This document shows, piece after piece, positions 1 to 6,096 of a DNA stretch of 6,096 nt. Within the stretch, counting starts at the first letter, position 1, and every line of letters begins with the position of its first letter. The DNA is from Rhodoferax sp. (GTDB lineage: Bacteria; Pseudomonadota; Gammaproteobacteria; Burkholderiales; Burkholderiaceae): assembly GCA_028292075.1 (NCBI GenBank), contig JAQGNA010000357.1:1-6096 (forward strand), given 5' to 3'. The translations under genes and the position numbers were made by a program. Below the pieces are notes generated by a model, which made no database searches, was not told the origin of the DNA, and saw nothing but the letters and a program-made list of their open reading frames with translations.

Positions 1-261
1 ATGCTCCTTTTTACATGAAAGATCGATTCCACCAGCTCCGGGACGGCAGCGTAGTAGTCTCCTCGCTGTTAATGAAATTCCGATTAGCACCCCATTTTCT
101 CTTATAGCTAATTCACTATAATGTGAACAGCTTGGGTCAAAAACACACCTATTCCCAATGTTTTTTGGACGCAATTTTCGATAAATTCGTAACAATAATA
201 TAGCGAATTTTGCAAAATTTGGCTTTTTTGGAATTGGTAGCGAATGAATTTGCGTATCCAT
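1..261 (-). CDS. YidD-family membrane protein insertion factor (partial, runs off left edge); candidate integron gene cassette
   Basis: Reading leftward from the ATG at 261-259, 87 codons are open to the edge of the window with no stop. The protein carries the YidD (DUF37) signature: a hydrophobic, basic N-terminal stretch (residues 16-30, AILLLRIYRKL), then CVFDPSCSHY (39-48), a conserved Gly-Val-x-x-Gly (57-61) and RRLLRCRPGAGG followed by ID (67-80). Cys39, Cys45 and Cys72 match the invariant cysteines of the family. E. coli YidD is 85 residues, so little should be missing beyond the usual C-terminal tail. Known YidD is a peripheral inner-membrane protein that aids YidC/Sec-dependent membrane insertion, and normally sits between rnpA and yidC. 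This copy is solitary, far more AT-rich than the genes to its right, and begins about 24 bases after a candidate attI core, all as expected of a cassette. The upstream Shine-Dalgarno is weak (GGGAA). The family call is firm; the cassette status and exact start are inferred. Confidence 0.8.
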   Translation of the reverse strand, partial: MDTQIHSLPIPKKPNFAKFAILLLRIYRKLRPKNIGNRCVFDPSCSHYSELAIRENGVLIGISLTARRLLRCRPGAGGIDLSCKKEH

Positions 262-284
262 TCTGGTGGTTCCCGTAAGCTTAC

Positions 285-291
285 GCTCAAC
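285..291 (-). other. attI: Candidate attI recombination core site (GTTGAGC)
   Basis: The minus-strand heptamer GTTGAGC fits the integron core consensus GTTRRRY. It lies about 100 bases upstream of where integron-integrase homology starts and about 24 bases before the ATG of the leftward yidD-like frame. That is the layout of an integron: intI, attI, then a first cassette read away from intI. The heptamer occurs by chance about once per kilobase per strand, so position, not sequence, is the main support. A 12-base palindrome (274-285) overlaps its downstream end. No accessory integrase-binding repeats could be confirmed. Confidence 0.35.
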
Positions 292-313
292 AGAAGGGCG
301 CAATTCTTCACTT

Positions 314-341
314 ACATTAAATTCAAAGCTATCCATTTCAA
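314..341 (-). promoter_or_regulatory. Possible leftward cassette promoter (Pc-like), weak
   Basis: On the minus strand TTGAAA (341-336) is followed after 16 bases by TAATGT (319-314); an alternative -10, TTTAAT (321-316), fits TATAAT better but has only 14 bases of spacing. It would read through the candidate attI core into the yidD-like frame, as a cassette promoter does. The region is AT-rich, so such matches are cheap. Confidence 0.2.
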
Positions 342-367
342 GTTCCCATGCCGGCATAACGTAATGT

Positions 368-959
368 ATGTCGCAAAACTGCCAAATAAGCTGGAGCTTG
401 CGGAATATTTGCATGCACTATATCCTGAGCGCGGAGAAGGCATACCTTCAGGGGGTGCGTTTTCTTGTCCGATGGCATGGCGGTGCCGGGGCCATGAGGC
501 ATCCAAGGGAAATGGGCGCCTCCGAGGTAGAAGCCTTTCTGACCATGTTGGCCAACGAGCGCCGCGTGTCTGCGTCCACGCACAACCAAGCGCTAAGTTC
601 CCTGCTCTTTCTCTACCGGCAAGTCCTTGCGATGAACTTGCCATGGCTGGACGGTGTGACCCGCCCCGCGCAGAAGCGCAGCATCCCCAGCGTGTTGACA
701 AAGGACGAGGTGGCGGCCGTGTTCAGTTCCTCGCGCCAGACATGCGCTTGCTGGCGCGCCTCCTACCTCCTGTATGGCACTGGCATGCGGCTGATGGAGG
801 GCTGAGACTTCGCGTCAAGGACTTCGATTTCGATCGCCATGTCGTCATCGTGCGGGAAGCCAAGGGAGACAAGGACCGCATGGTCATGTTGCCGCACCCA
901 CTGGCAACCGCACTACCTGCCTGACTCAGTTGCGCGTGTGGTTTGACAAATCACGTTAG
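368..959 (+). pseudogene. intI: Integron-type tyrosine recombinase relic (frameshifted, C-terminally truncated)
   Basis: Homology to integron integrases is clear but spread over three frames. Frame 2 carries the N-terminal DNA-binding domain from about 390 to 730: HYILSAEKAYL, RHPREMGASEVEAFL, SASTHNQALSSLLFLYR and LPWLDGV. Frame 1 carries DMRLLARLL (739-765). Frame 2 returns for LLYGTGMRLMEG (767-802), which holds the first catalytic Arg. Frame 1 follows with GLRLRVKDFDFDR and VREAKGDKDRMVMLP (to about 920), including the conserved Lys of the beta-2/3 hairpin. A possible last piece, LTQLRVWFDKSR, is in frame 3 (921-956). Lesions: about one base lost near 731, a 7-base tandem duplication at 759-772, one base lost near 800, and a further shift near 918. 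The integron-specific insert, the HxLRHxxAT box and the Tyr nucleophile are absent, so no active recombinase can be made. IntI normally integrates cassettes at attI. XerC/D is a less likely identity because LPWLDGV and RHPREMG are integron-integrase-like. Confidence 0.82.
759..772 (+). repeat. 7-base tandem duplication inside the integrase relic
   Basis: CCTCCTA (759-765) is followed directly by CCTCCTG (766-772). Removing one copy would join RLLARLL to LLYGTGM in a single frame, as intact integron integrases have it, so the duplication is read as one of the inactivating lesions. It partly offsets the single-base loss upstream near 731. Confidence 0.6.
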
Positions 960-1008
960 ATAGCAGACCGCCCGCTCCCAACCAGGGCTTCAAGCCAATT
1001 TCATGCGC

Positions 1009-1034
1009 AAAAAAACCCGCACGAAGCGGGTTTT
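1009..1034 (-). terminator. Rho-independent terminator of serA
   Basis: Read leftward, AAAACCCGC (1034-1026), a loop TTCGT (1025-1021) and GCGGGTTTT (1020-1012) form a 9-bp perfect stem, continuing into a run of seven T in all (1015-1009). It starts 19 bases after the serA stop. The A-rich 5' arm makes it potentially bidirectional, so it could also stop transcription entering from the integrase relic. Confidence 0.9.
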
Positions 1035-1052
1035 ACTGGACAAAGCCACGCC

Positions 1053-2285
1053 TCAGAACAACACGCGCGTCCGCAGCGTCCCCGGCACATGCCCCAGCTT
1101 CTCCAGCGCCAGATCGCTCGACGCCGCGTCGATGTCGATCACCACATACCCAATCGCCTCGTTGGTCTGCAAAAACTGCCCGGCGATGTTGATCTTGTTG
1201 TCCGAGAACACCTGGTTGATGGCCGACAGCACGCCCGGGATGTTGCGGTGCACGTGCAGCAGGCGGTGTTTGCCGGCGTGCGTGGGCAGCGCCACCTCGG
1301 GGAAGTTGACCGACGAGGTGGAGGTACCGTTGTCGCTGTACTTCACCAGCTTTTCGGCCACTTCCACGCCGATGTTGGCCTGCGCCTCCATGGTGGAGCC
1401 GCCGATGTGCGGCGTGAGGATGACGTTGTCCAGCCCCCGCAGCGGCGACACGAATTCGTCCTTGTTGCTGCCCGGCTCGACCGGGAACACGTCGAGCGCG
1501 GCGCCCAGCAGCTTCTTCGCCTTGAGCGCCTCGGTGAGCGCGTCGATGTCGACCACGGTGCCGCGCGAGGCATTGATCAGGATGCCGCCCGGCTTCATGG
1601 CGGCGATCTCGGCGGGGCCGATCATCCACTGGGTGGACGGCAGTTCGGGCACGTGCAGCGTGACGATGTCGGCCTGCGCCATCAGGTCGTGCAGCTTGCC
1701 GACCTGGCGCGCGTTGCCCAGCGGCAGCTTGCTCACCACGTCGTAGAACGCCACTTTCATGCCCAGCGCCTCGGCCAGCACCGACAGCTGCGTGCCGATG
1801 GAGCCGTAGCCGACGATGCCGAGCGTCTTGCCGCGGATCTCGTAGGCGTTGGTGGCCGACTTGAGCCAGCCGCCGCGGTGCGCCAGCGCGCTCTTTTCGG
1901 GCACGCCGCGCAGCAGCAGGATGGCCTCGGCCAGCACCAGCTCGGCCACGGAACGGGTGTTGGAATACGGCGCGTTGAACACGGCCACGCCGCGCTCTCT
2001 CGCCGCGTTCAGATCGACCTGGTTGGTGCCGATGCAGAAGCAGCCCACCGCCACCAGCTTGGGTGCGTGCGCGAAGATATCGGCGGTGAGCTGGGTTTGC
2101 GACCGGATGCCGATGAAGTGAGCGTCGGCGATCCTGGCCTTCAGCTCCTCACCCTGCAGCGCCTTCGGCAGCATCTCGATCTGGCTGTAACCCTGGGCGC
2201 GCAAAAGGTCGACCGCGGAGGGATGAATGCCCTCGAGCAACAGGAACTTGATCTTGCTTTTGTCGAGGGAGGTCTTGCTGGTCAT
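1053..2285 (-). CDS. serA: D-3-phosphoglycerate dehydrogenase
   Basis: SerA oxidises 3-phosphoglycerate to 3-phosphohydroxypyruvate with NAD+, the first step of serine synthesis, in the cytoplasm. The protein is 410 residues, the same as E. coli SerA. The substrate-binding lobe flanks a Rossmann domain with GYGSIG (159-164); the catalytic triad is visible as Arg241 (NASRGT), Glu270 (FPVEP) and His293 (TPHIGGST). A C-terminal ACT domain (about 338-410) keeps His346, Asn348 and Asn366, matching the residues that bind serine in the E. coli enzyme, so feedback inhibition by serine is expected. The ATG at 2285 is chosen because it gives the family length and has AAGG (2295-2292) just upstream; an in-frame extension to 2468 would add 61 unrelated residues across the divergent promoter region. 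It is transcribed alone, divergently from ugpB across a 274-base gap. Confidence 0.97.
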   Translation of the reverse strand: MTSKTSLDKSKIKFLLLEGIHPSAVDLLRAQGYSQIEMLPKALQGEELKARIADAHFIGIRSQTQLTADIFAHAPKLVAVGCFCIGTNQVDLNAARERGVAVFNAPYSNTRSVAELVLAEAILLLRGVPEKSALAHRGGWLKSATNAYEIRGKTLGIVGYGSIGTQLSVLAEALGMKVAFYDVVSKLPLGNARQVGKLHDLMAQADIVTLHVPELPSTQWMIGPAEIAAMKPGGILINASRGTVVDIDALTEALKAKKLLGAALDVFPVEPGSNKDEFVSPLRGLDNVILTPHIGGSTMEAQANIGVEVAEKLVKYSDNGTSTSSVNFPEVALPTHAGKHRLLHVHRNIPGVLSAINQVFSDNKINIAGQFLQTNEAIGYVVIDIDAASSDLALEKLGHVPGTLRTRVLF

Positions 2286-2313
2286 GGTGCCTTGCGCATT
2301 GGAGAATGAATGG

Positions 2314-2332
2314 GGGGAGGCCCGGCCTCCCC
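2314..2332 (-). promoter_or_regulatory. GC-rich hairpin in the probable serA leader
   Basis: GGGGAGGC (2314-2321), a 3-base spacer and GCCTCCCC (2325-2332) form a perfect 8-bp stem, 28 bases upstream of the serA start codon. No T-run follows on either strand, so it is not a standard terminator. It could be a 5'-leader structure affecting serA translation or mRNA stability; the structure is seen, the role is inferred. Confidence 0.35.
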
Positions 2333-2343
2333 GAACGGAAGGC

Positions 2344-2355
2344 GATGCTAGCATC
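2344..2355. promoter_or_regulatory. 12-base perfect palindrome upstream of serA
   Basis: GATGCTAGCATC is a perfect palindrome 58 bases upstream of the serA ATG, in the divergent serA/ugpB region. Its minus-strand half contains TAGCAT, a 4/6 match to a -10 box, but no convincing -35 lies 16-18 bases upstream. It could be an operator; nothing else supports this. Confidence 0.2.
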
Positions 2356-2490
2356 CGGGTCCGCGCGGGCCGCAGGCCAGGACCGCGTGCCAGCGTCGGC
2401 ACAAGGGCCATCCAGGGCGTCGCGGGCAAGACGAGGAAGCCCGCTGCGAACGGGTTTTCCCGGGTCACGGTTTGTCAGATTCGGAATAAA

Positions 2491-2524
2491 AATTCGTGAG
2501 TCTGTCACATTTAGAAAATAAGAT
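2491..2524 (+). promoter_or_regulatory. ugp promoter with Pho-box-like half-site
   Basis: CTGTCAC (2502-2508) equals the conserved half of a PhoB box. After exactly 10 bases comes TAAGAT (2519-2524), a 4/6 match to -10. In known PhoB-activated promoters such as E. coli phoA the box replaces the -35 element and ends about 10 bases before -10, as here. The expected partner repeat 11 bases upstream (2491-2497, AATTCGT) is poor, so the box is degenerate or single. ugp operons are classic Pho-regulon members. The predicted start of transcription is near 2531, giving a leader of about 30 bases to the ugpB ATG. Confidence 0.5.
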
Positions 2525-2559
2525 TCAGCGCTCACACCAGAGCATGTCCAGGAGACTTC

Positions 2560-3873
2560 ATGAAATTCCGCTTTCCAGCCGTTACCGCGGCTGTCTTCGC
2601 CCTCACAGCTTCCGTCGCCGGCACCGCACACGCGCAGACCGAGATCCAGTGGTGGCACTCCATGACCTCGGTCAATGGCGAATGGGTCAACGACCTCGCC
2701 AAGGAATTCAACGCCAGCCAGACGGCCTACAAGATCGTGCCGACCTACAAGGGCCAGTACGATGAATCGATGGCGGCCGCCATTGCCGCCTACCGCTCGG
2801 GCAACGCACCGCACATCCTGCAGGTGTTCGAAGTCGGCACGGCCACCATGATGGCCAGCAAGGGCGCGGTGATTCCGGTCACCAAGATCATGCAGGACGG
2901 CGGCCAGGCCTTCGACCCCAAGGCCTACATCCCGGCGATCGCAAGCTACTACACCAACCCCGCCGGCCAGATGGTGAGCTTCCCGTTCAACAGCTCGACC
3001 ACCGTCTTCTATTACAACAAGGACGCCTTCAAGGCGGCGGGCCTGCCCGACAAGCCGCCTACCACCTGGCCCGAGGTCACCCTGGCCGCAGCCAGACTGA
3101 AGGCCGCCGGACACAAGTGCCCGCTGACGCTCGCCTGGCAGACCTGGACGCAGCTTGAAAGCTTTTCCTCGTGGCACAACGTCGAGTACGCCACCAAATC
3201 GAACGGCATGGCCGGCATGGACGCACGGCTGAAGGTCGACTCCCCGCTGCACCTGCGCCACATCGAGAACCTGTCCAACATGGCCAAGCAGGGCCTGTTC
3301 GTCTACAAGGGCCGCCAGAACATTCCTGAAGCCAGCTTCGTCTCGGGCGAGTGCGCCATGATCACGAGCTCGTCGGGCTTCTACGGCAACGTGTCCAAGA
3401 ACGCCAAGTTCGCCTACGGCGTGGCGCCTCTGCCCTACTACCAGGACGTGCCCGGCGCGCCACAGAACACCGTCATCGGCGGCGCGAGCCTGTGGGTGAT
3501 GTCGGGCAAAAAGGCCGACGAATACAAGGGCGTGGCCCAGTTCTTCTCGTACATCTCCAAGCCCGAAGTGCAGTCTGCCAGCCACAAGCGCACCGGCTAC
3601 CTGCCCGCCACCATGGCGGCCTTCGACCTGACCGAGAAGTCCGGCTATTACAAGCAGAACCCGGGTACCGACGTGGCCGTGAACCAGATGATCCGCAAGG
3701 TCACCGACAACAGCAAGGGCCTGCGCCTGGGCAACCTGCCGCAGATCCGCGCCGTGGAAGACGAAGAGCTGGAGCAGGTCTGGGCCGGCAAGAAGGCGCC
3801 CAAGGAAGCGCTGGACTCCATCGTGAAGCGCGGCAATGAACTGCTCGAACGCTTCCAGAAGGCCAACAAGTAA
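2560..3873 (+). CDS. ugpB: sn-glycerol-3-phosphate ABC transporter, periplasmic binding protein
   Basis: UgpB captures sn-glycerol-3-phosphate or glycerophosphodiesters in the periplasm and delivers them to UgpAE. The 437-residue product matches the E. coli length (438). A Sec signal peptide (MKFR, hydrophobic 7-21, cleavage predicted after AHA at residue 25) precedes a family-1 solute-binding fold. Stretches shared with E. coli UgpB include QVFEVGTATMMASK (88-101), PFNSST (142-147), IGGASLWVM (306-314), TGYLP (345-349) and GLRLGNLPQIR (387-397). The ligand-contacting positions as I recall them for E. coli (Tyr, Glu, Ser, Trp, Gly, Tyr, Arg) all have counterparts: Tyr67, Glu91, Ser146, Trp193, the Ser270-272 cluster, the Gly308-309 pair, Tyr347 and an Arg at 389 or 397. 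Start: ATG 2560 with AGGAGA at 2550-2555. It is the first gene of the operon and is followed by a terminator-like hairpin, which suits a binding protein needed in excess. Confidence 0.97.
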   Translation: MKFRFPAVTAAVFALTASVAGTAHAQTEIQWWHSMTSVNGEWVNDLAKEFNASQTAYKIVPTYKGQYDESMAAAIAAYRSGNAPHILQVFEVGTATMMASKGAVIPVTKIMQDGGQAFDPKAYIPAIASYYTNPAGQMVSFPFNSSTTVFYYNKDAFKAAGLPDKPPTTWPEVTLAAARLKAAGHKCPLTLAWQTWTQLESFSSWHNVEYATKSNGMAGMDARLKVDSPLHLRHIENLSNMAKQGLFVYKGRQNIPEASFVSGECAMITSSSGFYGNVSKNAKFAYGVAPLPYYQDVPGAPQNTVIGGASLWVMSGKKADEYKGVAQFFSYISKPEVQSASHKRTGYLPATMAAFDLTEKSGYYKQNPGTDVAVNQMIRKVTDNSKGLRLGNLPQIRAVEDEELEQVWAGKKAPKEALDSIVKRGNELLERFQKANK

Positions 3874-3890
3874 GGCCTCGACCACAACGG

Positions 3891-3926
3891 GAGCCAGGGC
3901 CTGACAAGGCCTGGCGCTCTCTTTTT
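3891..3926 (+). terminator. Intercistronic terminator/attenuator between ugpB and ugpA
   Basis: GCCAGGGCCT (3893-3902), loop GACA and AGGCCTGGC (3907-3915) pair as a 9-bp GC-rich stem with one bulged G; the outer GAG/CTC (3891-3893, 3917-3919) can extend it. TCTCTTTTT (3918-3926) follows. It lies 17 bases after the ugpB stop and 49 bases before the ugpA ATG. Because ugpA, ugpE and ugpC follow in the same direction with no clear new promoter, it probably acts as a partial terminator or as a 3' stabiliser of ugpB mRNA. Confidence 0.75.
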
Positions 3927-3975
3927 GTCCAGCCCTCCGCATTGCGCGCCGAGGGCTTCAGATTTTTGGAGCTCC

Positions 3976-4857
3976 ATGGAAAAGCGTGTCCTGTTTCGTT
4001 CCGCCTGGCTGCCCTGGGCGCTGCTTGCACCCCAGCTGATCGTGATCGCGGTGTTTTTCTTCTGGCCAGCCGGCCAGGCGCTGCTGCAGTCTTTCCAGGT
4101 GCAGGACGCGTTCGGCAGTTCCACCGAATGGGTCGGCTTCGAAAACTTCAAGACGCTGTTCGCCGACCCGGGCTACCTGGCGTCTTTCAAGACGACGGCG
4201 GTGTTCTCGGTGCTGGTGGCCGGCATCGGCATTGCGCTGTCGCTGATGCTGGCGGTGTTCGCCGATCGGGTCATCAAGGGCGCGCTGTTCTACAAGACGC
4301 TGCTGATCGTGCCCTATGCCGTGGCGCCCGCGGTGGCCGGCGTGTTGTTCGTCTTCATGTTCTCGCCGTCGCTCGGCGTGGTGGCCTACGGGCTGGGCAA
4401 GATGGGTTTCGACTGGAACCACCTGCTCAACGGCGGGCACGCCATGACGCTGATCGTGGTCGCGGCGGTCTGGAAGCAGATTTCGTATAACTTCCTGTTC
4501 TTCCTGGCTGGCCTGCAGTCGATCCCGAAGTCGTTGATCGAAGCCGCCGCCATCGACGGCGCCCGGCCGCTGCGCCGCTTCTGGACGATTCAGTTCCCGC
4601 TGCTGTCGCCCACCACCTTCTTCCTGCTGGTGATCAACGTGGTCTACGCCTTCTTTGACACCTTCGCCATCGTCGACGCGGCCACCCATGGCGGCCCGGG
4701 GCAGGAAACCTCGATCCTGGTCTACAAGGTGTACTACGACGGCTTCAAGGCGATGGACCTCGGCGGGTCCGCCGCACAGTCGGTGGTGCTGATGGTGATC
4801 GTCATCGCGCTCACGGTGGTCCAGTTCAAGTTTGTCGAAAAGAAAGTGAATTACTGA
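3976..4857 (+). CDS. ugpA: sn-glycerol-3-phosphate ABC transporter permease UgpA
   Basis: UgpA is one of two inner-membrane permease subunits that form the channel with UgpE and dock on the UgpC ATPase dimer. The 293-residue product (E. coli: 295) has six predicted membrane segments near residues 11-31, 72-95, 106-128, 158-178, 211-231 and 266-288. The cytoplasmic EAA loop reads IEAAAIDGA (188-196), the coupling-helix motif of binding-protein-dependent permeases. Highly UgpA-like stretches are [12 protein letters not shown] (113-124), [11 protein letters not shown] (166-176) and VYAFFDTF (223-230). The ATG at 3976 is preceded by GGAG (3968-3971) and gives the family N-terminus (FRSAWLPW). An in-frame TTG at 3925 would start inside the upstream terminator hairpin's T-run and is rejected. 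The stop overlaps another ATG (sequence ATGA, 4857-4860) that opens a short frame through the spacer to ugpE. Confidence 0.96.
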
Positions 4858-5019
4858 TGAACTGGCACACCCCCAGTCTCGGCGCACTGCGCGTCGCTCC
4901 GCCGCCTCCCGGTTTCGACGGGCTCAACACTGACGCGCTCGGGGCAATGCCTGCCGTCTGGCCAAGCCGGCCCTGCACCATGGCTTGCTCGCCGATCGCG
5001 TCGTCAGAGAAAGTGCCCC
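4858..5019 (+). repeat. 162-base structured ugpA-ugpE spacer, probably a repeat-derived insertion
   Basis: In E. coli ugpA and ugpE are almost contiguous; here 162 GC-rich bases separate them. Small hairpins are visible: CCCG (4908-4911) with CGGG (4919-4922) closing a TTCG-containing loop, and GGCC (4960-4963) with GGCC (4969-4972). The first part (4865-4910, starting ACACCCCCAGTC) resembles intergenic repeat sequences I recall from Comamonadaceae; this is memory, not a search. One frame is open throughout: an ATG at 4857 overlapping the ugpA stop runs 56 codons to TGA at 5025-5027, eight bases inside ugpE. The peptide is Pro/Ala-rich, looks like no known family, and is not called a gene. 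Confidence 0.5.
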
Positions 5020-5877
5020 ATGGTTGAACGGCGCAGTACCTTCGGAATTCTGGCCCACGTGGTGATGATCGTGGGCGTGCTGGTGGTGGCCTTCCCGCTC
5101 TACCTGGCATTCATCGCATCCACGCACACGGCGCAGGACATCGTTCAGGCGCCGATGCCGCTCTGGCCTGGCAGCAACATGTGGGAAAGCTACAAGACCG
5201 CGCTGTTCGGCGGCGGCGCCGGCGCTGGTGGCGGCTCCGACGCCCCCGTGGCCCGCATGATGTGGGTGAGCCTGGTGACGGCGCTGGTCATCACCATCGG
5301 CAAGATTTCGATCTCGCTGCTGTCGGCCTTCGCCATTGTCTACTTCCGCTTTCCGATGAAGGGGTTTTTCTTCTGGGCCATCTTCGTCACGTTGATGCTG
5401 CCGGTCGAGGTGCGCATCGGCCCAACGTACAAGGTGGTGTCCGACCTGCACATGCTCAACAGCTTCGCCGGGCTCACCATTCCGCTGATCGCCTCGGCCA
5501 CCGCCACCTTCCTGTTCCGCCAGTTCTTTCTCACGGTGCCTGACGAACTGGTGGAGGCCGCCCGGATGGACGGCGCCGGCCCGATGCGCTTCTTCAAGGA
5601 CATCCTGCTGCCGCTTTCCAAGACTTCGATGGCCGCGCTGTTCGTCATCCAGTTCATCTACGGCTGGAACCAGTACCTCTGGCCACTGCTGGCCACGACC
5701 AGCGAAGACATGTACCCGGTGGTGATCGGCATCAAGCGCATGATTTCCGGCGGCGATGGCCAGACCGGCTGGAACGTGGTCATGGCCACCGCCCTGCTGG
5801 CGATGCTGCCGCCCGCACTGGTGGTGATCCTGATGCAGAAGTGGTTTGTCAAAGGCCTGGTCGATACCGAGAAATAG
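5020..5877 (+). CDS. ugpE: sn-glycerol-3-phosphate ABC transporter permease UgpE
   Basis: UgpE is the second inner-membrane permease of the glycerol-3-phosphate importer. The 285-residue product (E. coli: 281) has six predicted membrane segments near 12-34, 81-106, 113-135, 148-168, 201-221 and 255-276. The EAA loop is VEAARMDGAGPMRFF (178-192). Strongly UgpE-like stretches are TLMLPVEVRIGPT (124-136), ASATATFLFRQFF (158-170), FIYGWNQYLWPLL (212-224) and the C-terminal FVKGLVDTEK. The periplasmic loop after the first helix carries a glycine-rich run, GGGAGAGGG (64-72), that E. coli UgpE lacks. Start ATG 5020 has only a purine-rich AGAGAAAG (5006-5013) as ribosome-binding site, so re-initiation from the short frame that ends inside this gene may help. 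It belongs to the ugpBAEC operon. Confidence 0.96.
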   Translation: MVERRSTFGILAHVVMIVGVLVVAFPLYLAFIASTHTAQDIVQAPMPLWPGSNMWESYKTALFGGGAGAGGGSDAPVARMMWVSLVTALVITIGKISISLLSAFAIVYFRFPMKGFFFWAIFVTLMLPVEVRIGPTYKVVSDLHMLNSFAGLTIPLIASATATFLFRQFFLTVPDELVEAARMDGAGPMRFFKDILLPLSKTSMAALFVIQFIYGWNQYLWPLLATTSEDMYPVVIGIKRMISGGDGQTGWNVVMATALLAMLPPALVVILMQKWFVKGLVDTEK

Positions 5878-5890
5878 ACGCACCTCGGCT

Positions 5891-5969
5891 GCCGTCCACT
5901 TCGCGTGGCGGCGCCCGCCCCTTGCAGGGGGCGACACCAGCGGCCTGGCAAAGTCATGTTCCGCGGTGT
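5891..5969. repeat. Three-hairpin intergenic repeat element between ugpE and ugpC
   Basis: Three consecutive inverted repeats fill most of the 142-base gap. First: GCCGTCCAC (5891-5899) with GTGGCGGC (5905-5912), one bulged T, closing a TTCGC loop. Second: CGCCCC (5916-5921) with GGGGCG (5928-5933), a perfect 6-bp stem. Third: ACACCAGCGG (5934-5943) with CCGCGGTGT (5961-5969), one bulge. No T-run follows, so none is a terminator. The block CGCCCCTTGCAGGGGGCGAC plus the following ACACCAGCGG, and the distal CCGCGGTGTTCC, resemble a repeat I recall as common between genes in Variovorax and relatives; genome-wide copy number would settle it. Bases 5878-5890 and 5970-6019 hold nothing else beyond the ugpC ribosome-binding site. 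Confidence 0.6.
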
Positions 5970-6019
5970 TCCCCGAATGAAGAACAATGCCTCGTCGTGG
6001 GGCAGTTACAGAGAAGAAC

Positions 6020-6096
6020 ATGGCTTCCATTTCCCTGAAAAACGTCATCAAGCGCTATGGTTCCGGCAAGAGCGAGGTGAAGGTGCTGCACGGCGT
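6020..6096 (+). CDS. ugpC: sn-glycerol-3-phosphate ABC transporter ATP-binding protein UgpC (N-terminal fragment)
   Basis: Only the first 25 codons and two bases are inside the window: MASISLKNVIKRYGSG, then KSEVKVLHG. This is the usual first beta-strand and A-loop region of a sugar/glycerol-phosphate importer ATPase (UgpC/MalK type), where the Tyr of KRYG stacks on the ATP base. The Walker A, signature and Walker B motifs would come after the right edge. GSGKS here is not the Walker A, since it lies too close to the N-terminus and lacks the preceding GPSGC context. GAGAAG (6011-6016) precedes the ATG. Its place directly after ugpE in the same direction makes UgpC the natural identification; a generic MalK-like name cannot be excluded from this fragment alone. 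Confidence 0.88.
   Translation, partial: MASISLKNVIKRYGSGKSEVKVLHG

What the first reader, a model, noticed from the sequence alone, without database searches (positions are those of the whole stretch)
1..959. Relic chromosomal integron with a yidD-like first cassette
A leftward AT-rich frame with an unmistakable YidD signature (CVFDPSCSHY, RRLLRCRPGAGG) sits head-to-head with a dead integron-type integrase, with a GTTRRRY core (285-291) between them in the right orientation. YidD is normally a housekeeping gene of the rnpA-yidC cluster; a solitary, compositionally foreign copy in cassette position suggests that membrane-insertion factors travel as integron cassettes. The YidD homology and integrase homology are read directly; the cassette interpretation is inference.
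Basis: partly seen in the sequence, partly recalled or inferred. Interest (0 to 1): 0.7.

Follow-up and report, generated by a model that had tools for sequence, protein, structure and literature searches.

The report
YidD paralog as integron gene cassette
A decayed bacterial gene-capture element (integron) in this stretch holds, as its first captured gene, a distinct relative of the membrane-protein-insertion factor YidD, which elsewhere is paired with a tiny unstudied protein and also sits in integrons of other bacteria.

Summary
The core of the finding holds, with corrections. Window 1-336 (-) encodes a YidD-family protein; about 408-950 (+) is a dead integron integrase. The real site is GTTATGC at 354-360 (-), inside an attI that matches intact Burkholderiales integrons (15 of 15 bases to a Diaphorobacter plasmid integron). 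Roughly 130-160 bp between attI and intI is missing.

The gene is not a stray housekeeping yidD. It belongs to a separate family ("yidD2", my label) with an N-terminal extension. In 12 of 12 genomic relatives a ~62-aa DUF4177-like gene follows at once. Cassette boundaries were found in 4 of those 12 (one only a half site at a contig end). One relative's attC is 89% identical over 129 bp to the attC behind blaIMP-4. 10 of the 12 host genomes hold at least one further YidD-family gene.

What the module does is unproven; best guess: an optional membrane-bound insertion or quality-control accessory. The window's own attC and partner gene lie beyond its left edge, and no genome was held for it.

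The parts
1..336 (-). yidD2 coding sequence, 112 codons visible, running off the window's left edge; starts ATG at 336
   Evidence: PF01809, TIGR00278, alignment A1, start codon checked; dN 0.107 / dS 0.605 (NG86) against L001
1..359 (-). visible part of the gene cassette; begins at T359, just after the G of the core site. Its attC and the expected DUF4177-like partner lie beyond base 1
   Evidence: homology to L001 runs through the core site GTTATGC; L003 and L010 units also begin at GTTATGC
354..360 (-). attI core site GTTATGC; inferred crossover between G360 and T359
354..403 (+). attI region (core plus integrase-proximal side) conserved with intact Burkholderiales integrons
   Evidence: aligned 354-403 with L040 and L074, 0 of 1000 shuffles each
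404..412 (.). approximate deletion junction: attI joined to about codon 24 of intI; core to 'HY' codon is 56 bp here against 182-218 bp in nine of the intact loci
408..950 (+). intI pseudogene: start and first ~24 codons absent, a 4-residue insertion near 480-492, frame change near 800, C-terminal catalytic half absent
   Evidence: TIGR02249 in two frames; tblastn against L024-L029 and L040, L041
285..291 (-).
1053..2285 (-). serA (phosphoglycerate dehydrogenase); chromosomal context, not part of the integron
   Evidence: PRK11790 E 1.1e-201; 83-84% DNA identity in L122-L125
2560..5877 (+). ugpB, ugpA, ugpE (glycerol-3-phosphate uptake); context only

Best explanation
SHOWN: bases 1 to about 950 are the attI end of a degenerate Burkholderiales-type integron. 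IntI-type recombination placed a cassette at the attI core (G360|T359); later decay removed the stretch between attI and intI, the start of intI and its catalytic half. SHOWN in relatives, INFERRED for the window beyond base 1: the cassette carries two genes, yidD2 and a ~62-aa DUF4177-like gene, closed by an attC. INFERRED function: the YidD core (helix 47-62 of the L001 model plus the Cys/Pro-Ser-Cys-Ser-His-Tyr motif) binds the inner face of the membrane as E. coli YidD is thought to do near Sec/YidC, the conserved N-terminal extension and the translationally close small partner form a complex with it, and the cassette supplies an optional insertion or quality-control factor beside the host's own YidD. 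I give the cassette identity about 0.95 and the function about 0.35; the score is for the whole.
For: attI: 15/15 bases to L040, 0 of 1000 shuffles for L040, L074 and L080, 1 of 1000 for L079; AACGTAATGTA occurs twice in 1,389,178 bases (both strands) of held loci, both times at an attI. Boundaries in relatives: L001 starts G|TTATGC and ends in an attC 89.2% identical over 129 bp to the one just behind blaIMP-4; L003 is preceded by an attC, 7830-7891, E 0.0017, and L010 is followed by one, 1644-1707, E 0.0019; L008 has a half attC at its contig end right after the partner's stop (E 1.2). The attC model, trained on none of these, gave no hit in 5 control loci. Partner gene in 12 of 12, spaced -16 to +28 nt, overlapping in 5 of 12. 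Separate clade from housekeeping YidD. Purifying selection: dN/dS about 0.18 against L001. 10 of 12 host genomes have at least one further PF01809 gene.
Against: The window shows only the attI side; its attC, partner gene and the rest of the genome are not visible. 8 of 12 relatives show no cassette boundary by my tests, so the module also lives outside integrons. The attC model missed L001's attC and any attC behind L003's partner. attI is recognisable in only 12 of 32 intI loci examined, and L085, L089 and L095 align no better than 23, 53 and 29 of 1000 shuffles. Nothing tests the function: no PDB match at E <= 0.001 for either model, and the yidD2 model is of middling confidence (mean pLDDT 73.6).
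Confidence: 0.8

Rival explanations
1. yidD2 is simply a chromosomal neighbour of an integrase relic; the juxtaposition is accidental and no cassette was ever inserted.
For: 8 of 12 relatives carry the module without recognisable cassette boundaries; the integrase is dead; the cassette's far end is not visible.
Against: The gene starts exactly at a conserved attI core, the same boundary hexamer TTATGC opens the L001, L003 and L010 units, and L001 ends in an attC related to that of a clinical cassette.
Confidence: 0.04
2. yidD2 plus the DUF4177-like protein is a two-component toxin-antitoxin-like or anti-phage module acting at the membrane; integron arrays commonly hold such pairs (recalled).
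For: Two small, closely spaced genes with patchy distribution; neighbours include Thoeris ThsA/ThsB in L009, a TIR protein in L005, and HipA and PIN/Phd in L001.
Against: No PADLOC match for yidD2 of L001 or the partners of L001 and L003. 5 of 24 neighbours scanned against PADLOC matched (cut-offs 0.01 and 0.0001) and there is no control rate, so enrichment is not shown. YidD signature residues are kept, whereas a toxin need not keep them.
Confidence: 0.2
3. The cassette carries a redundant or regulatory copy of YidD's job with no separate role for the partner, the two being carried together by chance of common origin.
For: PF01809 is met well above the cut-off (62.1 against 27 bits).
Against: The partner is next to yidD2 in 12 of 12 loci across Beta-, Gamma-, Alpha- and Zetaproteobacteria and Bacteroidota and is itself strongly conserved, with third-position changes dominating in 10 of 10 pairs compared.
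Confidence: 0.15

Closest known systems
Housekeeping YidD (PF01809 / TIGR00278), E. coli YidD
   Same: Core domain with CVF-x-PSCSHY and RRLxRC motifs; Pfam and NCBIfam cut-offs passed
   Different: N-terminal extension (ExLRPSxERKLTGTTKxD), separate clade, partner gene, not beside rnpA/yidC in the loci read; in the cassette loci, mobile
Integron gene cassettes (class 1 and sedentary chromosomal integrons)
   Same: attI core junction, TTATGC start, R''/R' core pair, attC hairpin; L001's attC is close to that behind blaIMP-4
   Different: Two-gene content, and the same module also occurs outside recognisable integrons
Diaphorobacter sp. HDW4A plasmid integron (L040, NZ_CP049911)
   Same: attI 15/15 at the core; integrase 55% identical over the window's 416-865 stretch, the best of 32 intI loci compared
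   Different: Intact integrase and other cassettes; no yidD2 in the fetched 8.5 kb (annotation)
DUF4177 (PF13783)
   Same: Size, and UniRef names some homologues 'DUF4177 domain-containing protein'
   Different: Pfam cut-off not met: L010 16.3 bits against 25, L001 and L003 no match

Membership tests
YidD family (PF01809 / TIGR00278) | profile match above curated cut-off | tested here: met
   62.1 against 27 bits; 59.1 against 40
YidD family (PF01809 / TIGR00278) | place in the rnpA-yidD-yidC cluster (housekeeping YidD) | tested here: not met
   window neighbours are intI relic, serA and ugp; L013 and L016 show the housekeeping arrangement
YidD family (PF01809 / TIGR00278) | assists membrane protein insertion | not testable with these tools
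   needs experiment; E. coli YidD role taken from passages citing Yu et al. 2011, the paper itself not read
Integron | intI-type tyrosine recombinase gene | tested here: met
   TIGR02249 in two frames, but broken and far below the cut-off of 265 bits: homology met, function lost
Integron | attI beside intI in the right orientation | tested here: met
Integron | Pc promoter | tested here: inconclusive
   no sigma-70-like site in 1-1100; the stretch between attI and intI is largely missing
Integron gene cassette | attI or attC junction at the 5' end | tested here: met
   window 354-360; L001, L003, L010 likewise
Integron gene cassette | attC at the 3' end | tested here: inconclusive
   outside the window; seen in L001 and L010, half in L008
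DUF4177 (PF13783) for the partner | profile match above curated cut-off | tested here: not met
   3 proteins tested, best 16.3 against 25 bits

The most novel reading that the evidence does not exclude
yidD2 and its DUF4177-like partner form an undescribed two-protein membrane module (an insertion-modifying, stress or defence device) that integrons and other routes hand between phyla, and whose cassettes share attC stock with clinical resistance cassettes.
Probability: 0.35. Interest if true: 0.75.

Novelty: new variant of a known kind. Interest (0 to 1): 0.55.

Why it matters
YidD is treated as a housekeeping helper of the YidC/Sec insertion site. A paralog that keeps the YidD core, has gained an extension and a fixed small partner, and moves as a cassette would be a handle on what YidD does at all, and would add membrane biogenesis to the functions that integrons carry. 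The blaIMP-related attC in an environmental Burkholderiales MAG also shows that such cassettes and clinical resistance cassettes draw on related recombination sites. The papers found here do not describe it: 'YidD' with 'gene cassette', 'YidD' with 'integron' and 'membrane protein insertion efficiency' with 'integron' gave 1, 2 and 0 papers; passages of one (PMC9952398) are unrelated and the other two were seen as listings only. Only open-licence PubMed Central papers were searched.

Tried and rejected
Rejected: 285-291 as core site (inside conserved codons). Rejected: yidD as the genome's displaced housekeeping gene (separate clade; the five closest serA relatives each have one weaker YidD-family match and no yidD2; whether those matches lie beside rnpA was not read). 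Not supported: a defence-island reading (5 of 24 neighbours matched PADLOC, no control). Not supported: phage carriage (single-sequence and two alignment scans of viral contigs found 0 relatives; phage records gave 4 weak partial matches). Plasmids: 10 weak partial matches for yidD, none for the partner.

Led nowhere or went against me: a first strict attC scan found nothing in L001-L003 (L010's site was found); the attC model missed L001; window 336-440 found no plasmid match; Rfam found no attC-like family (1 unrelated hit in L009); fold searches gave no PDB match at E <= 0.001; no PDB relative of yidD2 (best E 0.26); no promoter-like site in 1-1100; yidD2 was absent from 398 other Burkholderiales (none above 65.6 bits) and 368 other genomes of G002's class, and the partner from 384 others of G005's class, so further genome examples were not gained. 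Tree caveat: the split of 57 yidD2 and 29 housekeeping rows has support 57/81 and appears in 58% of bootstrap trees, one housekeeping row (L043) being a very long branch; 28 of 29 housekeeping rows group with 97/90.

Rows dropped: of 41 attC candidates I chose 28 by eye (one of them trimmed), and used 22 of those in the model (six left out because their inner arms did not fit the fixed layout).

Full report
What is in the window. Bases 1053-5877 are ordinary chromosomal genes: serA on the minus strand and ugpB, ugpA, ugpE on the plus strand. serA is 83-84% identical in DNA to four unnamed Burkholderiales genomes, and ugpB follows it in 3 of the 12 relatives' loci fetched; none of these 12 loci holds intI or yidD2 in the ~1.5 kb beside serA. 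The left ~950 bases are therefore an addition beside serA. No whole genome is held for the window.

The YidD frame. The leftward frame passes the Pfam and NCBIfam cut-offs for YidD. The start is thus most likely ATG at 336. Between the window and L001, a Burkholderiales MAG contig, 37 of 58 differences fall on third codon positions and dN/dS is about 0.18, so the protein has been under selection. GC is 39% here against 66% in serA.

The true attI. L001 and the window stay alike through ACGTTATGC just before the gene. The Diaphorobacter sp. HDW4A plasmid integron (L040) has, 213 bp before the matching codon of its intact integrase, GCATAACGTAATGTA, identical to window 354-368. Among 32 intI loci examined, 12 have a site with at most four mismatches (L040 none, L080 one); 20 have none, four of those with fewer than 450 bp of upstream sequence. 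Alignment of window 354-413 with the attI of seven of them, the core kept and the rest shuffled, is reached by 0 of 1000 shuffles for L040, L074 and L080, by 1 for L079, and by 23, 29 and 53 for L085, L095 and L089. The 11-mer AACGTAATGTA occurs twice in 1,389,178 bases of held loci (both strands), both times at an attI. The gene therefore begins at a real attI core in the right orientation. In the window the core lies 56 bp from the 'HY' codon of intI, against 182-218 bp in nine of the 12 (the others 275, 286 and 354), so roughly 130-160 bp is missing, including the integrase start. The integrase also has a frame change near 800 and ends near 950 without its catalytic half.

The cassette in relatives. 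One scan of 84,980 species genomes returned 23 loci. L001-L012 are yidD2; L013-L023 score as housekeeping YidD, and in L013 and L016 the rnpA-yidD-yidC order was read directly. In 12 of 12 yidD2 loci a ~62-aa gene with the signature MQYKIExIGAEFSxKAI...GYKFHSVFQVQxPGCLGIG...TYLAVYVKE follows, from 16 nt overlap to 28 nt gap, overlapping in 5 of 12. I call it DUF4177-like from UniRef names; Pfam's own DUF4177 cut-off is not met in the three tested.

Cassette boundaries. L001: the unit starts G|TTATGC, and GCATAAC...GTTAAAT follows the partner's stop. That stretch is 89.2% identical over 129 bp to sequence in plasmid records; in the one record opened it lies directly behind blaIMP-4 in a class 1 integron. 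1370 plasmid records matched the L001 query; the 20 listed all match in this stretch, the others were not looked at. For an independent test I built an attC model from 22 attC sites of Burkholderiales arrays next to intI. It hits L003:7830-7891 just before yidD2 (E 0.0017) and L010:1644-1707 just after the partner (E 0.0019), both in cassette orientation, and a half site at the contig end of L008 right after the partner (E 1.2). It gives no hit in control loci L013, L014, L016, L018 and L020. It misses L001, whose attC is of another type, and finds nothing behind L003's partner. E-values of this model are rough. L002, L004-L007, L009, L011 and L012 show no boundary by these tests; L009 has only a half-site-like stretch before yidD2, not counted. 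So 5 of 13 known loci (window, L001, L003, L008, L010) are cassettes, and the module also lives elsewhere.

A separate family that moves. 10 of the 12 yidD2 genomes have at least one more PF01809 gene; the two with one only, G003 and G006, may be incomplete. In the tree the 57 yidD2 and 29 housekeeping rows need one change of label, with modest support for that branch (57/81); 28 of the 29 housekeeping rows group with 97/90. yidD2 of one Ghiorsea (L004) groups with Halomonas (L009) at 99/97 and not with the other Ghiorsea (L007), which fits horizontal movement. The family is rare in reference genomes: apart from the seed genomes, 0 of 398, 0 of 368 and 0 of 384 genomes in three group scans, against 171 and 753 matches for the two proteins in the large protein collection. 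Of the 120 listed matches for each protein, 22 share a longest-contig length, an indirect sign of co-occurrence limited by the capped lists.

How it may work. Predicted partner: strand-helix-strand-strand, mean pLDDT 85.1. Predicted yidD2 (L001): helices 20-28, 32-39, 47-62, 76-88, 90-104, mean pLDDT 73.6. Neither has a PDB match at E <= 0.001. E. coli yidD lies in the rpmH-rnpA-yidD-yidC-trmE cluster (passage in PMC10502375), and YidD was found by cross-linking in in-vitro transport assays in the Sec network (passage in PMC8082313); both cite Yu et al. 2011, which I did not read. With the YidD core conserved, a membrane-bound accessory at the insertion site is the simplest guess, the extension and the partner being what is new. 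This step is inference. Toxin-antitoxin and defence readings remain open: neighbours include Thoeris genes (L009), a TIR protein (L005), HipA and PIN/Phd (L001), but 19 of 24 neighbours scanned did not match PADLOC and no control was run.

Verdict. The new matter is the yidD2 plus small-partner module and its spread. Cassette identity about 0.95; function about 0.35.

Noticed in passing
L009:2869-4842: Thoeris defence genes thsA and thsB lie upstream of yidD2, with a short lipoprotein-like frame between.
   Followed up: partly
L001:2923-3051: An environmental Burkholderiales MAG attC is 89% identical over 129 bp to the attC behind blaIMP-4 in a class 1 integron.
   Followed up: partly
L001:435-1742 and L001:3190-3878: HipA and PIN/Phd toxin-antitoxin-type genes flank the cassette on both sides.
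   Followed up: no
L004:741-1121 and L009:5494-5823: yidD2 of a Ghiorsea MAG groups with that of a Halomonas MAG, away from the other Ghiorsea.
   Followed up: partly
window 4858-5019 and 5878-6019: The ugp operon has unusually long intergenic spacers (162 and 142 nt) between ugpA, ugpE and the start of ugpC.
   Followed up: no
133 of 399 Burkholderiales genomes: An integron integrase (E <= 1e-80) occurs in a third of the sampled order; the attI motif RYYYAACGTRATGTA is shared by several.
   Followed up: partly
L009:2271-2377: Rfam TwoAYGGAY RNA match, 47.2 against 43 bits.
   Followed up: no
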